From Thermoanaerobaculales bacterium (lineage in GTDB: Bacteria > Acidobacteriota > Thermoanaerobaculia > Thermoanaerobaculales > Sulfomarinibacteraceae), in NCBI GenBank assembly GCA_029287235.1, contig JARFRM010000139.1:1-64000 (forward strand): a stretch of DNA of 64,000 nucleotides. The letters are read 5' to 3'. A program made the position numbers and the translations under genes. Under the pieces are notes generated by a model. It worked only from the letters and a program-made list of their open reading frames with translations, had not been told where the DNA came from and ran no database searches. Each line of letters begins with the position of its first letter. Within the stretch, counting starts at the first letter, position 1. This document shows, one piece after another, positions 1 through 64,000 of this stretch.

Positions 1-64
1 GTCGCGGCGATTCAATCGCCCGCACCCTCAAAGGAAGCCGCTCGGTCTCTGTTTGCTCAGGGGT

Positions 65-953
65 TTAGGTGAAAGGAGTCCACTGCTGGGCTACGGAGTT
101 GTGGAAAACGGCCGCCGTTTCCCACAGCCACCGCAGCCCCGTTGACTCGTGGCTCAATTGTACTCCTTCGCAGGCGGGGTGTTCTATTGCTCGATCCGCA
201 ATGTCACACGAAAGGTGGTCTATTGCTGAGACTCGTTCTGGGGCGCCGATGCCGAGAGCGTCTACCGGGCTGACGACACCTTTGCCTCCGAACCGGTTGA
301 GGACATGGGTGTAGATCATGGTCGTTTTGACATCCTTGTGGCCCAGGAGTTCCTGGATGGTTCGAATGTCGTAGCCGGCCATCAGGAGGTGTGTGGCGAA
401 GGAGTGCCACGCGGTCTTTGCGACCTTTGCCGTCGCGGATTGTAATCGCGCCGAGAGAGAAATCGACATCCTGAACACGGAGCCGCAGGCACTCGAGGAT
501 GCGCATACCGGTTCCGTAGAGAAGCATCACGATCAGCTGAGTTGTGCCTCCGAGGCGGGTAAGTAGGGCGACGACCTCTTCTTTCGAGAGGACCGTGGGG
601 AGCCGCTTGGGCTGGCGGGCGCGAACGATGTCTTCGATCCAGGGCGGGTCCATTTTGAGGACATTACGGTAGAGAAAGAGAATGGCACTCAGCGCCTGGC
701 GCTGTGTCGAGGCGGCGACCCGACCGTGAACGGCGAGGTGAGTCAGAAACCGGTTGAGGTCGTCGGCGGCGAGTTCCTTGGGATGTCGCCGGTGAAAACG
801 AAAGAACCGGTTCACCCAGCCGAGATAGGCCTCTTCGGTTCGGATGGAGTAGTGGTGGACCCGGATCGCTCGCCGCATGTTTTCGAGGAGCCTGGGGGCT
901 TCGGCCCGTTGGACGGTGGCGGGGTGGGGGATTACCTTCATGGTGTAAAACAA
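65..953 (-). pseudogene. Integron-integrase-like tyrosine recombinase, inactivated by internal deletion and frameshift
   Basis: The N-terminal reading frame (953 down to about 440) encodes the SAM-like core-binding domain and the first half of an IntI-type catalytic domain. It includes the region around [16 protein letters not shown] that carries the first catalytic Arg. At about 430-445 the sequence jumps straight from the GKGRKDRV segment into [13 protein letters not shown], in another frame. Roughly 70-80 codons that normally lie between these motifs, including the His of the H-x-x-R box, are missing. The C-terminal frame keeps [16 protein letters not shown] with the nucleophile Tyr and the typical SPVD ending, then runs on to a stop near 65. 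Intact IntI proteins are about 320-340 residues. The gene is therefore decayed and cannot recombine. I see no convincing attI or attC array in the part of the flank that is visible. Confidence 0.85.
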
Positions 954-1276
954 ACATAAACAAGTGATGCCTTGAAGTCAAGTGGGACGGTTGCGGTGCC
1001 TTTCGATCCCGATCCCGAGATGATCGAGGCCGATCCGGGAGGGTGTTTGGTGGAGCGGCGGTCGGAGTCGATCCTCTACGGGGCGGACTTGCGTGGTATT
1101 CCTCATCTTCGCTCTGACCTTCGGGGGATACTTCGACTCGCTACGTTCGCTCGGAATGACATCCATTGGCGGCCCCCGATATCCCATGGGCGATCACTGA
1201 CTCTAGCCCGAAGTATTCATGAGGTTTCGTCGCGAGGGCAGCGAGGCGCCGATGCGGCTGAGGAATGCCCTTGGTG
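954..1276. other. Intergenic stretch with dispersed repeat sequence, no gene
   Basis: These 323 bases hold no plausible gene. They include a segment near 1120-1165 (TTCGACTCGCTACGTTCGCT) of the kind often dispersed between genes in large bacterial genomes, and a 52-base copy of the arm of the palindromic element described at 5752-5980. Confidence 0.5.
1203..1254 (+). repeat. Partial copy of the 5752-5980 palindromic element
   Basis: Positions 1203-1254 match 5752-5803 over 52 bases with two mismatches. The shared block starts TAGCCCGAAGTATTC and ends GAGGCGCCGATGC. Only this arm is present, and similarity fades after it, right at the 3' end of the neighbouring hydrolase gene. Confidence 0.85.
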
Positions 1277-2350
1277 CTACGGTGCGGCGCGCCCCTCCGC
1301 GGTCAGCCCGAGGCTGATCTTCGGATTTGGGGGCTTGAGATAGCGCGCGAGAAAAGCGTAGATCTCCTTGCGGGCCGTCCATGCCTCGGGGGTGTCGAGC
1401 CGGTCGAAGCTGTGACCGCCCGGGACATCGTAGACCTCGTACTCGAAGTCCTTGCCTTCAGCGGTGAGGGCCTGCATGAGGTGCTCGACTTCGATGAAGT
1501 TGACATCCTCATCATGGGGATTGGTGTGAATTCTGACGGGTTTGGTGAGCTTGTGTACGTTCCAGACCGGTGACCGTCGCTTGTACTCGGCCATGTTCGA
1601 CTCGACATCCTCACCGATGTGGAAATCGGCCTCATAGAGATCGCGGTAGTCCTGACCGAGGTAGCCCATGCGGAGAATGAGATCGGAGACGGGAACTCCG
1701 GCGTAGCCGCAGACATAGGAGTCCGGGTGGTCGAAGAGACTCATGAGGGTAATGAGACCGCCGTGGCTCCAACCGAGCATGCCGACACGGCCGGAATCGA
1801 CCCTCGGGTGGTTTTTCACCGCCCAGTTTCGGGCGGCGAGAGCGTCATCCACCTCGCGGCCGCCGTAGTCGATGAGCTCGTAAAAGGACTTGCCGTAGCC
1901 GGTGGATCCGCGGTACTCGGGCGCCACGACGATGTAGCCCTGGGCCATGAGCTCACGAATGATGTGCGCATAGTAGGTCGTGAAGTCGGCGTGGACACCG
2001 CCGTGCGGAAGAACCAGCAGCGGCAGTTTGCCGGCGTCGTTGAAGGTCTTGGGAGTGAAGAGGTAGGCGTAGAACTTGACCGGGTTGCCGGCGCCGATCC
2101 CGTTGGGGTTCTCTTCGCGCCATTTGGGCGGGCCGTAGATCCTGACCTTTTCCACCACGGCAACGTCGCCGACGCGCTGGGTCCAGAGCACGTCGTCGAT
2201 GCGCTTGGCGAGCACATCGCGTTCGTGCGCGGCGCGTCTGAGCCGGTTCTCGAGAGCTTCGAGCTGTTCGTCGTCGTCATCATTCGCAAACGAGAGCATG
2301 ACCCCGGCCGCCAACACCGCAACAGTCAGAAAGGCGATCAACTTTTTCAT
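1277..2350 (-). CDS. Secreted alpha/beta hydrolase, prolyl oligopeptidase (S9) type
   Basis: The 357-residue protein begins with a signal peptide (MKKLIAFLTV, hydrophobic to about residue 21), followed by an acidic stretch. It then has an alpha/beta-hydrolase fold of the S9 peptidase type. The nucleophile is Ser195 in GWSHGG, the acid is probably Asp280 or Asp282 in NPHDEDV, and the base is His313 in GGHSF. The S9-like PEYRGSTGYGKSF segment is at 145-156. Only the catalytic half is present, because there is no beta-propeller upstream. An open frame continues upstream, but the ATG at 2350 has a purine-rich GAGGGGGAA ribosome site and starts a proper signal peptide, so I chose it. A peptidase or esterase acting in the periplasm or outside is likely. 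The substrate cannot be told. Confidence 0.85.
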   Translation of the reverse strand: MKKLIAFLTVAVLAAGVMLSFANDDDDEQLEALENRLRRAAHERDVLAKRIDDVLWTQRVGDVAVVEKVRIYGPPKWREENPNGIGAGNPVKFYAYLFTPKTFNDAGKLPLLVLPHGGVHADFTTYYAHIIRELMAQGYIVVAPEYRGSTGYGKSFYELIDYGGREVDDALAARNWAVKNHPRVDSGRVGMLGWSHGGLITLMSLFDHPDSYVCGYAGVPVSDLILRMGYLGQDYRDLYEADFHIGEDVESNMAEYKRRSPVWNVHKLTKPVRIHTNPHDEDVNFIEVEHLMQALTAEGKDFEYEVYDVPGGHSFDRLDTPEAWTARKEIYAFLARYLKPPNPKISLGLTAEGRAAP

Positions 2351-2575
2351 GGCTTCCCCCTCGGCGTGAATGATACTCCGACCGCATGCCCGTGTCGTGA
2401 TCGTCCGGATCATTCTCGAAGATCGCAAACACCTGTAGCGATCCGTGTCGTCGGTGAGGGCAGGGACAGGAACACGCGCAGGAACCCGGAACCGGCGCCG
2501 CTCGTCGTTCAAGGTCGTCGCTGTGGTTTTCGATGGGACCACGAGAGCATCGAGAGACGAGTATCGAGGATCGAG

Positions 2576-3307
2576 CTACGCGTACAACTCCAAGAACCGC
2601 GCCATCATCCGATCCGCATCGATGGATGGTCGCAATCCACGAATGATCTTCTCGAACTCCTCAAGGTCCCCGCCGATGTAGTCGTCGAGGTAAACCAGGA
2701 GCCGCTCTCGGAGTCGTTCCTCGTTCAGCTCAGAATGGAACTGGGTCCCGTAGACCGGTCTGCCCTCGAGACGGATTGCCTGATAGCGCGACTTCGCTGT
2801 GTAGGCGAGCTCGCGCCAACCCGGGCCGAGGCTCGTCGCGCTGTCCTTGTGTCCGAGCTGCGCCCAGAACGGTGAGGGAAACTCTCCGAAGAGGGGATCC
2901 GCGACCCCTTCAGAAGTCAGGCTCACCGAATAGGTGCCGATCTCCTCCTGGTCAGGGTCCTCGATCACGGTCCCGCCGGTATTCTTCACCAGAAATTGGT
3001 GACCCCAACATGCCCCGAAGAGCGGTCGGTCGCGTTCGAGAATCTCGTGAACGAGGTCTGCGAGGGGTGCGGTGAAACGGTGATCCTCCTTGACCGAGAA
3101 GGCGCCGGCGCCGCCGATGAAGATGGCATGCGCGTTCTCGACGTCCTTCCAGCTCACATTGGGTGTGTCGACGATGTTGATAAAGGTGAACTGGTCCCTG
3201 GTAACGAGACATCGCTCAATGAAACAGCTCTGCTCCTGGAGCAGGGGGACTGGGTCTTCGCGGATCTGAAACAAGACCAGTCGAAGCCGGGTGCGTGGGG
3301 TGGCCAT
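2576..3307 (-). CDS. Class I glutamine amidotransferase domain protein
   Basis: This 243-residue stand-alone GATase1 has nucleophile Cys100 in GACWGHQ and the His191/Glu193 pair in GTQFHSE, so the full triad is present. Its closest style is the GuaA-type amidotransferase used as a single-domain protein. Such proteins hydrolyse glutamine or act on gamma-glutamyl compounds, including gamma-glutamyl peptides. Its start codon overlaps the stop of the glutaredoxin gene (ATGA), so it is translated from the gloB-glutaredoxin message. That company makes a role with gamma-glutamyl or glutathione-related compounds plausible, but this is inference from context only. Confidence 0.8.
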   Translation of the reverse strand: MATPRTRLRLVLFQIREDPVPLLQEQSCFIERCLVTRDQFTFINIVDTPNVSWKDVENAHAIFIGGAGAFSVKEDHRFTAPLADLVHEILERDRPLFGACWGHQFLVKNTGGTVIEDPDQEEIGTYSVSLTSEGVADPLFGEFPSPFWAQLGHKDSATSLGPGWRELAYTAKSRYQAIRLEGRPVYGTQFHSELNEERLRERLLVYLDDYIGGDLEEFEKIIRGLRPSIDADRMMARFLELYA

Positions 3308-3582
3308 CAGCCAGTGCCCTCCAATAACGTACCGAGCTCACGGCTCTTTTTCAGCCGGGAGAGCTCGCGATAGCCCCCGACAAAGAGATCTCCGATGAAG
3401 ATCATGGGCAGGGTCGGCCAGCGATCGTTGGCTTGGGACAGGGAACGGCGGAGTTCGGGGTTCTTGTCGAGGGGAATTTCGTCAAATTCGATCTCGAGCT
3501 TGGTCAGCAGGCGCCGGGCCGCAACGCAGTAGGTGCACCATCGGCGGGTGTAGAGCCGGACGTCGGAGTTTTGGGAGTTCAT
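3307..3582 (-). CDS. Glutaredoxin
   Basis: The protein has 91 residues. The active-site pair is Cys16-Thr-Tyr-Cys19, which differs from the classical CPYC, and the cis-Pro region is WPTLPMIFIGD with a GGYRELSRL tail, as in small dithiol glutaredoxins. It would reduce disulfides using glutathione. The start at 3582 forms ATGA with the stop of gloB, and its own stop forms ATGA with the amidotransferase start. The three genes are therefore tightly coupled. A longer open frame in phase upstream is only the shadow of gloB. Confidence 0.9.
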   Translation of the reverse strand: MNSQNSDVRLYTRRWCTYCVAARRLLTKLEIEFDEIPLDKNPELRRSLSQANDRWPTLPMIFIGDLFVGGYRELSRLKKSRELGTLLEGTG

Positions 3583-4358
3583 CAGCCCGACCAGCCGTCT
3601 TTCCACCTTCGGACGATTCCGAAGACCTCCGCCCCGGGCTCGAGATTGTGGCCCGCTTGGGCCACTGCTGCGGAAACCACATCTGGCTCGGAGCATCGGA
3701 GAAACGGGTTGGTGGCGAGCTCGAAACCTATCGTGGAAGGCACCGTCGGCTGGTTTTCGGCCCGGGCCGTCTCGGTGGCGGCGAGTCGATCGGCGAGCTC
3801 GGTGTTGCCGGGCTCGACGGCCATGGCGAACCGAAGATTGGCGAGGGTGTACTCGTGCGCGCAGTATGTCTTTGTTTCGGGTGGAAGAGACGCGAGTTTC
3901 GACAACGATGCATGCATCTGCGCCATCGTGCCTTCGAAAACCCTGCCGCAGCCGCCGGCAAAGAGGGTGTCGCCGACAAAGGCGAGACCGTTCCCGACGT
4001 AGCCGATGTGGCCCGAGGTGTGGCCGGGCAACGCGAGGACATCGAGGCTGATGCCGAGATCGGAGAGGGCGACGACATCGCCGTCGGCAATCGGGCGATC
4101 GACCCCCTCGACCGATTCGGTCGAAGATCCGAAGACCGACGGATGGAATCTCCGAATCATTTCCTGCAGCCCGCCCACGTGGTCGCCGTGGTGATGGGTG
4201 ATCAGGATCGCACCGACCTCGAGCCCGCGTTCGTCGAGGGCTGCGAGCACCGGTCCCGCATCGCCCGGATCGACGACGGCGACCCGGGTCGAGCCCTGTC
4301 GTTCGAGAATCCAGATATAGTTGTCGGCGAAAGCCTGCACGGGCCAGATCTGAAGCAT
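3582..4358 (-). CDS. gloB: Hydroxyacylglutathione hydrolase (glyoxalase II)
   Basis: The 258-residue metallo-beta-lactamase fold protein has the metal motif T-H-H-H-G-D-H at 54-60, PGHTSGH at 111-117, the bridging Asp in VGDTLFAGGCGR at 128-139 and CAHEYT at 166-171. The last two segments are characteristic of GloB rather than of other MBL enzymes. It hydrolyses S-lactoylglutathione to lactate and glutathione in the cytoplasm. The start MLQIWPVQAFADNYIW matches the usual GloB N terminus; the open frame upstream is not conserved in style. It is the first gene of a three-gene operon and is divergent from a glutathione-synthetase-like gene. Confidence 0.93.
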   Translation of the reverse strand: MLQIWPVQAFADNYIWILERQGSTRVAVVDPGDAGPVLAALDERGLEVGAILITHHHGDHVGGLQEMIRRFHPSVFGSSTESVEGVDRPIADGDVVALSDLGISLDVLALPGHTSGHIGYVGNGLAFVGDTLFAGGCGRVFEGTMAQMHASLSKLASLPPETKTYCAHEYTLANLRFAMAVEPGNTELADRLAATETARAENQPTVPSTIGFELATNPFLRCSEPDVVSAAVAQAGHNLEPGAEVFGIVRRWKDGWSG

Positions 4359-4505
4359 CCACTCATGCTGCCAGCAACCGGCAGTACCGTCAATCGAATG
4401 CGGTCTGTTTTCTTGAATTCGTCGGGCGAGCCTCGGGCGCCCGCCGAATTGTTGAACGAGCGGGAGGTTTGGCAGCCACAGAGGTTGCTGTGAGAAAATC
4501 CGTTG

Positions 4506-5480
4506 ATGAAGACACGTTATCTCATCGTTGCTGATGCCCTCGAACGGCTCAACCCGGTCTTCGATCTCGGCGTCTGTGTCAGCGTCGAGCTTGTCCGGCG
4601 CGGAATTCAAGTCGACTACCTCGATCTCTATTCCGGCGATGCCGAAAGGGAGAGCGCCGACTTTCTCGCGGACCTGCCGGTGCGGACCGTCTACAACGCC
4701 GACGCCAAACGGACCGAGTTCTGGGACCTCGGACCGGTGCATCCGGCCGCCGTCACCGACTACCGGGTGGTCCTCCACCGCACCGATCCTCCGGTGGACG
4801 AGCGTTTCATCCGATACGCCAGGCACTTCGAGACCGCGCCCGACAGCGTTCTTCAGATCAACCGCCCGCCGGCGACGTATGAGCTCTCGGAGCATACGGT
4901 GCATCTTCGGTATCCGGAGTACGCCGCTCCGACAATCGTCGCCTCCAGTCCCGACGAACTTGTCCGTGCGGTCCGCGCGCAACCCGGAGAGGCCGTCTGC
5001 AAGCCGAAGAACACCTACTGCGGGATCGGGATCGACTTCGTTCCCGCAGACGAGAACGAGGAGACCCTCCGTCAATACTGGAAGGAGTGGGGGCCGGAGG
5101 TCGTTGTCCAGCCTTTTCTCGATGCCATCGAGACCAGCGGCGACCTCAGGATCCTGACCATCGACCAGCGTGTGCTGGGCTCGGTCCTGCGGGTCCCGGC
5201 GGCCGGCTCGCGGCTGGCCAACCTTCACCAGGGCGCGACGGCGGCGGCCCTCGAGCCGTCACCGAAACAGCTCGAAGCCTGTCGGGTCGTGGCGGAGGAT
5301 CTCAACCCGCTGGGTCTCCACCTGCTCGGGCTCGATTTCATCGGCGAGTTTCTCACCGAGGTCAACATCACGTCACCGACTACCATCGTTCAGATCAACC
5401 AGGTGAATGGAATCCGCGCCGATATCGACCTCGTGGACGAGCTGGAGAGGATGTGGCGGGATCGGGCGGCCGATGGCTGA
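4506..5480 (+). CDS. Glutathione-synthetase-like ATP-grasp ligase
   Basis: The 324-residue protein has the bacterial GshB-type ATP-grasp core. It contains a CKPKNTYCGIGIDF nucleotide-binding segment near 165-178, GDLRILTID near 212-220, a RVPAAGSRLANLHQG segment near 229-243 and the metal-binding EVNITSPT near 285-292, all in the GshB order. The N-terminal half is more divergent, so the exact substrate may not be gamma-glutamylcysteine. The ATG at 4506 was preferred to the TTG just before it. Its neighbour across the divergent promoter region is gloB-glutaredoxin, which supports a thiol or glutathione role. No gshA is visible in the window. Confidence 0.8.
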   Translation: MKTRYLIVADALERLNPVFDLGVCVSVELVRRGIQVDYLDLYSGDAERESADFLADLPVRTVYNADAKRTEFWDLGPVHPAAVTDYRVVLHRTDPPVDERFIRYARHFETAPDSVLQINRPPATYELSEHTVHLRYPEYAAPTIVASSPDELVRAVRAQPGEAVCKPKNTYCGIGIDFVPADENEETLRQYWKEWGPEVVVQPFLDAIETSGDLRILTIDQRVLGSVLRVPAAGSRLANLHQGATAAALEPSPKQLEACRVVAEDLNPLGLHLLGLDFIGEFLTEVNITSPTTIVQINQVNGIRADIDLVDELERMWRDRAADG

Positions 5481-5745
5481 TCGCTTCGAAAACCCAAAGG
5501 CGCGCAAGAATCGACTGGTCTGTCTGGCCGCAGCCATCCCCGAAGGCTGGGTCGTCGTCGGCGAGCACCACAGCCCGGCCTGCGACGGCGACGGCCCCAA
5601 CGCCCGGGTCATCAAGCTACCCGGTCGCCGTGAGGTGGTGTCGTCCGACTCGCCGATTCCCGACGGCTACCGCAAGGTCAAGGAAACCGAGATCGCGGTG
5701 GCTGAGGGAAAGGCCCGAGGCTGGCTCATCGAACGGGTGGACTGA
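5473..5745 (+). CDS. Small conserved-looking protein of unknown function
   Basis: This is a 90-residue soluble protein beginning MADRFENPKARKNRL, with no signal peptide and no motif I recognise. Its ATG lies 8 bases inside the end of the ATP-grasp gene in another frame, so the two are translationally coupled. It contains a PEGWVVVGEHHSPACDGDGPN segment with one cysteine, and a basic middle. Function unknown; the coupling suggests it serves with the ATP-grasp enzyme. Confidence 0.65.
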   Translation: MADRFENPKARKNRLVCLAAAIPEGWVVVGEHHSPACDGDGPNARVIKLPGRREVVSSDSPIPDGYRKVKETEIAVAEGKARGWLIERVD

Positions 5746-5751
5746 GGGGGA

Positions 5752-5980
5752 TAGCCCGAAGTATTCGTGAGGTTTCGTCGCGAGGACAGCGAGGCGCCGA
5801 TGCCAGTCGAGTTTTCTCACCTTGGGGCGCGGCTTGTACTTGACGGTACGTTCGCTGGCACCGCTCCGCGGCTTGCGTCTCTCCGCTGGCGCTCCGAGGT
5901 GAGCACCCCAAGGCGAGAAAACTCGGCTGGCGCGGATGCATCGTTGGCCGCAGCAGACAGCTCATGAATACTTCGGGATA
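5752..5980. repeat. 230-bp palindromic element, MITE- or hairpin-like
   Basis: The outer arms are CCCGAAGTATTCGTGAG at 5755-5771 and its near-complement ending at 5977 (CTCATGAATACTTCGGG), with one mismatch. Inside them is a second pair of arms around CGAGTTTTCTCACCTTGGGG (about 5810-5829), pairing with the segment near 5908-5930. The centre is a GC-rich loop of about 75 bases. No credible gene lies in it. It fills most of the 398-base gap 5746-6143. A 52-base arm copy is at 1203-1254, which suggests a dispersed family. Confidence 0.8.
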
Positions 5981-6143
5981 GAACCGCGAAGAGGCAGAGG
6001 ACGCCGCGACATCAAGCCAAACGGAGATCTGACGCAGCTCGATGCGCTCCTTCTCCACTCAGATCGTGATCTTTGCGGTTAAACTTCGATGTTTTCTTTG
6101 CACTCCCGCGGTCGGGAAAACACCTGCCCGGATCGCCTCGTTC

Positions 6144-6842
6144 TCATCCCTGGGTTGCGAGGAAATCGGCGAGTCGTCTCTGATCGGTGCCGTTGAACGC
6201 GGTGAACTTGATCCCCAGGCCCTCGACCCTTTCGGTTTGCCTCTCGGTGCGGCGGCTGATCAGACCCGAGCCTCGAATCGGCGAGGTATCGGTGGGCAGG
6301 CTGATCTCGAAGTCGATCTTGGAGCCTTGCGGGTAGTGGTCGAAACCGCGGATCAGAACCCCGGTCGCCGACAGATTCTGGGTCTGACAGAACGACTGTA
6401 TGGGTTTGCCCTCGACATAGATTTTGATCCGTGCGTTGGTGGTCACGGGAACTCTGGGGGCGACCCCGAGAAGCTCGGAGACCATGTCCAGGAGCTTGGA
6501 CGAGACCTCGCGATCACTGACGAGCTTGTTGGCCCCGTGGCCGACGTACTCGATCGCGAGTTCGTGCACCTGGTGAGGCGCCACCAGGACCACGCCGGCG
6601 TGGTGGCAGGCGGAACCCCGGGCCCGCGCAGACTTGAAAAACTGATCGAGACCATCGCCCGATGGTTGCAGACCGACGATGATCACGTCGAAGGGGGTGA
6701 TCTGAACATGATCGCGCAGGTAGTTGTCCCAGGGCGCGCGGTGAATGTCGAATCCCAGGGGAGAGAGAACGTTGACCACCGCGCTGTAAACCGGGTCATC
6801 GACACCGGTCACGAGTACTTGCCCACGAGATTGACCTTGCAT
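6144..6842 (-). CDS. Degenerate receiver plus PilZ domain protein
   Basis: The protein is 232 residues. Residues 1 to about 115 follow a response-regulator-like fold, but the strand that should carry the phosphoacceptor reads FDVIIVGLQPSG, with Gly instead of Asp. The C-terminal half looks like PilZ, with an N-L-S-A-T-G-V-L-I (N-x-S-x-x-G) motif and a following beta-barrel pattern. The N-terminal Arg motif of PilZ (R-x-x-x-R) is only partly recognisable (APRVPVTTNARI), so c-di-GMP binding is uncertain. It is a single gene between a palindromic element and the aminopeptidase. The likely role is a cytoplasmic c-di-GMP-linked or protein-interaction regulator. Confidence 0.75.
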   Translation of the reverse strand: MQGQSRGQVLVTGVDDPVYSAVVNVLSPLGFDIHRAPWDNYLRDHVQITPFDVIIVGLQPSGDGLDQFFKSARARGSACHHAGVVLVAPHQVHELAIEYVGHGANKLVSDREVSSKLLDMVSELLGVAPRVPVTTNARIKIYVEGKPIQSFCQTQNLSATGVLIRGFDHYPQGSKIDFEISLPTDTSPIRGSGLISRRTERQTERVEGLGIKFTAFNGTDQRRLADFLATQG

Positions 6843-6913
6843 AACGGCTCCGAGTTTACCTCAAATCGACTCTCTACATGTGATCTCGCCCACAGGAATT
6901 GTCCCGGCTGATG

Positions 6914-9900
6914 TCATTGAACCCTCCCCGGAATATAGGTCGGGTCGCCGGTGGCTTCGTCGACCACCGAGGCGTGGGCGAAGTACCTCGCATGAGGTTC
7001 CACGCCTGTAACCTCGGCCCAGGCTGTGCCAATGAAGCCCGCCACCACCGAGAGCGCCCGTTCCACTTGGACGAATCCCTGCGCCGGAAGCGCGACATCG
7101 ATCTCGCCGAGGGTTGAACCGGTGTTCGAGTAGACGGTCACGGTCAGGGTGGTCGCAACCTCCGAAACGGAGGTGAAGCCGAGGTTGGTCCGAAAACCGG
7201 GTTCGGACGAAAGCCCGGGCAAGATCACCGTGCCTGCCGACGTCGTCGAGGTTTCCATGCCGGAGGCCGGGATCAGCTGGCCATAGCTGCCGTCGGCGTC
7301 ATCGTTGTAGGTTCGGCTCGTGGCGTGGATCCCGGAACCCGAGGCGGTGACTGTCAGCCACCCCTTTCCGGTCTCACCGAAAAGACCACCGACGACATCA
7401 TCGAAGTGAAGAGTCCCCGCTCCCTGGAGCTCCATGGGCATGCTCGTGATGGCGGTGCCGTCGGCGCGTGTGTAGACCACGGTGACCGACCGGGGCTCAC
7501 CGGTGGTGTTGACCACGTCCAGCTGTGATCGCCATGAGGTGCCGCCGGCGCCCGGGATCGCCGCGACGGCAGGAATCACGAGGTCAGCTGAAGTCGAAGA
7601 GGCATCCAGAACCTGCGGCACGACCAGAGTCGGATCGTGCGAAGCGTCGTCCACCACCGATGCATAGGCGAGGTAGAGGGCGTCTGCGTCAGCGGCGGCG
7701 AAGGTCGCGTAGCCCCCGACGACGACATCCCCGGTGAGCTTGGAGATCACGGACACGACCTGGGCGAATGCGCCGGGTTGGGCGTGCACCTGACGGGTTC
7801 CGAGCAGCTCGCCCGCGGTGCTGAAGAACCGGTAATCGACGGAGAGCGGATCGGGGCCGAGATTGAGCACGCCGATGTTGGTGTGGAAACCGCCGTTGCC
7901 GGAGAGACCGGCCAGCAGGGCGCGGGTGTTGCCGTCAAGGGCGTTGTGGTGCCCTTGGGCAGCGATGAACTGGCCATAGCTCCCGTCGGCACCGGAAGCG
8001 AAGGTGCGCGAGACCGCCACCAGTCCGGCTCCGCTCGTCCTCAGATTCACGCCGCCGCTCCCGCCGGCGCCGGTCGCGCGGACGAGGTCTTGGATAACTC
8101 GTTGCGAGCGTGCCGGAACCTCGAAGCCGGCATCGGGGCTGTCCGATTCGCGCCCGACACCGGGTCTGAAGATCAGGTCGGTTTGGAGGTCCTCGTCGGT
8201 GGGGTTGAGCAGGAAGGCCTTTGATGACCAGCGGGTGTCGCCGAGACCGGGACCGCTGGCGGCGGCCGTGAAACTGGCCTCGTCCACCGGATTCTCGCCG
8301 ACGTGGGCGCGCAGGGGCACCCGGGCCACCGGGACAGAGGGGTCGTTGCTGTGAATGGTCAGGTGGCCGTCGAGAGTTCCGAGCGGTGGGTCTTCGAGCC
8401 CGATTGTGAGAATCCTCGACACGCCTGGCGGAATGGACCTGATCACACCCTTGGATTCGGTGAGAACAAACGGGCTGTCCGCCTCGACGACAGTGATGTC
8501 CAGGCCCTCGGTGCCGGTGTTGGTGACCGAGATCGTGCCCGTAGCGGAATCGTCGCCGATGCCCAGCGACAGAGCAACGGGGTCAATCTCGAGGCGGGGA
8601 GCTCCCTCACCGGTGGCGGTGAGACGCACCGTCTTGAGCGGCTGACCGGGGTCTCCGGTATGGAAGATCACCGAGCCCGTGGTCGTACCGATCTCCGTCG
8701 GGCTGAACCTAATTCGCACCTCGTTGGAGCGTCCGGGCTCGAATACGGTCGGAACCACGTCGGCGAGAAAGAACCCCTCACCATCGACGGTCGTTGTGAC
8801 CGCGAGTGGCTGTCCGCCCAGGTTGAGAGCGGCGAAGGAGGTTTCGGAGATTCCCCCTACGGGAACCCGACCCACCGTGGCCGAGGCGGGCGCGGCGAGC
8901 AGTGAGTCGTCATAGAGGGTGCCTATCCCCGTCACCCGGAGATAGGCGCCCCCCTCGCGATCGGGATCGTTGCTCTGGATGTAGAACCAGTCCGTCTTGG
9001 TTCCATAGCCTGCAGGATCGAAGATCAGCTCCACGGGCCTGGTTTCACCCGGGGCAATGGTCAGGGGAAACTCGGGCGGGTCGTTGAGGCTGAACGAACC
9101 CCCGTCCTCCGGCCAAACGCCCTCCACCACCAGGTCGACGCCCCCGACGTTGGTGAGCGGCAGGATGCGGGTTGCCTGACCGGTGCCCACGACGAGACCG
9201 AAGTCATAGCCGTCGGGGAAGCCCGGCCCGAGCTCGAGGTCGGGTTGCGAGACGTGGGCGATCTCGCAGAGCACGCGGGTGTTCGGATCGATCTCGACGT
9301 TTTCGGCATCGGCCTGGAGCGGGATCGAGATCGTCTGTTCAGCCTCGGCCTCGAACCACACGCGGTGGTCTTCGACTCCTTCAGATGTTGTGACCCGAAC
9401 ATCCATGGGCATACGGAAGAGGCCGGTGTTGGTCTGTTTCTGACCCACCATGAGCTCGAGGTTCGAGCCCCCGACGTTGCTCCAGGAATAGACGTAGCGC
9501 GGCCTGTTGAGCCCATAGACCCACTGGTCGAAGAACCAGCCGAGCTCCATCCCGCCGGCGTCCTCCATGGCGGCCTGGAGGTCATCGGTGGTGGCGGTTC
9601 CGCCGGCATGCTCCGCGCGGTAGGCGGCCATGGCGTCGAAAAAGGCTTCGTCGCCGACGACGTGGCGGAGCATCCAGGCAACCCACGAACCCTTGGCGTA
9701 GATGGTCCAGGAAAAGGGCTCCGGGTTGTCGTAGACCGGACCCCGGAACTGACCCAGATAGTCATCGTCCTCGAGGTACTGGGCCAGGACATCGGGGCCC
9801 AGATGTTCGGCCCAAAGCCACTCGGAGTGGGTGGCATAGCCCTCGTTGAGCCAGATATGGCGCCAGTCGTCCATAGTGACCCAGTCGCCCCACCACTGGT

Positions 9901-10987
9901 GGCCGAGCTCGTGGACGTTAAGCCACTGCATCCAGGGGTCGCCGACGCGGTAGACCGAGAGGGTGGTCATGGTCTGGTGCTCCATGCCGCCGCCGAAGAA
10001 GACCGTTGCATTGCCGTACTTCTCCTCGATGAAGGGGTACTCGCCCCAGCGGTCGGCCATGACCTCGATCTGGGGCACGGTGACGGCGAGGTCGGCCTCC
10101 GCCTGGGCCGCCACCTGCGGCATCGCCCAGAGGGAGACCGGCATGGTGGTGCCGTCGAGCCCGGTGTAGGTCGCTTCGGAGTAGACGAAGTCGGAGATGT
10201 GCATCACGACCAGATATGTGGGCACCGGGTAGATGGACGACCAGACGCTGGTCGCCGTTCCGTCGCCGTTGTCGACCCTCGATCGCTCGAGGCCGTTGGC
10301 GGCGACATCCAGGTCTCCCGGCACCGTCACCCGCAGCGACACGGTGGCCTTGTCATCCGGGCGATCGTTGCAGGGCCACCAGATCCGGGCGCCGTATGGC
10401 TGGGCGAAGGTGTGGATGACGGGGGTGCCGGCGTTGGAGTACCAGTTGACCCCGGTGGAGCCGATGAGACCGCTCCGCCAGGCGCGCCCGCCGTAGGTCA
10501 CCTGAAATCTCGCCCCTTCGCCCGCAGCGAGCGGGTGTCCGAGGGTGATGGTGAGCCGGTCGTCGTCGTGTTCGAAGGGGAGCGAAGTGGGTGTGTCATA
10601 GGGGAAGCGGTCATCGCTCAGCTGGAGGACCGACAGCACGCGGAGGCCGAGATCGGCATCGAGGGTGATCGACCCCAGACCGTCTTCGACGGCAATGAGA
10701 TCGACCGTCACGCTTCCGGACAACACCTGCGCCGAGGAATCGACGTGGAGGTCGAGTTCATAGTGGGTGACGTCGTAGACCGACGGCTGCTCTTCGGAGG
10801 CCCAGTTCTTGACGCCGGCGTCCCGATTTCGGCGATGGGCCTCGAGGGCTGCGCGTTTGCTCGCGCCTTCTTCGAGCTGGTGTTTCACGATGGATGGCGG
10901 CTCGAAGACCCCGTCAGGCGGTCCGGCAGCGGGGACCGAGACGACGTTGGCGGCGGCGAGAAAGAAACCGAGGACAGATGACGACAT
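6914..10987 (-). CDS. Large secreted M1-family aminopeptidase with Ig-like and C-terminal repeat regions
   Basis: The 1357-residue protein has an N-terminal signal peptide (MSSSVLGFFLAAANVVSVPAA). A gluzincin M1 peptidase follows, with zinc ligands His359 and His363 and Glu382, in HELGHQWWGDW and WLNEGYATHSEW, and an exopeptidase-like GGGMEH segment ahead. After about residue 600 come several Ig-like repeats of the choice-of-anchor/ASH type (repeated LTNVGG, SNDPDREG and TGDPGQP themes). The C-terminal 350 or so residues repeat a beta-rich unit twice (for example NLGPDPLSVDYRF and NTTGEPRSVTVVY). This modular tail is typical of exported proteins in large-genome bacteria. The start has GGAGG upstream. 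It probably degrades peptides outside the cell or at its surface. Confidence 0.9.
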   Translation of the reverse strand: MSSSVLGFFLAAANVVSVPAAGPPDGVFEPPSIVKHQLEEGASKRAALEAHRRNRDAGVKNWASEEQPSVYDVTHYELDLHVDSSAQVLSGSVTVDLIAVEDGLGSITLDADLGLRVLSVLQLSDDRFPYDTPTSLPFEHDDDRLTITLGHPLAAGEGARFQVTYGGRAWRSGLIGSTGVNWYSNAGTPVIHTFAQPYGARIWWPCNDRPDDKATVSLRVTVPGDLDVAANGLERSRVDNGDGTATSVWSSIYPVPTYLVVMHISDFVYSEATYTGLDGTTMPVSLWAMPQVAAQAEADLAVTVPQIEVMADRWGEYPFIEEKYGNATVFFGGGMEHQTMTTLSVYRVGDPWMQWLNVHELGHQWWGDWVTMDDWRHIWLNEGYATHSEWLWAEHLGPDVLAQYLEDDDYLGQFRGPVYDNPEPFSWTIYAKGSWVAWMLRHVVGDEAFFDAMAAYRAEHAGGTATTDDLQAAMEDAGGMELGWFFDQWVYGLNRPRYVYSWSNVGGSNLELMVGQKQTNTGLFRMPMDVRVTTSEGVEDHRVWFEAEAEQTISIPLQADAENVEIDPNTRVLCEIAHVSQPDLELGPGFPDGYDFGLVVGTGQATRILPLTNVGGVDLVVEGVWPEDGGSFSLNDPPEFPLTIAPGETRPVELIFDPAGYGTKTDWFYIQSNDPDREGGAYLRVTGIGTLYDDSLLAAPASATVGRVPVGGISETSFAALNLGGQPLAVTTTVDGEGFFLADVVPTVFEPGRSNEVRIRFSPTEIGTTTGSVIFHTGDPGQPLKTVRLTATGEGAPRLEIDPVALSLGIGDDSATGTISVTNTGTEGLDITVVEADSPFVLTESKGVIRSIPPGVSRILTIGLEDPPLGTLDGHLTIHSNDPSVPVARVPLRAHVGENPVDEASFTAAASGPGLGDTRWSSKAFLLNPTDEDLQTDLIFRPGVGRESDSPDAGFEVPARSQRVIQDLVRATGAGGSGGVNLRTSGAGLVAVSRTFASGADGSYGQFIAAQGHHNALDGNTRALLAGLSGNGGFHTNIGVLNLGPDPLSVDYRFFSTAGELLGTRQVHAQPGAFAQVVSVISKLTGDVVVGGYATFAAADADALYLAYASVVDDASHDPTLVVPQVLDASSTSADLVIPAVAAIPGAGGTSWRSQLDVVNTTGEPRSVTVVYTRADGTAITSMPMELQGAGTLHFDDVVGGLFGETGKGWLTVTASGSGIHATSRTYNDDADGSYGQLIPASGMETSTTSAGTVILPGLSSEPGFRTNLGFTSVSEVATTLTVTVYSNTGSTLGEIDVALPAQGFVQVERALSVVAGFIGTAWAEVTGVEPHARYFAHASVVDEATGDPTYIPGRVQ

Positions 10988-11171
10988 ACGAACCTCCGGT
11001 TGAGGATTGTACGCTCCCCCGAATCCGCGGTTCTGTGAGACGGGGCCGCCGGCGTGCGATCAACGCGGTCGCAGCACTCCCCGCCACCTCCGAGCGACCG
11101 CGCTGATTGTGCCAGGCCGGAGAGCCGGAGGCGAACCGGTAGGCCGGCGTCACCAGAATCCGGGCTCGCGG

Positions 11172-11207
11172 CTCATGCCGCGCAGGTAACTCATGCCGCG
11201 CAGGTAA
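11172..11207. repeat. Two tandem copies of an 18-bp unit in the murB leader
   Basis: The unit CTCATGCCGCGCAGGTAA occurs at 11172-11189 and again at 11190-11207, perfectly and head to tail, ending 10 bases before the murB ATG. Each copy carries an AGG that could act as a weak ribosome site. Confidence 0.9.
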
Positions 11208-11217
11208 ACTGTGCACC

Positions 11218-12294
11218 ATGACACCGACGACCCACGAAACGCTCGCACCGCGGACCACCCTCGAGATTGGGGGTGCGGCTGAGTATTTCGCCGAGGCCCG
11301 GAGCGTGGATGAGGTCCGGGAGGCACTTCGGTGGGCGGCCGAGAAATCTCTGCCGGTCAGTGTGCTCGGTGGGGGCTCCAACGTCGTTGTGGCCGGCGAC
11401 GGCATCCGCGGACTGGTGCTCGGAATCGCCAACCGAGGGATCGACATCGAGAGGAAACACAACCGCAGAGTTCTCACCGCCGCCGCCGGCGAGCCCTGGG
11501 ATGACGTCGTGTCCTCGGCGGTGGGGGAGGATCTGGCCGGCATCGAGTGTCTGTCGGGAATCCCCGGGACCGCGGGAGCGACGCCGATCCAGAATGTCGG
11601 CGCCTACGGCCAGGAGGTCGGAGCGGTGATCGAGGACATCCGTGTGCTCCACCGGGAGACCCTGGAGGAACGGGTCCTGACTCCGGCTGAATGTGACTTC
11701 GCTTACCGCAGCAGCGTTCTCCGGCGGCCGGATAGCCCATACATCGTGCTCGAGTTGCGCTTCGGCCTTCAAGAAGCCGGGCGACCAACCCTGAGCTACG
11801 CGCAGCTCGCCGAGCGTTTCTCCGGCGCCGAACCGCCCGGTCTCGCCGAGGTCCGCACAGCGGTGCTGGATCTGCGTCGTTCCAAGTCGATGGTCATTGA
11901 CGATGACGACCCCAACCGGCGCAGCGTCGGCTCGTTCTTCGTCAACCCCGTGGTGACCGTGGCGACGCTGAACGATCTCGTCGAGTCGGCGCGACTCCTT
12001 GGTGTTCTCGGCGTTGACGAAACGCCCCCGGCGCACCCAGTGGGGAAAGATCTCTTCAAGCTTTCCGCCGGCTGGCTCATCGAACACGCGGGCTATCCGA
12101 GGGGCTGCGTCCGCGGCCGGGTAGGTCTGTCGAGCAAGCACGCTCTCGCCCTCATCAACCGCGGCGGCGCCACCACCGAAGAGCTCGTGGCCTTTGCCAC
12201 CGAGATCCGCCGGGGAGTGCGATCCCACCTCGGCATCGATCTCAAACCCGAGCCCGTCTTCCTCGGCTTCGACAGCGCCGACCCGACCGAGTAG
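11218..12294 (+). CDS. murB: UDP-N-acetylmuramate dehydrogenase
   Basis: The 358-residue FAD enzyme reduces UDP-GlcNAc-enolpyruvate to UDP-MurNAc in peptidoglycan synthesis. The N terminus has the TTLEIGGAAEYFAEA and VLGGGSNVVV FAD-binding segments. The middle has GIPGTAGATPIQNVGAYGQE. The catalytic-serine region is VGSFFVNPV, and the C terminus has KLSAGWLIEHAGYPRG and the LSSKHALALINRGGAT pattern. Length and motif order fit the E. coli-like type I enzyme. It is transcribed alone, with an 18-bp tandem duplication in its leader. Confidence 0.95.
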   Translation: MTPTTHETLAPRTTLEIGGAAEYFAEARSVDEVREALRWAAEKSLPVSVLGGGSNVVVAGDGIRGLVLGIANRGIDIERKHNRRVLTAAAGEPWDDVVSSAVGEDLAGIECLSGIPGTAGATPIQNVGAYGQEVGAVIEDIRVLHRETLEERVLTPAECDFAYRSSVLRRPDSPYIVLELRFGLQEAGRPTLSYAQLAERFSGAEPPGLAEVRTAVLDLRRSKSMVIDDDDPNRRSVGSFFVNPVVTVATLNDLVESARLLGVLGVDETPPAHPVGKDLFKLSAGWLIEHAGYPRGCVRGRVGLSSKHALALINRGGATTEELVAFATEIRRGVRSHLGIDLKPEPVFLGFDSADPTE

Positions 12295-12437
12295 GCCGAA
12301 AGGACCACGCAGTCAATCATCCTTCAAGAGCCGGATCCCAACGCCATCAATGCGATGTCTTGGAAAAATCCTTCGCGCCTTTGAGCCTTCGCGCTTGCGA
12401 CGTTCCGATGGTCCGCTGAGGTGGAGCCGAAGCGCGC

Positions 12438-13262
12438 TCACTCGGTCGAGTAGGTGATCTCGAGCCCGCGGGTCTTCCACGCGCCGAGCGCGAGCAGACC
12501 GGCGCTGATGGCGATCAGCGCGAGCACGGCCAACCACCCCGGCACCGGCTGCGCCATGAGGGCGAAGGGCCCCTGAGAAATCGGCACCGGTTCCAGCGAG
12601 CCGAGGTAGTGAACCACACTCAGCAGCTTCAGAAAACCGGGCAGAAAGGGTGTCAGAAGCTCCCAACCGAGAAACAGCACCGCCGGGATCATCGGATTCT
12701 TGAAGTAGAGCCCTGCAAGCAGGAAGAGCGCGCCGTAGGCCGCGCACGCCAGGACGGTGGTGACCAGGTAGGCGAAGACCTCGCCGAGCCCTGAAGCGCT
12801 TGTGAGATGCGCCATGCCGCCACTTCCGTGCGGAAGGTAGAAAAGGGCGATGGTGAGCGCCACCGTGGCGCCGAGAATGGCTGCCGAGGCGAGCAGGCCG
12901 CCGAGGTACTTGCCGACGGTCAGGATCTCGCGCCGAACCGGGGCCAGCAGGTGGTAGTGGAGGGAGCGTTCGAGAATCTCTCCGCGGAAGAGCTTGACGA
13001 AGAGCATCGCGGTGGAGAAGAAAACGATGAAGCGCAGGATGAAGAAGTGATAGACCTCGGCGAACTCGGTGGTGGTGTGGGCCGCGTGCGCGCGCTGGCT
13101 CTCAGGCAGAAAAAGCGCGCGGAGCAGGGCGAGCGTGATGGGCATGGCGGCGAGGAGGTAGACCGCGAGCGAACGTTTGCTGAAGAGGCTGCGGCCGATC
13201 TCCTGCTTTGCGAGAACGGTGATCTGGCGCCGCCAGAGCGGCCAACCGTGCGAGCCGCTCAT
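12438..13262 (-). CDS. ABC-2 type transporter permease
   Basis: The 274-residue membrane protein has about six hydrophobic segments (near residues 30-50, 85-105, 130-160, 170-190, 200-225 and 245-265). It has the soft, loop-poor pattern of ABC-2 permeases and no similarity that would name a substrate. It is the last gene of the six-gene sigma/anti-sigma/ABC operon and overlaps the upstream ATPase by 4 bases. It pairs with that ATPase to make one of two transporters. A role in export or in membrane stress is inferred from the sigma-factor context only. Confidence 0.8.
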   Translation of the reverse strand: MSGSHGWPLWRRQITVLAKQEIGRSLFSKRSLAVYLLAAMPITLALLRALFLPESQRAHAAHTTTEFAEVYHFFILRFIVFFSTAMLFVKLFRGEILERSLHYHLLAPVRREILTVGKYLGGLLASAAILGATVALTIALFYLPHGSGGMAHLTSASGLGEVFAYLVTTVLACAAYGALFLLAGLYFKNPMIPAVLFLGWELLTPFLPGFLKLLSVVHYLGSLEPVPISQGPFALMAQPVPGWLAVLALIAISAGLLALGAWKTRGLEITYSTE

Positions 13263-14203
13263 GGTCCACCTCCGCCATCGCCGATGAGATAATCATAGAC
13301 GGCGTGAACGCTCTCGTCCGCCGGGGTGACGGTCTCGACTTCGACTCCGCTGTCCAGAATGATCCTGCCGAGCTCGGGGAAGAACGCCCCGGCATCGGTG
13401 GTTCGCAGCAAGACCCCTGTGGCCTCGTCGACGATCTGCGCCTCGACGACATGAGCGAACTCGAAGGCCCGCGCCGCGATGGCGTGCGGCCGGTCGCAGC
13501 GGACAAGCACCTGAAGCGGCTGAGCGGTGATTTCGCCACGGACATCGCGGATGGACCCTTCGGCCACCACCGAACCTCCGTGGATCATGATGACCCCATC
13601 GGAAATGAGGTCGACTTCGTGGAGGATATGACTCGAAACGATCACGTGACGCCCGGCATCGGCGAGTTCCTTGAAGAGATCGATCATCTCGGCGCGACCC
13701 ATGGGGTCGAGGCCGTTGAGGGGCTCGTCCAGGATCAGGACCCGAGGATCGTGGCAGATCGCCTGGGCAAGCTTGATCCGTTGACGCATCCCCTTTGAGT
13801 AGCCGGCGATGCGCCGTCTGGCGGCCTCGGTCAACCCGACCCGTTCGAGCACCTCCCATGCGCGTCGATCGGCATCGGCACCGTCGAGACCGTGCAAGGC
13901 GAGAGTGTGCGACAGAAAGCCGTATCCCGTCGAACCGTTGGGGAAGCTGTCGTACTGGGTGCAATAGCCGACGAGGCGGAAGAGCTCCTCGGGTTGGTCC
14001 TGCGGAACGCCGACGACGGAGATCGACCCGCGGGTCGGTCTCAGCAGACCGCACAGCAGGTGCATCAGCGTGCTCTTGCCCGAGCCGTTGGGCCCCACCA
14101 GGCCGGTGAGTCCGGGTTCGATGTCCACGGTCACCCGGTTGACCCCCAGGACCTCGCCGTAGAACTTGGAGACGTTCTTGATGGAGATGATGCCCGCGGT
14201 CAT
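13259..14203 (-). CDS. ABC transporter ATP-binding protein
   Basis: The 314-residue ATPase has Walker A GPNGSGKST (about 37-45), a Q-loop near YCTQYD, the signature YSKGMRQR (LSGGQ variant usual in the ABC-2/CcmA-like group), Walker B VLILDEP with LNGLDP, and the switch His in VSSHIL. A C-terminal extension of about 90 residues follows the ATPase core, as in many drug or lipid export ATPases of this type. It overlaps both neighbours by 4 bases and powers the permease encoded just downstream. Confidence 0.88.
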   Translation of the reverse strand: MTAGIISIKNVSKFYGEVLGVNRVTVDIEPGLTGLVGPNGSGKSTLMHLLCGLLRPTRGSISVVGVPQDQPEELFRLVGYCTQYDSFPNGSTGYGFLSHTLALHGLDGADADRRAWEVLERVGLTEAARRRIAGYSKGMRQRIKLAQAICHDPRVLILDEPLNGLDPMGRAEMIDLFKELADAGRHVIVSSHILHEVDLISDGVIMIHGGSVVAEGSIRDVRGEITAQPLQVLVRCDRPHAIAARAFEFAHVVEAQIVDEATGVLLRTTDAGAFFPELGRIILDSGVEVETVTPADESVHAVYDYLIGDGGGGP

Positions 14204-15060
14204 GAGACCACCTCGTGGGCGCGGAGCTTGCGGTGAAGCATCCAGATGCTCAACACACAGGTCGCCGCCAGGGTGAACCAGTTGAGCGCAATGGGGAGAT
14301 CTCCGTGGGTCGGCCCGCCGAAGATGGACATGACGACGTTGTAGATGGCACGGGTGAGGTTGATGAGATCGCCCACCGAGGTGTTGGTGACGGCGTTGAT
14401 CGCCTGTGCGAACCCGGCGAGGATGAAGATGATCCCGAAGAGAGCGCCCCGCGCGGCGGGTTTGAAGCGAACCCAGGCCGAGATCGCCAGGGTGAGAAGC
14501 GAGATCACCACTATCCAGGTGATGTGACCGACAAGATATGCCGCCCCGATCCTCCAGTTCTCAAAGCCCCAGCCGTTGCCCTCGAGGTAGGCCTGGAGGA
14601 TGAAGATCAACAGCCCTCCGATCCAGGTGATGGGGGACAGCAGCAGGAAGAGGACCGCCATCTTGCCGAGGACATAGTCACGCCGATCGATCGGGCGGCC
14701 GAGGTAGAGCGAGAGCGCGTTGTTGGAGATGTCCGCTGCGATGAGGCTCGGCGAGACGATCACCGCGACGAAGAACGCCGGAAGCGCCTGCCAGAGAAAG
14801 AGGAACTGGAAGAAGACCGCGGTCAGCCCACCCATGAACTCCTTGGTCAAGCCGATTTGCTCGAGAAGACTGACGTTGTGGCTGAGGTAGACGAGAAAGA
14901 CGCCGATGGCGGTGGGCAACAGACACAGAACATAAAACGCGGCGAAGATCCGGGACGAAAACGCCTCGGCGAGCGCGTACTTGGTGATCACCGCGGGACG
15001 CCAACGCAGCGGCGTCAGCGAACCGTCATAGCGTCGCCAGATCCGCTCATACACCGCCAT
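14200..15060 (-). CDS. ABC-2 type transporter permease
   Basis: The 286-residue protein has about six membrane segments and a cytoplasmic N terminus. Long helices lie near 30-55, 80-110, 130-150, 165-190, 195-215 and 250-275. The start overlaps the upstream ATPase by 14 bases and the end overlaps the next ATPase by 4. It makes the first of two ABC-2 pairs in this operon with the ATPase encoded upstream. Substrate not recognisable. Confidence 0.8.
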
Positions 15061-15997
15061 GGTTGTCCTCCATGGCGCGCATGAAGATGTCCTGCAATGA
15101 ATCGCGTTTCAGATCGAGCCGGCGTATCCCGACACCGAGCTCGTCCGCCGTGGTCCACAGCGAACGGGTCGAGAGATCGGCCGGCATGACCAGCTTGAGT
15201 CGTCCCGGCTCGAGGGAGGCGACCTCGCACCCCAGCGCGGCCACCGCACGGTCGAAGTCGTCGCTCGGGGCCTCGAGATCGACCTCGACGAAGCTCTTGT
15301 TGGCGCGTCGGTCGGCCTCGAGATCGCAGGAGTCGGCGATGGCGCCCCTTTTGAGAATGAGGACCTCGTCGCACACGGTTTCAACATCACCGAGGAGGTG
15401 GGACGAGAGGATGATCCGGCTCGTCCCCCTGTCCCGGATGTCGCTGACGAGATCGATCATCCGTTTTCGGGCCGGCGGGTCGAGTCCGTTGGTGGGCTCG
15501 TCGAGCATCAGCAGGCGCGGGCCGTGGACCAACGCCTGGGCGAGCTTGACCATCTGTTTCATCCCGGTGGAGAAGGTCCCGACCTTTCGGTAGCGCGCCT
15601 CGCCGAGTCCGACATAAAAGAGCGCCTCGTGGGCGCGCTCGAGGGCGGCTTCGGACGGGAGACCGCTGAGCTCGGCCATGAGCCGGACGAAATGGACCGC
15701 GGTGATGTTGGAGATATAGGCGTCGGACTCGGGCATGTAGCCGATCTCGGCGCGGATCTGCTTGCCCTCGGTCGCCAGCTTCCGGCCGAAGACTTTCGCA
15801 CCCCCGGCGCTGGGCCGGTAGAAACCCAGCAGGGTTCGCAGGAGGGTGGTCTTTCCCGCCCCGTTGGGACCGAGCAGGCCGATGGCCCGACCGGAGAACG
15901 AGGCCTCGAGCCGGTCGAGGATTGTCCGTCTCCCGAGCTCGACGGTGAGACCGTCAAGCTCGAGGACCGGCGGTTCGTGGTTCGGAGGTTGAGTCAT
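15047..15997 (-). CDS. ABC transporter ATP-binding protein
   Basis: The 316-residue ATPase has Walker [10 protein letters not shown] (39-47), the signature FSTGMKQM, Walker [19 protein letters not shown], and the switch His in LSSHLLGD. As in its partner ATPase, a C-terminal regulatory extension follows ([11 protein letters not shown] ending). It is coupled to the anti-sigma gene upstream by a 4-base overlap and to the permease downstream. The two ATPase-permease pairs are related but clearly not recent duplicates. Confidence 0.88.
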
Positions 15998-18615
15998 TCG
16001 GGTGATGATAGCGCGTCCGACCCGTCCGCGACGGCCTGGTCGAGTTCCATGAGACTCTGCAGACCGAGGAGTGGGGCGAGACCGACCAGACTCGGTCCGC
16101 GTCCGGCGACCAGGATTCGATCCTCCAGGCCGTAGGCACAGTAGAGACCCGGCGCGGCACTTTCCTTGAGCAGCGTTTCGTACTGCCCGAACTCCTCACC
16201 GAGTGAACCCTGGGGCAGGACACCCACGATCGGAGAGAGGTTCCGATAGATCAGCGCCGAGCAATCGGTGAACCCGTTGTCCGGCAGCAGCTCGCGGAAG
16301 CCGGCCGACTGGGCGAGTCCCATCCCGGACTGCCGCACGGCGATGGCCTGCTCGACGGCCCACCGGCTGGATCCGGCGACGAGGAAGCCGTCGGTCATCG
16401 TGTAGGTGAAGGAAACCGGGTTCGACGGATGGTGCAGGGTGGTGAGGACTCGCCCTCCGACCGTCTGTGTCTCCACGGTGATCAATTCGACCCCGTTGGC
16501 GGCGAGCTCGGTATTGGCCCGCTGAACGATCTCGCCGATGGTGTGCTCGAGCGTGGCCGGATCGTAGACCTCGATGACGAGTTTCCAGGTCGGCACGGGC
16601 AGGATCGGTCCGTCGACTGCAAAGGTCCCTTCACCACCGATGGCGGCGGCGAGATCGTCGCGGAGGTCGATCCCGATCTCGGTTTCGAAGCTCTCGAGCT
16701 CCGTGAGCGCGTCCGGACCTGCTGCCGCGACCATTCCGAGGAGTTCGTCGAAGAGGTCGGCGCCGTCCTTTGCAGCGGCTGCGGACACCAGATACGCATC
16801 CCGAGACACGAAGTCGAGGGTCGAAAGCGGCGCCGGCTCGGCGAGCCACGCGGCGATTCCTCGGCGCGGGCCGCTGAAACGAATCTCGGCGTCGATGCTC
16901 GAGCCGAAATCGTCGCGGTGACGTTCGAAAACCATTGTGGTTGCCTCGAAGAGGCCGAAACGCTCCATCATCGCAACCTGTTCCGGACTGGTTTCACCGG
17001 CTGCCTCGACAAAGAGACGGTGCAGATCGAGACCCAAGAGCCACTCGACGCCCGATGCGTAGCGTTCGGAGAGACGTTGGTGGAGCTCGGTGCCGGCAAA
17101 GGTGTCGTGTGAGCTTCCATCGAGGCGAGCGGCAACTCCCTGGATCAGATCGGCGGTTCGTGCGGCGGCAACCACATCGCCGGCGACCCAGATCAAGATC
17201 TCGACGCCATCGGCGATCTCATCATCAGGATCGTCCAACAGCTGGACCGGCGGCGCGCCATCGGGATGATCGGACAGGTGGTCCTCGAGGAGGGCCCGGA
17301 AATTCTCCGGATCCTCGAGCTCGGCCAGGAAGAGAGGGGCTCCCTCGCCGGCAAGTCCCGACGCACCGAGGGTGACCACGACCTCGTCGCCGACGGCCTC
17401 GCCGAGGAACTGGAGTCGGTCGAGACTCTCCTCGATCGCGGTGTCGATGTTCCTGGCCACGATCTCACGCTGCCACCAGTCGCGCAGCACCGCGCTGTCG
17501 GCGAGTCGGCTCGCGAAGATCTGTCGCGCGGCGCCCAGGCCCTCGGTGAGGTTGGGCATGGCCACGTAGACGACCGTGTCGGAAGGGGCGAGATCGAGCA
17601 ACCTGGTGGAGGTCCGGGGTGCGGCGATATCCACCGCCTCGGTTACCGCGACCTGGAGCTGGGTGAGCTCTGCCAGCAGCGCCCGGTGTTCCTCGGCATT
17701 GACGCTCCAGGAGATCTCGTCTTCGATGGCGACCGTTTTGAGGCGCTCATCCGTGGTGAGCTGTTCACCCGGACGGAGCAACGAATGGGTGCCGCGCCGG
17801 CTCACCTCGACCTCACCCTCGATGACCGACACCCGTGATCCCTTGAGACCGTGGTTGACGGCGAAGATGGTGCCCTTGACGGCGACCTCACACTCGTTGG
17901 TGGTGACCCCGAGGCGACCGCGACCCTGTTTTGCTGCGTGAACGATGATGTTGCCGCGACCGAGCTCGATGGTGGTACCGCGCCTGGACCCGCGAAGGGC
18001 GAGCTCCGAGCGGGGCGCCATCTCGATGAGCGAACCATCGGCGAGACGGATGAAGGCCCCCGCGTCCTTTGACGTCCGGACCCGCTCTTTGGCGCGAATG
18101 GTGTCGCCTTCGGCGAGATCGGTGATCTGCTGATCGGACACCATCTGCAGGGCGCCTTCTACGGAGGCGACATGCGCGGCCAGTCTCTTTTCGGCGAAGA
18201 AATTGCCGCCGATGACCGTGGCCATCGAACCGGCGCCGACCATCAGCACGATTGCCGCCGCAATCTTGAGCCAAACGGGGAAACTGCGGGTGGTTCGCAC
18301 CGAAGGCCCGGGAGTCGCTGTCCGCTCACCGCCACCCCGAAGCTCGAGCAGGACGCGTCGGCAGGGGACGCACTCTCGAGTGTGGTCGCCGATCAGCAGC
18401 GCCTTGCCCTCGGGAAGCTCTTGAGCCACAAACGCCGGCAGGAGCGCCTGAATGTCGGCGCACGACCGCAGCGGCGTGTCCACCGAGAACTCGGCGTGGA
18501 TCGCGTTCCAAACTCGATCGGTGGCAGCCTTGACGGTCTCGTCATCGAGCATCTGGTCATGGATCTCTGCCGCCACCCGGTCGAGGAGATCGTTATTTCT
18601 GGTGTTGTCGGTCAT
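15994..18615 (-). CDS. Membrane anti-sigma factor with FecR domain and long extracytoplasmic region
   Basis: The 873-residue protein has an N-terminal zinc-binding anti-sigma module with H-T-R-E-C-V-P-C (the H-x3-C-x2-C motif) near residues 79-86. One membrane segment lies near 111-133 ([22 protein letters not shown]). A FecR-type beta domain follows at about 150-290 ([30 protein letters not shown]). The remaining 570 residues or so form an extracytoplasmic region resembling the DUF3352-type family ([19 protein letters not shown]). It is the cognate anti-sigma of the ECF factor just upstream, with a 4-base overlap. It probably senses something outside the membrane. The very long C-terminal sensor fused to an anti-sigma is unusual. 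Confidence 0.85.
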
Positions 18616-19190
18616 TGGGTGCCTCCCATGAGAGGGGCCATCTCGATTCTGAGCTTCTCTCGGACACGGTGGAGTGTGACCGCCACGGTCCCCGGTGAAG
18701 TGTCGAGGGCGGTGGCGATTGCCTTGTTGTCGAGGCCCTCGAAGTACCGCAGCGTGAAGATTTCGGCCGAGCGTCGGCTCAACTCGGACACCACCTCGCG
18801 GAGGCGCTGGTGGAGCTCACGGTCATGCTGGACCTTGTCGGGCAGGGGCGCGTCATCTCGGGTCACGGCTTCGGCGATTCCCTCGAAGGCGACGCTGGTC
18901 TTTGCTCTTTTTGACTGAACGATGTCCAGTGCCGCGTTGGTCGCCGCCCGTCTGAGGTAGGGGAGGGCGCCGCCGGGGAAGTCCGGAGGCGCCGACCGGC
19001 GGGCGAGGCGGATGAAGATCGTCTGGAGCACGTCTTCGGCATCCTCGGCGTTGCCCGTGACCCGGTAGGCCGTCTGGATCACGGCCCTCGAGTGTTCCCG
19101 GTAGATGGGCTCGAGCCACTGGGTCGGGTCCGGGGTTGTCTTCGTGATCGCTGCCTGCACGGGTTCCTCCCGATTTCGTTCATCAACCAT
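18612..19190 (-). CDS. ECF-type RNA polymerase sigma factor
   Basis: The 192-residue protein has region 2 (AVIQTAYRVTGNAEDAEDVLQTIFIRL, the DAEDVLQ core-binding motif) and region 4 (SRRSAEIFTLRYFEGLDNKAIATALDTSPGTVAVTLHRVREKL, a helix-turn-helix that binds the -35). No region 3 is present, so it is an ECF type. I used the ATG at 19190, preceded by CGGAAGG, rather than an upstream GTG. It is the first gene of the sigma/anti-sigma/ABC operon and probably activates it. Confidence 0.92.
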   Translation of the reverse strand: MVDERNREEPVQAAITKTTPDPTQWLEPIYREHSRAVIQTAYRVTGNAEDAEDVLQTIFIRLARRSAPPDFPGGALPYLRRAATNAALDIVQSKRAKTSVAFEGIAEAVTRDDAPLPDKVQHDRELHQRLREVVSELSRRSAEIFTLRYFEGLDNKAIATALDTSPGTVAVTLHRVREKLRIEMAPLMGGTQ

Positions 19191-19481
19191 TGAAACGACC
19201 TTCCGCACTCGGGATTAACAGGAATCGGCCCACGATCCGGGATCTTCCGCCATTGTCCGTCAGTTTGGCCGTCCATGTCACCTCGTTTTGGCGAGGGGGA
19301 CGACCAACGGGAGGGTGGACCCGGGCCTACCCTACGTTTATCGCAACCCGGAAACACTGTTCCGCATTCTGTGTCCGCGCAGCCAGGGTCTGCCGGCTCT
19401 GAATGGCAACCTCTGCCCTTGCCAGCACATGCATCCCCATGACATAGTTTCGGTCCCGAAAGAGAATCACACGGAGGCCGA

Positions 19482-20288
19482 ATGACCGGACATATCATCG
19501 AGCTTGAAGCCGATCATCCGGGATTCAGCGATCCCGACTACCGCCGCCGGCGAGACGAGATCGCCGTCATGGCGCCCCCGCTGAACTCAGGAGAGCCGCC
19601 CAAGATCGTCGACTACTCCTCGACCGAGTGCGCGACCTGGGCCACGGTCTTCGAAAAGCTCACCGCTCTCTATCCCACCCACGCTTGCCGCGAGTTCGTT
19701 GCGGTCATCGACGATATCGGCTACGAGGCGGGCAAGGTTCCCCAGCTTTATGACGTCAGCCGGTTTCTGACCGAACGGACCGGGTTCTCCCTCCAGCCGG
19801 TGGCCGGGCTGGTGTCGGCGCGTGAGTTCCTCGGAGCCCTGTCGCGGCGGGTCTTCTGTGCAACCCAGTACATTCGTCACCACACCGAACCTCTCTACAC
19901 CCCAGAGCCGGACATCGTTCACGAGCTCATGGGCCACGCCCCCATGCTCGCCATCACCGAGTTTGCGGATCTTTCGCAGAAGATCGGCGAGGGGTCGATC
20001 AAGGCCGATGATGCGCAGATCGAACAGCTCGCCACCCTCTACTGGTTCACCATCGAGTACGGGGTCTTGTTCCAGGAGGGCCGGCTCAGGGCCTACGGCG
20101 CCGGACTCCTGTCCAGCTTCGGCGAGCTCGAGCACGCCCTGTCGGGCAAGGTGGAGATCAGGCCCTTTGATCCCTGGAGCGCCAAGGACACGGCCTATCC
20201 CATCACCTCCTACCAGCCGCTGCTCTGGAGTGTGAATTCCATTCGTGAAGCATTCGAGAAGATGGAGGAGTTTGTGGAGAGTCTGTAG
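19482..20288 (+). CDS. phhA: Phenylalanine 4-monooxygenase
   Basis: This 268-residue pterin-dependent aromatic amino acid hydroxylase makes tyrosine from phenylalanine. The iron ligands are visible as His147 and His152 in DIVHELMGHAP and Glu192 in WFTIEYGV. The GEGSIKADDAQIEQLATLYWF and GAGLLSSFGELEHAL segments are typical. Length matches the short bacterial form without an ACT regulatory domain. The ATG is preceded by ACGGAGG. No pterin dehydratase gene (phhB) is next to it. Confidence 0.94.
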   Translation: MTGHIIELEADHPGFSDPDYRRRRDEIAVMAPPLNSGEPPKIVDYSSTECATWATVFEKLTALYPTHACREFVAVIDDIGYEAGKVPQLYDVSRFLTERTGFSLQPVAGLVSAREFLGALSRRVFCATQYIRHHTEPLYTPEPDIVHELMGHAPMLAITEFADLSQKIGEGSIKADDAQIEQLATLYWFTIEYGVLFQEGRLRAYGAGLLSSFGELEHALSGKVEIRPFDPWSAKDTAYPITSYQPLLWSVNSIREAFEKMEEFVESL

Positions 20289-20295
20289 GGATGCC

Positions 20296-20652
20296 CTACA
20301 CGTTGAAAAACCCGCCGATCTTGTCGGTCTCGAGATAGACCTCGTCACCTTTCACGACGACGGGCAACTCCTTCAGATGCGAGCCCTCACAAGGTCCTGA
20401 CACGCAGAGGCCGTCGTCGGGCCGATAGCGGGCTCCGTGCGAGTTGCAGACCAGATAACGGCCGTGCGGGTCCCAGATGTCGGCGGGCTCCCGGTCGTCG
20501 AGCCGCATGGGCAGGTGGCGGCACTCGTTCTTGAACGCCTTGAACCCGTCTCTGGTGCGCACCAGGATCCCCTGCTCGTCGAACGGGCCTTCCTTGTAAT
20601 CGAACAAAACGCCCTTGGTTGGGATCTCATCCACTGACGCAATGCGTTCCAT
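20296..20652 (-). CDS. Rieske-type [2Fe-2S] ferredoxin-like protein
   Basis: The 118-residue single-domain Rieske protein has cluster ligands Cys44/His46 in ECRHLPM and Cys69/His72 in VCNSHGARY. The start MERIASVDEI has GGAGG upstream, and the longer open frame beyond it is not used. It is soluble, so it resembles the small ferredoxins that feed oxygenases rather than the membrane-bound bc1 subunit. It is convergent with phhA, so a joint role is only possible. Confidence 0.87.
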   Translation of the reverse strand: MERIASVDEIPTKGVLFDYKEGPFDEQGILVRTRDGFKAFKNECRHLPMRLDDREPADIWDPHGRYLVCNSHGARYRPDDGLCVSGPCEGSHLKELPVVVKGDEVYLETDKIGGFFNV

Positions 20653-20849
20653 GCCGAACCTCCGCCGCGCATCATACACTCGGTGATGGTGCCCGAATAT
20701 CCCGCCCGCCCGGGAACCCGCCATCGATCGCTCTGAAGAATGTGAGGCGAAGGGCAGAATCAGTGCCGATCGAGAACGCATCGCCCAGGTCGGAATACCG
20801 AGATGACCTCTTGGTCCCTGCGTTCAGGCCACGGCCCTCCGGCGACGCC

Positions 20850-21803
20850 TCACCCCACCGCCCCGCGGAGAGTCTCGATCAACCCCCGAAGGTCCGTGGG
20901 GGGCTCGGCCGTGAAGCTCATGGCCTCGCCACTCACCGGGTGCTCGAAACCCAACCGCATGGCGTGGAGCGCCTGCCGGGGAAAGTCGCGGCAGGCGGCG
21001 GCGATGCGGGAATCGGGGATATTCCGCCACTGACGACCGGCATAGAGCGGGTCACCCACCACCGCGTGGCCGATATGGGCCATGTGGATCCGAATCTGGT
21101 GGGTGCGGCCGGTCACCAGTCGACAATGGACCATCGATGCTCCCGTCCAGCGCTCCGCGACCTCATAGATCGTCCGGGACGGGCGGCCGCGGTCCACCAC
21201 CGCCATCTGCTGCCGGTGGCGCGGGTGGCGATCGATGGGCGCGTCGACCACACCCTCATCCTCGGCGAAGTCACCGAAACACACGGCAAGATAGGCCTTT
21301 TCGATCTTCCTCCACCGGAAGGCGAGGCTCAGCGCCTGGTGTGCGCGATCGCTCTTGGCCACCACCATGAGACCGGTTGTGTCCTTGTCCAAGCGGTGGA
21401 CGATCCCGGGGCGGGTGACGCCGCCGATGCCCGAAAGATCCTTACAGTGGTGAAGGAGGGCGTTGACGAGGGTGCCGGTGGGATTACCCGCCGCCGGGTG
21501 GATGACGAGATTCGCCGGTTTGTCGATGACCAGGAGATCGTCGTCCTCGTGGATGATGGTCAGCGGAATCGGCTCGGCGATGACGTCGAGGATCTCCGGC
21601 TCAGGCTCGTCGACGGTGAGATGGTCACCCGCCTCGACCAATGTGGCCGGTTTGGCCGTTTTGTCGTTGACCCTCACTCGGCCGCCGTCAATGAGACGTC
21701 GCACCCGAGATCGCGACCAGCTGTCGTTGAGGATCGAGAGGACACGATCGAGACGAGTCCCGGTGAGTTCCCCGGGCACCGTAAAGTCGTGGACCGGGCT
21801 CAC
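20850..21803 (-). CDS. rluD: Ribosomal large-subunit pseudouridine synthase, RluD type
   Basis: The protein is about 317 residues. An N-terminal S4-like RNA-binding domain (LDRVLSILNDSWSRSRVRRLIDGGRVRVN) is followed by the RluA-family catalytic core, with catalytic Asp in GIVHRLDKDTTGLMVVAK. Later motifs are LVTGRTHQIRIHMAHIGH and GFEHPVSGE. It isomerises uridines in 23S rRNA. No ATG fits: I favour a GTG at 21803 just before the S4 domain, but an alternative start in the 155-base gap to lgt cannot be excluded. It lies in the lspA-lgt-rluD run on the minus strand. Confidence 0.88.
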   Translation of the reverse strand: MSPVHDFTVPGELTGTRLDRVLSILNDSWSRSRVRRLIDGGRVRVNDKTAKPATLVEAGDHLTVDEPEPEILDVIAEPIPLTIIHEDDDLLVIDKPANLVIHPAAGNPTGTLVNALLHHCKDLSGIGGVTRPGIVHRLDKDTTGLMVVAKSDRAHQALSLAFRWRKIEKAYLAVCFGDFAEDEGVVDAPIDRHPRHRQQMAVVDRGRPSRTIYEVAERWTGASMVHCRLVTGRTHQIRIHMAHIGHAVVGDPLYAGRQWRNIPDSRIAAACRDFPRQALHAMRLGFEHPVSGEAMSFTAEPPTDLRGLIETLRGAVG

Positions 21804-21957
21804 CTGGGAGCCTGCAGAGCATGGATGGCGGATGGGTTTCGGAGGGTCGTTCGAGAGAATATTCGGCGGACTCGATCGATTGTATTTGCGGCATCGGCCG
21901 AGAAGCCGCCGGATCGTGATCCCATCGACACCCAGAAGGCGCCGCCGACTCTCTGCA

Positions 21958-22743
21958 CTACAGGCTCCTCGCCGCACGTCGGCTGATCCAAAAATGGATG
22001 GCGATCCCGATGGTGACGAGAGCCGCAGTGATGAGCTGACTCGTGGAGATCAGACCGCCGAAATAGAGCCCCCGAACCTCGTCTCCGCGGGTGAACTCGA
22101 GCAGAAACCGGCCGAGCCCGTAGAGGATCAGATAGCTGGCAAAGACCCTCCCGGGGGCGAGTTTTTTGCGGTAGAGCCGGCTCAAGACCAGAAAGACCGC
22201 AAAATTGAACGCCGCGGCATACGCGGGAAAGGGGTGAACCGCAAGGTGCAGGGGTGTGCCGACATTGGCCGCGGCAGCTGGATCGGTATAGGTGATCGCC
22301 CAGGGCAGGTCGCACTCCCTTCCCCAACAACAGCCGGCGAGCAGACAGCCCACACGACCGATGGCCTGCCCGAGGGCGAGGGAGGGGGAGAGGACGTCGA
22401 AGGTCGGCAATGCCTTGAGTCGGTACCGCCGCAGCATGACCGCCGCGGCTATCACGGCCGCGAGAAACCCACCGAGAAAGACTCCGCCCGCACGCGCGAG
22501 ACCGAGGAGCTGGGCGGGATCGCCGAGGTAGCGCTTCCACTCCACGACAACCAGGAGGATCTTGGCGCCGAGCAGCGCCCAGATCACCAGCCAGAGTCCG
22601 AAGTCAACGACCTTCGCCGAGTCCATTCCGGCGTGATCGGCGCGCACCTTGGCGGTCCACAACGCGACGAGGACCGCGGTGGCCAGGAGAAGACCGTAGG
22701 CCGGGAGGGCGTAGAACCCGAGGTCAATCAGAATCGGGTGCAT
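21958..22743 (-). CDS. lgt: Phosphatidylglycerol-prolipoprotein diacylglyceryl transferase
   Basis: The 261-residue inner-membrane protein has about seven membrane segments. It has the Lgt signature around GRVGCLLAGCCWGRECDLPW, upstream GGVFLGGFLAA, and HPFPAYAAAFNF where the catalytic His/Tyr region lies. It attaches diacylglycerol to the lipobox cysteine of prolipoproteins. It is the step before signal peptidase II, whose gene overlaps its start by 20 bases. This gene order (lspA-lgt) makes one lipoprotein-maturation unit. Confidence 0.93.
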   Translation of the reverse strand: MHPILIDLGFYALPAYGLLLATAVLVALWTAKVRADHAGMDSAKVVDFGLWLVIWALLGAKILLVVVEWKRYLGDPAQLLGLARAGGVFLGGFLAAVIAAAVMLRRYRLKALPTFDVLSPSLALGQAIGRVGCLLAGCCWGRECDLPWAITYTDPAAAANVGTPLHLAVHPFPAYAAAFNFAVFLVLSRLYRKKLAPGRVFASYLILYGLGRFLLEFTRGDEVRGLYFGGLISTSQLITAALVTIGIAIHFWISRRAARSL

Positions 22744-23236
22744 GCTCGGCCGTTTCGGTTTTCTCGGGGCGCACGAACTCGATGAGAATGAGCAGGATGG
22801 CACCGGTGGTGATGGCGCTGTCGGCGATGTTGAAGTCCGGCCACGACCAGGTGCGACCTCCGATACGGATCCAGACGTGGATGAAATCGAGGACCCACCC
22901 GTAGAGCACGCGATCGATGAGATTGCCCACTGCGCCGCCGAGAACGAGCCCGAAGGCAACCCCCGAGAGAACCTGGTGGCGACCGTGGCTAACCACCATC
23001 CATGCGATCACGACCACAGCGGTGAGGATCACCAGGTGAAGCACGATCCTTGTGAACGGTCCGCCATCTGCAAAGAGGCTGAAGGCGATCCCGGGATTGC
23101 GGACGTGGCTGATGGTGAGACCGGGGAAGACATGGTGCCAGCTGCCGTGCTCCACGCGGTCCAAGACCGCCATCTTGGTCAACCGATCGGCCACCACCAC
23201 AACGAGAGCCACGAGCCAGGGAACCCAACTGCGCAT
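22724..23236 (-). CDS. lspA: Lipoprotein signal peptidase II
   Basis: The 170-residue integral membrane aspartic protease has four membrane segments. The catalytic aspartates sit in NLIDRVLYGWVLDF and DFNIADSAIT, and the conserved VRNPGIAFSLF motif is at about 60-70. I used the ATG at 23236 (MRSWVPWL); a TTG 45 bases upstream also opens the frame but has no spacing for its ribosome site. It cleaves signal peptides of lipoproteins after Lgt has acted and overlaps lgt by 20 bases. Confidence 0.93.
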   Translation of the reverse strand: MRSWVPWLVALVVVVADRLTKMAVLDRVEHGSWHHVFPGLTISHVRNPGIAFSLFADGGPFTRIVLHLVILTAVVVIAWMVVSHGRHQVLSGVAFGLVLGGAVGNLIDRVLYGWVLDFIHVWIRIGGRTWSWPDFNIADSAITTGAILLILIEFVRPEKTETAEHAPDSD

Positions 23237-23355
23237 CAGAGTTCCCGTATTTCGATCATGAGGGTCGAGTATGCCATTCAATCTCCGGCGCAGAGCCTAC
23301 GCGGCACGAGCGCGGAGGTCAAATCCCGAGCCGAACAGCTGGCGAGACGTCCGGG

Positions 23356-23727
23356 TCAGCTTCCCAGGATCGCCAGGACACGGTCGATCACATCTTCGGT
23401 GGAGAACGGTTTGGTGATGTAGCCGGCGGCCCCCACCTCCCGTCCTCGGAGCACGTCGGATGCGTAACCCCGGGCAGTGAGAAGGATGATGGGGAGTCGC
23501 TCCGTACGGGCGTTTTGGCGCAGCCGGGCGGCTAAATCAAAGCCGTTCGTTGACGTCGCGAGCCCGACATCCAGGAGCATCAGGTCGACATCGTTGGCCT
23601 CGAGCACGCTTTCGGCCGCCTCAGCAGACGGTGCCTCGAAGGTCGAGTAACCGGCACACTCAAGCTTGAAGGCCAAAATTCGACGAATATAGACCTCGTC
23701 ATCGACGATGAGAATCCGTCCCCCCAT
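23356..23727 (-). CDS. Stand-alone response-regulator receiver (CheY-like)
   Basis: The 123-residue single receiver domain has the acidic pocket VDDE at 8-11, the phosphoacceptor Asp in LMLLDVGLATSTNG, Thr in ILLTARG and Lys in YITKPFS, so all key residues are intact. The beta3-alpha3 loop carries an extra Ala-Thr-Ser-Thr insertion. No output domain and no histidine kinase lies next to it. The nearest CheA is 13 kb away. Confidence 0.9.
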   Translation of the reverse strand: MGGRILIVDDEVYIRRILAFKLECAGYSTFEAPSAEAAESVLEANDVDLMLLDVGLATSTNGFDLAARLRQNARTERLPIILLTARGYASDVLRGREVGAAGYITKPFSTEDVIDRVLAILGS

Positions 23728-23777
23728 GCATCGAGTCTACCCCCGAGGTGAGTCGCGATCAAGGCTGTGGGGCGCCT

Positions 23778-24041
23778 TCATCCTCGTTGGGTGTCGGAGA
23801 GGCGGCCCGGAACCAGAAGTTCGGCGATGAGCAGAACCAGATGGAGAAATCCGAATGCGCTCACAACGCCGCGGAGAACCGGCGAATCGAGGATGGCGCC
23901 CATCTGTGGCGGTATCGTGAGAACCAGACGCGACCATCCTTTCGACCAGGGCAGCAGGATCAACAACAACCCGACATTGGTCAAGTAGGAGGCGTAGAGA
24001 ATCGTCAGGATGACGCGAAAGGCGCGCACGGCGTCCATCAT
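23778..24041 (-). CDS. Small integral membrane protein
   Basis: The 87-residue protein begins MMDAVRAFRVIL and has two strong membrane segments (about 8-30 and 60-79) with a short basic loop, SKGWSRLV, between. The ATG has GGCGAGGT just before it. I recognise no family. It is divergent from the glycosyltransferase gene, with a 75-base gap. Confidence 0.6.
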   Translation of the reverse strand: MMDAVRAFRVILTILYASYLTNVGLLLILLPWSKGWSRLVLTIPPQMGAILDSPVLRGVVSAFGFLHLVLLIAELLVPGRLSDTQRG

Positions 24042-24116
24042 ACCTCGCCGGGAGATCGATGACCGAAATCGGCGGTAAGCTCGAAGGATCCGGAGCCGCG
24101 GCGGGAGTAGAATCCA

Positions 24117-25313
24117 ATGGTGAACCTTGACGGCGACGATCTCAGAATCCTCTGGCTCTCCCCCTTGCCTCCGGTCCGTTCCGGGGTCGCGGACTACGGG
24201 ATGGAACTTCTGCCGGAACTCGGAAGGTTGGCCGACTTGAGGGTCGTACGACCGCCCGATTGGTCGCCCCCGGCGGATTGGCCGGAGGAAATCGAGCTCG
24301 TTCCAACCGGCGCAACAGCAGAATTGGGCGAGATCGTCGTCGTTCATCTGGGAAACAACCCGTATCACGAATGGTTGCTGGATCGCCTCCGGACATCAAG
24401 GAACCTCGTCGTCGTCCTCCACGATACGGTGCTCCATCACCTGCTGGTGGAATCGGCCGTCACTCAAGGCGGCGAAGAGACTCTGGCCGAAGGTCTCCTG
24501 ACGGCGCACGGTGAGGCCGGGGTCGCGCTCGCAGCGGCTCGAAGGGTTGGCCACCACGGCCACCTTGATCCCTTTCTTTTCCCCGCCCGTCGACCTTTCC
24601 TCGAGAACGCGCAGGCCGTGCTCGTTCACTCCCGATGGGCCGAAGATCTCGTCCGGAAGGAGCACCCCGGCACCGCCGTCGGACGGGTGGGGCTGGCGGT
24701 TGCCGACCCGAGTCCGACCGATCGGGGCGCCGTTCGTTCACGGTTGGGTCTGACGCCCGACGAGGTGGTCATCATGCACCTCGGGTTTCTGACCCCGGAA
24801 AAGGGCCTCGAGGAGATCCTCACCGGCGTTTCGGCGGCCCACAGGGCCGGTGTCTCGGTTCGATTCGTGGTCGTGGGAGAAGGCGTGGGGATTGCCCCCT
24901 TGCGGAGAGCGGCGGATCGCACTGGCATGGCCGGTCGGCTGCTGGTCACGGAATGGATCGAGCCCGAACTCTTCCCGGGTCTCCCAGCCGCAGCCGATCT
25001 CGGAGTCGTGTTTCGCACCCCCTCCGCCGGCGAAACCTCCGCCGCAGCCCTCCGATTTCTCGCCTGCGGGGTTCCCGTTGCCGTCGGAGGCATTCACCAG
25101 TTCCTCGAGTGGCCGGAGATCGCGGCGCCGCGGCTCACACCGGGATCATCTGCGCCGGCCGATCTCGCGAGGTTGCTGGCAGGTGTCGGTGGGGCCGGAT
25201 GGAAGAATCGATGCCGGGCCGCTCGCTCCGTCTACGAGGAAAGCCACCGTCCCGAAGACGTCGCAAGGCAAATGGCGACGTTCTTCAACAGCATCGATTT
25301 CCATTCGACCTGA
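24117..25313 (+). CDS. Glycosyltransferase, GT4-like fold
   Basis: The 398-residue protein has an N-terminal Rossmann-like half (LRILWLSPLPPVRSGVADYGMELLPEL), typical of GT-B enzymes. The C-terminal donor-binding half has the GT4-style RLGLTPDEVVIMHLGFLTPEKGLEEIL and VVGEGVG segments, then ATDLGVVFRTPSAGETSAAALRFLACGVPV with the sugar-nucleotide Glu. It has no membrane segment, so it is cytoplasmic or peripheral. A role in cell-surface polysaccharide synthesis is likely. The acceptor cannot be told because no polysaccharide cluster surrounds it. Confidence 0.85.
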   Translation: MVNLDGDDLRILWLSPLPPVRSGVADYGMELLPELGRLADLRVVRPPDWSPPADWPEEIELVPTGATAELGEIVVVHLGNNPYHEWLLDRLRTSRNLVVVLHDTVLHHLLVESAVTQGGEETLAEGLLTAHGEAGVALAAARRVGHHGHLDPFLFPARRPFLENAQAVLVHSRWAEDLVRKEHPGTAVGRVGLAVADPSPTDRGAVRSRLGLTPDEVVIMHLGFLTPEKGLEEILTGVSAAHRAGVSVRFVVVGEGVGIAPLRRAADRTGMAGRLLVTEWIEPELFPGLPAAADLGVVFRTPSAGETSAAALRFLACGVPVAVGGIHQFLEWPEIAAPRLTPGSSAPADLARLLAGVGGAGWKNRCRAARSVYEESHRPEDVARQMATFFNSIDFHST

Positions 25314-25596
25314 CGAGCGACGTGCGCCCGGAGCGTATGAGTTCGACGGGTGAGCCATCCGCCTCGGAACCCACCGACGCGCCACGTCAGTTTGGTCGCG
25401 CACCCTAAATGGTGCGTCTCCAGTTATGTCGCTTAGAAAGAGTCGCTTGGACTCTGTAGGCAGGTCCTTCAGGGCCTGCGGAAAAAGCGCCACCGGGGTG
25501 AAAACCGCCGAACTGAGCGAAGGGGACAGGTATGATCCCGATTGATGGTGAGCGGCGGTGTGCCGCCCGCTTTTCACAAACGCACCGCCCGCTCCG

Positions 25597-27234
25597 CTAC
25601 TTCGTCGGCGCGGCCTTGACGGTGGCGGCGTTCTCGGCGAGGAGCTCGGCGGTTCGCGCCGCCTTCGCCACGGACAGGTTCGCCGCGATTCCCTCGATGG
25701 ATCTGTCCAGCTCGTCGGCGCCCTCGAGGTAGGTCACCGCTTCCTCGAACCGTGTCTGGTTGTAAAGCGTGGCGGCGAAGATGTTGAGGATCTTTGCCTC
25801 GTTGGATCGAGCTTCGGCGACCGGGCGTAGAATCTCCTCGGCAGCCGCATAGCTCGACTGCTGGAGCATCAAGAGACCGCGGATGACCTCGGTGTCGTTG
25901 TTGTCGGCGATCCCGGACTCGGTGAGAACCCGCTCGCTTTCGGCGTGACGGCCGTTGAGCGCAAGGGCCAACGCGAAAGCGCGCTCGACGTCATCGGGGT
26001 GAAATCCTCCGGCCAACGCCGTTCGCAGGTGTGTCAGCGCCTCCTCATGTCGATCCTTGGCGAGGAGCGCCTGCCCGAGCCGGGCCTCGAGCTGAGGGTC
26101 ATCGTGCAGCAGGTTGGCGGCCGACTCCAGGGCCGCGTATGCGGCGTCGGCCGCGCCGTTCGCCAGCAGGAGTTCGCCGCGTGCGAGCTGGACCTCGGGG
26201 AGAAGCGGATTTTCCTCGATGGCGCGATCAAGGTTGGCGAGAGCCCGCTCGTGATTGCCGAGACGAGCTTCGAGGAGACCGAGTGCGGCCCAACCACGAT
26301 CCGAATGCGGTGATCGCTCGGTGATCTCCCGGAAGACGTCGCGGGCCGCAGACAGCTCGTTCTCGGCGATGAAGACCTCTCCGAGTCGAAGTTGAAGACC
26401 GACGTTGTCGGGCTGCATCCCGAGGGCGGATTTGAGGGCGAACTCGGCTTCTTCCCACTGGCCGCTCCGCTGGGCCGCTTCGGCCATGAGCTCGAGCGCC
26501 GCGACGTTACTCGGTTGTCGGGCGACAGCCTCGCGCAGAAGGTCGAGGCTGGTGGCGCTGTCACCCTCCTCGAGGAGGTGATTGGCTCTGAGAATCAGAT
26601 CGGGAATGGACATCCGATCGGCGTAGACCCCGGAAACGACGCTCCCGCCGTAGGTGCGCAACAGATCATCCGCTTCCTGGTCGCGTCCCAGACCGCGCAG
26701 AATTTCGGTTCGCAGCGGGATCAGCCGTCCGTCCTCTGGATAGTTGGAGAGGAGTTGGTCGACATCGGAAAGGGCGCCTTCTAGGTCTTTCCCATCCTCG
26801 ATCCGGATCTCAATCCCCATCACGGTCGACTCGAGATCGGGCGGTGGCGTCGCGGGCTCATCCGTGATGCCCCGCATCCGCGCCCGGTCGAAAAGGTCGA
26901 TGAACTCCTGGGTGTAGTAATCGGGCAGGAGCGTCAGATTCGGATCTTCGACGAGGGCGGCGCGAAGGTGAGTCTGGACCTCGGATTCGCGCCCCAGGGC
27001 GAAAAGCGTCCAGCCGATGTTGATGTGAAGGCGGGCTCGATGGGAGGCGTCGTCCGTCTCCTGCAGGGCCTGACGATAGAGTTCTACGGCTCGTGAGAAG
27101 GACCCTTGACGGAATGCCTGAATGGCCGCTTGTTCACTGGGAGTCGCAACGCTCTCCTGAGACGAGCCGGGAACGGCGGCGCCGAGACAGGCGAGGAGAC
27201 AAATAACGAACGCGGCTTTCCTGATCATGGGCAT
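25597..27234 (-). CDS. Exported tetratricopeptide-repeat protein
   Basis: The 545-residue protein has a signal peptide (MIRKAAFVICLLACLGAAVPGSS). The first region (FRQGSFSRAVELYRQALQET...INIGWTLFALGRESEVQTHLRAALVEDP) already has TPR form. About ten degenerate 34-residue TPR units follow, well seen in AALELMAEAAQRSGQWEEAEFALKSALGMQPDN and LGLLEARLGNHERALANLDRAIEENP. The end is a short coiled tail (AELLAENAATVKAAPTK). It is a scaffold protein in the periplasm or at the cell surface, with no catalytic domain. I used the ATG at 27234 rather than the GTG just upstream. Confidence 0.85.
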   Translation of the reverse strand: MPMIRKAAFVICLLACLGAAVPGSSQESVATPSEQAAIQAFRQGSFSRAVELYRQALQETDDASHRARLHINIGWTLFALGRESEVQTHLRAALVEDPNLTLLPDYYTQEFIDLFDRARMRGITDEPATPPPDLESTVMGIEIRIEDGKDLEGALSDVDQLLSNYPEDGRLIPLRTEILRGLGRDQEADDLLRTYGGSVVSGVYADRMSIPDLILRANHLLEEGDSATSLDLLREAVARQPSNVAALELMAEAAQRSGQWEEAEFALKSALGMQPDNVGLQLRLGEVFIAENELSAARDVFREITERSPHSDRGWAALGLLEARLGNHERALANLDRAIEENPLLPEVQLARGELLLANGAADAAYAALESAANLLHDDPQLEARLGQALLAKDRHEEALTHLRTALAGGFHPDDVERAFALALALNGRHAESERVLTESGIADNNDTEVIRGLLMLQQSSYAAAEEILRPVAEARSNEAKILNIFAATLYNQTRFEEAVTYLEGADELDRSIEGIAANLSVAKAARTAELLAENAATVKAAPTK

Positions 27235-27289
27235 CACTCTACCCGTTATGCGTGGTTCGCCGCAAGAGCGGAGGGGGTTGAGGGGGCGA

Positions 27290-27350
27290 GAAAGTCGGAA
27301 GGGTAGAAAATTAGAAGGTTAGAAGGTCAGAAGTTGAGAGGTGAGGAGTT
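27290..27350. repeat. Imperfect short tandem repeat, AGAAGGTTAGAAGGTCAGAAG type
   Basis: In the 200-base gap between the TPR and kinase genes, the segment repeats a purine-rich 10-11 base unit (TTAGAAGG, TCAGAAG, TTGAGAGG) several times. It contains no gene. Repeats of this style are common in intergenic regions of large bacterial genomes. Confidence 0.6.
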
Positions 27351-27437
27351 CGCAGTGAGGGCCGAGCGCCCGAAAGTCTGATCTTCTCGCCTGAAACCTT
27401 CAGTCCTTCGAACTCTCTCGCCCTCTCCCCGCGGCCA

Positions 27438-29141
27438 TCACCCGCCGCCCGGCGTGACGGTCAATCGAAGCTGCGCCGGCACCGGCAGGATTTCGACTGT
27501 TCTTCGAAAGGTCTTGTCCGAGTCCGGCCAACGCACCACGAGCTCACGCTGACCGGTTTGGACGTTCTTGCGAATCAGAGGCAGAGTGCCGATCTTGGTG
27601 CCGTCGAGGAACACCTCTCCACCCGGCAGTCGGATGGCGGGATCGCCCATGACCGTCAGCATCCCCAGATCGAGATTGAGGACGATGGTCCGGGTGGAGG
27701 CGTCAACATCGCGACTGAAGGTGCGTTCGGGAAAATCGGGCACGGAGACCGTGAAGCTGTGCTTGCCGGGAAGCAGCACCAGCGGCCCCCCGGTGGTCTT
27801 GTCGTCGCCACCGAAGGCCCGTCCGTCGACCGTGACCCGTGCGGGAGGATCGACATGCAGGCGAACCGTGACCGGGGCAGGAGTCGGTGTGGGCTCCGGG
27901 GACGGCGTTTCGGAGGGAAGCGCGGTCGGAATCGCGGTAGGTTCAGGGGTCGCGGTCGGAGTCGCGGTCGGCGTCGGTGTGGCGGTGGGAATCCACGGTG
28001 CTCCTTCCGACCCGAAGACGAAATCCTGGACATCACGCGACAGATAGAGGGTCGCGCCCGAAGCCAGCACCAGCAACAACAGCAGGAGGAAGATCAACAT
28101 CACCGGGCTGCGGCGCCGGTTGGACTCCTCCTCTTCGATCTCGGGTGTCCGGGTCAGCTCGGTGATCAACCCACCGGACGGTACGTGTTCGGTCTCGTCG
28201 TTGTCGAGGTCGGCGGCCGAAAGATCCCTCGTCGGCGGCTCGTCGTCGGTGAAACTCGGCTCCATGTTCGAGACCGCGATTCGAAGCACCCCGGTCGTCA
28301 ATTCGACCATCGACTCGCCATCGTTCCCGACGGCGCCGGGAACCGCCCGCAACGCGTCGAGGATCTCTCTGATCGACTGGAATCGATCGTCGGGGTCCTT
28401 TGCCATGCACTTCAGGATGATGGCCTGCAGTTCGGGAGAACAATCGTCGGCGAGATCCGAGGGCTGCATCGGTTCGTCGTTCAAGATCTGATAGAGAACA
28501 TTGGAGAGCGACGCGCCCTGAAATGGGCGCTTTCCGGTCACGAGCTCGTAAGCCACGACACCAAAGGCGAAAATGTCGGTGCGGGGATCGACGGATCCAC
28601 CCTGGATCTGTTCGGGTGCGAGGTAGCCCGCGGTACCGAGAGCGATCCCGGTCTGGGTGAGCTTTGTGCCGCCCTCGAGGGATTTGGCGATCCCGAAATC
28701 CATGATCTTGACGGTGCCGTCCTCGAGCACCCTGATGTTGGACGGTTTGATATCGCGGTGGACGATCCCGCGTGTGTGGGCGAACTCGAGACCCTCGCAG
28801 ATCTGCAGGAGAATCGACACCACGGTCCGGGTGTCGTTGACGACCCCCGCACGAACCAGCGGATCGAGATCATAACCGGTGAGGAACTCCTGGACGATGT
28901 ACGGGATGTCGTTCTCGACTCCGAAATCGAAGACCAGGGTGATGTTGCGGTGGACGAGGTTGCCGACGAACTGCGCCTCCTGCTGAAAACGGTGCCGAAC
29001 CTCCTCGTCGGGTGAAGCGCACATCTTGATCGCGACCGGACGCTTGATGAACGGGTCCCAGCCCTTGTAGATCACGCCGAAACCGCCTGCGGCGATCTGC
29101 GAGGAAATCTCATACTTGCCGATGCGGTTCGGGACGTCCAT
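27438..29141 (-). CDS. Membrane Ser/Thr protein kinase with extracellular PEGA-like tail
   Basis: This 567-residue eukaryotic-type (Hanks) kinase has the G-loop IAAGGFGVIYKG near 17-28, Lys39 in VAIKM, catalytic HRDIKPSN (Asp130), DFG at 148-150 and APE at 176-178, so it should be active. The kinase core ends near 275. A membrane helix (VMLIFLLLLLLVLASGATLYL) follows near 350-372, then a Pro/Thr-rich linker (TATPTPTATPTATPEP) and C-terminal PEGA-like beta repeats (VDPPARVTVDGRAFG, GGEVFLDGTKIGTLPL). It anchors a cytoplasmic kinase to a periplasmic sensor. I used the ATG at 29141 as the start. Confidence 0.9.
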   Translation of the reverse strand: MDVPNRIGKYEISSQIAAGGFGVIYKGWDPFIKRPVAIKMCASPDEEVRHRFQQEAQFVGNLVHRNITLVFDFGVENDIPYIVQEFLTGYDLDPLVRAGVVNDTRTVVSILLQICEGLEFAHTRGIVHRDIKPSNIRVLEDGTVKIMDFGIAKSLEGGTKLTQTGIALGTAGYLAPEQIQGGSVDPRTDIFAFGVVAYELVTGKRPFQGASLSNVLYQILNDEPMQPSDLADDCSPELQAIILKCMAKDPDDRFQSIREILDALRAVPGAVGNDGESMVELTTGVLRIAVSNMEPSFTDDEPPTRDLSAADLDNDETEHVPSGGLITELTRTPEIEEEESNRRRSPVMLIFLLLLLLVLASGATLYLSRDVQDFVFGSEGAPWIPTATPTPTATPTATPEPTAIPTALPSETPSPEPTPTPAPVTVRLHVDPPARVTVDGRAFGGDDKTTGGPLVLLPGKHSFTVSVPDFPERTFSRDVDASTRTIVLNLDLGMLTVMGDPAIRLPGGEVFLDGTKIGTLPLIRKNVQTGQRELVVRWPDSDKTFRRTVEILPVPAQLRLTVTPGGG

Positions 29142-29298
29142 GGCCCTCACTCTAACCGTTCCGCCAGCCTTCGACAATCCACGCCGGCCCTGATCGCGAT
29201 CATCGGAAAGCGGCGCAATAAGTTGAATGGCTGCGAACCCACCACCAAATCCTCGACCGGTGCTCGAGAGTTCGGCTCATCGTCCCGGGTGTTGCCGA

Positions 29299-29949
29299 CT
29301 AGACGTGTGTCAGGTGGAAGCTCAACTCCTCGAGGTGGACGCCGAGATCGACGGTCTTGACCAGAACTCCTTCGTCAGCCCGGACCCGGATCGGAGCGAA
29401 GTTGAGAATCACCTTCAGACCCGCCTCCGCCATCTTTTCGCTGATCGATTGAGCCGCCGATGCGGGTGTCGTGATCACGCCGATCTCCACCTGTCTCTGG
29501 GTCACGATCTCCCCGAGACGGGCTGCGTCTTCGACCAGGAGTCCGGCCGGGGTCGGGTCACCGATCCGGCTCGGGTCCGAGTCGAGGATTCCCACGACCA
29601 GAAAATTGCCGCCGGAAAATCCCGAATAGTGGCACAGCGCGGTACCGAGATTGCCCGCACCCACGATGATGAGTCGACGTTCGCGGTCGAGGCCGAGGAT
29701 CTCGACCACGTACTGGCGGAGCTCGCGAACGTTGTAGCCGACCCCACGAACACCGAACTCGCCGAAGTAGGCGAGGTCCTTGCGGATCTGGGCCGAGTTG
29801 AGATTGAACCGATCCGCAAGTGCCTGACTCGAGATGGTCTCGATCCCGAGCTCGAGGAGCCGATCCATGCATCGGAGGTAGACCGAGAGCCGGGCTACTG
29901 TGAGGTCGGAGATCGCGGTGTTGTCGATATGTCGCTTGTATGCGGTCAT
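29299..29949 (-). CDS. rex: Redox-sensing transcriptional repressor Rex
   Basis: The 216-residue NADH/NAD+-sensing repressor has an N-terminal winged helix (RLSVYLRCMDRLLELGIETISSQALADRFNLNSAQIRKDLAYFGEFG) with the Rex signature. A Rossmann domain follows with GAGNLGTAL near 97-105, and the Rex-specific YNVRELRQ and TTPASAAQ segments are present. It represses anaerobic or fermentative genes when NADH is low. A half-conserved Rex site lies 46-63 bases before its start, which suggests self-regulation. Confidence 0.94.
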   Translation of the reverse strand: MTAYKRHIDNTAISDLTVARLSVYLRCMDRLLELGIETISSQALADRFNLNSAQIRKDLAYFGEFGVRGVGYNVRELRQYVVEILGLDRERRLIIVGAGNLGTALCHYSGFSGGNFLVVGILDSDPSRIGDPTPAGLLVEDAARLGEIVTQRQVEIGVITTPASAAQSISEKMAEAGLKVILNFAPIRVRADEGVLVKTVDLGVHLEELSFHLTHV

Positions 29950-29994
29950 GCTGTCCTCGGGGTCCGGACCGGTCTCATCGTGGTTGCACGGACC

Positions 29995-30012
29995 ATGTGT
30001 GCATTTTCACAA
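29995..30012 (-). promoter_or_regulatory. Candidate Rex operator
   Basis: On the minus strand the site reads TTGTGAAAATGCACACAT. One half is a perfect TTGTGA; the other matches the TCACAA half at four of six positions. It lies between rex and guaA, upstream of the rex start. The Rex consensus (TTGTGA-N6-TCACAA) is established for the family. Use of this site is inference. Confidence 0.5.
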
Positions 30013-30217
30013 GCGCGATTCTAGCGCTGAAACCGTGCGGGTGCAACATCACGGACATTCGCTGGTCACGTCGGCGCGACGATCGCCGATTCCACGCCTG
30101 ACCATCCAGACCGAAACCGTCCGTCATTGCAACCGGAGAGCCAAAGCGGTCACGAAGCCATTGCCTCTGCTATCCTCCGCTGCATCACGATACGGCACCA
30201 CCGCCGATGGAGAGTTC

Positions 30218-31750
30218 ATGCGCCACGAGGTCATCCTCATCCTGGATTTCGGTTCGCAGTACACCCAGCTCATCGCACGCCGCCTGCGCGAGCTCGGGGT
30301 CAAGACCATCATTGATCGCGGCGATCTGCCGGCCGAGGAGATTCGCTCGTCCGAGCCCATCGCAATTGTCCTCTCCGGAGGTCCGGCGAGTGTTTTTGAA
30401 AGTGGCGCGCTCCAGGTCGACCCCGCGGTCTTTGATCTCGGGGTCCCGGTGCTCGGGATCTGCTACGGAATGCAGCTCATGGCCCGGGACCTCGGTGGCA
30501 CGGTGGAGCCATCCGACCGCCGGGAGTACGGCCTCGCCGAGCTCGTGGTGACCGACAAGGCCTCGATCCTCGAGGGAACACCCCAGACGCAGACCGTCTG
30601 GATGAGCCACGGCGATCATGTCACCCGCGTTCCCGACGGGTTCAAGACTCTCGCGCGCACCTCCAATTCACCCGTCGCCGCCATGGTCCACCCCGGCCGC
30701 CGACTGGTCGCGCTCCAGTTCCATCCCGAAGTGCGCCACACACCCAACGGAACCGCCATGCTCGAGAGATTCATCGAGCTTGCCGGGGCAAGAGGCGACT
30801 GGAACCCGGCGGCCATTCGACACGAGCTCGTCGATGAACTTCGTTCGTCGCTGCCGGTGGGCCGGGTGATCTGCGGGGTCTCCGGTGGAGTCGACTCGTC
30901 GGTGACCACCGTCCTGCTTCGGGAAGCCATCGGCGACCGTGTCCTGCCGATCTTCGTCGATACCGGTTTGTTGCGAAAGGACGAGGGCGATATCGTCATG
31001 CGGAGTTTCGCGGAGTTCGGCATCAGCCTCGACCGGGTGGATGCGGGTGAGCGGTTCTTCGGCGCGTTGGCGGGCGCGTCCGATCCGGAGGAGAAGCGTC
31101 GGATCATCGGTCGTGAGTTTGTCGAGGTCTTCGAGGCCGAAGCCCGCCGGTTCCCCGACGCGGCCTATCTCGCACAAGGGACACTCTACCCGGATGTCAT
31201 CGAGTCATCCGGAGTTCGCGGTACGGCCGCTGTGATCAAGACCCACCACAACGTCGGTGGCCTGCCCGCGCGCCTGGGTCTCGATCTCGTGGAACCGCTC
31301 CGCGACCTCTTCAAAGATGAGGTTCGCCGGGTGGGGGAGGAGCTCGGTCTGCCCGGCGACTTCGTCTGGCGGCATCCCTTCCCCGGACCGGGTCTCGCGG
31401 TGCGGATTCTGGGAGAGATCACACGAGAAAAGGTCGCCACCCTTCAGGAGGCTGACGCCATCGTTATCGAGGAGATCCGCGCCGACGGTCTCTACGACGC
31501 AATCTCCCAGGCGCTGTGCGTCCTTCTGCCGGTCCGTTCGGTAGGCGTCATGGGCGATGCGCGAACCTACGAGCAGGTCATGGCCATCCGGGCGGTCACC
31601 ACCACCGATTTCATGACCGCCGACTGGTTTCGATTTCCGCCCGAAACCCTCGACCGGATCGCGAGAAGGGTCGTCAACGAGGTCGCCGGAATCAACCGTG
31701 TGGTCTACGACGTGACCTCGAAGCCGCCGGGAACGATTGAGTGGGAATGA
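30218..31750 (+). CDS. guaA: GMP synthase (glutamine-hydrolysing)
   Basis: The 510-residue fused enzyme converts XMP to GMP. The N-terminal glutamine amidotransferase has Cys82 in GICYGMQ and the His/Glu pair in LQFHPEV. The ATP-pyrophosphatase domain has the PP-loop CGVSGGVDSSVTTVLL. The C-terminal dimerisation part has HHNVGGLP, WRHPFPGPGLAVRILGE and RAVTTTDFMTADW. The open frame begins 106 codons earlier, but the ATG at 30218 with GGAGAG before it gives the normal N terminus. Single gene; no guaB nearby. Confidence 0.97.
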   Translation: MRHEVILILDFGSQYTQLIARRLRELGVKTIIDRGDLPAEEIRSSEPIAIVLSGGPASVFESGALQVDPAVFDLGVPVLGICYGMQLMARDLGGTVEPSDRREYGLAELVVTDKASILEGTPQTQTVWMSHGDHVTRVPDGFKTLARTSNSPVAAMVHPGRRLVALQFHPEVRHTPNGTAMLERFIELAGARGDWNPAAIRHELVDELRSSLPVGRVICGVSGGVDSSVTTVLLREAIGDRVLPIFVDTGLLRKDEGDIVMRSFAEFGISLDRVDAGERFFGALAGASDPEEKRRIIGREFVEVFEAEARRFPDAAYLAQGTLYPDVIESSGVRGTAAVIKTHHNVGGLPARLGLDLVEPLRDLFKDEVRRVGEELGLPGDFVWRHPFPGPGLAVRILGEITREKVATLQEADAIVIEEIRADGLYDAISQALCVLLPVRSVGVMGDARTYEQVMAIRAVTTTDFMTADWFRFPPETLDRIARRVVNEVAGINRVVYDVTSKPPGTIEWE

Positions 31751-31775
31751 GCGGAATGATGAGTGCGGAATGATG

Positions 31776-31830
31776 AATGATGAATTCCATCGCAAGGTTT
31801 CCACGGGCGTTCGCGATGGAATTCATCATT
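31776..31830. repeat. Perfect inverted repeat after guaA
   Basis: The arms AATGATGAATTCCATCGC at 31776-31793 and its exact complement at 31813-31830 enclose a 19-base loop. TCATCATTC and GAATGATG units repeat around them. There is no T-run after the stem, so it is not a standard terminator, though it may still stop transcription or protect the guaA message. Confidence 0.75.
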
Positions 31831-31852
31831 CCGCATTCATCATTCATCATTG

Positions 31853-31877
31853 ACCACTCGCGCGCCGCGCGAGTGGT
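31853..31877. repeat. 25-bp near-perfect palindrome upstream of the cDPG-synthetase-like gene
   Basis: ACCACTCGCGCG, then C, then CGCGCGAGTGGT: 12-base arms around one central base. The centre lies about 107 bases before the ATG of the next gene. It could be an operator or a hairpin. No family is recognised. Confidence 0.6.
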
Positions 31878-31971
31878 ATGATGCGCTCTCCCGCCGGTTC
31901 AGCTTTTCACCCGGCGGTCGCCGGCACCTGTTGGAGGAACGACCGGCGTGCAATTCCAAGGAGGAAAATCC

Positions 31972-33288
31972 ATGGACAAGACCAAGCTCGTCATCATGGG
32001 CGCGGCCGGACGCGATTTTCACAATTTCAACTGTCTCTTCCGGGACAACGAGAAGGTCGACGTCGTGGCCTTCACCGCGACCCAGATCCCGGATATCGAA
32101 GGTCGGATCTACCCGGCGGAGCTCGCCGGTTCACTCTATCCCGAGGGGATCCCCATCGTCGCCGAAGAAGAGCTCGAATCGGTCATCCGTGAGCACGATG
32201 TCGACGAGGTCTGGTTCTCGTACTCCGATGTTCCTCACAGCTATGTCATGAACAAGGCCAGCGAAGTCATCGGCTGGGGCCCCCACTTCGGCGTCTGCTC
32301 TGCGACCAAGACCATGGTGGAGTCGACCAAACCGCTCATCGCCATCACCGCGGTCCGCACCGGTGTCGGCAAATCACAGACCACGCGTTATGTGTCGCGA
32401 CTGCTCAAGAGTCTCGGCAAACGGGTGGTTGCCATCCGCCACCCCATGCCCTACGGCGATCTCGCCAAACAGGCGTGTCAGCGCTTCGAGACCTATGAGG
32501 ATCTCGACCGTCACCAGTGCACCATCGAGGAACGGGAGGAGTACGAGCCCCACATCGACAACGGTTTTGTTGTCTACGCCGGGGTCGACTACGAGCGGAT
32601 CGTTCGCGAGGCCGAGAAGGAGGCCGACGTCATCCTCTGGGACGGCGGCAACAACGACACCCCGTTCTACAAGCCCGACCTCCATATCACTCTGGTGGAT
32701 CCCCACCGCGCCGGACATGAGCTCAGCTACTACCCGGGCGAAACCAATCTTCGCATCTCGCACCTTCTCATCGTCAACAAGGTGGACACCGCCGATCCGG
32801 TGAAGGTCGAGCAGGTCATCGAAACCTGTCGGATGGCGAATCCGGCGGCCACCGTCATCAAGTGCCGATCGGTGATCACCGTCGACGAGCCCGAGCTCAT
32901 TGCCGGGAAACGAGCGTTGGTGGTCGAGGACGGCCCGACCCTCACCCACGGCGGCATGACCTACGGAGCGGGCTGGTTCGCGGCAAAACAGGCCGGCGCG
33001 TCCGAGATCGTCGATGCCAAGCCCTACGCCGTCGGCACGATCAAGGCGACCTACGAGAAATACCCCAACGCCGGAGCCATTCTGCCCGCCATGGGTTATG
33101 GCGATCAGCAGATCTCGGATTTGCAGGAGACCATCAACGCCACGCCGGCCGATGTCGTGGTCGAAGGAACGCCCATCGATCTCAAGCGCATCATCACCGT
33201 CAACAAGCCCATCGCCAACGTCCGCTACGAGCTCGAAGAGGTCGAGCCGGGTGTCATCGAGGAGATGGTCAAGGCCGTTCTGAAGTAG
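31972..33288 (+). CDS. GTPase of the cyclic 2,3-diphosphoglycerate synthetase family
   Basis: The 438-residue protein has a P-loop ITAVRTGVGKSQTTRY near 125-140 (G-x4-G-K-S). An N-terminal Rossmann-type domain (TKLVIMGAAGRDFHNFN) precedes it. Later there are DVILWDGGNNDTPFY, THGGMTYGAGW and a NKVDTADPVK segment where a G4-like motif sits. Overall layout fits the archaeal cDPG synthetase family, which has many bacterial members. In methanogens the product is a thermoprotectant; in bacteria the role is not established. The start has a near-perfect AAGGAGG ribosome site. A strong terminator follows. Confidence 0.78.
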   Translation: MDKTKLVIMGAAGRDFHNFNCLFRDNEKVDVVAFTATQIPDIEGRIYPAELAGSLYPEGIPIVAEEELESVIREHDVDEVWFSYSDVPHSYVMNKASEVIGWGPHFGVCSATKTMVESTKPLIAITAVRTGVGKSQTTRYVSRLLKSLGKRVVAIRHPMPYGDLAKQACQRFETYEDLDRHQCTIEEREEYEPHIDNGFVVYAGVDYERIVREAEKEADVILWDGGNNDTPFYKPDLHITLVDPHRAGHELSYYPGETNLRISHLLIVNKVDTADPVKVEQVIETCRMANPAATVIKCRSVITVDEPELIAGKRALVVEDGPTLTHGGMTYGAGWFAAKQAGASEIVDAKPYAVGTIKATYEKYPNAGAILPAMGYGDQQISDLQETINATPADVVVEGTPIDLKRIITVNKPIANVRYELEEVEPGVIEEMVKAVLK

Positions 33289-33308
33289 TCTCTTGAGAGT
33301 TTTTTCAT

Positions 33309-33345
33309 CGAGCCCGCTCCCCTCGGGGGCGGGCTCGGCTTTTTT
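33309..33345 (+). terminator. Rho-independent terminator
   Basis: CGAGCCCGC at 33309-33317 pairs with GCGGGCTCG at 33329-33337. An inner CCCC/GGGG extends the stem, and CTTTTTT follows directly. It ends the GTPase gene transcript 20 bases after its stop codon. Confidence 0.92.
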
Positions 33346-33362
33346 GTCGTAGAATCTCAGCG

Positions 33363-34229
33363 GTGAGCACAGGAAGAATATCCATCGCCCTCTGGATCGT
33401 CGCCTTTGTCCTGACCGTGATCCTCGCCGTGTTCCAGCGCATGACCGGCCCGAGCTATCCCAAGCGAGGCCGGACCGTGTCGACGGCCGGGGAAGAGGTC
33501 CGATTCCGCCTGCCGCGTTCGCACGGCGGTCCGGGAGGCCTCGAGGTCAGTATCTCCCCGCCGCCCGAAATTCGGCGTGGTGTCCTCGAATGGCGTCGAT
33601 ATCCCACCAACGACCCCTGGACCTCGGTGAGCCTGAGCCGCGGTGAGGATGGCCATCTCTCTGCGTCGGTGCCGAATCAGCCGCCCGCGGGAAAGGTCGA
33701 GTATCGGTTGCTGCTGGATGGGGATGGCGGGAGATTGGTCGTCCCCCAGGACGAACCGGTGGTGGCTAGATTCCGCGCCGATGTCCCCGCCTGGGTGCTG
33801 ATTCCGCACATTCTGGCCATGTTCGGCAGCATGCTGGTGTCGACCCGAGCCCTGCTCGAAGTTCTGAGGCCTTCAACCCCCGAGCCCCGGCGAACGGTTC
33901 TGGTGGCCATGGGGTTGCTGATGATCGGGGGGCTTTTTCTCGGCCCCGTGGTTCAGAAGTTCGCCTTCGGCGCCTACTGGACAGGGTGGCCCAACGGTTC
34001 CGATCTCACCGACAACAAGACACTGGTCGCCTTCATCGCCTGGCTTCCCGCGACGATCCTCGCACTCAAGGGACGAAAGCTCTGGGCGGCGGTCGTGGTG
34101 GGTTGGATCGTGATGATGGGGATCTTCCTGATACCCCACAGCCTCCGCGGTTCTGAGATGAACTGGTCGGAAGGGGAGATCAAGACCGGGGCCGTCATGA
34201 ACGAGAACCTGTCGAATCTGGCGGGCTGA
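33363..34229 (+). CDS. Membrane protein of unknown function
   Basis: The 288-residue protein starts with GTG. One N-terminal membrane helix (ISIALWIVAFVLTVILAVF) is followed by a periplasmic beta-rich domain of about 110 residues, with no cysteines. Four more membrane segments follow at about 145-163, 180-200, 220-236 and 242-260. I do not recognise a family with certainty. It precedes the CheW gene by 29 bases and could be in the same transcript. Confidence 0.7.
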   Translation: MSTGRISIALWIVAFVLTVILAVFQRMTGPSYPKRGRTVSTAGEEVRFRLPRSHGGPGGLEVSISPPPEIRRGVLEWRRYPTNDPWTSVSLSRGEDGHLSASVPNQPPAGKVEYRLLLDGDGGRLVVPQDEPVVARFRADVPAWVLIPHILAMFGSMLVSTRALLEVLRPSTPEPRRTVLVAMGLLMIGGLFLGPVVQKFAFGAYWTGWPNGSDLTDNKTLVAFIAWLPATILALKGRKLWAAVVVGWIVMMGIFLIPHSLRGSEMNWSEGEIKTGAVMNENLSNLAG

Positions 34230-34258
34230 TCGACACTCCGGTGCTATGCTGAGCGGGC

Positions 34259-34705
34259 ATGCGTAGTGATTCAGGCCATCCCGACAACGAAGACCACTTT
34301 CTTCTGGTGCGCAGCGGCGGGCACCGATGTGCCATTCCGGTAGGCGCGGCGAAGCTGGTCACCAAGGCGCCCAAGGTCTACCCACTTCCCAGCTCGGCGC
34401 TCCGATTGTTGGGGCTGGCCCAGGTCGCCGGTGAACCGGTCGCGGTCGTCGATCTCCACGCCATCCTCGATCCGGACGGGTGCCCGGGCGGGGGCCACGA
34501 ACTGACGGTGATCGTCCGAACTCGAGGTGGAGGTTCGGCGATAGGTCTGGCCATCGACGAGGCGTTCGGCGTCATCAGCGTCGGCCGTCAATGGCAGCGA
34601 TCGACCGACGATCCCGGGTGGGTGACGGGGAGAATGACGATGGATGGCCGAACGGTCGTCATTCTGGACCCGGAACAGCTCTTCGTCCCGGCGAGCGCCG
34701 ACTGA
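34259..34705 (+). CDS. cheW: CheW-like chemotaxis coupling protein
   Basis: The 148-residue single CheW domain shows FLLVRSGGHRCAIPVGAAKLV near the start, the GLAQVAGEPVAVVDLHAIL core and GLAIDEAFGVISV, in the usual CheW order. It links receptors to CheA. It is the first of a CheW-MCP-CheA run on the plus strand, separated from the MCP gene by 15 bases. The chemosensory class cannot be told from CheW alone. Confidence 0.82.
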   Translation: MRSDSGHPDNEDHFLLVRSGGHRCAIPVGAAKLVTKAPKVYPLPSSALRLLGLAQVAGEPVAVVDLHAILDPDGCPGGGHELTVIVRTRGGGSAIGLAIDEAFGVISVGRQWQRSTDDPGWVTGRMTMDGRTVVILDPEQLFVPASAD

Positions 34706-34720
34706 GAAGGGAGCAGCACC

Positions 34721-36352
34721 ATGCAGGTTGAGAGGCGTACTTCGATTCTCCGACAGTGGTTGGGAATGGCGATCCTGACGGTGGTGATCCTCGTCGGCGG
34801 CGTCATGCTCGAGATCACCTCCGACGGGGACAAGGAGGAGTGGTATATCGACGCCTGGATGGTCCTCGGCATCGCTGCGCTGGCGTCGCATCTGGTCCTC
34901 GTATCGCTACCCCGTGTCCGGCTCGAGCGCGCACACCGCGAACTCGAACAACGCCATGCCCGGCAGTGCACGATTCTAGAAGAGTCCCTCGAGGAGATGC
35001 GTCACGGCGACCTCGTCGAATTTCTCGGCCGTGTTGACCAACTACCCGAGGTGATGAGCGAGGCGGTGCAGGCCGCCGCACAGGCGATCTCAGCTCTTGT
35101 TCAACAGATTCAAACCTCGTCGGTTGAGGTCGCTACTTCCGCCGGAACCGTTCACGCGACCTCGGCCGAACTCGTCGAGGGTGCCTCTCAACAGGCAGCC
35201 GCCGTTGTCGAGATCACGGCGACCACGGAAGAGCTGGCACGGACCGCCGGTCAGATCGCCACCAGCGCCGGCGGTCAGGCGGAGTTCGTCGCCAAGGCAC
35301 AGGATGCCGGAAACAAGGGTGCCATTTCTCTCGAAGGGGCCGTCCAGGGCGTCGGGGAGCTACGCCACGGCATCGAGGCCATCGCCGATCGGGCCGACAT
35401 TCTCGGCAAACGCTCGCGGGAGATCTATCGCGTGTTGGATCTGATCACCGAGATTGCCCAGGAGACTCACATCCTCGCCCTCAACGCGGCCATCGAAGCC
35501 TCGGCGGCTGGGGAGCACGGCGACCGCTTCGGGGTGGTGGCGGAGGAGGTCCGCCGGCTTGCCGAGCGGTCACGCGAATCGGTTGAGTCGGTACGTCAGC
35601 TCCTGGATGGTTTCTCCGAGTCCATCCGATCGGTGGTGGTGGCGACCGAGGAAGGATCCAAGTCCGCCGTCCAGGTTCTCGAACAGAGTCGATCGACCCA
35701 AGATGCAATTGAACAGCTGCGCTCAGCCCTTGCCGACACGGCAGGTGCGGCCCGGGAGATCTCCCTGGCGACCGACGAGCAGCGGACAGCCTCGAATCAG
35801 GTCGTTCTGACCCTGAGGGAGATCAGTGAGGTCATCCAGCGCACCGCGGACAGTTTCCAGCAGTTCACGGATTCCGCCGAGCGCCTCAGCGGTCTGGCCT
35901 TGTCGATCCAGCTTCTTACTCAGAGTTTCCGAACCGACTCGGGTCACTCCCTCAAGAATCAGGTCCTCGGTTGGAGCGATCGGCTCAGAGATTCCACCGC
36001 CAACCTCGAAGTGGTCGAGGGTGTCCTGGCCGAAGTGGTTCGGAACTTCCCGTACATCGAAATCGCCTACCTCGTCGACACATCCGGGTCCATGGTGGCC
36101 TTCGAAGTCAACCGCACGGTGGTCGAGGACCACCGGCTCAAGGTGACCGTGTCGCCCGGTCAGGCATTCGCCGATCGACCGTGGTTTCAGGCCGTCAGCC
36201 GCGATCAACGAACCGCGGTCACGCCGCCCTACGTTTCTCTGCTCACCGATGATCGGTGCTTCACCATCGCCGCCGCGGTTCGGAACCGGTCCGGCGCCAT
36301 GATCGGCATCCTCGGAGTCGACGTCAATGTGCGCAGCTGGACCAGTATCTGA
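34721..36352 (+). CDS. Methyl-accepting chemotaxis protein with C-terminal Cache/PDC-like domain
   Basis: The protein is 543 residues. Two membrane helices (about 13-34 and 43-63) are separated by only a few periplasmic residues, so there is almost no periplasmic sensor. A coiled-coil signalling domain follows with the conserved hairpin TEIAQETHILALNAAIEAS and FGVVAEEVRRLAERS near 243-285. From about residue 440 to the end there is a PAS-like PDC/Cache fold: YIEIAYLVDTSGSMV, FADRPWFQAV, TPPYVS and IGILGVDVN. Cache modules are nearly always periplasmic and N-terminal. Here the module is C-terminal and, from the topology, cytoplasmic. Confidence 0.87.
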   Translation: MQVERRTSILRQWLGMAILTVVILVGGVMLEITSDGDKEEWYIDAWMVLGIAALASHLVLVSLPRVRLERAHRELEQRHARQCTILEESLEEMRHGDLVEFLGRVDQLPEVMSEAVQAAAQAISALVQQIQTSSVEVATSAGTVHATSAELVEGASQQAAAVVEITATTEELARTAGQIATSAGGQAEFVAKAQDAGNKGAISLEGAVQGVGELRHGIEAIADRADILGKRSREIYRVLDLITEIAQETHILALNAAIEASAAGEHGDRFGVVAEEVRRLAERSRESVESVRQLLDGFSESIRSVVVATEEGSKSAVQVLEQSRSTQDAIEQLRSALADTAGAAREISLATDEQRTASNQVVLTLREISEVIQRTADSFQQFTDSAERLSGLALSIQLLTQSFRTDSGHSLKNQVLGWSDRLRDSTANLEVVEGVLAEVVRNFPYIEIAYLVDTSGSMVAFEVNRTVVEDHRLKVTVSPGQAFADRPWFQAVSRDQRTAVTPPYVSLLTDDRCFTIAAAVRNRSGAMIGILGVDVNVRSWTSI

Positions 36353-36448
36353 GCCCGCGCTCTTGCCCGGGTTTCGGTCGCGGATCGGGACGGACCAGGG
36401 CCACCGGGGGATCCTCATCTCCGCCGGCACTGCGGATTGCGGACTCTG

Positions 36449-38482
36449 ATGCGCAACGACGTCGACGATCTGGTCCCGCTCTTTCTCGATGAGGCCGGAT
36501 CGCGCCTCGATCGGCTCGCTACCCTCCTCGGTGCTGCAGCGGAGGACCCGGACGCGGCTGTTCAGGTGCGGAGAGAGCTGCACGCGCTCAAGGGGGCGGC
36601 TCGGCTGATGGGCCTGTCCGAGCTCGCGGATCTCTGTCATCAGGCCGAGGACTGCATGGTGGGGGAGCGGGCCACCGGCATCGATGCCGCCCGGACCATC
36701 GTAGAGGATCTGGCGGGAATCGTCGATGAGTTGCACGACCAATTGGCCACCCCCGCAACCGATCAGGCCGTCACGAGCCCGGAGATCCCGCCCATCAGCG
36801 AGCGGGCCATCCGTGGTGGGTCGGGTGAGCTCAGGGTGGCGACGGAGATCGTTGACGGTCTTGCGGAAAGAAGCGCGCGGATGAAGATCACCGCCAGAGC
36901 CGGCGGCGCTCCCGTCCAACGACTCTTCGAGCTCGCTTCGATGGCCGAGAGAGGTCATGCCCAGGCTTCGCCCGAGCTCGTCCTCTCCGAACTCGGAGCT
37001 TCGCTCCGGCGCGCGGCACTCGAGATCGAAGCGACCACCAAGACCCTGCACCGGCTCAGCGAAGAGCAGCTCGATTCGTCACTCCGACTTCAGGTTCAGC
37101 CGCTTCGACCGTTCCTTCGCACCCTCGCGCGGCACACCCGAGAACTCGCCGCCTCCTTGGGCAAGGAGGTCAGAGTCACCACATCGGGGGGCGACGTACA
37201 ACTCGATCGTCGGATTCTCGAGGCGGTTCGAGAGGCGGCCCTCCATCTCGCGCACAACGCCGTGGATCATGGCGTCGAGGACGCGCAGACCCGGGCTGGA
37301 AGGGGCAAGAATGCCGAGGGCCGAATCCATTTTGGCGCCGAGGCCGACGGCGATCGGGTGCAACTCATCGTCTGGGACGATGGATGCGGAATCGATCCGG
37401 AGGCGGTGGTGAAGGTCGCTGTTGAACGAGGCCTCATCAATCGCTCGGCGGCCGCCAAGCTCTCCGCCGACGATTCCTATCAACTCCTGCAATTGCCGGG
37501 TTTCACGACCCGGAATCTCGCCACCGACGTTTCCGGCCGGGGCATCGGGCTGGATGCCGTGGCAGCCTCGTTCCGCGCCAACGGCGGCGATATCTGGATC
37601 CGCTCGGCCCTGGGCGAAGGAACCAGGGTCACGGTGGAGGTCCCCGTCGCCCGGCGCGGCGAGCGGGTGCTGGTGGTCCAGGTCGGAGAGCACGTCCTGG
37701 CCCTCCCCGCTTCAGCGGTTCGTTCATTCAGTCGACTCCGTCCCGAGATGGTCTTCACCGACGAGGGCAGGACCTTTGTCCGCCAGGGGCAATCGACCAT
37801 CGGCGCCGTTTTTCTCGCCTCGCTCTTCGGAGGTCGGGAATCAGCTCACGCCATCCTGGTGGAGACCACCATCGCAGGATCCGCGACCGCCATCGTGGTC
37901 GACGCCATCCTCGGGGAGGAGGAGGTCTTTGTTCGAACCCTTCCCGGGATCGCCGGCGCACCCTCGACGGTGACGGGAGTGGCGCTCCTGTCCACCGGGC
38001 GTCCGGTGGCGGTGCTCTCACTCCAACTGCTGGGTCCACTCGATCTCGGCGAGAGCGGCCAACGGCACAGCCCGTACGAGATCGGGCAGACGGCCCTGCA
38101 GGTGCTCTTGACCGACGACAACGATGCCACCCGCGAAATGATACGTCGGTTGCTCGAGGACGCCGGATTCACCGTCACCCCGGTGGAGTCGGCGGAGGAG
38201 GCCCTCCGCCGCATTGAGCTCGAACCCTTCGACTGCGTGGTCACCGGAGTCGAGCTCCCGGGACTCAGCGGCATTGACCTCACTCGTCGAGTCCGCTCGA
38301 GCGATCTCTTCTCGGATCTGCCGGTGGTTGTCGTCTCGACCCGGGATCTGCCGGCCGATCGGTTGGCCGGCCTCGAAGCCGGGGCCGACGCCTACCTCAC
38401 CAAACAGGGTCTGGAACCCGAGCACCTTGCCGGATTGATCCACCGAATCGCCGGAGGAGCGGTCCAGGATCGGGACGCCTGA
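36449..38482 (+). CDS. cheA: CheA-family histidine kinase with CheW domain and degenerate receiver
   Basis: The protein is 677 residues. HPt is at the start, with the phosphorylated His in LHALKGAARLMG. A linker follows with no recognisable P2. The HATPase has N-box HNAVDHGVED, G1 WDDGCGIDP and G2 GRGIGLDAV. A CheW-like domain follows (RVLVVQVGEHVLALPASAV). The C-terminal receiver has VLLTDDND and Lys in YLTKQG, but its phosphoacceptor position reads VVTGVELP, giving Gly600 (codon GGA at 38246-38248) where Asp is needed. The ATG at 36449 is preferred over the TTG at 36437. No cheR, cheB or separate cheY is beside it. Confidence 0.9.
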   Translation: MRNDVDDLVPLFLDEAGSRLDRLATLLGAAAEDPDAAVQVRRELHALKGAARLMGLSELADLCHQAEDCMVGERATGIDAARTIVEDLAGIVDELHDQLATPATDQAVTSPEIPPISERAIRGGSGELRVATEIVDGLAERSARMKITARAGGAPVQRLFELASMAERGHAQASPELVLSELGASLRRAALEIEATTKTLHRLSEEQLDSSLRLQVQPLRPFLRTLARHTRELAASLGKEVRVTTSGGDVQLDRRILEAVREAALHLAHNAVDHGVEDAQTRAGRGKNAEGRIHFGAEADGDRVQLIVWDDGCGIDPEAVVKVAVERGLINRSAAAKLSADDSYQLLQLPGFTTRNLATDVSGRGIGLDAVAASFRANGGDIWIRSALGEGTRVTVEVPVARRGERVLVVQVGEHVLALPASAVRSFSRLRPEMVFTDEGRTFVRQGQSTIGAVFLASLFGGRESAHAILVETTIAGSATAIVVDAILGEEEVFVRTLPGIAGAPSTVTGVALLSTGRPVAVLSLQLLGPLDLGESGQRHSPYEIGQTALQVLLTDDNDATREMIRRLLEDAGFTVTPVESAEEALRRIELEPFDCVVTGVELPGLSGIDLTRRVRSSDLFSDLPVVVVSTRDLPADRLAGLEAGADAYLTKQGLEPEHLAGLIHRIAGGAVQDRDA

Positions 38483-38555
38483 CCCGACGGCTGCGGCCGC
38501 GTTTCACGAACCGTAAAGACGCAGTAAACACATCGCAGGCGTCGTCCGCAACCGA

Positions 38556-39158
38556 CTACCACTCCACCGCTACCTGACGCGGCTTTCCGCCGAATCGGGA
38601 AACCAGTACGCATCGGTTTCGCTTGCCGAAATCGTAGAGATCGCGGGTCACCTTGACGTCTTCGGTGCAGTACTCGATGATCTTGTCGATCTCGCCCTGC
38701 CGCCACCACTCAAGCGCCTGGAGCCCGTCGGCGGACTTCCCGGCACCGAGGCTGGGGACCGCGACACTCTCGAGCTTCGGCCGAAACCCGAGGCGATCCT
38801 CGAGATCGTACATGATGTCGAAAGTCGGAAGCCCCTGAAGGTTCTCATCGGAGTAGCCGCGCAAAACCTCGTAGTCGAAGCCCTTGATGTTGTATCCGAC
38901 AACGAGATCGGCGCCGAGCAGGAGCTCGATCAGCTCGGAGATTCGGTCCTCGGTGTAGACCAGAAACTCATCGGTGTCGTAGCGGTAGGCGACACCCACC
39001 GACACGCCCAACCGATGCATCTGGCTGCGCCCACCGACCTCGTCGAAGGAGCGCTGCGTCTCGAGGTCGAAAACGACGATCTTCCGCCCACCCCCGACCT
39101 CGCGCTGCGGGTTGTCGTCGTAGAGGTTCATCTGGCCGTCCCAAAGTTCCAATTGCAT
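38556..39158 (-). CDS. DEDD-type 3'-5' exonuclease, RNase H-like fold
   Basis: The 200-residue protein has catalytic Asp31 and Glu33 in VVFDLETQ, the next Asp in VVGYNIKGFDYEVL, and YCTEDVKVTRDLY, which provides the Y-x3-D pair. This is the DnaQ-like layout of the YprB/predicted exonuclease group. The ribosome site GGGAGGAG sits directly against the ATG at 39158, which is odd; an alternative start a few codons later is possible. It is divergent from scpA, with an AT-rich spacer between. Confidence 0.82.
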   Translation of the reverse strand: MQLELWDGQMNLYDDNPQREVGGGRKIVVFDLETQRSFDEVGGRSQMHRLGVSVGVAYRYDTDEFLVYTEDRISELIELLLGADLVVGYNIKGFDYEVLRGYSDENLQGLPTFDIMYDLEDRLGFRPKLESVAVPSLGAGKSADGLQALEWWRQGEIDKIIEYCTEDVKVTRDLYDFGKRNRCVLVSRFGGKPRQVAVEW

Positions 39159-39275
39159 CTCCTCCCGGTCTTGCCCGTGGGCGGAGCGAGTTTACACGAG
39201 CTGCCGGAGCTATTGCAGTATCGAACCGCCCTCGCAAGAAAAGAAGTATATACTCTCAATAATGACTTTTTAACA

Positions 39276-40115
39276 ATGCCCCGGGACCGCAGTGTGACAG
39301 GGCCGGTTATACTCCCGGGCGTGGAAGTGAATCCCGATCTCGTCGAGCTTGTCCCCTTGGGGCCATCCGTAGAGTTGCCTTTCTTTCGTGGGCCTCTCGA
39401 TCTCTTGTTGCACCTCATTCGCAAAAACGAGGTGTCGATCTACGACATTCCGATCCTCAGCATCTGCGACCAGTACCACGAACACATCCGCGCCATGCAG
39501 GATCTCGATCTCGAGGTGGCAGGCGAATTTCTCTGGATGGCGGCGTGGCTTTTGCAGCTCAAGTCGAAAATGCTGCTCCCCCGGTCCGAGACCGAGGAGG
39601 GGGACCCCAGGGAAGAGCTTGTCGAGCGTCTCCTGGCCTATCGGCGGGTCCGTGAGTTGGCCTCGATCCTGCACGACAAGGACCTCGTCCGCCAGTGCAT
39701 CTGGCCGGCGGGCGTCATCGCCGACTTTGGTGGTGAAGAGATCGACCTCGACTGGGAGGAGGTCGATCTGCAGATATTGGCGGAAACCTACCTCCAGGTC
39801 ATGCAACGGTTCGCGGCGGCGCATCCGCCACCCATCGAAGTCCTCCCGCTTCGCTACAACGTGCAGGACAAGATGAGAGAGATCTATCAACGGATCGCCG
39901 AGGACGATATTCTCCCTCTCACTCGCCACCTCAACCGGCGTCCCGATCCCGAAGAAGTTGTCGTCCTCATCGTCGCCGCCCTCGAACTGGTCCGCCTCGG
40001 CGCCGCCCGCGCCGAGCAGAGTGTGCCGTTTTCGGAGATCTATCTCCGCCGTGGGAACCGTCAGCTCGAAGAAGGATCGTTGGACAGAGCCGAACGCGAG
40101 GGTGCCGATGATTGA
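39276..40115 (+). CDS. scpA: Segregation and condensation protein A
   Basis: The protein is 279 residues. The ScpA core begins with VELPFFRGPLDLLLHLIRKNEVSIYDIPI, continues with AAWLLQLKSKMLLPR, and ends in a winged-helix region (EEVVVLIVAALELVRLGAARAEQ). It is the kleisin that bridges the SMC dimer. The longer open frame upstream overlaps the divergent exonuclease and is not used. ATG at 39276 is my choice; GTG codons at 39321 and 39327 are also possible. The upstream spacer is AT-rich with TATACT at about 39250. It is coupled to scpB. Confidence 0.92.
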   Translation: MPRDRSVTGPVILPGVEVNPDLVELVPLGPSVELPFFRGPLDLLLHLIRKNEVSIYDIPILSICDQYHEHIRAMQDLDLEVAGEFLWMAAWLLQLKSKMLLPRSETEEGDPREELVERLLAYRRVRELASILHDKDLVRQCIWPAGVIADFGGEEIDLDWEEVDLQILAETYLQVMQRFAAAHPPPIEVLPLRYNVQDKMREIYQRIAEDDILPLTRHLNRRPDPEEVVVLIVAALELVRLGAARAEQSVPFSEIYLRRGNRQLEEGSLDRAEREGADD

Positions 40116-40653
40116 TGATTCCCTTCAGGCGCTGATCGAAGCGGTGCTGCTCACCGCCCGCGGACCGGTCACCTCCGACGCCATCTCCCTGGCCACCGAT
40201 CGAGAGATAGGGGAGGGCGCGATCGAGGAGGCCATCTCCGGACTCGCCGCCTCGTGGGAGGAGGCCGAGCGCGGCGTCCGACTCGAACGATCGGCGGGTG
40301 GGTGGCGGTGCGTGACCCCCCCCCAGTTCGATCACTATCTTCGGACCTTCCACGGGATCGCGAGCCGGCAGAAGTTGTCCCAGGCCGCCCTCGAGGTCCT
40401 GGCAATCGTAGCTCACAGGCAGCCGGTGACGCTCCCCGAGATCAACTTTATCCGAGGCACCAACTCTTCGGCGGTGGCCCGGACGCTGCTCGACCGGCGA
40501 CTGATCCGGTTGGCCGGTCGAAAAAAGGTCGTGGGCAAACCGTTTCTCTACCGAACGACCAAGGAGTTTCTCCTCCATTTCGGTCTCGAGAGGGCAGAGG
40601 ATCTCCCCGATCCCGAGGATCTGGTGGAGCCTGAGGTCGCCGCCGACGCATGA
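40108..40653 (+). CDS. scpB: Segregation and condensation protein B
   Basis: The 181-residue protein has the tandem winged-helix layout. The LIEAVLLTARGPVTSDAISLA start and SQAALEVLAIVAHRQPVTLPEINFIRGTNSS are hallmark ScpB segments, with GRKKVVGKPFLYRTTKEFLLHFGL at the end. It binds ScpA in the SMC condensin. Its ATG lies 8 bases inside scpA, and its own stop overlaps the next start (ATGA), so three genes are coupled. Confidence 0.94.
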   Translation: MIDDSLQALIEAVLLTARGPVTSDAISLATDREIGEGAIEEAISGLAASWEEAERGVRLERSAGGWRCVTPPQFDHYLRTFHGIASRQKLSQAALEVLAIVAHRQPVTLPEINFIRGTNSSAVARTLLDRRLIRLAGRKKVVGKPFLYRTTKEFLLHFGLERAEDLPDPEDLVEPEVAADA

Positions 40654-42872
40654 ACGGTCGGCGGTCCCGACGGTGGCTGATCGCCCTGCTCCTGATCGCG
40701 GGCCTCTCCTCGAGTTGCGGCCGGGACTCGGCCACCGCTGTGGATGTGGATCTCGCATCCGAATGGTCCTCCGCACTCTTGGTTTTCGAGCCCGCACACA
40801 TGGATATCGGAACCGTCGATGCCCGGTCCCACCTGATCGCCGGGTGGTACTACGATGAACGCAACAGGGCGAGCGGTGAGGCCTTTGTGTGGAGCCGCGG
40901 TGCGTCGTCGGAGGTCGATTTCCACCTCGGATGGCGACGTGATCTCAGGCTGGAGTTCCGATGTCGTCCGTTTCAATTCCCCGGCGCTCCCCCTCAGACC
41001 CTGAGCTTCGAGCTCAATGGTCAGAGCCTCGGTGATGAGCTGGAGCTGCAGCTCCCATGGAAGACATACTCCATCGTGCTCCCGGCAACCGCACAGATCT
41101 TCGGACGCAATCGGCTGGTGGTGCTCTATGGCCGCGTCGACACCCCGTCCGACGTCATCGCAGGCTCGACAGACGAACGCGAGATCGCGGTTGCCTGGTC
41201 GGAAATATCGCTCGATGGGGTGGACAAGACAGGGATGCGCAGCCACGACGGTGTGGTCGAGATGCCGGCCGGATCCCTTGCCGACCACTTTGTCGAGCTC
41301 GCACCGGGCAGCCTGTTGCGGATCGAGGACTGCCGCTCGCAAGGGACGGTTCCCTCCATCCTCGAGGTCTCGATCCTCGGTGAGTTCGAAACCGAACCCG
41401 AAACCAGCTCGTGGGACTGCTCCGCCGGAGGTCATACTCTCCGACTCGGCGATCGTGAGGGGCTGAGCCGTCTTCGATTGACGACCCGTCCAAAGAGGAT
41501 CGGCGGTGAGCCAAAAGGCATCGGGCTCGTTCGTCCGCAGATCCTGTCGCCTCCTGGTCCGCGGTCGGTGGAAAACCGGCCGGAGACGGCCGACACCCGG
41601 CCGCGAAAAAGGGCGAGACCCAACGTGATCATCTATCTCGTCGACGCTCTGCGGGCCGATCGTCTCGGGATCTACGGCTGTGACCGTCCTCTCACTCCCA
41701 GATTGGACGCCATGGCCGCACAGGGGATCACCTTCACCGACATGGCTGCTCAATCGTCGTGGACCAAGGCCGCGGTGGCCTCCGTCTTCACCGGGCTCTG
41801 GCCGCGGGCGCACGGCGTCAACGGGCCCGACGATCGACTGCCGGATGGCCTGCCGACCCTCCCCGAACGGCTTCAGAACGCCGGGTACCAGACCGGCGCG
41901 GTCGTGGCCAACGCGTATGTCGGGCGACCGTTCGGATTCGCCCGAGGATTCGATCACTTCGAGTTCATCGAACACGCCAGAGGCAGGTCCGAGGTCATTC
42001 ACGAAAGGGTCTCCCGATGGCTCGACGCACGAACTCCAGGCGACAGACCTTTCTTCCTCTACGTCCACACCATTGACCCACACGCCCCCTACGCTCCACC
42101 ATCGCCCTATCTCGAGACCTTCGCATCCACGGTCGAGGACCCCTCGATCGGCCAGGTGGAGACGGTGCGCGGTCTGGTCCTCGGAAGGGTGGAACCGACG
42201 ATCGAGCTCGGCCGGGATCTTCGCGATCTTTACGACGCCGAGGTCGCCGCCAACGATGCCAGCTTTGGTCGACTGCTCGACAAGCTCGAGGCCCTCGGTG
42301 AGCTTGAAAACACGGTGGTCATCTTCACGTCGGACCACGGCGAGGCGTTTGGCGAGCATGGGAGCTGGACGCACGGGCTCGATCTCTACGACGAGGTCCT
42401 GTCGGTTCCGTTGGTCATCCGGCTCCCCGGCGCCGCCGGCGCCGGACAACGTGTGTCGACACCCGCCCAACACATCGATCTTCTGCCCACCATCATGGGT
42501 CTGTGCGGCATCGACTCTTCCGGGTTGATGCCCGGAGCCGCGCTCCTCGATGGAGAGGGAGAGTTGAGAGTGAAGGATGACCGAACCATCTTCGTCTACC
42601 TCGACTACTGGGGGAAGACCGGGGCCGCGGCACTGCGTGACGGATGGAAGCTCATCCGACCGCTCTCGCCTGACTTCGGCCCGAGAATCGAGCTCTTCCG
42701 TCACGATGAGGATCGGACGGAAACCCGCGACCTCGCCGGCAGCGCGTCGGTCCGGCTCGGTTGGCTGTTGGCTCAACTCGAGGTGGCCTCGGCGGGGGAG
42801 GGGATAAGCCTGCCCACCGAGATCGATGAGGAAACCCGCACGCAGCTCGAGGCCCTGGGTTACATGCACTAG
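40650..42872 (+). CDS. AlkP-superfamily (sulfatase-like) hydrolase or transferase, probable lipoprotein
   Basis: The 740-residue protein has a signal peptide with a weak lipobox (LSSSC). Residues 30-320 form a beta-rich region with no family I know. The catalytic domain starts at RPNVIIYLVDALRADRLGIYG (metal Asp). It has the EHARGRSEVI and YVHTIDPHAPYAPP regions and TSDHGEAFGEHGSWTHG with further metal ligands. Where true sulfatases have Cys or Ser for formylglycine (C-x-P-S-R), this protein has Thr372 in SSWTKAAVASVFTG. It is therefore more likely a phosphodiesterase or phosphotransferase that uses Thr. Its start overlaps scpB. Confidence 0.85.
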   Translation: MNGRRSRRWLIALLLIAGLSSSCGRDSATAVDVDLASEWSSALLVFEPAHMDIGTVDARSHLIAGWYYDERNRASGEAFVWSRGASSEVDFHLGWRRDLRLEFRCRPFQFPGAPPQTLSFELNGQSLGDELELQLPWKTYSIVLPATAQIFGRNRLVVLYGRVDTPSDVIAGSTDEREIAVAWSEISLDGVDKTGMRSHDGVVEMPAGSLADHFVELAPGSLLRIEDCRSQGTVPSILEVSILGEFETEPETSSWDCSAGGHTLRLGDREGLSRLRLTTRPKRIGGEPKGIGLVRPQILSPPGPRSVENRPETADTRPRKRARPNVIIYLVDALRADRLGIYGCDRPLTPRLDAMAAQGITFTDMAAQSSWTKAAVASVFTGLWPRAHGVNGPDDRLPDGLPTLPERLQNAGYQTGAVVANAYVGRPFGFARGFDHFEFIEHARGRSEVIHERVSRWLDARTPGDRPFFLYVHTIDPHAPYAPPSPYLETFASTVEDPSIGQVETVRGLVLGRVEPTIELGRDLRDLYDAEVAANDASFGRLLDKLEALGELENTVVIFTSDHGEAFGEHGSWTHGLDLYDEVLSVPLVIRLPGAAGAGQRVSTPAQHIDLLPTIMGLCGIDSSGLMPGAALLDGEGELRVKDDRTIFVYLDYWGKTGAAALRDGWKLIRPLSPDFGPRIELFRHDEDRTETRDLAGSASVRLGWLLAQLEVASAGEGISLPTEIDEETRTQLEALGYMH

Positions 42873-42881
42873 GAGAACACC

Positions 42882-43277
42882 GTGTCGGAGACTTACTTTC
42901 AACCAAAAAGCCGGGTTCTCATGATGCCGCGGGACACCAACGCGTCGGGCACCATCTTCGGTGGGGTGATTTTGTCCTACATCGACCAGGCCGGAGCCGA
43001 AGAGGCGATCTGTCAGGGTGCTCGCCGGGTCGTCACGGTGGCGATGAACCAGGTGGTCTTCCACGAACCGGTTTTTGTCGGTGACCTGGTTTCGTTCTAC
43101 ACCGAGCTCATCCGGGTCGGTCGCACATCGGTGACCGTCAAGGTGCGGGTCAAATCGGCCCGACGGTTTGACCGGGGGCGGATCGTCGATGTCACCGAGG
43201 CCGAAATCACTTATGTCAACGTCGATGGTGACGGCCGACCCATGCCCATCGGCGATCCTCGTGGGGTCGAGGTGTGA
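42882..43277 (+). CDS. Acyl-CoA thioesterase, hotdog fold (YciA/BFIT-like)
   Basis: The 131-residue protein starts with GTG. The active-site region NASGTIFGGVILSYIDQAGAEEA with the catalytic Asp is followed by VTVAMNQVVFHEPVFVGDLVSFY, the usual hotdog thioesterase pattern. It hydrolyses acyl-CoA. It ends 4 bases inside the serine hydrolase gene, so the two are co-translated. Confidence 0.88.
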   Translation: MSETYFQPKSRVLMMPRDTNASGTIFGGVILSYIDQAGAEEAICQGARRVVTVAMNQVVFHEPVFVGDLVSFYTELIRVGRTSVTVKVRVKSARRFDRGRIVDVTEAEITYVNVDGDGRPMPIGDPRGVEV

Positions 43278-44371
43278 TCGAATCCCGGACCGAGACGGTT
43301 CGCCGGCTCTTCGAAGGGGCGATTCGGAGCGGGCTGGCGCCGGGGATGGTCGGGGGCTGGCAGACGATCGAGGATCAAGATCCCCAGGTTGTCGCCGCCG
43401 GCCGAGCGGTTGTCGGACCCGCTTTTGAACCCATGACGGAGCGGACGTGGTTTGATCTCGCATCGCTGACCAAACCCCTGGTGGTCGGAACTCTGACGCT
43501 CCTCGCCATGCGTGAGAATACGCTGACACCGGACACCACCGCCGCTGACGTCCTGACGGAAACCCTCGGCTTCCCGGTCGGCGGTCTGTCGGTCCGTCAG
43601 CTTCTGAGCCACAGCTCCGGTCTTCCCGCCTGGGAACCGATCTATGCGCTCGCGGACGGGAATCCCGAGAGCGCTCTCAAGGCGCTTCGCGGACTGAAAG
43701 TCGAGCAGCCCGGAGCTCACGTGGTCTACTCCTGTCCCGGATTCATCCTGCTGGGTGCGATGCTCGAGAGACTCGGTGGGGAAGACCTCAGCAGGATCTT
43801 CCTCGATCGCGTCGTCAAACCGCTGGGAATCGAGGACGAGGTCGGCTACCGACCAGATCTCTCCCTGCCTCGCGCCGGTGGAGCTGGGAGACCCGCAGCC
43901 GAAGAGCTCCTCCTGAGTCAACGCGGTGTCGCCTCGGATCTGATCCCGCCCTGCGGCCCGGGGAAACCCGATGATGGAAATTCGAGATTTCTCGACGGCG
44001 TTGCCGGCAATGCCGGACTCTTCGGCACCATTGAGGGGGTCCTGATGCTGGCGAGGATCTACCTCGGAGTGGGGGAGTTTCTGACATCCGATGAAATCGA
44101 CCGAGCCACCTCCGATCACACACCCGGCCGTGAGCAGGCGAGGGGCTACGGCTGGCAGCTGGCATCCTCGCCAGGCTGCTCCGCCGGGCCGGCGCTGGAT
44201 CCATCCGCCTTCGGTCACACCGGATTCACGGGGACATCGCTGTGGATCGATCCGACCAGGGGCGTCGCCATCGCCCTCCTGACCAACCGGGTCCATCCCG
44301 GCCATCGGCCCACCGATCTCCACCCACTCCGACGCCGATTCCATCACCTGGTGGTCAACAGCAACCATTGA
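43274..44371 (+). CDS. Serine hydrolase, beta-lactamase/class C family
   Basis: The 365-residue protein has nucleophile Ser64 and base Lys67 in DLASLTKP, the Tyr motif as YSCPGFILLG (Cys where the usual YxN has Asn), and HTGFTG for the third motif. It has no signal peptide, so unlike periplasmic beta-lactamases it is probably cytoplasmic, as an esterase or D-amino-peptidase-like enzyme. It starts with GTG in a 4-base overlap with the thioesterase. Its last codon abuts a striking 18-bp palindrome. Confidence 0.85.
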   Translation: MIESRTETVRRLFEGAIRSGLAPGMVGGWQTIEDQDPQVVAAGRAVVGPAFEPMTERTWFDLASLTKPLVVGTLTLLAMRENTLTPDTTAADVLTETLGFPVGGLSVRQLLSHSSGLPAWEPIYALADGNPESALKALRGLKVEQPGAHVVYSCPGFILLGAMLERLGGEDLSRIFLDRVVKPLGIEDEVGYRPDLSLPRAGGAGRPAAEELLLSQRGVASDLIPPCGPGKPDDGNSRFLDGVAGNAGLFGTIEGVLMLARIYLGVGEFLTSDEIDRATSDHTPGREQARGYGWQLASSPGCSAGPALDPSAFGHTGFTGTSLWIDPTRGVAIALLTNRVHPGHRPTDLHPLRRRFHHLVVNSNH

Positions 44372-44388
44372 TGTCGGCATGCCGACAT
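44371..44388. promoter_or_regulatory. 18-bp palindrome, copy 1 (candidate non-canonical parS)
   Basis: ATGTCGGCATGCCGACAT is a perfect palindrome at 44371-44388, directly after the serine hydrolase stop codon. An identical copy is inside parB at 47675-47692. I see no other full copy in the window. Its size and TGT...ACA ends resemble a parS site, but the core differs from TGTTTCACGTGAAACA. Confidence 0.6.
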
Positions 44389-44479
44389 GGTGGGCTCATC
44401 GTTTCTAGGCGCGGCGTCCGAGAGCGACACTCGGTGCCACTCGGCTCATCTTTCGTGGACGATTGGCGGCACATTTTTT

Positions 44480-44620
44480 GAAACGCAAAGAACGCGAAGA
44501 TCGCAAAGAGCACCGCAAAGCACGCAAAACCAGGGCAGAAATAGTACACGGATGGACACGGAGTCCATCCGTGTCCCATTCCTTGCGATGTTCTTAGCGT
44601 CCCTTGCGTCCTTGCGGTTC
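44480..44620. repeat. MITE-like imperfect inverted repeat in a 305-base gap
   Basis: The gap 44372-44676 has no gene. Its left part GAAACGCAAAGAACGCGAAG is imperfectly complementary to the right part ending CTTGCGGTTC. In the middle is a perfect hairpin, ACACGGATGGA at 44546-44556 with TCCATCCGTGT at 44564-44574. The CGCAAAG/CTTTGCG unit recurs several times. It looks like a dispersed non-coding element. Confidence 0.65.
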
Positions 44621-44676
44621 AATAACGACGGCCTACCCGCGACCGAACTCACTACGGAGAACGAGGGCCCTGTTGA

Positions 44677-47151
44677 TCAAGTGCGGAGCGTGGTCAGCCG
44701 GTTGACGGCGAAGAGGGAAGCGAGGATGGCGGGGGCCCAGGCGCCGATGACCGCGGGCAGGACCTCGGCCTCGCCGAGCTTGCCGAAGAACGCCACCGAA
44801 ACGTAGTAGACGATTCCGAGAACCAATGCGAGCGCGATCCCCTGCATGGTCGTCACCCTTCGCCCGCCACGGTTGAGGCCGAACGGAAGGGCGAGAAAGA
44901 CCATCAGAAACGCCGACAGGGGATAGGCGAGCTTCTGGTGCCACCTCACGAGCAACCGGGCTGGGTAGTGACCGGAATCGATCAGCTCACCGATGTGGGA
45001 ACGCAATTCCTTCACCGACATCTCGGCGGGCAGAAGACGTTCGTGAGCGAAGTAGTCCGGACCCTCGGCAATCCCGACCTCCGTAGGTCCGGTGATCATC
45101 TCGAACTCGAAGGACCCGTCGGGCTGCATCCGTCTGAACCACCCCGACTGTGTGGTCCACGCTCCGTTGGCGAAGGTCACCCGGGGAGCAAAGAGGTGGA
45201 AGCGAAGCTCCATAGCCTCATCAATGCTGAATTTGGTGAATCGCACCATGGACTGATCCGATTCATCGAACTGGAGAAAGCTGTAGAAGCTCTGGTCGTC
45301 TCGCGACAGCAGCCACTGGCGACCCCCGGCCGTGTAGGAGCGAGCCGTTTCACGACCCTTGATACGGTCGAGAAACCGCTTGGCCTTGCGGTTGGAGTTG
45401 GGCACCACGGACTCGCTCAGGATCCACATGGCGCCGGCGACCAACGAGGCGATCAAGAGAATCGGCACCACGACCCGGTAGAGCGAAATCCCTCCGGCCT
45501 TGAACGCTGTGAGCTCCTGTTGACGCTCCAGGACCGTCAAGACGATTAAAACGGAGATCAACAGGGCCAAAGGCATGATGTCCATGATGAGCTGCGGAAC
45601 CAGATTGAGGTAGTACCCAACGATGACGTCGAAGGGCACGCTGTTCTTGGCCATGTCATCAACGTTGTCGGTCAGGTCGATGACCACGTACAGAAGAGAC
45701 GTACTCACCAGAACCAACGCCAGTGGGCCCAGAAGACGGCGGATCACATATTTGTCCAGGATCGTCGGAAATCCGGTGGACACGCGTCGTCTCTGCAAAC
45801 CCACCGGGTAGCCGCCCGACAACGCTTCGCCCTCGGGGATCGCCTGTCCGGCGACAACTCGCGATCGCCGGCCGGCCCTCCACCGCCGGACCCACCGGGC
45901 AAAAGCTCCCTCAGGCCTTTGACGTTCGCCCATCCAACGCCCCATCCGGGTGATGAGGAAGATGGAGACACAGGCGAGGATGAAGTTGGCGATCCACACT
46001 CCCGTCCAGGCGGGGATCCGACCTTCCACCGCGAGCAGCTCGCCGTTGTTGTTGATGACGTAGTAGGCGAGGATGACTCCCACCGAGACGATGAACCCAC
46101 GCCCCCGACCACCCGACCGCGAACCCACCCCGAGCGGCACCGCCAGGAGTCCGAAGACCACGCAGGCAACCGGGATCGCCACCCGGCGGTTGAGCTCGAT
46201 CACGGCGAGCCGCCGCTGGAGCGCCTCCTTTTCCGCATCCGGCGCCTCCCGAATCTCGACCGATGTACCATCGAAGGAACCCTCACGCAAGTACTTGACG
46301 ATCGATGTGGTTCGGCGCTCACGCATGTTGAGTTGATAACGGGAGATCCCGGCGTTTCGGGTCGTCCCCCCGGGTCGGACGACCTGCTGATAGCTCTGGC
46401 TGAACCGGTAGGCCTCCGGTTCGCTGCGGTTGAACTGGTGGTTCACCACGTCCTCGAGGAGTATCCACCGCTTCGGCGCTCCCGATTCTGCGCCCCCGAC
46501 GGCGGGGGAGTCACCGTCATCGGTGGTGACGATTCGTCCGTGCCGTGCCAGGGTGAGCCGCTGTTCCACCGGATCGGTGGAATCGAAGATCATGACTCCT
46601 CGCCAGCGCCCGCCACGATCCGCCACCTCCCGCACATAGAGCAGGAGATTGGGAAACTCCTCGTAGAAGACCCCGGGTTCGATCCGACCGATGTTCTTGG
46701 CATTGGCGAAAAGAGAGACCCGCATTTCCCGCAGAGTCCGGTTGGAGTCGGGGATCACCACCAGGTACATCCAGCCGTTCAACAGCGTGAGAACGACACC
46801 GATCAGGATCACGGGTCGCAGGATGCGGACCGCAGGAATGCCGGCGGACTGGAGGGCGATGATCTCGTTGTCGGAGTTCATTCTGCCGACGGCGATGAGA
46901 ACACCGAAGAGAAAGCTCATGGGAACCGTCAGCACGAGGACGTGAGGAACCGTGTTGGCGAGTACCCGAAAAGCGTCGGCCCAGGGCACTCCGCGCACCA
47001 GGACCATTTCGACGAGGCTGAAGATCGGCCGCATCATGAGCAGGAATGTGTAGACCAACAATCCCATCAGCGCGGGGGGCGCCACCTCGCGGATGACAAA
47101 TCGATCCAAGCGGCCGAATGACTTCAAAAAACCTCCCAAGAATCCGAGCAC
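44677..47151 (-). CDS. LptF-LptG fusion, LPS export ABC permease
   Basis: The 824-residue protein holds two YjgP/YjgQ domains in one chain. The N-terminal half (1-~410) starts DRFVIREVAPPALMGLLVYTFLLM, has the LptF-type GRMNSDNEIIALQSAGI coupling helix, and a beta-jellyroll in the middle. A basic linker (about 410-470) follows. The C-terminal half starts TILDKYVIRRLLGPLALVLVSTSLLYVVIDLTDN, with the LptG-type ERQQELTAFKAGGISLYRVV segment and its own jellyroll. Each half has six expected membrane helices. The two halves are separate genes in most bacteria. Start is GTG at 47151 or the TTG at 47127, which has GGGAGG just before it. Confidence 0.93.
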   Translation of the reverse strand: MLGFLGGFLKSFGRLDRFVIREVAPPALMGLLVYTFLLMMRPIFSLVEMVLVRGVPWADAFRVLANTVPHVLVLTVPMSFLFGVLIAVGRMNSDNEIIALQSAGIPAVRILRPVILIGVVLTLLNGWMYLVVIPDSNRTLREMRVSLFANAKNIGRIEPGVFYEEFPNLLLYVREVADRGGRWRGVMIFDSTDPVEQRLTLARHGRIVTTDDGDSPAVGGAESGAPKRWILLEDVVNHQFNRSEPEAYRFSQSYQQVVRPGGTTRNAGISRYQLNMRERRTTSIVKYLREGSFDGTSVEIREAPDAEKEALQRRLAVIELNRRVAIPVACVVFGLLAVPLGVGSRSGGRGRGFIVSVGVILAYYVINNNGELLAVEGRIPAWTGVWIANFILACVSIFLITRMGRWMGERQRPEGAFARWVRRWRAGRRSRVVAGQAIPEGEALSGGYPVGLQRRRVSTGFPTILDKYVIRRLLGPLALVLVSTSLLYVVIDLTDNVDDMAKNSVPFDVIVGYYLNLVPQLIMDIMPLALLISVLIVLTVLERQQELTAFKAGGISLYRVVVPILLIASLVAGAMWILSESVVPNSNRKAKRFLDRIKGRETARSYTAGGRQWLLSRDDQSFYSFLQFDESDQSMVRFTKFSIDEAMELRFHLFAPRVTFANGAWTTQSGWFRRMQPDGSFEFEMITGPTEVGIAEGPDYFAHERLLPAEMSVKELRSHIGELIDSGHYPARLLVRWHQKLAYPLSAFLMVFLALPFGLNRGGRRVTTMQGIALALVLGIVYYVSVAFFGKLGEAEVLPAVIGAWAPAILASLFAVNRLTTLRT

Positions 47152-47215
47152 AGTCTAACAAAGCTGTCGGTTCTCAAAATCCCGATCATCGGACGGGTTG
47201 AGTGGGAAGCGGTGC

Positions 47216-47254
47216 TTTTCCACAGGAATTTCCACACCAGGTCTGTTTTCCACA
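47216..47254 (+). promoter_or_regulatory. Cluster of three DnaA-box-like motifs
   Basis: TTTTCCACA at 47216-47224, ATTTCCACA at 47228-47236 and TTTTCCACA at 47246-47254, all in one orientation. TTTTCCACA is one step from the E. coli box TTATCCACA and is used as a box in other phyla. The motif is otherwise almost absent from the window (one copy on the opposite strand near 100). The cluster lies beside the dif-like site. Confidence 0.6.
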
Positions 47255-47272
47255 GATTCGCGCTCGATTGCA

Positions 47273-47300
47273 ATGTCCGATAAGATATATTATGTAAACC
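47273..47300 (+). promoter_or_regulatory. dif-like XerCD recombination site
   Basis: The XerC-arm-like ATGTCCGATAA (47273-47283), a 6-base centre GATATA, and the XerD-arm-like TTATGTAAACC (47290-47300). By my hand alignment it matches B. subtilis dif at 22 of 28 positions and E. coli dif at 17 of 28; the XerD arm is the best part. It stands out as a very AT-rich patch in GC-rich DNA, between lptFG and parB. Confidence 0.65.
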
Positions 47301-47337
47301 TAAATACAAAATTAACCGATGATGGCTCGCCTCTCGA

Positions 47338-48234
47338 CTAGCCTGATTCTGATTGAGGTTTGCCGTCGAGACCGGCTTCGATTTCGCGAATCAGGCTCCT
47401 GAGGGCCTCGAGAACATCCCTCGGTTCGGGTTCCGACTCCGTTCTAAACGACAGCGAAACCCCGAACGGCCGATCGCCGGAGGGCCGGAAGCGAACGATG
47501 AACGGTTTTCTCTGCTCACCGCCGTCCGTGTTTGAATCATCATCGGAGACGTTTCGACGCCGTCGACGAAGTTCCGCACGATCGAGGCGGTCTTCGACGA
47601 TCTGCTGAACAAGGGAGAGCATCGATTCGAGATCCGGCGCGCGAGCGATCTCGAGGAGCGTGCTCTTGGCGCTGATGTCGGCATGCCGACATGCGTCCCT
47701 GACCTCGGGTGGGATCTCGAGGAGTTTGAGGGTCTCGGTAACTGTAACCCTCGAACGCCCGACCGCGACGGATACCTCTTCGTGAGTGTAACTGTATGTA
47801 TTAACGAGTGTTGCGAACCCTTCCGCTTCCTCGAATGGAGTCAGATCCTTGCGCTGGAGATTCTCGATCAGCGCAATCTCGAGGGCCTCCTGGTCGTCGA
47901 GCTCGAGCTCGACGCAGGGAACCTCGTCAAGGCCGGCCATCATGGCGGCGTGAAAACGCCGTTCGCCGGAGATCAGCTCGTATCCCCCATCCGAACGCTT
48001 TCGCACGAGCAAGGGCTCGAGGACGCCGTGACGACTGATGCTTCCAACGAGGTCTTTGAGGTCGCCGAGATTGGTTCTCGGCTGGTCTCGATTCGACGAA
48101 ATCTGAGTGACCCGAACCACCACCCCGAAACCGTCGCCCGATCTCGGAGTCACCAGCTCATCGACATAGTGGCGATCGTGGCGCATCCGACGCCGGGGCG
48201 GGAGGCCGACGTTTTTCCGGCTAGCTTCCGACAC
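47338..48234 (-). CDS. parB: Chromosome partitioning protein ParB
   Basis: This 298-residue CTPase ParB has the N-domain motifs QPR (51-53), GERRFHAA (90-97, C-motif 1) and ENLQR (124-128), as in CTP-clamp ParBs. The helix-turn-helix follows from about 150 (YTHEEVSVAVGRSRVTVTETLKLL). In the specificity region the usual GH is replaced by KS (ISAKSTLLEI). By my alignment with Caulobacter ParB the Ala184 and Gly201 equivalents are Glu173 and Lys190. The start is a GTG at 48234 with GAGGAGG ahead, inside the end of parA. The gene carries a copy of the 18-bp palindrome. Confidence 0.93.
   Translation of the reverse strand: MSEASRKNVGLPPRRRMRHDRHYVDELVTPRSGDGFGVVVRVTQISSNRDQPRTNLGDLKDLVGSISRHGVLEPLLVRKRSDGGYELISGERRFHAAMMAGLDEVPCVELELDDQEALEIALIENLQRKDLTPFEEAEGFATLVNTYSYTHEEVSVAVGRSRVTVTETLKLLEIPPEVRDACRHADISAKSTLLEIARAPDLESMLSLVQQIVEDRLDRAELRRRRRNVSDDDSNTDGGEQRKPFIVRFRPSGDRPFGVSLSFRTESEPEPRDVLEALRSLIREIEAGLDGKPQSESG
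47675..47692. promoter_or_regulatory. 18-bp palindrome, copy 2, inside parB (candidate non-canonical parS)
   Basis: ATGTCGGCATGCCGACAT again, identical to 44371-44388. It is in the coding sequence near the ParB codons RHADIS. A parS inside or next to parB is the normal location in other bacteria. Confidence 0.6.
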
Positions 48235-48979
48235 GCTCGAGAACCTCCTCACACAGACGGTAGTATTCGTAGGCTCCGCTCGAGTCCGGCGCGTGGTCGA
48301 AGATGCTGCACTGGTGCGCCGGTGATTCCTCGAGACGGACCGACTTCGTGATGTAGGTGTCGAAAACGAGTTTGCCGAAGACACCGTGGATTTCTTCGCT
48401 GACCTGCCGCGAAAGGATGGTCCGACGATCGAACATTGTAATCAGCACGCCCAAGACCCGCAGCTCGGTGTTGGGCCGGGCCTTGATCTTGTCGATGGTG
48501 TCGAGGAGGTCGTCGGTTCCTTCGAGCGCGAAGTACGAGGACTGGATGGGGATGATGACGTGACTTGCCGCCACCAACGCATTCACAGTCGTCAAACCGA
48601 GAGTTGGAGGCGTATCGATGATGACGGCCTGGTAATGACCATCGAGCTCGTCGAGCCGGTCCTTCAGACGATAAGGGGCGTCCAGCTCCCCCACCATGGA
48701 GACCTCGAGCTTGGCCATTGCAATCCGCGATGGAGCTAGCCATAGATTCTCCTGGGCCGAGGGGATGATCACATCGCCGAGCCCCAGGCGTCCCGTCATC
48801 ACATCGAACATGTTGCCGTTGATCTGCCCCAGATCGGTGGTGGACATGGTCGAGTTTGCCTGAGGATCGATATCGACCAGAAGGGTCTTGAGGCCCTTCT
48901 GCGCCAATCCGGCGGCGAGATTGACCGCGGTTGTGGTCTTCCCTACTCCACCCTTCTGGTTGGTGATGGCGACGATCAT
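48221..48979 (-). CDS. parA: Chromosome partitioning ATPase ParA/Soj
   Basis: The 252-residue Walker-type ATPase has the deviant Walker A KGGVGKTT (about 9-16), DIDPQAN at about 38-44, and VIIDTPPTLG for the Walker B region. The short form has no N-terminal HTH, as in chromosomal ParA/Soj proteins. The ATG at 48979 has AGGAG upstream. It makes a transport gradient that moves ParB-parS complexes. Its C-terminal codons overlap the parB start. A good sigma-70 promoter lies just upstream. Confidence 0.96.
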   Translation of the reverse strand: MIVAITNQKGGVGKTTTAVNLAAGLAQKGLKTLLVDIDPQANSTMSTTDLGQINGNMFDVMTGRLGLGDVIIPSAQENLWLAPSRIAMAKLEVSMVGELDAPYRLKDRLDELDGHYQAVIIDTPPTLGLTTVNALVAASHVIIPIQSSYFALEGTDDLLDTIDKIKARPNTELRVLGVLITMFDRRTILSRQVSEEIHGVFGKLVFDTYITKSVRLEESPAHQCSIFDHAPDSSGAYEYYRLCEEVLERVGS

Positions 48980-49014
48980 GAAATGGATGCTCCTATTGTA
49001 GGCTTGCGGCGACA

Positions 49015-49044
49015 ATCATAGGGGTGCGGCTCGTTGAGTGTCAA
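49015..49044 (-). promoter_or_regulatory. Sigma-70 promoter of parAB
   Basis: On the minus strand, TTGACA (49044-49039) and TATGAT (49020-49015) are separated by 18 bases: a perfect -35 and a five-of-six -10. It lies 36 bases before the parA ATG. This is the best-looking promoter I found by eye. Confidence 0.75.
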
Positions 49045-49135
49045 TCGACCTGGGTCACAATCGGACGGGAGACGCGATCTCGTATCTGACCGGGGTTCGT
49101 CGCGCCCTGCGCGTGAGCCGAATGTGAAGAAGAGA

Positions 49136-49633
49136 TCACATCTCGTACTCACCCATGTCCTCCGGACGCATCTGCTCCAGCACCGCCTTGACGGCATCTT
49201 CCTGGCTCGCCTCGGTCACCATCGCTCGATCGAGAACACTTGAATCCACGAGGACATCGGCGTCGGCTCTCAGGGCAATGGCAATGGCGTCGGAAGGACG
49301 GGCATCGACCTCGTACCGGTCGCCCTCGGGATTGCTGAGGTGGACCGAAGCGAGGTAGATGGAATCGTCAAGGCTGTGGATCAAGACATGATCGAGGGTG
49401 AAGCCCAGATCATGAATCAGCGACCCGATGAGATCGTGAGTGAGGGGGCGAGGTACCTCGACGCCCTCGAGATTGATGGCGATGGCGTTCGCCTCGCAGA
49501 CCCCTATCCAAATCGGCAGGTAGGCGTTCGCCTCCGGTCTGGCGAGTATCACAACCGGACTGTTGGTCGCGGGATCGACGACCAGGGCGCGGACCGACAT
49601 TTTAACCGGAACACTGGTCTTCTCGATTGTCAT
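49136..49633 (-). CDS. Bifunctional nuclease family (BFN/DUF151) protein
   Basis: This 165-residue single BFN domain has the hallmark IWIGVCEANAIAINLEGVEVPRPLTHDLI and RPSDAIAIALRADADVLVDSSVLDRA segments. Plant and some bacterial members have DNase and RNase activity; the bacterial role is not settled. The ATG at 49633 is used. It sits between parA and miaB on the same strand. Its C-terminal tail is acidic (GEYEM). Confidence 0.85.
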   Translation of the reverse strand: MTIEKTSVPVKMSVRALVVDPATNSPVVILARPEANAYLPIWIGVCEANAIAINLEGVEVPRPLTHDLIGSLIHDLGFTLDHVLIHSLDDSIYLASVHLSNPEGDRYEVDARPSDAIAIALRADADVLVDSSVLDRAMVTEASQEDAVKAVLEQMRPEDMGEYEM

Positions 49634-49701
49634 ATTCCCAATGTGTCCGGGCGGACGAGGGATGTCAAGAACGAATCCGCGTCCGGGGTCACAACAATCA
49701 C

Positions 49702-51036
49702 CTACCCGTTTGAAACGGTGGGCAGACGGACGGCCCCTCCGACGATCATTCCGACCAGCGAGTGAGCCCCGGCTCGTCGGATCTCGACCTCGACCACATC
49801 GCCGATCTCCTCGCGGCCGCACCGGGGGAAGTTGACGACACGGTTGTCCTCTCCCCTCCCCTGCCAGTGTTCGGGATCTCGACGGCTGGGCCCGTCGATG
49901 AGCACCTGAATCGATCGGCCGACAAGCGCATGGTTGAGCTCGCGAGAGATCTCATCGCACCGCCCGAAAAGGCGTTGGAGCCTCGCGCTCTTGACGGCAT
50001 CGCTGATCTGCGGCCGATACCGCGCCGCCGGTGTCTTGGGTCGTGGAGAGAATCCGAAGGCGAAGACCTGTCCGAATCGAACCTCCTCGAGGAGTTCCAT
50101 GGTGTCCTCGAAGTCCGCTTCGGTCTCACCGGGGAATCCGACGATGATGTCGGTGGAGAGGTTGATCTCCGGGGCGGCCTTCCGGATCCGACCCACGAGA
50201 TCCAGGTACTCCTGACGGGTGTACTTTCGGTGCATCCGCTTCAGGATCTCGTCCGAGCCCGACTGAATCGGTAAATGAAGGTATCGAAAAACGTTTCGGT
50301 GACTCGCGAGGACATCGATCAGATCCTGATCGAAGTGACGGGGATGTGAAGTGATGAACCGGACGCGGAGCAATCCGTCCACCGAAGCCACCTTTTCGAG
50401 CAGCTGCGCGAGGTCTGCGCCGGAATCGGGACACCGGTAGGCATTGATCGTCTGGCCCAGGAGCTCGACCTCTTTCACCCCGTCGGAGGCGAGCAAACGC
50501 ACCTCGGCGAGGACCTGGTCCAAGGGACGACTCACCTCCCGGCCACGGGTGTATGGCACGATGCAGAAGGTACAGAACTCGTTGCAGCCTTCGATGACCG
50601 TCACCATTCCACGGGTGGTGCTCTTGCGGAAGATCGTGTGGTAGTTGTACTCGGCTTCGGCGTCGAACCCCGTCAGAATCGGCCGCTCGCCTTGCGAAAC
50701 CGCTCGAACGGCCTCTCCAATGCGTGTGGTCTGTCCGGGACCGATGACAAATCCTACCGATCGAGAACGCTCCAAAAGAGATCCGGCCTCCTGCTCGGCG
50801 ACGCAGCCACAGACACCGATGGTCGTGAGCGGATTCTGCTTGGCCAGATACCCGATGCGACTGATGATCTTCTGCACGGGCTTTTCCCTCACCGAACAGG
50901 TGTTCAGCACCACCAGGTCTGCGTCTCGCGCGGCCCCGGCGGGCGCCAGCCCGTGACGGCGCAACTGCCCCTCGATCAGCTCGCTGTCATGCCGATTCAT
51001 CTGGCAGCCCCAGGTCTCGATAAAGAAAGTTTTCAT
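49702..51036 (-). CDS. miaB: tRNA-2-methylthio-N6-dimethylallyladenosine synthase
   Basis: The 444-residue radical-SAM methylthiotransferase has the N-terminal UPF0004 cysteines in TWGCQMN, NTCSVRE and GVCGC, which hold the auxiliary cluster. The radical-SAM triad is in CNEFCTFCIVP, and a TRAM-like domain is at the C terminus. It adds a methylthio group to i6A37 in tRNA. A GTG six codons upstream (51054) also opens the frame. The N-terminal motif is MiaB rather than MtaB or RimO style. Confidence 0.93.
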   Translation of the reverse strand: MKTFFIETWGCQMNRHDSELIEGQLRRHGLAPAGAARDADLVVLNTCSVREKPVQKIISRIGYLAKQNPLTTIGVCGCVAEQEAGSLLERSRSVGFVIGPGQTTRIGEAVRAVSQGERPILTGFDAEAEYNYHTIFRKSTTRGMVTVIEGCNEFCTFCIVPYTRGREVSRPLDQVLAEVRLLASDGVKEVELLGQTINAYRCPDSGADLAQLLEKVASVDGLLRVRFITSHPRHFDQDLIDVLASHRNVFRYLHLPIQSGSDEILKRMHRKYTRQEYLDLVGRIRKAAPEINLSTDIIVGFPGETEADFEDTMELLEEVRFGQVFAFGFSPRPKTPAARYRPQISDAVKSARLQRLFGRCDEISRELNHALVGRSIQVLIDGPSRRDPEHWQGRGEDNRVVNFPRCGREEIGDVVEVEIRRAGAHSLVGMIVGGAVRLPTVSNG

Positions 51037-51207
51037 ATTGAGATTGATCTTCACTCACATTTTCAGACTCAACGACGACGGATTCTATCTTGTCGGCGCC
51101 CCTTCCGCAAATCTAGAGACCCTTCCGCGGGCGCGAGCCGCAATCGAGAAGAACCGGGGGTTTCCCGAGATGCCCGGATTCACCCGGGATCCCTTTCAGT
51201 CGCTACC

Positions 51208-51885
51208 TCAGGGGGGCATGATTCCCTCTGTGGGCCTTGGAGTGGGCGGTTTGTCAAATCCCCTGAACCAACCCGGCTGTCCTCCGTCTTTCCTCGCATC
51301 CCGTTGGATCTGATCGAGCTTGCCCTCGGCTCTCTGCATGTCGACCTCGAGCTTCTGACGTTGGGCGAGAGCCTTGTCGAGCCTCGGTTTGATCACCCCG
51401 TCCCGATAGGCAGGGTCATCCCAGGAATAGAAGTCCCGCCAGAGCCCAGGGATCTCATAGTCGAGGACGTCGATCTGTTGCCGACAGTCCTGCACGAGCT
51501 TGAGCTGTTGCTGGTACATCGCCTGCCAGTGCTGTTTCTTCTCGAGGTTTTCGGCATAGCCCGGCGCCTGTCCTTCGACCTCGGCCCCGGTTCCCTGAAC
51601 ATCGGCGAGACCGCGCTTGTTCTGATTCGGACCCTGCTTCGTGACTTCGGTGAGGTGTCCCTTACCGGCCAGTTCGGAAAGATTTTCGTTGCTGATCACG
51701 ATCGCGCCATCAGCTCCGGCGGCCTTGGTGTTGAGCTCGATCTTCCCGGCCACGTCCGACAAGCTGCGGTCGCCGTTCGGCACCGGTGTAGGTGTCGGTG
51801 TGGGCTTCTCCGAAGCTGCCGTGAACGTCATCGCGCCGATCAGAAGCACCAGCGTCACCATGGTTCGAAGCGTTGTGCAAGCCAT
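51208..51885 (-). CDS. Exported coiled-coil protein of unknown function
   Basis: The 225-residue protein has a signal peptide (MACTTLRTMVTLVLLIGAMTFTAAS) and then a Pro-Thr linker (KPTPTPTPVP). A mainly helical, Gln-rich coiled-coil region (NLEKKQHWQAMYQQQLKLVQD...RQQIDVLDYEIPGLWRDF...QRQKLEVDMQRAEGKLDQIQRDARKDGG) follows. There is no domain I recognise. The ATG at 51885 has a near-perfect AGGAGGTG site. Confidence 0.75.
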   Translation of the reverse strand: MACTTLRTMVTLVLLIGAMTFTAASEKPTPTPTPVPNGDRSLSDVAGKIELNTKAAGADGAIVISNENLSELAGKGHLTEVTKQGPNQNKRGLADVQGTGAEVEGQAPGYAENLEKKQHWQAMYQQQLKLVQDCRQQIDVLDYEIPGLWRDFYSWDDPAYRDGVIKPRLDKALAQRQKLEVDMQRAEGKLDQIQRDARKDGGQPGWFRGFDKPPTPRPTEGIMPP

Positions 51886-51910
51886 TGAGGCACCTCCTGC
51901 TGTTGCCCGG

Positions 51911-52285
51911 TCAGGGAGCGCTGGTTCCCTGCCGGCCGTAACGATCCTCGAGTCGAACCACATCATCGAGATGATTGGTCGAAACCTCGAGAAGACTGCA
52001 ATCCGACACCGCGATCATTCGGTGGAGTGTGCCCGGTGTGACGTGAAATACCGCGCCTCTTTCCAACAGATGGCTCTTCAGACTTTGCGGGTCCCGGCCG
52101 ACCACCAGTTCGAGTTCGCCGTCGAGCACTCGCAGGGTCTCTTCCTTGACTTCGTGGTACTGCAGGCTCAGGGCCTCTCCTTTTCGGATGAACAGGATCT
52201 TCCCGACATAGTTGGGAGTTTCGGCGAAGACCTCTTCGTGGCCCCAGGGTTTGTCCACCACGCGTGCTCTCAGGTTGACCGTCAA
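51911..52285 (-). CDS. Cupin-domain protein
   Basis: The 124-residue single cupin begins with TTG, supported by GGAGG five bases ahead. KPWGHEEVF and LSLQYHEVKEETLRVLDGELELVVG give the metal-binding His/Glu pattern of the first cupin motif, and PGTLHRMIAV gives the second. This is the sugar-phosphate isomerase-like C-terminal type (as in ManC), but alone. It sits at the end of the PTS gene run. Confidence 0.82.
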   Translation of the reverse strand: MTVNLRARVVDKPWGHEEVFAETPNYVGKILFIRKGEALSLQYHEVKEETLRVLDGELELVVGRDPQSLKSHLLERGAVFHVTPGTLHRMIAVSDCSLLEVSTNHLDDVVRLEDRYGRQGTSAP

Positions 52286-52294
52286 GGTTGCCTC

Positions 52295-54054
<1,760 letters not shown>

Positions 54055-54058
<4 letters not shown>

Positions 54059-54324
54059 TCACCCTCTCCGAACTTGTCGTGAAAAAGCTCAACCAGTGCC
54101 AGGACCGCCTGCTCCTCGTCCGGACCGTCTGCACGGACGGTGACCGTGGTCCCCTTGGACGCCGCAAGAGTCAGAAGACCGAGAATCGACTTTGCGTTGA
54201 CCTCCTCGAATTCTCCCCCGATGAAGACCTCGCATGTGAAGGCGTTGGCGGTGTGCACCAGCTTGGCCGCCGCGCGTGCGTGCAGGCCCAGCCTGTTGAT
54301 TATCATCACCTTCTGCTCCATCAT
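54055..54324 (-). CDS. ptsH: Phosphocarrier protein HPr
   Basis: The 89-residue HPr has the active His in RLGLHARAAAKLV (position 15) and the regulatory Ser in VNAKSILGLLTLAAS (position 45). It can therefore be phosphorylated both by enzyme I and by the HprK encoded upstream. The ATG start (second of two) is used with GAGGA. A 154-base gap separates it from the EIIA gene upstream. Confidence 0.94.
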
Positions 54325-54478
54325 TCCTCGAACTCCTCGTTGCGGTGGTGATTTCGTCTTCCGGTCCGTCGGCGGTTGATTCGCTCCGGACGGCCAATTT
54401 CTATTGTAACCGGTGTCGTGAAGGGTCGGCGTCGGCCGGCTGAACGTGATTGCCTTCAAGCTCGGCCGGTCGCCCGGG

Positions 54479-54886
54479 CTATCTCCTCCGAAGGAACTCG
54501 CTGGCAAGCCGGATGCTCTTCTGTCCGGCCGCGGCCAACCGGCTCGAGAGCTCATGCAGCGGAATGTCGAGTCCGCGCAGCGAACCCAGCTTGACCAACA
54601 TCGGGAGATTGACGCCGGTAACGATTTCGATGCGGTCAGGCTCCAGGAAGGGCAGAGCGAGATTCGTTGCAGTGCCGCCGAACATATCGGTGAGCACAAG
54701 GACGCCATCTCCCCCATCCATCGCCTTCAATCGTTTTCTAAGGTCGGTGGTTGCCGCGTCCGTATCGACCTCCCACGGGAGAGTGACTGCATCGGTATCC
54801 TCGACCAGATGGGGGTCGATCATCCGCGCAGATTCTAAGATTGCTGTTGCAAGGTCACCGTGCGTGAGCACGAGCACCGGAATCAT
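54479..54886 (-). CDS. PTS EIIA component, mannose family
   Basis: The 135-residue single EIIA-Man domain has the phosphorylated His in LTHGDLATAILESA at residue 9 and TDMFGGTATNLALPFL, a typical second motif. It starts MIPVLVL with GGAGG ahead and overlaps rapZ (ATGA). No EIIB, EIIC or EIID is near, so it may have a regulatory or signalling role. Confidence 0.88.
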   Translation of the reverse strand: MIPVLVLTHGDLATAILESARMIDPHLVEDTDAVTLPWEVDTDAATTDLRKRLKAMDGGDGVLVLTDMFGGTATNLALPFLEPDRIEIVTGVNLPMLVKLGSLRGLDIPLHELSSRLAAAGQKSIRLASEFLRRR

Positions 54887-55758
54887 GAATACCTCCACTG
54901 CTCTTTGTCGCGGTGGCGCAGCACAGCGTTGCTCCCAGCCTCTTTCAAGGCCGATGCCACCCGGTCCGCGATGTAGACCGACCGGTGTCTGCCCCCGGTG
55001 CAACCAATGGCGATTGTGAGATGGCTTTTGAGTTCATTGTCGTACCGCGGCACCAGATAGAGGACGAGATCGATGATTCGACGAATCGCCTCCTCGACCT
55101 CTTCCTGACCTGTCAGCCACTCCTTGACGGGCTCATCGTCACCCGCCATGGAGCGGAGCTCCTTTTCAAAGTAGGGATTCGGGAGGAACCGGACATCGAA
55201 TACCAAGCTGGCCGTCGATGGAACACCCTGAAGATAGGAGAAGCTCGCAACCTCGACGGTGAGCTCTTCCGGGGATACGAAATCGCCGGAACCCAGAGTG
55301 AGCACCTGTCGACGGAGTTCGTGGGGCGAGAGATGAGTCGTGTCGACGATGAGATCAGCGAGCTCCCGAACAGCCCCGAGCGAATTCCGCTCGGCGACGA
55401 TGGAGTCTTCTATTGCGCCGTCCCGGAGCGGATGCGGTCGCCGAGCGACCGAGTACCTCTGCAACAGGACCGACGGCGACGCTTCAACGAAGACCAGTCG
55501 AAGGGTCGGGTAGCGAAGCTTGAGGTTGCGAAAGATCGCCGGGAACCGTTCGGCCATGCCCCTCGCTCTCACATCAAGCACCACGGCGAGTCGTTCGGCG
55601 TCGTTGTCGGTGGTGTCGAACAACGAGCTCACGAGTCCGAGGGGAATATTGTCGACGCAAAGGTAGCCGATATCCTCGAGCGACCGTGACAGCACGGTCT
55701 TCCCCGAGCCTGACAGACCGGTGATGACGAAAGGACCGCCGAACCGCCGCTCACTCAT
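54883..55758 (-). CDS. rapZ: RNase adapter / nucleotide-binding protein RapZ
   Basis: The 291-residue P-loop protein has Walker A ITGLSGSGKTVLSRSLED (about 11-28) and DNIPLGLV. The C-terminal RapZ domain has DVRFLPNPYF, TIAIGCTGGRHRSVYIADRVA and the final Arg-rich tail. In E. coli it controls glmS sRNA decay; in other bacteria its role is less clear. The start MSERRFGG overlaps hprK by 8 bases. Confidence 0.92.
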   Translation of the reverse strand: MSERRFGGPFVITGLSGSGKTVLSRSLEDIGYLCVDNIPLGLVSSLFDTTDNDAERLAVVLDVRARGMAERFPAIFRNLKLRYPTLRLVFVEASPSVLLQRYSVARRPHPLRDGAIEDSIVAERNSLGAVRELADLIVDTTHLSPHELRRQVLTLGSGDFVSPEELTVEVASFSYLQGVPSTASLVFDVRFLPNPYFEKELRSMAGDDEPVKEWLTGQEEVEEAIRRIIDLVLYLVPRYDNELKSHLTIAIGCTGGRHRSVYIADRVASALKEAGSNAVLRHRDKEQWRYS

Positions 55759-56737
55759 GGGCTTCCCCCTCTGCGAGCTGATTGACAACTTCGAGGAAAT
55801 CTCGTTCATCTTGGATTCCCCGTTGCGCCAAGAGACACTTTCGCACTGCGGTCTCGACCATGATGGCCACATCGCGGCCCGGGGCGACGACCATGGTGTA
55901 CTTGGGGATCTCCATCCCGAGGATGGTCTCAGTGGAGGTCCACGCCTGTGGACGCTCCATCATCTGCTCACGCCACTTCTGTTCGAGGGCCTTGGCTCCC
56001 GGGCTCAGCTTGATCAGCTGGATCACCAGCGAGATCGTCACTGTCGGCTGGGTGGCCGTCATCCCAAAGTGTTTGCGGACGTCGATGATGCCGACTCCAC
56101 GCAACTCAAGGTAGTTGTGGAGGAGCTCGTGGGGGCTCCCGAGAAGACCTCGGTTGTGGGTACGTCGAACCATCACGAGATCGTCGGCCACGAGACGGTG
56201 GCCGCGGTAGACCAGCTCGAGAGCGCACTCGGATTTGCCGATCCCCGCATCGCCGACGATCAGTGTCCCCAGCGAGAAGACATCGAGGAGCACACCGTGC
56301 ATCTGGATCCTGGGCGCCAGCTCGTCCTCGAGGAATGCGGAAATGGCCTCGATGGTCTCCGAAGTCTTGGCCGACGTCGTCATCAGCGGAACGTTCCGCT
56401 GATTGCACGCCTCGATCACAGCGGTGGGCGGGCGATTGCCCTTGGTGGAGATGAGGCACGGAACCTCGAGGTCGACGATGTCCCGAAGCCGATCGGTGGC
56501 GGTCTCTTCGCCGAGAGTCTCGAGATACGAGTACTCGGACTCACCGAGGATCTGAAGGCGACCCGCCTTGACGTACGGCAGATACCCGGCCAGAGCCAAT
56601 CCGGGCTTCTGGATCCGGGGATTGTATATCTCGCGGGAGTCGAGTCCGCCCTCGCCGGCCACGATCCGCAGTTTGAGAGGCGCGAGCCTCGATTCCCGAA
56701 GCAGCCGACCCACCGCTATGGGCGGAGGGAGCTTCAC
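55751..56737 (-). CDS. hprK: HPr kinase/phosphorylase
   Basis: The 328-residue protein starts with GTG. The N-terminal domain has an LDSREIYNPRIQKPGLALAG core. The kinase domain has P-loop VGDAGIGKSECALELV, and the HprK signature ELRGVGIIDVRKHFG follows. It phosphorylates HPr on Ser and also removes the phosphate. It is placed between ptsN and rapZ, as in other non-enteric PTS clusters. It overlaps both neighbours. Confidence 0.95.
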   Translation of the reverse strand: MKLPPPIAVGRLLRESRLAPLKLRIVAGEGGLDSREIYNPRIQKPGLALAGYLPYVKAGRLQILGESEYSYLETLGEETATDRLRDIVDLEVPCLISTKGNRPPTAVIEACNQRNVPLMTTSAKTSETIEAISAFLEDELAPRIQMHGVLLDVFSLGTLIVGDAGIGKSECALELVYRGHRLVADDLVMVRRTHNRGLLGSPHELLHNYLELRGVGIIDVRKHFGMTATQPTVTISLVIQLIKLSPGAKALEQKWREQMMERPQAWTSTETILGMEIPKYTMVVAPGRDVAIMVETAVRKCLLAQRGIQDERDFLEVVNQLAEGEAHE

Positions 56738-57201
56738 AAGCCCTCCTGCTCCGCGGCCCGCCGGATCGCCGTGACGATGGAGTCGACGTCTCTGCTCTCG
56801 AGGAGCTCACGACGAAAATCGTCGTTTCTTAGAATTCGCGCAATCTGCGACAGAACCTGAAGATGATCGGCCGGTTGATCAGGGGGTGACAGAACGACGA
56901 AAAAAAAACGAACGGGTTCGTGGTTCTTGGAATCGCAGAAGTCCACCCCGGTGTCAAAACCGGCGAGCGCGACCAAGATATCGTCCAGGTTCGAGAGCTT
57001 GCAGTGCGGAATCGCAAAGCCGTTTCCAACCGATGTGGAACCGAGCTTCTCCCGTTCGTTCAGAGCGCTGTCGACCAATGCGGCGTCAAGCCCGGCCGCG
57101 AGAGACAGCTCATGCGCCATGACGGAGAGGGCGTCGTCGGTGCTCTCAGCATTGAGGCCCAAGAAGACCAGCTCCGGTCGTACGGCGTCTCGGATCTTCA
57201 T
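56734..57201 (-). CDS. ptsN: PTS EIIA-Ntr/Fru type regulatory protein
   Basis: This 155-residue single EIIA-2 domain has the phosphorylated His66 in GNGFAIPHCKLS, and a VRFFFVVLSPPDQPADHLQVLSQIARILRN core. The ATG at 57201 (TGATG overlap with hpf) is used; TTG is the codon just before. It is the nitrogen-type PTS output component, next to rpoN and hpf as in many bacteria. Confidence 0.93.
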   Translation of the reverse strand: MKIRDAVRPELVFLGLNAESTDDALSVMAHELSLAAGLDAALVDSALNEREKLGSTSVGNGFAIPHCKLSNLDDILVALAGFDTGVDFCDSKNHEPVRFFFVVLSPPDQPADHLQVLSQIARILRNDDFRRELLESRDVDSIVTAIRRAAEQEGL

Positions 57202-57746
57202 CAAAGCTCGGGGGTGATCAACCCGAGTTGGTTGTCATTCCGTCGGTAAAGGACATTGATCCGATCACTGGTGGCGTTGCGGAAGACCATGAACTGATCG
57301 GTACTCTTCTCCAGTTGCATGATCGCGTCTTCGACGGTCATCGGTTTGATCGGGATGCTCGAGCGCTCGACGATCTGCGGCGGCCCGGTAGTTGCCGAAG
57401 CGGTTTCGAGGACCTCGACCTCCCAGTCCTGAACTTTTCTGACCTCACCGCCTCGTGCCTTGTGGTCCTTGAGTCGCGCCTTCGCGCGGCGGGCCTGCAT
57501 CTCGAGCTTGTCAACACCCTCCTGGATTGCGGCGGTGAGTTCCTTGTGTTGGGTGGTGGACTTGATGTCGAAGTCCTTCCCCTTGACAAAAAGGTCCACA
57601 ACATAGAGATGACGTTCCTGCGAAACCTCCACCCGCATATCGAGAATGTCGTTGAAGTACTTGGTGATCTTGGCCAGCTTCTTTTCCGTCAACTGACGGA
57701 AGCTGTCGTCCAGGGTAACTTTCCGGGCAATGTAATCCACTCTCAT
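57201..57746 (-). CDS. hpf: Ribosome hibernation promoting factor, long form
   Basis: The protein is 181 residues. The N-terminal beta-alpha HPF/YfiA domain (MRVDYIARKVTLDDSFRQLTEKKLAKITKYF...VEVSQERHLYVVDLFVKGKDF) and a C-terminal dimerisation domain (IPIKPMTVEDAIMQLEKSTDQFMVFRNATSDRINVLYRRNDNQLGLITPEL) make it the long form. That form can pair 70S ribosomes into 100S. It is downstream of rpoN (11-base gap) and overlaps ptsN. Confidence 0.95.
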   Translation of the reverse strand: MRVDYIARKVTLDDSFRQLTEKKLAKITKYFNDILDMRVEVSQERHLYVVDLFVKGKDFDIKSTTQHKELTAAIQEGVDKLEMQARRAKARLKDHKARGGEVRKVQDWEVEVLETASATTGPPQIVERSSIPIKPMTVEDAIMQLEKSTDQFMVFRNATSDRINVLYRRNDNQLGLITPEL

Positions 57747-57757
57747 GTTGACTCCGT

Positions 57758-59287
57758 TTAGAAAACCTTTTTTCGTTTATCGGATGATGGAATCGCCATC
57801 TCTTCACGATATTTGGCAACCGTTCTCCGAGCCAAACGGATTCCCTCGCGCTGGAGCATCCGCATGATCTTCGAATCCGAGAGAGGTCTCGAGGGGTCCT
57901 CGGCTTCCACCAGTTTCCTAATCCGTTCCTTCACCACCAACGACGAGACGTTCTCGCCCCGCGCCGAGTCAACCCCCGAGTGGAAGAAGTACTTCATCGG
58001 GAAGAGACCGCGTGGCGTGTACATGTACTTGTTGCTCACCACCCTCGAGATGGTGGATTCGTGCATTCCGATATCTTCGGCCACCTGCCGAAGAACCATG
58101 GGTTTGAGATGTTCGATTCCGTGATCGAGGAAGTTCCGTTGGTAGGTCACGATGCTCATCGCAACCTTGTAGATTGTCCGTTGACGTTGGTCGATGCTCT
58201 TCATCAACCAGACCGCGCTGCGCATCTTCTCGCGCAGATAGCCCGCAACCTGCGGGTCCAGCGGGGCTCCCTCGAGCATTCGAGCGTACCGCGAGTTGAT
58301 CCGGAGTTTCGGCAGACCGTCATCGTTGAGGTGGATCGTGTACTCGTCATCGACCTTTCTGATGTGGACATCCGGTTCGATGTACTGATTCTGCTCCTGG
58401 TGAAAAACACCGCCGGGCTTGGGTTCGAGGCGGTGAATCACCTCGACCAGACTTTTCAACTCACCGACCTCGCAGCCGCACACCGTCGCGAGCTTTTCCC
58501 ACCGCTGATGCAGCAGCTCGTCCCAGTGCTCCGCGACCACGTGACGCGCCCGAGTCAGGAGTTCCCTCTCCTCGTCGTCGTCCGCGACCGCGACGAGCAG
58601 GTCGAGCTGCATGACCAGGCACTCCTGCAGCGACCTTGCCACGACTCCGGGTGGATCAAGAGCCCGAACCGTGGCCAGAGCCTTCTCGATCTCCTCGGGT
58701 GCCGCTGCCGTCGCCGCAAAAATCTCCTCGTCCGAAACGTGGAGAAAACCGTCTTCGTCAAGATTACCGACGATGTAAGTGGCGATGGCCAATGTCCGCT
58801 CATCACAATCCATCATGCGCAGCTGCCAGAGAAGATGATCGGCGAGACCTCCGGCTACCGAGATGACATTCTCGAGTGGAACACCGTTCCCCGGATCGGC
58901 AGCCGCCATGGAGGGTCCCTCGGGCCGATGATCTGCGAGGTAGTCGGAAAAGAAGGCCTCGACATCGATGTCCCCGTAGGCTTCCTCCTCCGTCGGCAAC
59001 ACATCCTCGCCATCGCCGGCCTCGGTCGTGTCCTCGGCACGACTCGTCTCCCCCGTATCGGTCTCGGATGCCGCAGCCGCCGCGTCGGTCTCGGAACCCT
59101 CGGTTTCCGGTGCCGCGACGTCCTCGGCCTCCTCGACGTCGAGGACCGGGTTTTCGAGGATCTCCTGCGCCAAAGTCTCCTCGAGCTCCAACCGAGAGAG
59201 CTGGAGCAACTTGATGGCCTGCTGCAGCGATGGTGTCATCACCAATCGCTGGGCCAACTTCAGTCGGAGTTTTTGTTCGAGCGCCAT
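57758..59287 (-). CDS. rpoN: RNA polymerase sigma-54 factor
   Basis: The 509-residue protein has Gln-rich region I at the start (LKLAQRLVMTPSLQQAIKLLQLSRLELEETL), an acidic region II near 50-130 (longer than usual), the core-binding region, the HTH and the RpoN box ARRTVAKYRE near the end. It transcribes -24/-12 promoters with AAA+ activators, none of which is in the window. A 143-base gap separates it from lptB. Confidence 0.95.
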   Translation of the reverse strand: MALEQKLRLKLAQRLVMTPSLQQAIKLLQLSRLELEETLAQEILENPVLDVEEAEDVAAPETEGSETDAAAAASETDTGETSRAEDTTEAGDGEDVLPTEEEAYGDIDVEAFFSDYLADHRPEGPSMAAADPGNGVPLENVISVAGGLADHLLWQLRMMDCDERTLAIATYIVGNLDEDGFLHVSDEEIFAATAAAPEEIEKALATVRALDPPGVVARSLQECLVMQLDLLVAVADDDEERELLTRARHVVAEHWDELLHQRWEKLATVCGCEVGELKSLVEVIHRLEPKPGGVFHQEQNQYIEPDVHIRKVDDEYTIHLNDDGLPKLRINSRYARMLEGAPLDPQVAGYLREKMRSAVWLMKSIDQRQRTIYKVAMSIVTYQRNFLDHGIEHLKPMVLRQVAEDIGMHESTISRVVSNKYMYTPRGLFPMKYFFHSGVDSARGENVSSLVVKERIRKLVEAEDPSRPLSDSKIMRMLQREGIRLARRTVAKYREEMAIPSSDKRKKVF

Positions 59288-59430
59288 GGTTCTCGCTATC
59301 TCACTCTGACCCCGGATGACTCAAATTCAGCTTGCAGCACCGGCGGTTCACCGAGCCGCGACCTTGTCGACACCCGTGTGTACGTGTTCTTTCCCGACCG
59401 CGTAGGACCGGTCGATCGTGATCTGCAACG

Positions 59431-60165
59431 CTACAGTTGAAAGTCCTCGCCAAGATAAATCCTGCGCACATCCTCGTTACCGGCAAGTTCGACTGGATGC
59501 CCTGTTGCAAAAATCTTGCCGTCTTTGATTATATAGGCGCGGTCGGTGATCTTCAACGTCTCTCGAACATTGTGATCTGTAATTAAAACGCCTATTCCCA
59601 AAGACTTAAGATGTGCAATGATGCGCTGGAGATCGAGCACCGCAATCGGGTCGATACCGGCGAAAGGCTCATCGAGCAAAATAAAGGTGGGTTCGGTGGC
59701 CAGTGCGCGAGCGATTTCGAGCCGCCGTCGTTCACCACCTGAGAGAGTCTCTGCACGCTGAGTCTTGAGATTCACGAGCCCGAAATCCCGCAGCAGCTTG
59801 CCGATCCTCCGATGCGCGGTCCCCGAGTCCACCCCCAATGCCTCCAGAATCAGCCAGATATTGTCCTCGACCGAGAGATGTTTGAAGGCACTCGGTTCCT
59901 GGGCGAGATAGGCCACACCCATCCGGGCCCTCCTATACATGGCCCTGGCTGTGATGTCACGCTCGCCCAGGACCACTCGCCCCTGATCCGGTTCGATCAG
60001 TCCGACGATCATATAAAAGGTGGTCGTTTTGCCGGCTCCGTTCGGGCCCAGCAGACCGACGATCTCCCCCGGAGCGATATTCAGCGACACGCCGTCAACC
60101 ACCGAACGCCCACGATAGGACTTCCTCAAATCATGCGCGACAAGGTCGAGCGCTTTGGGGCTCAG
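59431..60165 (-). CDS. lptB: LPS export ABC ATPase LptB, probable CTG start
   Basis: The 244-residue ATPase has Walker [10 protein letters not shown], the signature [10 protein letters not shown], Walker [14 protein letters not shown], and the switch His in [10 protein letters not shown], in LptB order. No ATG, GTG or TTG gives the normal N-terminal strand: the first such codon (TTG, 60129) starts at RKSYRGR. A CTG at 60165, with GGAGG 7 bases ahead and CTGA overlap with the lptC-lptA stop, restores [19 protein letters not shown]. It powers LptFG. Confidence 0.85.
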
Positions 60166-62114
60166 GGTTGTTCCTCCGGGTAGTAGATGAGCTCTGTGCC
60201 GCCACCGATCGAGACCGTACCATCGGCCTGATTCCAGGTCAACGATTCGCCGGAAGCCACGTTGCCACGCTCATCGGTGAGCTGTGCCGGTGATCCGGTC
60301 ACCGTGATGACCTGGCCGGTCACCACGCGCAAAGCGTGTTGACCGGTGAGTCTCCGTCCCATCACCAGATCCTGGATCTCCACCGCGCCCTCCGCCTCGA
60401 CATCGGAGACCTCGTCGTCCTCGTCGAATGCGATGGCCAACCGGTTGGCCGAGAGCGTGTGCTTCGGATCTGCGTAGTGGACGGATCCGCGAAAAACCGC
60501 ACTCCCTTCGAGCGCGTCGTAGTCGAGCGAGCGAGAGACCACGACGACATCCTGATCCTTGGACGCCGTGTCATCCATCTGATCGGCGGGGAACGTCGCC
60601 CGCACATGACCACGCGCCACCACCGACTCGGACTCTTTCATGAAGCGTACATCGTCGGCCAGAAGCAGCTTGTGGCCCTGCCATATCCTGGCATTGTCGC
60701 GGAGAGAGTACACGCCCCCATCGGCGCTGACTTCAAGGACTTCCCCGGCAAACCGGACCGGTTCCTCGCCCTCATCAGGACCGTCCGAACCGAGAAGACG
60801 GACATTCCTCAGCTCGCCGTGAATCTGACCCCGGGCTTCGATTCTGCCCTCTCGATCGTAAAGAGTCGCCTCATCACACGACATCCGACCCTGATCGGAA
60901 TCCAGTCCCACACGTTTCCGGCCGGTGGGGTCCCCTTGGAGCATGACAAGGCCCGAGGCCTTGATCAACCGCGCTCGTTGCCCCGTCGCGAGGATCTCCT
61001 CGGCCCGAATTTCCACATCACCCTCGAGCTCGACATCCGTGAGTTGACCGGCGTTGAACCAGCCCCGGGCCGCCTCCGCCGAGGCCGAGCGCCTCGGTCC
61101 CTCCCTGGGAATTTCGTCCAGGCAGATCCTTTTGTCGGCCTTCATGCTGATAATTCCGTCCTCGCCGATCACGGCGCTGAGAATCGAGGTCTGCATCGTG
61201 CGTTCGTAGTAGTCCGGACCACCGAGGAAACGCACCTCGACCCACGGACCCGAAGTCCGGATCTTCACCTGCCAGTCGCCTTGAACATCCCGCTGCGTGA
61301 CGACCCTTTCCCCCCACATCTCGACCAGGGCGCCGGTGGACTCCACGATGGTGTTCACATCCACTCCGCCCGTCATCTCGATCTTCTCCGGAGGACCGTC
61401 ATCCGAAGCCAGCCACGCGGTGGCTTTCGGCGCCGCGAGTCGTGAGAGACCCTTGGTGAGCTCCACGCCATCGGAAAACACGACCGTTCGCTCATCCCGT
61501 CTGTACACCATCCGTGGGGCCACCAGCATGGCTCCATCTTCAGCTCTCAGCGCTGCGTTGCCTTCAAGCTTCACCCAATCTTCGTCGAGGTTGTAGCTCG
61601 CCTGCTCCGCCTGGCCGAAGGTAGGTCCATCGACATACAGCACCGGACCCTCGGAAATGAAGACCTGCTTCCGGGACTCGAATCTCCCCGCCTCGGTATT
61701 CAGAAACGCGCCATTGGGGAACTCGACGTGGATTCCTCCCTCGAGCCGCGCCTCCTTGGTCTCGATGTTGTAGTTGGCTCGTTCGGCGGTCAGAATCGGC
61801 CCCAGCTCACCCTTGTTGAACAGCTGCAGCCTCACCCCTTCGATCTCCTGCCAGCCCGATGCGAGACTCAACGTTCGCAGCGAGTTGAGGATGAAGACGG
61901 TTTGACCGTTTAATGTTTCGGTATAGCCGAATCCCTTGTAGAGCCCGACCGCGATATCCGTCACGTCGAATCCCACGTCTCCGGGATCAACTGAACCAAC
62001 GCCGTCGCCATTGCCCCGAGTTCGCTGATAGCCGATGAAAGCAACCGCCATCAGAAAAACCACGATGAGCAGGGTCGACCCGTGCCTGATCCACGAACGT
62101 CCGGCGGCGCTCAT
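60162..62114 (-). CDS. LptC-LptA (OstA-like) fusion for LPS transport
   Basis: The 650-residue protein has one membrane helix near 12-30 ([16 protein letters not shown]), then an LptC-like beta-jellyroll ([33 protein letters not shown]). From about residue 190 to the end there are several OstA/LptA-type beta repeats (for example [25 protein letters not shown] and the final [17 protein letters not shown]). LptC and LptA are separate genes in most bacteria. Here one protein would run from the inner membrane into the periplasm. It starts the lptCA-lptB run and overlaps lptB. Confidence 0.85.
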
Positions 62115-62193
62115 GGGAACGCTCGGCGATCACCCCCGCGTCGTAGGGAGTTCGAAGCCTTCGGTTGGGAGGTGGGCATGGGATGCGACTCTC

Positions 62194-63147
62194 TCAGCGA
62201 ACGGAGACCATCCCCATGTCGCGGTATTTCTTGTACCGGCGGGCGATCAGCGTGTCAGGTTTGACCTTGCGGATCTGTTTCAGGTGACGTCTGATCCCGG
62301 TCTCCACGGTCTTGGCCATCGTTTGCGGTTCCATGTGTGCTCCGCCCGCGGGTTCGGGGAGGATCTCGTCGATGACGCCGAGGGATTTGAGGTCTTTTGC
62401 CGTAAGACGAAGAGCCCGAGCGGCGTCCTCGGCACGCGCCTGGTCCTTCCACAGAATCGCAGCACAGCCCTCGGGTGAGATCACCGAGTAGACGGCGTGC
62501 TCGAGCATCAGGATGCGGTCACCCACTCCCAGACCAAGAGCACCACCGGATCCGCCTTCCCCCGTGACCACCACGACGATGGGAACCGGAAGTCGCGCCA
62601 TCTCCATGAGATTGAAGGCGATGGCCTCCGCCTGTCCCCGCTCTTCGGCATCGATCCCGGGATAGGCTCCCGGCGTGTCGATGAACGAGATCACCGGCCG
62701 CCGATAGCGGGCTGCCAGCTCCATGATCCGAAGCGCCTTGCGGTATCCCTCCGGCCGGGGCATGCCGAAGTTCCGGTGCAACTTGGCGGCAGTGTCCCGA
62801 CCCTTCTGGTGACCGATCACGGCCACCGGATCGCCGTCGAAGAGGGCAAAGCCCGCAACAACCGCCGGGTCGTCGGCAAACCGACGATCTCCATGGAGCT
62901 CGGTAAAGTCGCTGAAAACAGCCGCGACGTAATCGAGAGTGTAGGGACGATCCTGGTGCCGAGCCACCTGGCACCGTTGGTACGGTGTGAGCGTCGAAAA
63001 GACGCTGTCGATGGTGCCCGACAGCGCGCGCCGCATCTTGACCAGGGCGGGGCTCGGCTTCGACCCGGCCGAGGCTTCCTCGAGCTCGCGGATCTGAGCT
63101 CGCAGATTCTCGATGGGTTCGAGGAAAGGCAGAGTTGGGGCAGCCAT
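62194..63147 (-). CDS. accA: Acetyl-CoA carboxylase carboxyltransferase subunit alpha
   Basis: The 317-residue protein has the N-terminal helical segment (LPFLEPIENLRAQIRELE). The crotonase-fold core has RPYTLDYVAAVFSDFTELHGDR, GFALFDGDPVAVIGHQKGRDT, RPVISFIDTPGAYPGIDAEERGQAEAIA and VVVTGEGGSGGALGLGVGDRILML. It pairs with AccD for the carboxyl transfer of fatty acid synthesis. Length matches E. coli AccA (319). accD is not nearby. Confidence 0.96.
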   Translation of the reverse strand: MAAPTLPFLEPIENLRAQIRELEEASAGSKPSPALVKMRRALSGTIDSVFSTLTPYQRCQVARHQDRPYTLDYVAAVFSDFTELHGDRRFADDPAVVAGFALFDGDPVAVIGHQKGRDTAAKLHRNFGMPRPEGYRKALRIMELAARYRRPVISFIDTPGAYPGIDAEERGQAEAIAFNLMEMARLPVPIVVVVTGEGGSGGALGLGVGDRILMLEHAVYSVISPEGCAAILWKDQARAEDAARALRLTAKDLKSLGVIDEILPEPAGGAHMEPQTMAKTVETGIRRHLKQIRKVKPDTLIARRYKKYRDMGMVSVR

Positions 63148-63221
63148 TGCCGGACTCTAGCAGAGCGCCGAAGAGGGGGTCAATCCGCGCACCCTCACGG
63201 ACCGGACTGAAAATCGCCGCC

Positions 63222-64000
63222 TCATTGCTTCGAAATCAACGGCGGCAGGTAGCCGTTCGGCGCCTCGAAACCGAGCAAAAGCAGGATTGTCGCGGCAAGG
63301 TTCCCAAGTCCGGGGCGATCGACCTCTGGGTTCGGCACGAACCCCCCTGCTTCACCCCCGATGAGCAACCATGGAACCGGAGACAGTGTGTGGCTGGTCT
63401 TGACCACGGGTCTTCCCTCTGAATCCAACTTGATTTCGCCGTTCTCCTTGTCAACCTCGAGCATCATTTCGAGGTTGCCGTGATCGGCCGTCACGATCAT
63501 TGTTCCGCCCACCTCTCCGACCGCCTCTTCGAGGCGTCCAAGGCACCGGTCCACGACCTCCATGGCCTCGACGGCGGCATCGAGCACCCCGGTGTGACCC
63601 ACCATGTCGCCGTTGGCGAAGTTGACCCTGAGAAAGCGAAACCGGTCATCCGCGAGACCATCGAGCACCACCTGGCAGACCTCCCGCGCCTTCATGGCCG
63701 GGGCCTGCTCGAACGGGATGACATCGCTTGTGATCTCCACCCACTCCTCGAGCTCCGGGTCGAATTTCTCCGAGTTGTTCCCATTCCAGAAGTAGGTCAC
63801 GTGTCCGAACTTCTGGGTTTCGGCCGTCGCCAGCTGGGAGACACCGTTGTGAACAAGGTACTCGGAAACCGTCCGGGCGATGGCCGGGGGTTCCACAAGG
63901 TACCGGGGCGGCACCCCGAGGTCGCCGTCGTACTCCATCATCCCGGCGTAGCTCACATCGGGCATGCGCGCACGGTCGAAATGGGAAAAATCGGTTTCGG
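63222..64000 (-). CDS. gpmI: 2,3-bisphosphoglycerate-independent phosphoglycerate mutase, C-terminal part (runs off the window)
   Basis: The C-terminal 259 residues or so of an AlkP-superfamily phosphoglycerate mutase. The frame stays open to the window edge. Visible parts are SYAGMMEYDGDLG, VTYFWNGNNSEKF, FLRVNFANGDMVGHTGVLDAAVEAMEVVD and VTADHGNLEMML, which carry several metal-ligand Asp/His residues of the iPGM active site. The catalytic Ser region and first metal ligands lie outside. The gene begins beyond 64000. Confidence 0.93.
   Translation of the reverse strand, partial: ETDFSHFDRARMPDVSYAGMMEYDGDLGVPPRYLVEPPAIARTVSEYLVHNGVSQLATAETQKFGHVTYFWNGNNSEKFDPELEEWVEITSDVIPFEQAPAMKAREVCQVVLDGLADDRFRFLRVNFANGDMVGHTGVLDAAVEAMEVVDRCLGRLEEAVGEVGGTMIVTADHGNLEMMLEVDKENGEIKLDSEGRPVVKTSHTLSPVPWLLIGGEAGGFVPNPEVDRPGLGNLAATILLLLGFEAPNGYLPPLISKQ

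Follow-up and report, generated by a model that had tools for sequence, protein, structure and literature searches.

A membrane-anchored chemoreceptor of the Thermoanaerobaculales with a Cache module behind the signalling hairpin, probably facing the cytosol

Among the extracellular sensors of prokaryotes, Cache domains are described as the most common type, and according to a 2016 survey an extracellular Cache can signal only via its C-terminal membrane helix (PMC4822843). Two principally intracellular Cache families, Diacid_rec and YkuI_C, are also named there (PMC4822843). A solved precedent for a C-terminal ligand domain controlling the MCP hairpin is the CZB domain of TlpD (PMC12871147). 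On the output side, a CheA with a fused receiver, a CheR carrying a TPR and a multidomain response regulator are characteristic of ACF pathways, Wsp among them (PMC3447774).

The window considered here, i.e. the whole stretch of 64,000 nucleotides that was analysed, comes from a Thermoanaerobaculales genome whose 5.07 Mb are spread over 336 contigs and which contains two genes matching the MCP signalling family PF00015. A phage-type integrase gene (207-953, minus strand) lies at the window edge, and a gene for a 1357-residue protein with M1 peptidase and HYDIN-like Ig-type domains occupies positions 6917-10987 (minus strand). The receptor gene under study is organised as follows.

34721..36352, plus strand: chemoreceptor (MCP) gene, 543 amino acids, stop codon included in the end coordinate (orthologues, Pfam)
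34760..34909, plus strand: membrane hairpin, residues ~14-63 (hydropathy in 29/29 orthologues, K+R counts, model helices)
35345..35833, plus strand: MCP signalling domain, residues 209-371 in Pfam (PF00015, E 2.3e-28)
35933..36004, plus strand: linker, residues 405-428, connecting the signalling hairpin with the Cache module (alignment)
36005..36349, plus strand: C-terminal Cache module, residues 429-543 (Pfam, model, Foldseek, VIA-align, conservation)

The open reading frame is confirmed to encode an MCP in which two almost neighbouring membrane helices are followed by a signalling hairpin and, at the C-terminus, by a Cache. The PF00015 match reaches 99.6 bits against a cut-off of 34.6 in the window protein and recurs in all 29 aligned orthologues, a coiled-coil stretch lies between the membrane helices and the signalling domain, and the coiled coil of the hairpin extends to about residue 401 in a full-length AlphaFold model that is weak (pTM 0.53, single chain). 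The orthologues are full-length and share the ends of the window protein, and the dN/dS of the whole receptor is 0.10 and 0.18 against two same-genus copies with dS near saturation; together these rule out chance or a frame artefact as the origin of the reading frame. The order of signalling hairpin, Cache and stop codon is kept in 29/29 aligned orthologues, so that the reversed arrangement proposed in the initial annotation, with the Cache C-terminal to the hairpin, is conserved. The search of 99 genomes of the class yielded 30 loci; L002 duplicates the window, L028 was omitted from both alignments for its internal stop, and six matches without loci (two each in G003, G013 and G087) are likewise absent from both. 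The stop in L028 (genome G008, contig C202) is a single in-frame TAG, indicating either a pseudogene or an assembly error.

The Cache profile dCache_1 matches the window protein with E 3.9e-8 over its whole length and 2.2e-8 with the C-terminal segment alone, at 33.6 bits against a curated Pfam cut-off of 45 bits and thus below it. MCP-like_PDC_1 gives E 7.9e-6 for the whole protein (26.7 bits, just under the cut-off of 27 bits) and 6.8e-7 for the segment alone (30.2 bits, over it). Because the window protein by itself lies under the dCache_1 cut-off, its relatives and its structure were examined. Among the 29 aligned orthologues, dCache_1 matches every one (best E 4.2e-18) and MCP-like_PDC_1 matches 25. 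The 12 Pfam families listed for the 29 orthologues at E 0.01 include no PAS family, an absence of match that does not amount to proof, and a search of the C-terminus against NCBIfam returned nothing useful. Residues 405-543, predicted from 35 sequences, gave a model of Cache fold with a mean pLDDT of 89.0 and a pTM of 0.86, for which Foldseek found 129 matches at E <=0.001 among solved structures; the best was the sensor domain of the sporulation kinase KinD (E 1e-7), and CtaA, PctA, PctB and Tlp3 were also matched. In VIA-align, 5ere, KinD, Tlp3 and DctB stand near the top, with Z scores of 13.6-17.2 among the best 50 entries. These profile matches and solved Cache-type structures make a PAS or unrelated family unlikely as the identity of the C-terminus, an outcome that the initial annotation had named as speaking against it, and they bear out its assignment of a PDC/Cache-like module after the signalling hairpin. 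The isolated segment covers only positions 62-153 of the 240 in the dCache_1 profile, and this partial coverage indicates a single module of ~115 residues resembling the membrane-distal module of a double Cache; the two tandem modules of a double Cache are not found in the window receptor.

Five residues, R486, W488, F489, Y504 and D534, are candidates for the pocket. In the 35 aligned sequences R486, W488, S506, D534, W540 and E447 are invariant, Y504, T501, T509 and T515 are kept in 33, and position 489 is F or Y throughout. In two remote receptor paralogues that neighbour each other in genome G087 (contig C37, 21110-24792; loci L071 and L077), the pocket residue Y504 is replaced by Met and Glu. 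In amino-acid-binding Cache domains an arginine and a tryptophan contact the ligand carboxylate while a second tyrosine and an aspartate contact the amino group, as described in PMC11237719 and, for PctA, in PMC10104139. The corresponding motif dCache_1AA is printed in the former as [YFWL]....[RK].W[WYF]..[YF]..D and also with a four-residue spacing (PMC11237719). The window protein agrees with the motif at five of its six positions; the first is occupied by Q481, which rules out the full motif in this receptor. Among the 35 aligned sequences the full motif occurs in six with the five-residue spacing and in one with the four-residue spacing. Amine and purine motifs were compared via their description and with partial motif letters, as available in PMC10104139 and PMC11245519.

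The best relative by sequence profile is KinD (E 1.7e-5), which shares with the receptor Cache the arginine and a Y-x-S-x-x-T-G-x-x-x-F-T block. R486 aligns with KinD R131 in HMM alignments, and the chain of the KinD R131A mutant shows alanine in that column, which identifies R131 as the partner of R486. One KinD structure entry is, by its title, a pyruvate complex. Based on the shared arginine and this pyruvate-bound structure, a small carboxylate is our first guess for the ligand and an amino acid our second. Aligned structures show R-P-W, P-Y and G-x-D to be common among dCache_1 domains at large; since R, W, Y and D thus form a common dCache_1 pattern, their conservation may be partly structural. 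From the conserved pocket residues we infer, in line with the last part of the initial annotation, that the receptor may sense a metabolite inside the cell.

Linker residues S410 and K412 are invariant in 29/29 orthologues, and the receptor stops directly after the last Cache strand and the conserved W540, the chain ending three residues past W540 in 26 orthologues and five past it in the remaining three of the 29. With the protein ending right after the Cache, a C-terminal output path is lacking, and the only covalent route leads through the N-terminal helix into the hairpin, to whose descending helix the Cache is joined. A rival reading is a Cache-fold module that no longer senses a ligand and serves as a structural piece, pairing receptor dimers or docking CheR, an enzyme or a polar anchor. 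Contact sites could then be the S410/K412 linker and three invariant residues of surface type, E447, W540 and I543, and polar localisation of Helicobacter pylori TlpD reportedly requires an intact C-terminus. However, judged by the alignment, the conserved set centres on the ligand-binding positions of relatives (R486, W488, Y504 and D534) and not on one face of the domain only, and we consider a purely structural role unlikely.

The membrane part was characterised by hydropathy, charge and modelling. All 29 orthologues carry two hydrophobic stretches within the first ~73 residues, and in the AlphaFold model the helices 5-33 and 39-94 are about five residues apart, which upholds the initial statement that the membrane helices are almost adjacent and leave no room for a periplasmic sensor. 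The turn, approximately residues 34-42, is short and probably periplasmic. Lysine and arginine average 2.1 in residues 1-13, 0.5 in the turn region 32-43 and 3.8 in residues 64-80 over the 29 orthologues; they are commoner outside the turn, as expected of a hairpin with both ends inside. In none of the 29 orthologues does a hydrophobic segment exceed the threshold between residues 142 and 430. A third membrane helix ahead of the Cache, the other finding that was to speak against the initial annotation, is thereby ruled out. The Cache is placed in the cytoplasm since the signalling hairpin must meet CheW and CheA inside and no membrane crossing follows it; a location outside, between or after membrane helices, as in extracellular Cache sensors, does not apply to the window receptor.

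The two-helix hairpin could itself be the main sensor, reporting on membrane state, electron transport or surface contact, with the Cache merely tuning its response. Its retention in 29/29 aligned orthologues despite the absence of an outside domain fits such a role, and Wsp-type systems are associated with surface growth. Yet the membrane part is the least conserved region, with a mean column identity over the 29 orthologues of 0.40-0.48 versus 0.60 in the Cache and 0.72-0.81 in the signalling hairpin, and its dN/dS in two same-genus comparisons (0.18 and 0.28) exceeds that of the Cache (0.09 and 0.19). The latter values indicate that the Cache is under purifying selection, and sensing mainly by the membrane hairpin appears improbable to us. 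That the receptor is an ordinary outside-facing Cache receptor with a misread topology, owing to a third helix or an inverted insertion, is hardly credible: the mildly hydrophobic 19-residue windows of up to 1.72 at residues ~431-464 of L006, L008 and L009 that might suggest it coincide with the first Cache helix and strands of the model (H429-442, E446-463), are read as buried strands and are absent in the window protein, where the maximum after residue 90 is 1.11, and the signalling hairpin must be inside for CheW/CheA with no later membrane crossing. The reading as an MCP of reversed order with an inside Cache is thus supported.

Whole-genome searches for further copies were confined to the same phylum, with 496 genomes and small follow-ups. 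Matches at <=1e-30 were obtained in 33 of 99 genomes: the order contributes 32 of its 37 genomes, that of the window among them, and the remaining 62 genomes of the class contribute one. A search of 396 phylum genomes with the C-terminal alignment gave 16 with a match at <=1e-5. Relatives outside the order include those in G087 (two neighbouring copies), G150, G171 and G320; when the class to which G150 belongs was searched further, 2 of 6 genomes had relatives. The full sequences of L071, L072 and L073 show the same order of membrane hairpin, MCP domain and Cache as the window receptor; for L074 and L077 the comparison covers the C-terminal region. The weak matches in G242 and G366 were excluded from the count of same architecture; of these, L076 reads as a Cache sensor kinase with the Cache ahead of the kinase. 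A contig scan with two restrictive peptide patterns found no loci outside Acidobacteriota, which is not evidence of their absence, and among 72,556 plasmid records none covers both hairpin and Cache, the two matches each spanning 33-35% of the query. On these sequence comparisons the design is kept across one bacterial order, with scattered relatives elsewhere in Acidobacteriota.

The receptor gene is flanked by genes for its predicted coupling partners, CheW and CheA.

34259..34705, plus strand: cheW, directly upstream of the receptor gene (PF01584, E 1.1e-17)
36437..38482, plus strand: cheA-type kinase gene with Hpt, HATPase, CheW and receiver domains (Pfam); the TTG start comes from the ORF lister and is provisional
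38246..38248, plus strand: codon 604 in the CheA receiver, glycine at the expected phospho-acceptor aspartate (CheA alignment)

This neighbourhood was compared in 28 named loci from metagenome-assembled genomes of Thermoanaerobaculales and other Acidobacteriota, Thermoanaerobaculum included. The cheW gene lies upstream of the receptor in 23 of them; two contigs begin inside the receptor gene and three show no match at 1e-8. Directly downstream, cheA is found in 26 of the 28, and the other two loci end within ~230 bases. Beyond cheA, cheB occurs in 17/28 and cheR in 15/28, some copies being truncated where the locus stops, whereas REC-GGDEF genes of full length are present in 9/28; six of the 28 loci end too early to judge the genes there. 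L039 has cheR, whose product carries a TPR, and no cheB, and within ~3 kb none of cheB, cheR and REC-GGDEF is present in L033, L034, L040 and L041. Further upstream in the window, positions 31948-33285 (plus strand) encode a protein of 446 residues that matches no Pfam or NCBIfam family at 1e-4 but is 81-92% identical in all relatives having it upstream of the receptor operon. A 288-residue protein encoded just upstream of cheW (33363-34226, plus strand) likewise matches no family of either collection at 1e-4, its one weak hit being at 0.014, and holds the same position in the relatives of family f1.

The REC-GGDEF gene separates two families of loci. All nine REC-GGDEF loci are assigned to the sister family f2, and every f2 locus with enough DNA is among them, whereas in family f1 none of the 13 loci with enough DNA has the gene. 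The sister-family operon continues after cheA with cheB, a PleD-like REC-GGDEF gene and cheR; in L059 the REC-GGDEF gene, whose product resembles PleD, lies at 7432-9872 together with cheB, and equivalents are found in L045, L049-L052, L056, L057 and L060. We infer that the sister-family pathway, and probably that of the ancestor, has c-di-GMP as its output. After cheA of the window, and likewise in L033 and L034, cheB, cheR and a cyclase gene are absent. The single CheR and the single CheB of the window genome are encoded on contig C124 with other chemotaxis genes, away from the receptor gene, and the best match of the sister-family REC-GGDEF protein in this genome spans the GGDEF part only, so that no clear REC-GGDEF orthologue was found in it. 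With respect to the marks of Wsp-like pathways, the window thus has the fused-receiver CheA and lacks a REC-GGDEF gene in the cluster. In the phospho-acceptor column of 26 aligned CheA sequences, three (window, L033 and L034) have glycine, 20 have aspartate and three are blank, being cut by contig ends. The glycine receiver is not a product of simple decay, as its non-synonymous difference between window and L033 (pN 0.060) is the lowest of the CheA domains compared (others 0.095-0.218); its dN/dS is 0.064 in this pair, with dS near 1. The altered receiver, the operon context and the order-wide conservation are additions to the initial annotation.

Taken together, we consider it rather probable that the protein is a chemoreceptor tethered to the membrane that uses its inside-facing C-terminal Cache to sense a small cytosolic carboxylate or amino acid, with signalling running backwards; ligand, direction of signalling and output in the window are the deduced parts of this proposal. 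Both ends of the signalling hairpin would lie near the membrane, and the Cache would sit beside the hairpin base, where an ordinary receptor has its HAMP domain. The Cache pocket might bind a small metabolite of the cytosol, for which a carboxylate such as pyruvate or an amino acid is the likeliest candidate, with the carboxylate held by R486 and with Y504 and D534 on the opposite side. Ligand binding would then shift the N-terminal helix of the Cache and the S410/K412 linker, which might alter the packing of the signalling hairpin and thereby the activity of the kinase from the adjacent gene, CheA in its CheW-bound form. Wsp-like c-di-GMP synthesis was probably the ancestral output. In the genus of the window the output would have been rewired, with the CheB, CheR and cyclase genes gone from the cluster and the CheA receiver presumably a conserved pseudo-receiver. 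The more specific proposition that the Cache works backwards, facing the cytosol without a C-terminal exit and driving its output via the N-terminal helix, is held tentatively and with slightly less than even confidence.

An order-wide cytoplasmic Cache without a C-terminal exit poses the testable question whether the N-terminal helix of a Cache can carry its signal. In that case, Cache output would not be tied to a C-terminal membrane helix. From a sensor of nutrients outside the cell, an old lineage would have made a gauge of metabolites inside it for the control of c-di-GMP, and one genus, with its pseudo-receiver CheA, would later have rewired this control. The receptor may couple a chemosensory kinase, and in relatives also c-di-GMP, to a metabolite inside the cell.

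Compared with the known Cache/PDC sensors, namely the distal module of dCache_1 and the domains of KinD, PctA/PctB, CtaA, Tlp3 and DctB, the module of the window receptor has the same fold, length and pocket pattern. The known domains, however, are extracellular and placed before or between membrane helices, whereas that of the window receptor is single, cytoplasmic, located after the output domain and devoid of a C-terminal helix leading out. TlpD offers a similar arrangement, since its ligand domain is likewise C-terminal and lies next to the base of the MCP hairpin (PMC12871147), but it is soluble and its CZB domain is helical and binds zinc, in contrast to the membrane anchor and the Cache found here. 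Diacid_rec and YkuI_C share with the receptor the presence of a Cache-superfamily domain inside the cell; neither is among the Pfam matches obtained here, and the present module belongs to the dCache_1/MCP-like_PDC_1 type and is fused to an MCP. The sister family resembles the Wsp system (WspA-F, WspR) in combining an MCP, CheW, a CheA with fused receiver, CheB, CheR and a receiver-GGDEF protein in one operon, and L039 adds CheR-TPR, one of the ACF marks (PMC3447774). It differs from Wsp in its one CheW gene, its gene order and its PleD-like regulator; moreover, the receptor has no outside domain, and the genus of the window lacks cheB, cheR and a cyclase gene in the cluster. A C-terminal, cytoplasmic or intracellular Cache in a chemoreceptor was not found described in the titles and abstracts of the open-licence literature searched, which does not show that it is unpublished. 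The comparison suggests that the domains and the signalling machine are known ones, in an order and location for which that literature gave no description.

Follow-up and report, generated by a model that had tools for sequence, protein, structure and literature searches.

The gap flagged in the 64,000-nucleotide stretch of DNA analysed here (the window, contig C320 of a 336-contig assembly) is dif, the site of the chromosome's replication terminus. The parAB genes next to it are a second, paralogous pair, ParA2/ParB2, apart from the pair at the origin, and a candidate ParB2-binding palindrome, which we call parS-ter, flanks dif. The explanation that fits best, and which we consider probable, is a replication terminus with a second, terminus-dedicated ParABS beside dif, proposed to act there. 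Relatives, found through the ParB of the window among metagenome-assembled genomes of Thermoanaerobaculia and Acidobacteriota, keep ParB2 linked to dif, and a second partitioning system beside dif, with a predicted DNA site of its own, looks to span much of the phylum.

The gap (47152-47337) is bounded by the lptFG open reading frame (44677-47151, minus strand) and the parB open reading frame (from 47338, minus strand). The initial annotation had counted 22 of 28 positions shared between a XerCD-like site in this gap and the dif of B. subtilis, and our recount gave the same figure: the 28-mer ATGTCCGATAAGATATATTATGTAAACC at 47273-47300 (plus strand), with ATGTCCGATAA on the XerC-arm side and TTATGTAAACC on the XerD-arm side, is identical at 22/28 positions to the reference ACTTCCTAGAATATATATTATGTAAACT printed in PMC3025954, while the best dif match among 100 windows simulated with an order-2 Markov model was 18/28. 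A better dif elsewhere in the genome had also been reckoned with; a search of the 5.07-Mb assembly with the dif pattern, allowing up to three mismatches, returned the window site as its single match. Xer recombinases are encoded on other contigs: C77 has a XerD over the cut-off, and C48 another full-length Xer relative. The dif sites predicted for Acidobacteria in PMC3025954 are the same 28-bp site and are also placed where the skew shifts; parB goes unmentioned in that paper's main text, and the linkage to a dedicated ParAB pair and the flanking palindromes are added by the present analysis. XerCD recombination under FtsK control would be expected at this dif. KOPS-like octamers are too scarce in the window to show a polarity.

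The terminal location of this site is seen most directly in relatives assembled in few contigs. In G071, a single contig of 4,634,923 bp, dif is at 398,914, parB2 at 399,132-399,929 and dnaA at 2,727,441, that is, 50.2% of the circle away from dif. GC skew, computed in the relatives on sampled stretches, is in this genome +0.04 to +0.06 over the 8 kb on the left side of dif (+0.04 next to it) and -0.04 to -0.09 over the 10 kb on the right side (-0.07 next to it), with the opposite turn at dnaA. The dif-dnaA distance in other relatives of this kind is 48.4% (G328), 56.9% (G216), 47.6% (G168) and 50.3% (G194, first contig), and the skew flips at dif in five of the six few-contig relatives, clearly in G059 and G194 and weakly in G328 and G168; G216 gave no usable skew, and no flip was seen at its dif. 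Furthermore, in two genomes of a family without ParB2 (G281 and G285 of f25) dif is still found about opposite dnaA. The skew of the window itself, +0.044 over 0-29 kb, -0.014 from there up to dif and -0.033 beyond, is consistent with a terminus and not decisive alone, so that the skew turn proposed as a check on the initial annotation is present in the relatives and only compatible with the window.

The origin region of this chromosome is elsewhere. The positions of dnaA and gidA had been named as a further check, and dnaA and mnmG are both on contig C48, away from the window, in a textbook origin region with gyrA, gyrB, recF, dnaN, dnaA, rnpA-side genes, yidC, mnmE, mnmG, rsmG, parA and parB (gene names assigned from translations). 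The only two parS-like sites detected genome-wide, C48:34169 and C48:35253, accompany this origin parAB. With this standard parAB and its parS on C48, besides the pair in the window, the genome has two parAB pairs. The presence of parAB beside dif had first appeared contradictory, and the contradiction dissolves because the pair in question is a second parAB tied to dif, and not that of the origin.

Both window genes are on the minus strand in one operon. The parB2 gene (47338-48186, start placed at a conserved MRHDxHF) encodes a ParB-family, CTPase-clamp-like protein with the Pfam domains ParB_N and HTH_ParB, and parA2 (48221-48979, start likewise placed by prediction) a ParA/Soj-type ATPase with the domain AAA_31. 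ParB2 keeps the CTP motifs QPR, GERR and ENxQR together with its helix-turn-helix (HTH), as a ParABS requires, and the structure that AlphaFold predicts for it (pLDDT 87.5) matches those of CTP-bound ParB and Noc. Origin and terminus proteins are split by a branch with 100/100 support both in the tree of 60 ParB sequences and in that of 57 ParA sequences. The NCBIfam Noc model scores ParB2 at 153 bits, below its cut-off of 315, and among plasmid and phage ParB proteins no close relative of ParB2 was found. ParA2 was present in nearly all loci checked; the two exceptions were g50 loci (G071 and G059), where no ParA2 match was found and ParB2 is still beside dif. These two loci (L087 and L198) have no exact palindrome near, and their ParB2 may act alone or with the origin ParA. 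In f25, f37, f40, f20 and other families the best ParB match reached only the level of the origin ParB, and ParB2 seems to be absent from them. It is also missing from scattered f35 genomes, which suggests repeated loss.

The dif pattern was matched in 90 of 126 genomes of the class. In all 83 that have both elements on one contig (a count that pairs dif with the best ParB match, in genomes that here, as in the site counts below, are phylogenetically non-independent), dif is 3' of parB2; the gap has a median of 186 bp, is below 600 bp in 69 genomes and reaches at most 6.6 kb. In the remaining 7 of the 90, dif and ParB are on separate contigs or unlisted. The orientation of dif is that of parB2 in most class genomes and the opposite in about ten, and since a reversed dif still adjoins parB2, the adjacency outlives dif reversals. 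Reversed sites belong to families f4, f8, f9, f10, f13 and f17, always 3' of parB2 and, where both neighbours are visible, usually between parB2 and lptFG. The strict pattern missed genus g50; the four genomes checked there have dif at about 80-340 bp from parB2. Beyond the class, dif is no more than 1.3 kb away on the 3' side of parB2 in ten genomes from other families of Acidobacteriota, with gaps of 51 bp in G344, 91 bp in G203, 153 bp in G216, 210 bp in G328 and 759 bp in G168. The distance is about 38-39 kb in f44 genomes, and in G174 the nearest dif match, which may not be a true dif, is 73 kb off.

The order miaB-BFN-parA2-parB2-dif-lptFG is widely kept across the phylum. In the window, a gene with a bifunctional-nuclease domain and a miaB-like gene (49136-51054, minus strand, assigned by Pfam) are the conserved neighbours upstream of parA2, and the usual neighbour across dif is lptFG (minus strand), in which LptF and LptG are fused, a single open reading frame holding two LptF_LptG domains (PF03739). 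Because gene order is kept on both sides of dif, passive synteny could explain part of the dif-parB2 linkage.

A site for ParB2 was looked for by comparing perfect palindromes of any sequence in 730 kb of DNA from near dif (35 genomes) with those in 680 kb from distant regions. The top 14-mer, TGTCGGCGCGCCGACA, was present in 12 genomes and the top 16-mer, TGTCGGCATGCCGACA, in nine, with none of either in the distant set; the 16-bp palindrome TGTCGGCNNGCCGACA is therefore the product of an unbiased screen without a guiding motif. An exact search of the 5.07-Mb assembly found two copies only, and these flank dif: one at 47676-47691, inside parB2, and one at 44372-44387, between the convergent ends of lptFG and a serine beta-lactamase-like gene. 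In genome-wide searches the exact site was found in 56 of 65 genomes with ParB2 and in none of 15 without it (Fisher p about 2e-10, kinship ignored); the nine ParB2-bearing genomes that do not have it include the best-assembled, G071 and G059. Among the 75 sites listed, 20 are inside parB2, 40 within 3 kb of it, 12 at 3-60 kb, two on other contigs and one far away, so that 60 are inside parB2 or no more than 3 kb from it and 72 within 60 kb. The palindrome is limited to genomes that bear ParB2 and to the neighbourhood of parB2.

The position of the palindrome varies by family, inside parB2 in f1, f2 and many others and upstream of parA2 in f6-f13. In G023, G024, G025, G045, G048-G050 and G074 two to six candidate sites form an array upstream of parA2, the array of six being that of G025, and two groundwater genomes (L020 and L022) have two sites each near parB2. 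The three f3 genomes (G011, G016 and G017) each have a single exact palindrome, at about 50-52 kb from parB2, which suggests a conserved distant site; a palindrome search near parB2 in f3 and g50 gave no shared clear motif. Neither parS TGTTTCACGTGAAACA nor the Noc site NBS ATTTCCCGGGAAAT was found near dif at up to two mismatches in the loci scanned.

Where the site is inside parB2, its codons could be compared with the residues that they encode. When parB2 genes were chosen by their protein (C-R-x-A-D), 38 of 39 non-identical genes spelled TGT-CGG-xxx-GCC-GAC-A exactly and the 39th was one base off, whereas the chance of these four codons, from codon usage elsewhere in parB2, is 2.6% (0.026) per gene. 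Genes that encode C-R-E-A-G instead use varying codons, and they have lost the site. This shows that the site codons are under selection at the DNA level. Together with the screen and the exact genome search, it makes the palindrome, as a candidate parS-ter site and in its location, well supported; that ParB2 binds there is predicted from sequence.

The HTH residues of ParB2 fit the known ParB/Noc recognition code. In that code, described in PMC7383237, residue 173 reads base 1 of the half-site and residue 201 reads base 6, with R173/G201 of ParB on G1/A6 and Q173/R201 of Noc on A1/C6. R173 is retained in ParB2, and position 201 is K or R in almost every sequence (numbering transferred by motif alignment and not from a solved complex); the palindrome, TGTCGGC, has G1 and C6. 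Residues 162 (H), 178 (E) and 204 (L) of ParB2 also differ from those of the ParB at the origin, changes that could account for the altered core of the palindrome.

From these observations we infer ParB2 binding to the palindrome, loading and spreading of the clamp, motion and handling of the terminus, and a phenotype. ParB2 would load as a CTP-dependent clamp at TGTCGGCNNGCCGACA, slide from the flanking palindromes over dif and so give the terminus the mark of a partition complex. Late in the cell cycle, ParA2 would bring the sister termini into position or move them apart, and termini handled in this way would allow FtsK-XerCD to act at the division site on dif, which would serve to resolve chromosome dimers. 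We lean, with some reserve, towards two centromere systems per Acidobacteriota chromosome, an origin ParABS with parS and a terminus ParA2-ParB2-parS-ter coupled to dif, by which the terminus would be partitioned or held for dimer resolution.

The main rival is a role like that of Noc or MatP, in which no force is generated and ParB2, as a division regulator, would bundle or anchor the terminus or license FtsZ at mid-cell with no ParA2-driven motion of DNA. We regard this as possible but distinctly less probable. The match of ParB2 to the Noc model, although below the cut-off, and to Noc structures speaks for it, as do the two g50 genomes that keep ParB2 beside dif with no ParA2 match, from which it follows that ParB2 can be retained without its ATPase. 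However, ParA2 accompanies ParB2 in nearly all other loci checked, and Noc sites are distributed over the whole chromosome except ter (PMC7383237), the reverse of the ParB2 pattern.

It is improbable that the palindrome is instead a transcription-factor operator for parAB2, independent of ParB2 binding. Such an operator would account for copies upstream of parA2 in several families and for arrays of up to six, but not for those of f1 and f2, which are in the parB2 gene itself and in the intergenic region between convergent genes beyond lptFG, nor for those as far as about 50 kb away, and the 16-bp, parS-like architecture fits the ParB/Noc code. Slightly less probable still is that ParAB2 is the fossil of an integrated element, a plasmid or a Xer-exploiting island, that has stayed next to dif by inertia. 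Elements that integrate at dif and carry parAB do exist, such as the gonococcal genetic island with its parA and parB, and the gene order kept on both sides of dif would agree with inertia. Against this stand the vertical pattern across the phylum, the codon-level selection on the palindrome, the persistence of the adjacency when dif is flipped and the lack of a close plasmid or phage ParB; instead of the two bounding dif sites and mobility genes of an island of that type, the genome has one dif with conserved housekeeping neighbours. Finally, the initial annotation had offered a terminus and an origin with a dif-like unwinding element as its two readings, of which the terminus stands and the origin, for which the DnaA-box-like motifs and the nearby parAB had spoken, is rejected, since dnaA-dnaN-gyrB-gyrA, mnmE-mnmG-rsmG, the standard parAB and the only parS sites are on C48, while the locus lacks a dnaA/dnaN/gyrB neighbourhood, is at a skew maximum and not a minimum, and is antipodal to dnaA in complete relatives.

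The terminus-dedicated ParABS that we favour shares with the origin systems (Spo0J/Soj, Caulobacter ParAB-parS) a ParA ATPase, a ParB with CTP motifs, HTH and C-terminal domain, and, as candidate site, a 16-bp palindrome that starts with TGT, ends with ACA and is often in or beside the par genes. It differs from them in its place beside dif, alongside a standard origin ParABS, in its candidate site TGTCGGCNNGCCGACA, and in H162, E178, K/R201 and L204 of the ParB2 HTH. With Noc-NBS, the nucleoid occlusion system of Firmicutes, it would have in common a ParB paralogue with switched DNA specificity and a basic residue 201 reading C6; unlike Noc, which has no ParA partner, ParB2 has a linked ParA gene, keeps R173 and G at position 1, and has most of its candidate sites in the terminus neighbourhood, which NBS avoids. 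In E. coli, MatP-matS is a protein-DNA system restricted to the terminus, with a series of sites across the macrodomain. The restriction to the terminus is shared, but the protein family is unrelated and there are one to a few candidate parS-ter sites close to dif.

Chromosomal ParABS is known as an origin-segregation machine with parS almost always near oriC, and Noc sites avoid the terminus (PMC7383237, PMC7333895); the placement of a ParABS at dif is consequently unusual. Our search for prior reports of a dif-linked ParAB covered the open-licence literature and found none there except the gonococcal island. Little is known of how termini are positioned and separated in bacteria that do not have MatP. 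If the proposed system is real, a ParABS tied to dif throughout a phylum would amount to a natural experiment, in which the same machine was moved to the opposite end of the chromosome and given a new recognition code, and terminus segregation would become testable with standard ParB tools and an exact predicted site in hand.

The three TTTTCCACA-type motifs that were first noticed together with dif are present (47216-47254, plus strand), all on the XerC side of dif, and the stretch that they span together with dif is 85 bp long. Those at 47216 and 47246 are exact and that at 47228 is ATTTCCACA; the only other TTTTCCACA in the 64 kb is on the minus strand at 100. Taken together, 19 non-identical Thermoanaerobaculales loci have 38 TGTGGAA boxes in the 100 bp next to dif on its XerC side, against 0.14 expected, two to three per locus, spaced about 18 bp and then 11-12 bp, and in the same loci there is none on the XerD side and none in the other orientation. 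The boxes are real, but largely specific to this one order, and are not needed for the ParB2-dif arrangement. Binding of DnaA is plausible, because the motif is also that of most dnaA loci examined; regulation of lptFG or an accessory role for Xer is no less possible. At the contig end, window positions 296-851 hold a broken tyrosine recombinase in two frames.
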